Assembly: GCA_007136585.1 (NCBI GenBank)
Contig: SLGR01000113.1
Span: 1-8,497, forward strand
Origin: Candidatus Sumerlaeota bacterium
GTDB taxonomy: Bacteria; CG03; SLGR01
DNA: 8,497 nucleotides
Reading direction: 5' to 3'
Shown here: piece by piece, positions 1 to 8,497 of the stretch
Numbering within the stretch: the stretch's first letter is position 1
How the letters are laid out: every line of letters starts with the position of its first letter
Program-made: the position numbers and the translations under genes
The notes under the pieces: generated by a model
Seen by the model: the letters and a program-made list of their open reading frames with translations, nothing else
Databases searched by the model: none
Told to the model about the DNA's origin: nothing

Positions 1-22
1 AGGCGGGGAAGGTTATTAAATT

Positions 23-30
23 AAGGAGGA
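23..30 (+). promoter_or_regulatory. Strong Shine-Dalgarno site for the BMC shell gene
   Basis: AAGGAGGA lies 7 bases before the ATG at 38 and is near-perfectly complementary to the 16S rRNA 3' end. It fixes the start of the shell protein and suggests high expression, as expected for a structural shell component. Bases 1-22 hold no identifiable gene; they could be the tail of an upstream gene, but two of the three forward frames stop before 25 and the remainder is too short to recognise. Confidence 0.85.
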
Positions 31-37
31 ATAAACG

Positions 38-319
38 ATGGTTGAGTCAAAACTTGCGCTGGGAATGATTGAAACAAAAGGTCTTATAGGTATGATAGAG
101 GCCTCGGACGCGATGGTCAAGGCGGCGCGCGTTGATCTCGCGGGGTATGAAAAAATAGGGCACGGGTATGTTACCACGATGGTCAGAGGTGAGGTCGGAG
201 CTGTGCGGGCAGCTGTCGAGGCAGGCGCTACAGCCGCGCAGAAGGTCGGGGAACTTATAGCTGTGCATGTCATCCCCAGGCCCCATGAGGATATTGAAAC
301 GATTCTGCCGCAGAAATAA
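38..319 (+). CDS. Bacterial microcompartment hexameric shell protein (BMC-H, PduA/EutM type)
   Basis: This is a single BMC-domain protein of 93 residues, the usual BMC-H length. BMC-H proteins form hexamers that tile the facets of protein-shelled organelles, and substrates cross through the central pore. The sequence follows PduA/EutM almost end to end: [11 protein letters not shown] (residues 8-18), [10 protein letters not shown] (21-30), [11 protein letters not shown] (36-46), VRGEVGAV (49-56) and the conserved [12 protein letters not shown] stretch near the C-terminus. The pore loop, KIGSG in PduA as I recall it, reads KIGHG here and places His42 at the pore constriction. The start is fixed by a strong ribosome site 7 bases upstream. 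It is the first complete gene in the window, so further shell genes and the core enzymes probably lie upstream. Family membership is certain from sequence; which metabolosome type it serves is inferred only from neighbours. Confidence 0.97.
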
Positions 320-351
320 CCCTGTATTAATTTAAGTAATTAAAGTTCATT

Positions 352-381
352 TTATATTTTTTCCGGTTATATTTTTTCCGG
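352..381 (+). repeat. Perfect 15-bp tandem duplication in the intergenic gap
   Basis: The 15-mer TTATATTTTTTCCGG occurs twice back to back (352-366 and 367-381) in the 84-base gap between the shell gene and the next gene. Each copy holds a run of six T and ends in CCGG. The gap is AT-rich and contains TATATT at 353-358, which could serve as a -10 element, but I see no matching -35. The duplication could be a regulator-binding pair, an mRNA feature or slippage; nothing in the sequence decides. Confidence 0.85.
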
Positions 382-392
382 GAGACGGGCCT

Positions 393-399
393 GGAGGGG
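393..399 (+). promoter_or_regulatory. Shine-Dalgarno site for the 94-residue protein gene
   Basis: GGAGGGG ends 4 bases before the ATG at 404. The spacing is short but acceptable, and the site supports this ATG as the start, which matters because the first ~18 residues look like a targeting helix. Confidence 0.65.
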
Positions 400-403
400 T
401 TAA

Positions 404-688
404 ATGAATCCGTTTGTTCCTGTAGTTGATATTATTACGGATATTGTAGCAGAGAAAAAGATAACCCCGCGCAAAGTTCGGCGGGGCTTCAAGGCCGGTT
501 ATTTTGCCTCCCGGCCGTACCTGGATAACAGAGTATACGGCAGCGCCAGACCTGTTATTACAGAAAGGATTCTAATGGAAAAAGCGGGATCTTCCGGAGG
601 TCGGGTGAAGCTTAAACGCGGTTCGGTAATGACCCCTCTGGCAAAACTTCTGGTAGAAGAAGGAAGGGTGAGCGTGGAGTATGAGTGA
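404..688 (+). CDS. Unrecognised small protein, possibly BMC-associated
   Basis: I cannot assign this 94-residue basic protein to a named family. Two parts stand out. Residues 4-18 (FVPVVDIITDIVAEK) form a likely amphipathic helix: hydrophobic residues V7, V8, I11, I14 and V15 fall on one face and D9, D13 and E17 on the other, as in the short N-terminal encapsulation peptides that carry enzymes into microcompartments. Residues 51-93 begin VITER and contain VKLKRGSVMTPLAKLLVEEG (68-87); from memory this resembles the 'ITE...TPxAxxxL.E.gI' segment near the start of some BMC-associated proteins such as EutT-type adenosyltransferases and EutQ. The middle is rich in Arg, Tyr and Gly (KVRRGFKAGYFASRPY). 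The gene has its own ribosome site and overlaps the next start by 8 bases, so it is probably expressed and translationally coupled. There are no membrane segments and no cysteines. A shell-associated adaptor is a guess. Confidence 0.8.
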   Translation: MNPFVPVVDIITDIVAEKKITPRKVRRGFKAGYFASRPYLDNRVYGSARPVITERILMEKAGSSGGRVKLKRGSVMTPLAKLLVEEGRVSVEYE

Positions 689-1274
689 GGAATTAACACT
701 TAAAGAATATATTGATAACCTGTCTTCTTCGGCCCCGGTTCCCGGAGGAGGCCATGCGGCGGCAACTGTTTTAGGTTTCGCCTGCGGGCTTATGTTAATG
801 TCGTTAAGGATAGCTGTGCTTAAAAAAAAACCTGAAAACCGCGCTGCCCTGGAGCTTGAGATGAAGCTTTCTGAGTTGCAGAAAAGGAGTCTCAACCTTG
901 CCGAAAAAGACAGCGAATCTTTTATGGAGGTAATGAAAAACTGGAAAAACCCGGGAGAGGCTCTTGACAGGGCTCTGCTTGCCTCGGCTGAGGTGTCTTT
1001 GGATATCTCATCAGCAGCCCTTGAGCTACTGAGTCTTATTGAGATGGAGGATCTAAGGCGTTACAGTAATATAATAACAGATGTGGGGCTTGCGGTAAGT
1101 CTTGCCGGATCCGCGCACAGGGGGGGAGTTATGAATTTCAGGGTAAATATCAGGACCCTTACCACTGAATACGCGAAAACCCTTGAAAGTAAAAACCGGG
1201 AAACTGAGCTGAGGTTCAGGCGTATCTACAGCCTCCTCAGAGGCGAGGCGGAGAGACTGGCCGGGGTGGTGTGA
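681..1274 (+). CDS. Cyclodeaminase/cyclohydrolase family protein (FTCD C-terminal / FchA-like)
   Basis: This 197-residue protein is an all-helical member of the family that includes formimino-THF cyclodeaminase (FchA, and the C-terminal half of mammalian FTCD). Those enzymes release ammonia from 5-formimino-THF to give 5,10-methenyl-THF; other members act as methenyl-THF cyclohydrolases. Family marks are the P-x-PGGG turn at 19-24 (APVPGGGHAAA, with His25 where Ser is common), the D-x-E-x-F segment at 77-81, and the C-terminal block TDVGLAVSLAGSAHRGG at 133-149 followed by N152 and N156 of the NxRxN segment. Length matches stand-alone family members (~200 residues). The start overlaps the preceding gene by 8 bases, and purine-rich GGAAGGG (662-668) and GTGGAG (674-679) lie upstream. 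In purine-fermenting anaerobes this step follows formiminoglycine breakdown, which fits the adenine deaminase downstream. The family is secure; the exact substrate is not. Confidence 0.9.
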   Translation: MSEELTLKEYIDNLSSSAPVPGGGHAAATVLGFACGLMLMSLRIAVLKKKPENRAALELEMKLSELQKRSLNLAEKDSESFMEVMKNWKNPGEALDRALLASAEVSLDISSAALELLSLIEMEDLRRYSNIITDVGLAVSLAGSAHRGGVMNFRVNIRTLTTEYAKTLESKNRETELRFRRIYSLLRGEAERLAGVV

Positions 1275-1279
1275 GATAA

Positions 1280-3352
1280 ATGTCTATAAAAAGCTATAAA
1301 CTTGAGCAGGCCCCTATACCCAAGGACCCTAAAAGGCATAAGCTCAGCCTTGCGGGCGCGGAAAAGGATGTTAAAAAACTGGTCTCGAAATTAAGCAATA
1401 TAGGCGGGCGCCCTTTCCGCGCTTCGGATAAATCCTATGACTGGAGCGTATATATTTATGATTTAAAGGAGAAATCCAGGGATAAGCTGAAATCCGAGCT
1501 TGATAAGGTGATCGGCGGTGCAAGCTCAAAGAGTATCCCGGAAGAGGGTTCAGGAGAAAGTTCCGGGAGTTCTGTACTCAGTAAAAAGTACACATTTGAC
1601 AGTTTCGTGATTGGGGCAAATACCAGATTCACATATGCTGCCTGTAAGGCGGTGGCTGAGAACCCCGGTAAGAGTTATAACCCTCTTTTTATATACGGGG
1701 GGGTCGGGCTTGGAAAGACCCATCTAATGCAGGCCATAGGTAACCATGTTATTGAAAATTTTCCGGAGTATAACGTAATTTCGGAAAATATGCAGGTTTT
1801 TATAAACTCCGTTATTGAGGCCATTGAGAAAAACACGCTTAACGAATTGCGCAATAAGTATAAAAAGACCGATCTGCTTCTTATTGACGATATACAGTTT
1901 CTGGAACAGTCGGATGCGACTCAGGAAGAATTTTTCCATATTTTTAACGCTATGCATGAAGTGGGAAAACAGATTGTGATGACTTCGGATAAACCCCCAA
2001 AACAGCTCACGACTCTTGAGGACAGGCTCAAATCCAGGTTCGAGTGGGGGTTGACTACAGATGTCAAGTCTCCTAATTTTGACACAAGGAAAGCCATTCT
2101 TAAAAGAAAGGCAAACCAGGCCGGGCTTGAACTTTCAGATGATATATATAATTACATAGCCGAGAGGCTGACCTCAAATATCAGGGAGCTTGAGGGGATA
2201 CTTAACCGTATAGGGGCCTACAAGGAACTTTCGCGGGAGCCCATAACACTTGAGCTTGTAAAGGATATTATAAAAAATATTATCTCTTCCGGAGACGAGG
2301 AAGAGAAAGAAGAGAAGGAAGTTTCCGGAGAAGTTGGCGGGGAAACCCGGGAGAACCCTCCGGCGCCTTCTCAGCCTCCTTCCGCTTCACCCCCTCCCCC
2401 CCCGCAGTACCAGCCGGTTGTTCAGCCTCAGCCGCCTCCCCACCCCGCTTCCGCGCCCGGATGCGGGCGCTGCTCGGGACCTTTAAATTTTATTCATCAG
2501 TACCAGAGGTGGTATTGTCCAAGGTGCGGGGTCTATACCGAACCTATGCCTCAGTATGCTCCGCAGTACCACGCTCCTCCGCAGCAGCAGACGCCTCCGC
2601 CTCCTCCGCAGCAGCAGGCGCCTCCGCCTCCTCCGCAGCAGCAGGCGCCTCCGCCTCCTCCGCAGCAGCAGGAGCCTCCGCCTCCTCCGCAGCAGCAGAC
2701 GCCTCCGCAGGCTCCCCCGGATACTTCGGATTCAAAGCAGAAATGCGACAAGTGCGGAGCTCATGCACGGTATATAGAAAAGTACAGCAGGTTTTACTGC
2801 GACAGGTGCGGAGAATATCTTGCCGACAAAGAACCCGAGGATATACCCCCGCCGCCGACTTCAGGTAAACCTGCCTCCTCCGTAAGCGCTCCGCAGAAAC
2901 CAGACCGGGATGCAGATGCCGGGGATGGGGTTGCTTTCGAGAGTATGGTCATAGGTCAGGAGGATGCGGGGCTGAGGGAAATTAAAGCCGGTTATTTTGT
3001 CCCGGAAGGATGTGATGAGATTTTTGGAAGCACCGTTGATAAGCTCAGAAAACTGGCTGAACAGAAGAAATTTAATTTTTTCATAAGTCCGCTTTTTACA
3101 CACAGATACACCCCTGATCAGGGGCTTAATTTTGAGAAACTTGCTAAAATAGCTGCTGATAACTCGGCAGATATAGCGATAGCGATGGTGCCGCCGGAAG
3201 ATTCAGCTCTTACAGGTTCGGCGTTTACGGAAAAATTCGGGGATTTTATGCAGAAAGCTGAAGTCCCGTGCGAGATACTGTCAAGGAACAAGATAAGGGA
3301 GAGTGACGCTCTTAACCTTATGCTTGATATAGCAATATGCGCCAGAAAGTAA
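1280..3352 (+). CDS. DnaA-like AAA+ ATPase fused to two zinc ribbons and a novel C-terminal domain
   Basis: This 690-residue protein contains a clear DnaA domain III but is not a replication initiator. Residues ~20-78 look like a small beta-alpha-beta-beta-alpha domain. The AAA+ module (~104-330) has the DnaA-style lead-in YTFDSFVIG (104-112), Walker A GGVGLGKT (140-147), Walker B LLLIDD (199-204), sensor 1 TSD (235-237), the LEDRLKSRFEWGL arginine-finger box (246-258) and sensor 2 NIRELEG with R302. DnaA domain IV, the helix-turn-helix that binds DnaA boxes, is absent: after an acidic linker (~334-350) the chain becomes Pro-rich. Two zinc ribbons with identical CxxC-x14-CxxC spacing follow (Cys395/398/413/416 and Cys489/492/507/510), separated by a PPPPPQQQx repeat (~433-478). 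Residues ~550-690 alternate strand and helix, suggesting a Rossmann-like fold that I cannot name. The ATG lies 5 bases after the previous stop with only a weak ribosome site, so translation is probably coupled; its 3' end overlaps the kinase gene by 16 bases. ATP-dependent oligomerisation is likely by homology; partner and role are unknown. Confidence 0.95.
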   Translation: MSIKSYKLEQAPIPKDPKRHKLSLAGAEKDVKKLVSKLSNIGGRPFRASDKSYDWSVYIYDLKEKSRDKLKSELDKVIGGASSKSIPEEGSGESSGSSVLSKKYTFDSFVIGANTRFTYAACKAVAENPGKSYNPLFIYGGVGLGKTHLMQAIGNHVIENFPEYNVISENMQVFINSVIEAIEKNTLNELRNKYKKTDLLLIDDIQFLEQSDATQEEFFHIFNAMHEVGKQIVMTSDKPPKQLTTLEDRLKSRFEWGLTTDVKSPNFDTRKAILKRKANQAGLELSDDIYNYIAERLTSNIRELEGILNRIGAYKELSREPITLELVKDIIKNIISSGDEEEKEEKEVSGEVGGETRENPPAPSQPPSASPPPPPQYQPVVQPQPPPHPASAPGCGRCSGPLNFIHQYQRWYCPRCGVYTEPMPQYAPQYHAPPQQQTPPPPPQQQAPPPPPQQQAPPPPPQQQEPPPPPQQQTPPQAPPDTSDSKQKCDKCGAHARYIEKYSRFYCDRCGEYLADKEPEDIPPPPTSGKPASSVSAPQKPDRDADAGDGVAFESMVIGQEDAGLREIKAGYFVPEGCDEIFGSTVDKLRKLAEQKKFNFFISPLFTHRYTPDQGLNFEKLAKIAADNSADIAIAMVPPEDSALTGSAFTEKFGDFMQKAEVPCEILSRNKIRESDALNLMLDIAICARK
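2576..2710 (+). repeat. 27-bp tandem repeat encoding PPPPPQQQx, five units
   Basis: In-frame CAGCAGCAG triplets recur at exactly 27-base spacing (2582, 2609, 2636, 2663, 2690), each followed by one variable codon (Thr, Ala, Ala, Glu, Thr) and flanked by CCT/CCG proline codons. Copies are nearly identical at DNA level, including synonymous positions, which points to recent expansion by slippage or unequal recombination. The encoded segment is a flexible Pro/Gln linker between the two zinc ribbons of the DnaA-like protein. Copy number may vary between strains and could be mis-assembled with short reads. Confidence 0.93.
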
Positions 3353-5283
3353 AAAATATTAAGGAAAAAATAAGTATATCGGCATCTCTGGTTTTTTTGA
3401 TTACTGCTGCTGCGGCCGCATTATCAGAGTATATGACCGCCGCAACGGTGAGCGCTGCTCTTTCGGTAATTTTTCTGGTTGTATGCTACTCATTCAGAAA
3501 GGTGCGGATTTACCAGTTATGGGACCGGGTTTTAAGGATTACCTGCCGGAATATGGTATTTACTTCAAGTTCTTTCGGTCTCAAAAAATCCGTTGGAATA
3601 ATACTTGAAGCACTTTGCGGACTTGAGGGGATAGAAGCTGCCTGGGTTCTGCGCCGCGATAATGACGGATTCTTCAGGGTTTACTCCATCAGGGGAGCGG
3701 TCAACCATGATGATCCGGGGATAAGTGATATTAATGAATATGTGCTGGGATCGGAGAAATCCGGAAGCGTAAGTGACCCTGTTCTTACTGAGAGAATCCC
3801 GGAGCCGGTCAGTTTTCCTCTGAGGCTCAAATCCATTCTTCATATACCGCTGGCCGAGGGTGAACTGCTTACGGGCCTGGTTTCATTTGCCGCATTTAAC
3901 AAAAGGGTTTTTAAAAGGGTTGGCATTGAACGGTTTTTAACTGTTGCCGGAGTTATTGAACAGTTATATGAGAATGCTTCCAAAAGAGAGGAGCTTGAAC
4001 ATAAGGCAGCCAGATCGCGGACGGAGGTGGATTCAGCTTCGGATGAACTTACTAAAACAAATCTCAGGCTTATAAACAGGGTTAAAGAGCTTAAGTCTCT
4101 TTATGATCTTTCGGTCAGGATATTTACCGCGCAGAATGAGAAATCCGCCGCGGAAGAGGTCTTCAGCCAGGCCCGGAAAGTTATCAAAGCCGATGAGGTT
4201 GCTTATTTTAAGCTTACGGAGGATAATTTTATATATGCTTATTCCACATTTGACGAACTGGTAGGAAAGAACGCCCGTCCGGCTCTTCCGGCGGCTTTTC
4301 TTTCACATAACCGGGGAATAATTATAAGCGATGTATCCGATGTAAGCGAGCTTTCGGGATATTGCCGCCGTCTCAAACTTTCTCAGCTTATTATAGTTCC
4401 GGCAAAGGTCGGGGATGAGATACAGGGTATACTTGTAGCCGGCGCAAGGAACCACGGCAGGTTTACCGGTTCGGAACAGGAAGTGCTTTCCATGTATTCC
4501 AGCCGGCTTGCCGAGTACCTTGAGAGGAGAAGGCTTACAGACAGGATAATGCGGGATAACGCCTACCTGAAGGAACTTAACGAGGTCAAGGATAAATTTA
4601 TTGCTCTTATATCTCACGAGCTCCGCACACCGCTTACCAACCTTAAGGGCTTTACCGAGATGCTTCTTAGAGACACTTCCGGTAATCTGAACTCTGAGCA
4701 GACCGGGCATCTGGAGAGTATTATGGGTTCTTGCAATAAACTTGAAAATACGGTAAATAACATAATAGCCCTCTCAGATTTAAAAAGAGAACGCGTAAAA
4801 CTTACCCTCTCAAAAACCGACTGGAACAGGGTAATTGCAAAGGCTTGCAAAGCCTTCTCCGGGGAATTTTCTGAGAAAGGGATCGATTTAAATTTCTCGG
4901 GAGACGATAAGGTTAAAAATGTTTATGTAGACAGTGAAAGGGTATTGACCGCTTTCAATCATCTTCTCTCCAACGCTCTTAAATTCACCCGTCCCGGGGG
5001 GGTAGTGAGTATTTCTACAAGGGACTGCGGTGATTATTACGAAACTGTTGTGAAAGACTCCGGGATAGGTATAGACAACAGTATGAGGGGGAGGGTTTTT
5101 GAGAAGTTTAAACAGCTGGAGGATCCGATGACAAGGAGTTTTGAGGGCCTGGGAGTGGGGCTTGCCCTTGTTAAAGAAATTATAGAAAGCCACGGGGGCG
5201 GAATAAGTATAGAATCGCAGCCCGGCCTGGGGACAGCTGTGACGGTTGTCCTTCCTTACAGTAAAGGTACGGTTCCTGAGTAG
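3337..5283 (+). CDS. Membrane-anchored sensor histidine kinase with two GAF-like regions
   Basis: The 648-residue protein autophosphorylates on a histidine and passes the phosphate to a response regulator. A basic N-terminus precedes two membrane helices (~12-30 and ~35-53) joined by a very short outer loop, so the sensor region is cytoplasmic. Residues ~65-210 and ~250-395 have the strand/helix pattern of GAF domains, divergent, joined by a charged coiled coil (~212-248). The kinase core is intact: HisKA with SHELRTPL and phosphoacceptor H427, N-box with N546 (NHLLSNALKF), G1 DSGIG (574-578), F-box FEKF (588-591) and G2 GLGVGL (604-609). There is no extracellular sensor domain and no receiver fused at the end. 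The ATG lies inside the end of the DnaA-like gene (16-base overlap) without a visible Shine-Dalgarno sequence, implying translational coupling. The receiver gene 53 bases downstream is the probable partner. The input signal is unknown; GAF domains bind small cytosolic ligands or mediate dimerisation. Confidence 0.96.
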   Translation: MRQKVKNIKEKISISASLVFLITAAAAALSEYMTAATVSAALSVIFLVVCYSFRKVRIYQLWDRVLRITCRNMVFTSSSFGLKKSVGIILEALCGLEGIEAAWVLRRDNDGFFRVYSIRGAVNHDDPGISDINEYVLGSEKSGSVSDPVLTERIPEPVSFPLRLKSILHIPLAEGELLTGLVSFAAFNKRVFKRVGIERFLTVAGVIEQLYENASKREELEHKAARSRTEVDSASDELTKTNLRLINRVKELKSLYDLSVRIFTAQNEKSAAEEVFSQARKVIKADEVAYFKLTEDNFIYAYSTFDELVGKNARPALPAAFLSHNRGIIISDVSDVSELSGYCRRLKLSQLIIVPAKVGDEIQGILVAGARNHGRFTGSEQEVLSMYSSRLAEYLERRRLTDRIMRDNAYLKELNEVKDKFIALISHELRTPLTNLKGFTEMLLRDTSGNLNSEQTGHLESIMGSCNKLENTVNNIIALSDLKRERVKLTLSKTDWNRVIAKACKAFSGEFSEKGIDLNFSGDDKVKNVYVDSERVLTAFNHLLSNALKFTRPGGVVSISTRDCGDYYETVVKDSGIGIDNSMRGRVFEKFKQLEDPMTRSFEGLGVGLALVKEIIESHGGGISIESQPGLGTAVTVVLPYSKGTVPE

Positions 5284-5309
5284 GGCTTCTGTTTTATGCA
5301 GGGTAGACT

Positions 5310-5337
5310 GGGTTTTAAAAAGAGCGGGGTTTTAAAA
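5310..5337 (+). repeat. Direct repeat pair before the response regulator
   Basis: The 11-mer GGGTTTTAAAA occurs at 5310-5320 and 5327-5337, a 17-base period, in the 53-base gap between the kinase and receiver genes. The second copy ends on the A of the start codon. GAGCGGGG between them (5322-5329) is the only ribosome-site candidate. The pair could bind a regulator or be chance in a short AT/G-rich gap. Confidence 0.6.
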
Positions 5338-5705
5338 TGAGCAGAAAGAAGATAATGATAGTAGAGGATGACCCGGTTACAGTAAAGCTGCTGAGGTTTT
5401 TACTGGAGAAAAGCGGGTATGAAGTAGTCAGCAAATCTAACGGTCTGGCTGCTGTGGAGTCTGTGGAAGATGAGATGCCGGATCTGATTCTTATGGATGT
5501 AATGATGCCGGAAATGGATGGAATAGAAGCTACCGGAAAGATTAAAAAAAATCCCAGAGTGTCCGGTATACCTATCTTTTTTCTCTCTGCGCTCGGGCAG
5601 GAGATGGAGGTTATAAAGGGACTCCAGTCGGGGGCCGAAGGGTATCTTGTAAAACCTTTTGATTCACGGTCTCTGCTTAAGCAGATAGAGGATAAACTTG
5701 CCTGA
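5337..5705 (+). CDS. Single-domain response regulator (CheY-like receiver)
   Basis: This 122-residue protein is one complete receiver domain with no DNA-binding or enzymatic output. All functional residues are present: acidic pair D11/D12 that binds Mg2+ (VEDDP), phosphoacceptor D54 (LILMDVMMPEMDG), switch Ser84 (FLSA) and Lys106 in the KPF motif. It follows the histidine kinase by 53 bases and is the obvious phosphate acceptor. With no output domain it must act by binding another protein or by relaying phosphate. The other genes here offer the DnaA-like ATPase as one conceivable partner, but nothing in the sequence proves that. Start at ATG 5337 gives a standard receiver N-terminus (SRKKIMIVEDD). 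Identity as a receiver is secure; its target is not. Confidence 0.97.
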   Translation: MSRKKIMIVEDDPVTVKLLRFLLEKSGYEVVSKSNGLAAVESVEDEMPDLILMDVMMPEMDGIEATGKIKKNPRVSGIPIFFLSALGQEMEVIKGLQSGAEGYLVKPFDSRSLLKQIEDKLA

Positions 5706-5733
5706 CGGGAAGTTTATGGCTTAATACGGCGAC

Positions 5734-5740
5734 AGGAGGA
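5734..5740 (+). promoter_or_regulatory. Strong Shine-Dalgarno site for transketolase
   Basis: AGGAGGA ends 6 bases before the ATG at 5747. With the shell gene site, this is one of the two best ribosome sites in the window, in contrast to the weak or absent sites of the signalling genes. This suggests metabolic and shell genes are translated more strongly than the cassette between them. Confidence 0.85.
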
Positions 5741-5746
5741 AATTAA

Positions 5747-7786
5747 ATGCCGATAATAAATTCAGAAAACGGAAGTATCGTCAAGAATTACACCGCGGAA
5801 GAACTTGTTGAAAAAGCGGCTATGATGAGGGCGTATAACATGATAGCCATCACCGCAGCCGGTTCGGGGCATCCCGGAGGCACACTTTCCATAATGGATA
5901 TAACTGCTGCGCTTTATCTAAAGGTTGCCTCTCACGACCCGCGGCACCCCGGATGGGACGGAAGGGACAGAATTTTCTGGTCGGCCGGGCATAAGGCGCC
6001 GGCCCTTTACGCCGCCTTGGGGGCCTCCGGGTATTTTCCCATTAAGGAGATGGTTAAGCTCAGGAAGCTTGGCTCCGGTTTTGAGGGACATCCGAACAGG
6101 CTTAAACTCCCCGGTATTGAGATGTCTACCGGTTCTCTGGGGCAGGGACTTGGGATCGCTGCGGGCTCGGCCCTGAACGCGAAACAGTCGGGAAAAGGGT
6201 ACAGGGTTTACTGTATAATGGGGGACGGGGAACAGAATGAGGGGTCTATATGGGAAGCCGCGATGTGCGCCGCCCACTATAAACTTGACAACCTTACGGC
6301 TGTAATTGACATGAACAAGCTCCAGATAGACGGAGCAACTGACGAAGTCATGTGCCTGGGGTGTCTTGCGGAAAAATACAGGGCTTTCAGGTGGAACGTG
6401 ATAGAGATAGACGGTCACGATATGCCTCAGATACTGGATGCGTTTGAAAAGGCCCGCTTACATAAAGGTTCTCCCACTGTAATTATCGCTGATACAGTTA
6501 AGGGGAAAGGGGTATCCTATGCAGAAGGTGTAGTGGGGTATCACGGCGTAGCCCCTAAAGACGGTTTAAAGGGCCCCGAGTCCCTGGAGACGGCCCTGGA
6601 GAATATAGGGTATGAAATAAGCTCCGGAGAACTTGAGGAAATATTGCAGACAGCCTCTGATTACCAGAAAACGGTTGATGAAAAAATAACGGAAAAGATT
6701 CCGAAATTCTCCCGTGATTACTGGTGGAACTCCGGAGAGGGAATGAAGGTTGATATGGTTCCCACAAGGATGGGGTTTGGAAAGGCTCTGGAAGAGATTG
6801 GAGCCGATGAAAAAACAGTTGCTTACGGCGCGGATATATCCGGTTCAATAAAGATAGATCAGTTCTATAAGAACCATCCCGAAAGAAAGGAGCGTTTTTT
6901 CAGTGTTGGGATAGCCGAACAGAATATGATACAGGCAGCCTGCGGTATGGCGGCGGAGGGTCGGATCCCTTTTGTCGGTTCATACGGGGTATTTGTTACA
7001 GGGCGCGCCTGGGACCAGATAAGGACAACCGCATGCTATAATGAGCTTGACCTGAAGATAGCCGATGCTCACGGAGGGATATCAGTAGGAGCGGACGGGG
7101 CCACTCACCAGGCTCTTGAGGAGATATCCCTTATGAGCTGTCTTCCGGGTATGAAGGTTGCCGTTCCCTGTGACTCTTTCCAGACATACAGGGCTACAAA
7201 AGAACTCGCCTATATTCCGGGCCCGGCCGTAATAAGGTATGCCAGAGAAGCCACGCCGGTGGTTACTTCAGAAAAGACCCCCTACGAATTCGGGAAAGCC
7301 AATATAGCAAGATACAGGGGCGGCAGTGAGAGCTTCCCGGAAGCCTTTGAATGGTTCCTCGCTTCGGATTATGAACCGGAAAAAGAGGATATCTCCATCA
7401 TAGCCTGCGGGCCTATGGTCCCTGAGGCGATGCGCGCGGCGGTTATATTAAAGGAGGATTTTGGCATAGAGGTCAGGATAATCGATATGCATACCGTAAA
7501 GCCGCTTGACCGTGATGCGGTGAGGAGGGCGGTTGCTGAAACCGGAGCCGTTTTAACCGCGGAGGAGCACCAGGTCGGGGGGTTCGGGAATATTGTCGCG
7601 GGAGCCGCCGCGACTGGGAAGGATTTCCCTGTTTCCTTTGTGATGGATATGGTCGGTGTTCAGGACAGATTCGGAGAAAGCGGGGAGCCTTGGGATCTGA
7701 TGGTGGATTTTGAACTGGTTGCTGAGTCAATAGCGGAAAAAGCCCGGAGCCTTATGGAAAGAAAGAAAAAATCCTTTGAGTCTTGA
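5747..7786 (+). CDS. tkt: Transketolase, full length
   Basis: Transketolase moves a two-carbon ketol unit between sugar phosphates in the non-oxidative pentose phosphate pathway, using thiamine diphosphate and a divalent metal in the cytosol. The 679-residue protein has both halves joined, unlike the two-gene form of many anaerobes. In the ThDP-binding half, GSGHPGG (39-45, H42), SAGHKAPALY (79-88, H82) and STGSLGQGLG (127-136) lead to the GDGEQNEG start of the thiamine motif (159-166) and its closing N190 (IDMNKLQ). In the pyrimidine-binding half, the catalytic glutamate is E391 in GIAEQNM, equivalent by motif to E411 of E. coli. The C-terminal domain carries EEHQVGGFGN. A strong ribosome site fixes the start. 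Its end overlaps the adenine deaminase start by 11 bases. Next to a microcompartment shell gene and a purine enzyme, a role in processing ribose phosphate released from nucleosides is plausible but inferred. Confidence 0.97.
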   Translation: MPIINSENGSIVKNYTAEELVEKAAMMRAYNMIAITAAGSGHPGGTLSIMDITAALYLKVASHDPRHPGWDGRDRIFWSAGHKAPALYAALGASGYFPIKEMVKLRKLGSGFEGHPNRLKLPGIEMSTGSLGQGLGIAAGSALNAKQSGKGYRVYCIMGDGEQNEGSIWEAAMCAAHYKLDNLTAVIDMNKLQIDGATDEVMCLGCLAEKYRAFRWNVIEIDGHDMPQILDAFEKARLHKGSPTVIIADTVKGKGVSYAEGVVGYHGVAPKDGLKGPESLETALENIGYEISSGELEEILQTASDYQKTVDEKITEKIPKFSRDYWWNSGEGMKVDMVPTRMGFGKALEEIGADEKTVAYGADISGSIKIDQFYKNHPERKERFFSVGIAEQNMIQAACGMAAEGRIPFVGSYGVFVTGRAWDQIRTTACYNELDLKIADAHGGISVGADGATHQALEEISLMSCLPGMKVAVPCDSFQTYRATKELAYIPGPAVIRYAREATPVVTSEKTPYEFGKANIARYRGGSESFPEAFEWFLASDYEPEKEDISIIACGPMVPEAMRAAVILKEDFGIEVRIIDMHTVKPLDRDAVRRAVAETGAVLTAEEHQVGGFGNIVAGAAATGKDFPVSFVMDMVGVQDRFGESGEPWDLMVDFELVAESIAEKARSLMERKKKSFES

Positions 7787-8497
7787 AGACCTGATAAGGG
7801 CAGCCGGGGGAAAGCGCAGGGCGGACCTGCTGCTTAGAAATGCCCGGGTAGTCAACGTTTTTTCCGGGGAGATAATTCCGGGAGACCTTGCTGTTTACGG
7901 GGGAAAAGTATGCGGTATGGGGAGTTACCGGGCCGAAGAGATTATTGACCTTGAGAACAGACTTCTCCTTCCCGGGTATATAGACGGCCACCTGCATATT
8001 GAAAGTTCTATGGTAACTGTACCCGAGTTTGCCGAGGCGGTTGTTCCGCTTGGCACTACTACCGTTATAATAGACCCGCACGAGATAGCAAATGTTCTCG
8101 GTCTTGACGGGATAAGGTATATGCTTGAGTCGTCAAAGCACCAGCCGCTTGATGTCTTTCTTATGCTTCCTTCGTGTGTTCCGGCAACAGAGCTTGAGAC
8201 CTCGGGGGCTGTGATAACTGCCGGGGATATATTCCCTTATCTCTCTGAGAAATGGGTGGCGGGGCTCGGAGAGGTAATGAACTTCCCCGGGGTCATTGAC
8301 TGCCGCGGCGGTGTTCTTGACAAGCTGAAACTTATCCGGGGGAAAAAAATAGACGGTCACGCTCCCGGGGTTTCCGGAAAAAAATTAAATGCCTACGTCT
8401 CCGCCGGTATAAGAAGCGATCACGAATCAACTACATTAGAAGAGGCCCGTGAAAAGCTCCGGGCGGGTATGCACGTAATGATAAGAGAGGGTACAGC
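7776..8497 (+). CDS. ade: Adenine deaminase, N-terminal part (cut by window end)
   Basis: The open frame runs to the window edge and gives ~240 residues of a family usually ~570-600 long. Adenine deaminase (amidohydrolase superfamily) converts adenine to hypoxanthine and ammonia. The N-terminal RADLLLRNARVVNVFSGEI block (residues 15-33) is typical, followed by metal-site motifs DGHLHIESSM (70-79; H72, H74), DPHEIANVLG (from D100; H102), GLGEVMN with E166, DGHAPG with H195, and SDHES with D215/H216. No ATG lies near the right place: the only upstream ATG (7754) is in the transketolase frame, and the first in-frame ATG would delete ~45 conserved residues. TTG at 7776 gives an N-terminus of the expected length and is preceded by purine-rich GGAAAGAAAG. 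It overlaps the transketolase by 11 bases, consistent with coupled translation. The C-terminal half is not visible, so intactness cannot be judged. Confidence 0.95.
   Translation, partial: MSLEDLIRAAGGKRRADLLLRNARVVNVFSGEIIPGDLAVYGGKVCGMGSYRAEEIIDLENRLLLPGYIDGHLHIESSMVTVPEFAEAVVPLGTTTVIIDPHEIANVLGLDGIRYMLESSKHQPLDVFLMLPSCVPATELETSGAVITAGDIFPYLSEKWVAGLGEVMNFPGVIDCRGGVLDKLKLIRGKKIDGHAPGVSGKKLNAYVSAGIRSDHESTTLEEAREKLRAGMHVMIREGT

Follow-up and report, generated by a model that had tools for sequence, protein, structure and literature searches.

We describe a family of DnaA-core proteins that is very probably distinct from the replication initiator and tied to a nucleoside operon. Its member studied here has 690 residues and is encoded in the window, the whole stretch of 8,497 nucleotides that was analysed. 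It joins the AAA+ core of DnaA domain III to an N-terminal and a C-terminal domain (N-domain and C-domain), and it is followed by signalling and sugar-metabolism genes (Table 1). Below, the window's family, order and phylum are those of the genome from which it comes.

Table 1 Features of the window, with residue numbers of the 690-aa protein
Feature	Position	Strand	Remarks
Whole gene: N-domain, DnaA AAA+ core, linkers with two zinc ribbons, C-domain	1280..3352	+	690 aa
N-domain, residues 1-85	1280..1534	+	common to the AAA-less partner gene of relatives
DnaA domain III AAA+ core with lid, residues 100-340	1577..2299	+	
Walker A, residues about 140-148	1697..1720	+	
S211, position of B. subtilis DnaA Lys222	1910..1912	+	never K in the DnaA-core paralogue family
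R253, box VII arginine finger	2036..2038	+	
R302, sensor 2	2183..2185	+	
Zinc ribbon 1, residues 395-416 (C395-C416)	2462..2527	+	
Pro/Gln repeat linker, residues 418-485	2531..2734	+	
Zinc ribbon 2, residues 489-510 (C489-C510)	2744..2809	+	
C-domain, residues 551-690	2930..3349	+	~140 aa, alpha/beta, near-invariant L-N-x-x-x-D motif
BMC-H shell protein	38..319	+	found with the family in the window's order only
Upstream neighbour, FTCD_C / cyclodeaminase-like	681..1274	+	
Downstream neighbour, GAF/HisKA/HATPase histidine kinase	3337..5283	+	16-base overlap with the end of the DnaA-core gene
Stand-alone receiver	5337..5705	+	122 aa, without output domain
Transketolase	5747..7786	+	
Amidohydrolase, probable adenine deaminase	7776..8497	+	runs past the window end

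Domain architecture of the 690-residue protein

In Pfam, residues 100-261 match Bac_DnaA (E 8e-66) and residues 270-330 match Hda_lid; the core (100-340) shares 44% identity with the canonical DnaA encoded in the same genome. The Walker B motif (199-204), the sensor-1 residue D237 and box VII with its arginine finger (R249-R253) were located along with Walker A and sensor 2; for Walker A, Walker B and sensor 2 the original prediction had given these positions. That prediction had also noted the loss of DnaA domain IV, and Bac_DnaA_C (PF08299) has no Pfam match in the protein. An acidic and proline-rich linker follows the core, and then come a zinc ribbon, a Pro/Gln repeat, a second zinc ribbon, another linker and the C-domain. 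The layout originally put forward stands for the core, the linker, the twin ribbons with the repeat between them and the C-terminal part; it has to be amended in that the first ~85 residues form a separate conserved domain and that the ribbons vary from member to member. The DnaC/DnaI/IstB loaders share the AAA+ superfamily with the protein, but its IstB match reaches only E 4e-8 as compared to 8e-66 for Bac_DnaA. Elsewhere in this genome, a 226-aa ORF (C57) shows the weak match that is typical of the DnaC/DnaI/IstB kind. As anticipated, the DnaA core lies in a new architecture: no named family with it was found in Pfam, NCBIfam, the PDB or the open-access literature searched.

End-to-end homologues with 52-60% identity are present in genomes of the same family and the same order. 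In addition, third codon positions show excess divergence from the closest homologue in the N-domain, the core and the C-domain alike. Because of these full-length homologues and of the third-position divergence in all three parts, we read the ORF as one real gene; an assembly chimera is ruled out, as homologues align over the whole length.

The family and the canonical initiator

The same genome contains a canonical DnaA of 461 aa (G000:C171) that matches PF00308 as well as PF08299; by inspection, the ORFs after it look like dnaN, recF and gyrB. The protein of the window is not the only DnaA of its genome, so it is not a sole derived initiator. Across the 21 carrier genomes, PF08299 never falls on a family member; a full-strength match to it lies in a DnaA of canonical size in 18 of them, and the three others (G002, G007, G013) are 66-84% complete.

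A derived or second replication initiator could be suspected from the strength of the core match, since the core alone (89-340) scores 350.4 bits against TIGR00362, the NCBIfam DnaA equivalog, whose cut-off is 343.9. We regard this reading as extremely improbable: domain IV is present in a canonical DnaA that lies next to the dnaN/recF/gyrB-like ORFs, and the window contains no match to the DnaA box TTATCCACA within one mismatch. Furthermore, unlike DnaA, the family has neither domain I nor domain IV nor the lysine of the initiator motif (B. subtilis Lys222), and it brings new N- and C-domains and a different operon.

PF08299 is also found in many of these genomes in ORFs of ~290-340 aa that have no DnaA core, for example at G000:C230:16035-16217 (in L180). 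Perhaps these are transposase-type proteins.

Residues kept and lost in the core

The Walker A K/T, Walker B DD, sensor-1 D, R249, R253 and R302 are identical in 19/19 family members and 32/32 canonical DnaAs. As the ATPase and arginine-finger residues are invariant, DnaA-type assembly is expected to survive in the family. The ATP-driven assembly originally suggested is borne out at the level of the residues required, kept in all 19 members; assembly itself is predicted from sequence.

In B. subtilis, Lys222 forms a hydrogen bond with a phosphate of the origin DNA backbone (PMC10721633). Its position is occupied by lysine in 32/32 canonical DnaAs and in 0/19 family members: it is S in the window's order (8/8), A in the other phyla (5/5) and deleted in the other class of the window's phylum (6/6). 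The base-capture residues (N187, I190, I193, R202 and E228 in B. subtilis) are for the most part retained in the window's order, with I190 changed to V in 7/8 members and R202 to S in one; in the phylum's other class they are mostly changed. An earlier reading of ours, that Lys222 loss equals no ssDNA binding, was softened since the other motif residues are largely kept in the window's order. Initiator-type DNA engagement is thus probably altered in the family, and residual ssDNA binding may remain.

Hda, a protein of ~230 aa, inserts into DnaA oligomers in RIDA. By a similar route, the AAA+ interface of the family could insert into oligomers of canonical DnaA, tying replication to nucleotide or pentose supply. 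Hda/HdaA likewise consists of a DnaA core with Hda_lid and no domain IV. The invariant arginine finger, sensor 2 and box VII fit this role, as do the lack of domain IV and of the Lys222 contact, which might be expected of a co-assembling inhibitor, the presence of a canonical DnaA in most carriers and the metabolic operon context. We nevertheless consider it unlikely. The gene is not linked to dnaA or dnaN, and the protein scores 128.5 bits, under the NCBIfam Hda cut-off of 194.8. At 690 aa, it has two extra conserved domains and linkers compared to Hda; this reading does not account for these large domains or for the partner gene described below.

Other recombinations of the DnaA core were observed as well. 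Proteins of 468-500 aa without domain IV (L178:4200-5684, minus strand; L179:4153-5655, plus strand; L053:4899-6305, minus strand) have an N-terminus that reads, by inspection, like MshEN of type II secretion/PilB proteins; two of them, in G130 and G267, retain the initiator lysine. A ~1750-aa ORF in G039 (L052:3512-8752, minus strand) contains two DnaA-core-like segments.

Distribution, partner gene and phylogeny

Profiles of the C-domain and the N-domain were searched over a 290-genome sample. The former is positive in 21 of the 290 genomes and the latter in 19, all within those 21. By phylum, the C-domain is found in 16/16, 5/6, 3/3 and 5/5 of the genomes examined from four small phyla (29/30), the sole genome missing it being 76% complete; elsewhere in the 290-genome sample there is none. 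Viral contigs contain DnaA cores, and the C-domain was not found in them.

All fusions examined keep the order N-domain, DnaA core, linker, C-domain; in G082 and G267 the gene is broken across contigs inside the repetitive linker. The 690-aa protein has the N- and C-domains on one polypeptide within the conserved operon. In many genomes, a partner gene without AAA+ core and without zinc ribbon lies directly or closely upstream, encoding an N-domain joined to a C-domain by a low-complexity linker. Its N and C parts are homologous to those of the fusion (hhalign 98.0% and 97.7%). A search with the C-domain profile found no partner gene in the assembly of the window's genome.

Members from the window's order carry two zinc ribbons and those from the phylum's other class carry one, as does that of G223; ribbons are lacking in G082, G130, G267 and G252. 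The suggestion that the ribbons set the specificity of the protein does not agree with members that carry 0, 1 or 2 of them. The ribbon reads as a mobile module. Its template, CX2C...YXRWYCX2C, is also seen in a Bathyarchaeota contig (L004), the only match in a scan of named genomes, and several times over in a 716-aa protein from G045 (L051:4999-7149, minus strand).

A DnaA-core tree had been proposed as a check on the family. With long branches left out, the 19 sampled family cores form one clade, set apart with an ultrafast bootstrap of 95 and an SH-aLRT of 98; therefore, the family is not a recent chimera. The AU test does not reject a tree in which the family and the canonical DnaAs of these phyla share a single origin (p 0.25). 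Ancient duplication followed by vertical inheritance is possible.

N- and C-domains

Neither domain has relatives that could be found in Pfam or the PDB: PDB profile searches gave chance-level matches only, the best for the N-domain covering a small stretch of a 1343-residue chain that is repetitive (entry 8h2i). They are not the end domains of DnaA either. In hhalign, the N-domain against DnaA domain I and the C-domain against domain IV each reach 0.2%, with split-half controls at 99.9% and 100%, respectively.

Structures were taken from single-sequence AlphaFold models made without alignment, with a mean pLDDT of 58 for the N-domain and 55 for the C-domain. In fold searches (Foldseek/VIA), the low-confidence C-domain model matches IF3-C, Alba-like and methyltransferase Rossmann folds, which are tied with Z at most 7.1; the N-domain model, also of low confidence, weakly matches ferredoxin and KH folds. 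These tentative matches were given no weight in our verdict. An Argonaute MID-like C-domain, guessed from the order of strands and helices, is absent from the lists of PDB sequence and fold-search matches and was dropped, though not disproved; no Piwi protein for comparison was found in 61 relatives.

The fold hints touch on another potential role, a transcription or RNA regulator whose ATP-dependent oligomers would grip DNA or RNA through the N-domain, the C-domain and any zinc ribbons. The weak KH and ferredoxin-like hints for the N-domain and the IF3-C/Alba-like ones for the C-domain point in this direction, together with the base-capture residues mostly kept in the window's order. However, these hints stem from models of low confidence and tie with methyltransferase folds, several members are devoid of ribbons, and Lys222 is lost everywhere. 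We judge such a regulator to be improbable, though conceivable.

Genomic neighbourhood

In 20 loci, the recurrent neighbours are rpiB, tpiA, deoC, adenine-deaminase-like, deoB and purine-phosphorylase genes. The amidohydrolase at the end of the window is presumably an adenine deaminase, judging by its family. Transketolase lies downstream in 16 of the loci, and three of the remaining four contigs end just past the gene. A receiver gene follows in 17/20; those read by Pfam are stand-alone, with no output domain. One of the four phyla (G130, G267) has neither receiver nor kinase next to the gene. The upstream side additionally carries PilT-like and gcvH genes in G130, G267 and G252.

Two further observations concern the immediate surroundings of the gene. 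The PilT-like gene, a T2SSE ATPase, and the GcvH gene adjoin the DnaA-core gene in two phyla (L100, L099, L102). A conserved ORF of ~94 aa without Pfam match lies upstream of the FTCD_C gene (404-688 of the window) and recurs in L035, L036, L037, L039 and L040.

In the window's order, the gene is found among BMC, EutN, DeoC and RpiB genes, in a locus resembling the SPU (sugar phosphate utilisation) microcompartment loci defined in PMC8217296; the main texts of that work and of PMC4207490 do not mention DnaA. This placement among BMC-H, EutN, DeoC and RpiB genes is what speaks for the original idea of an ATP-driven assembly scaffold of a bacterial microcompartment. Unlike the SPU loci, however, the DnaA-like gene is not confined to BMC surroundings: in the phylum's other class, in the other three phyla and in G001, a genome from the window's own family, the same gene lies in the same sugar/nucleoside operon with no BMC genes nearby. 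We therefore see very little chance of a microcompartment scaffold. Since BMC genes accompany the gene in the window's order only and the ribbons number 0, 1 or 2, neither defines the family. What the loci have in common throughout is, in our reading of their gene content, the breakdown of ribose/deoxyribose phosphates and nucleosides rather than the microcompartment.

Proposed role and implications

Our preferred explanation overall, held with a little less than even confidence, is that of a non-initiator DnaA paralogue reused around nucleoside catabolism. The paralogue would have arisen once, probably before the four phyla split, and become fixed in a ribose-phosphate/nucleoside operon. ATP binding would drive head-to-tail, DnaA-type assembly of the family protein, and the AAA-less N/C partner, where present, would tune or join the oligomer. 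The assembly would then display the N- and C-domains, which could bind a partner, a ligand or nucleic acid. The ATP-switched oligomer would regulate the operon or act as its effector, and it may supply the output that the neighbouring receiver lacks. As an input, the stand-alone receiver is plausible because neither it nor the kinase has an output domain; in the phylum of G130 and G267 it is not an obligatory one, as it is absent at that locus. We put this ATP-switched mechanism forward as a tentative possibility. A more ambitious version, in which a DnaA-type ATP filament left the origin in the ancestor of the four phyla, became the kinase-receiver output tuned by the partner and couples nucleoside catabolism to gene expression or replication, seems to us unlikely in its entirety.

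These results bear on annotation. With a score above the equivalog threshold, a family member would be named 'chromosomal replication initiator protein DnaA' by automatic pipelines; DnaA phylogenies and oriC predictions of these candidate phyla may consequently take the wrong gene.

The usual view of the DnaA AAA+ core is that it is devoted to starting replication, apart from minor derivatives like Hda. The paralogue described here is deeply conserved and almost universal in four phyla; it retains the assembly machinery but has neither of the end domains of DnaA and lacks one DNA contact of the initiator. The family makes it testable what a DnaA-type oligomer does away from the origin.
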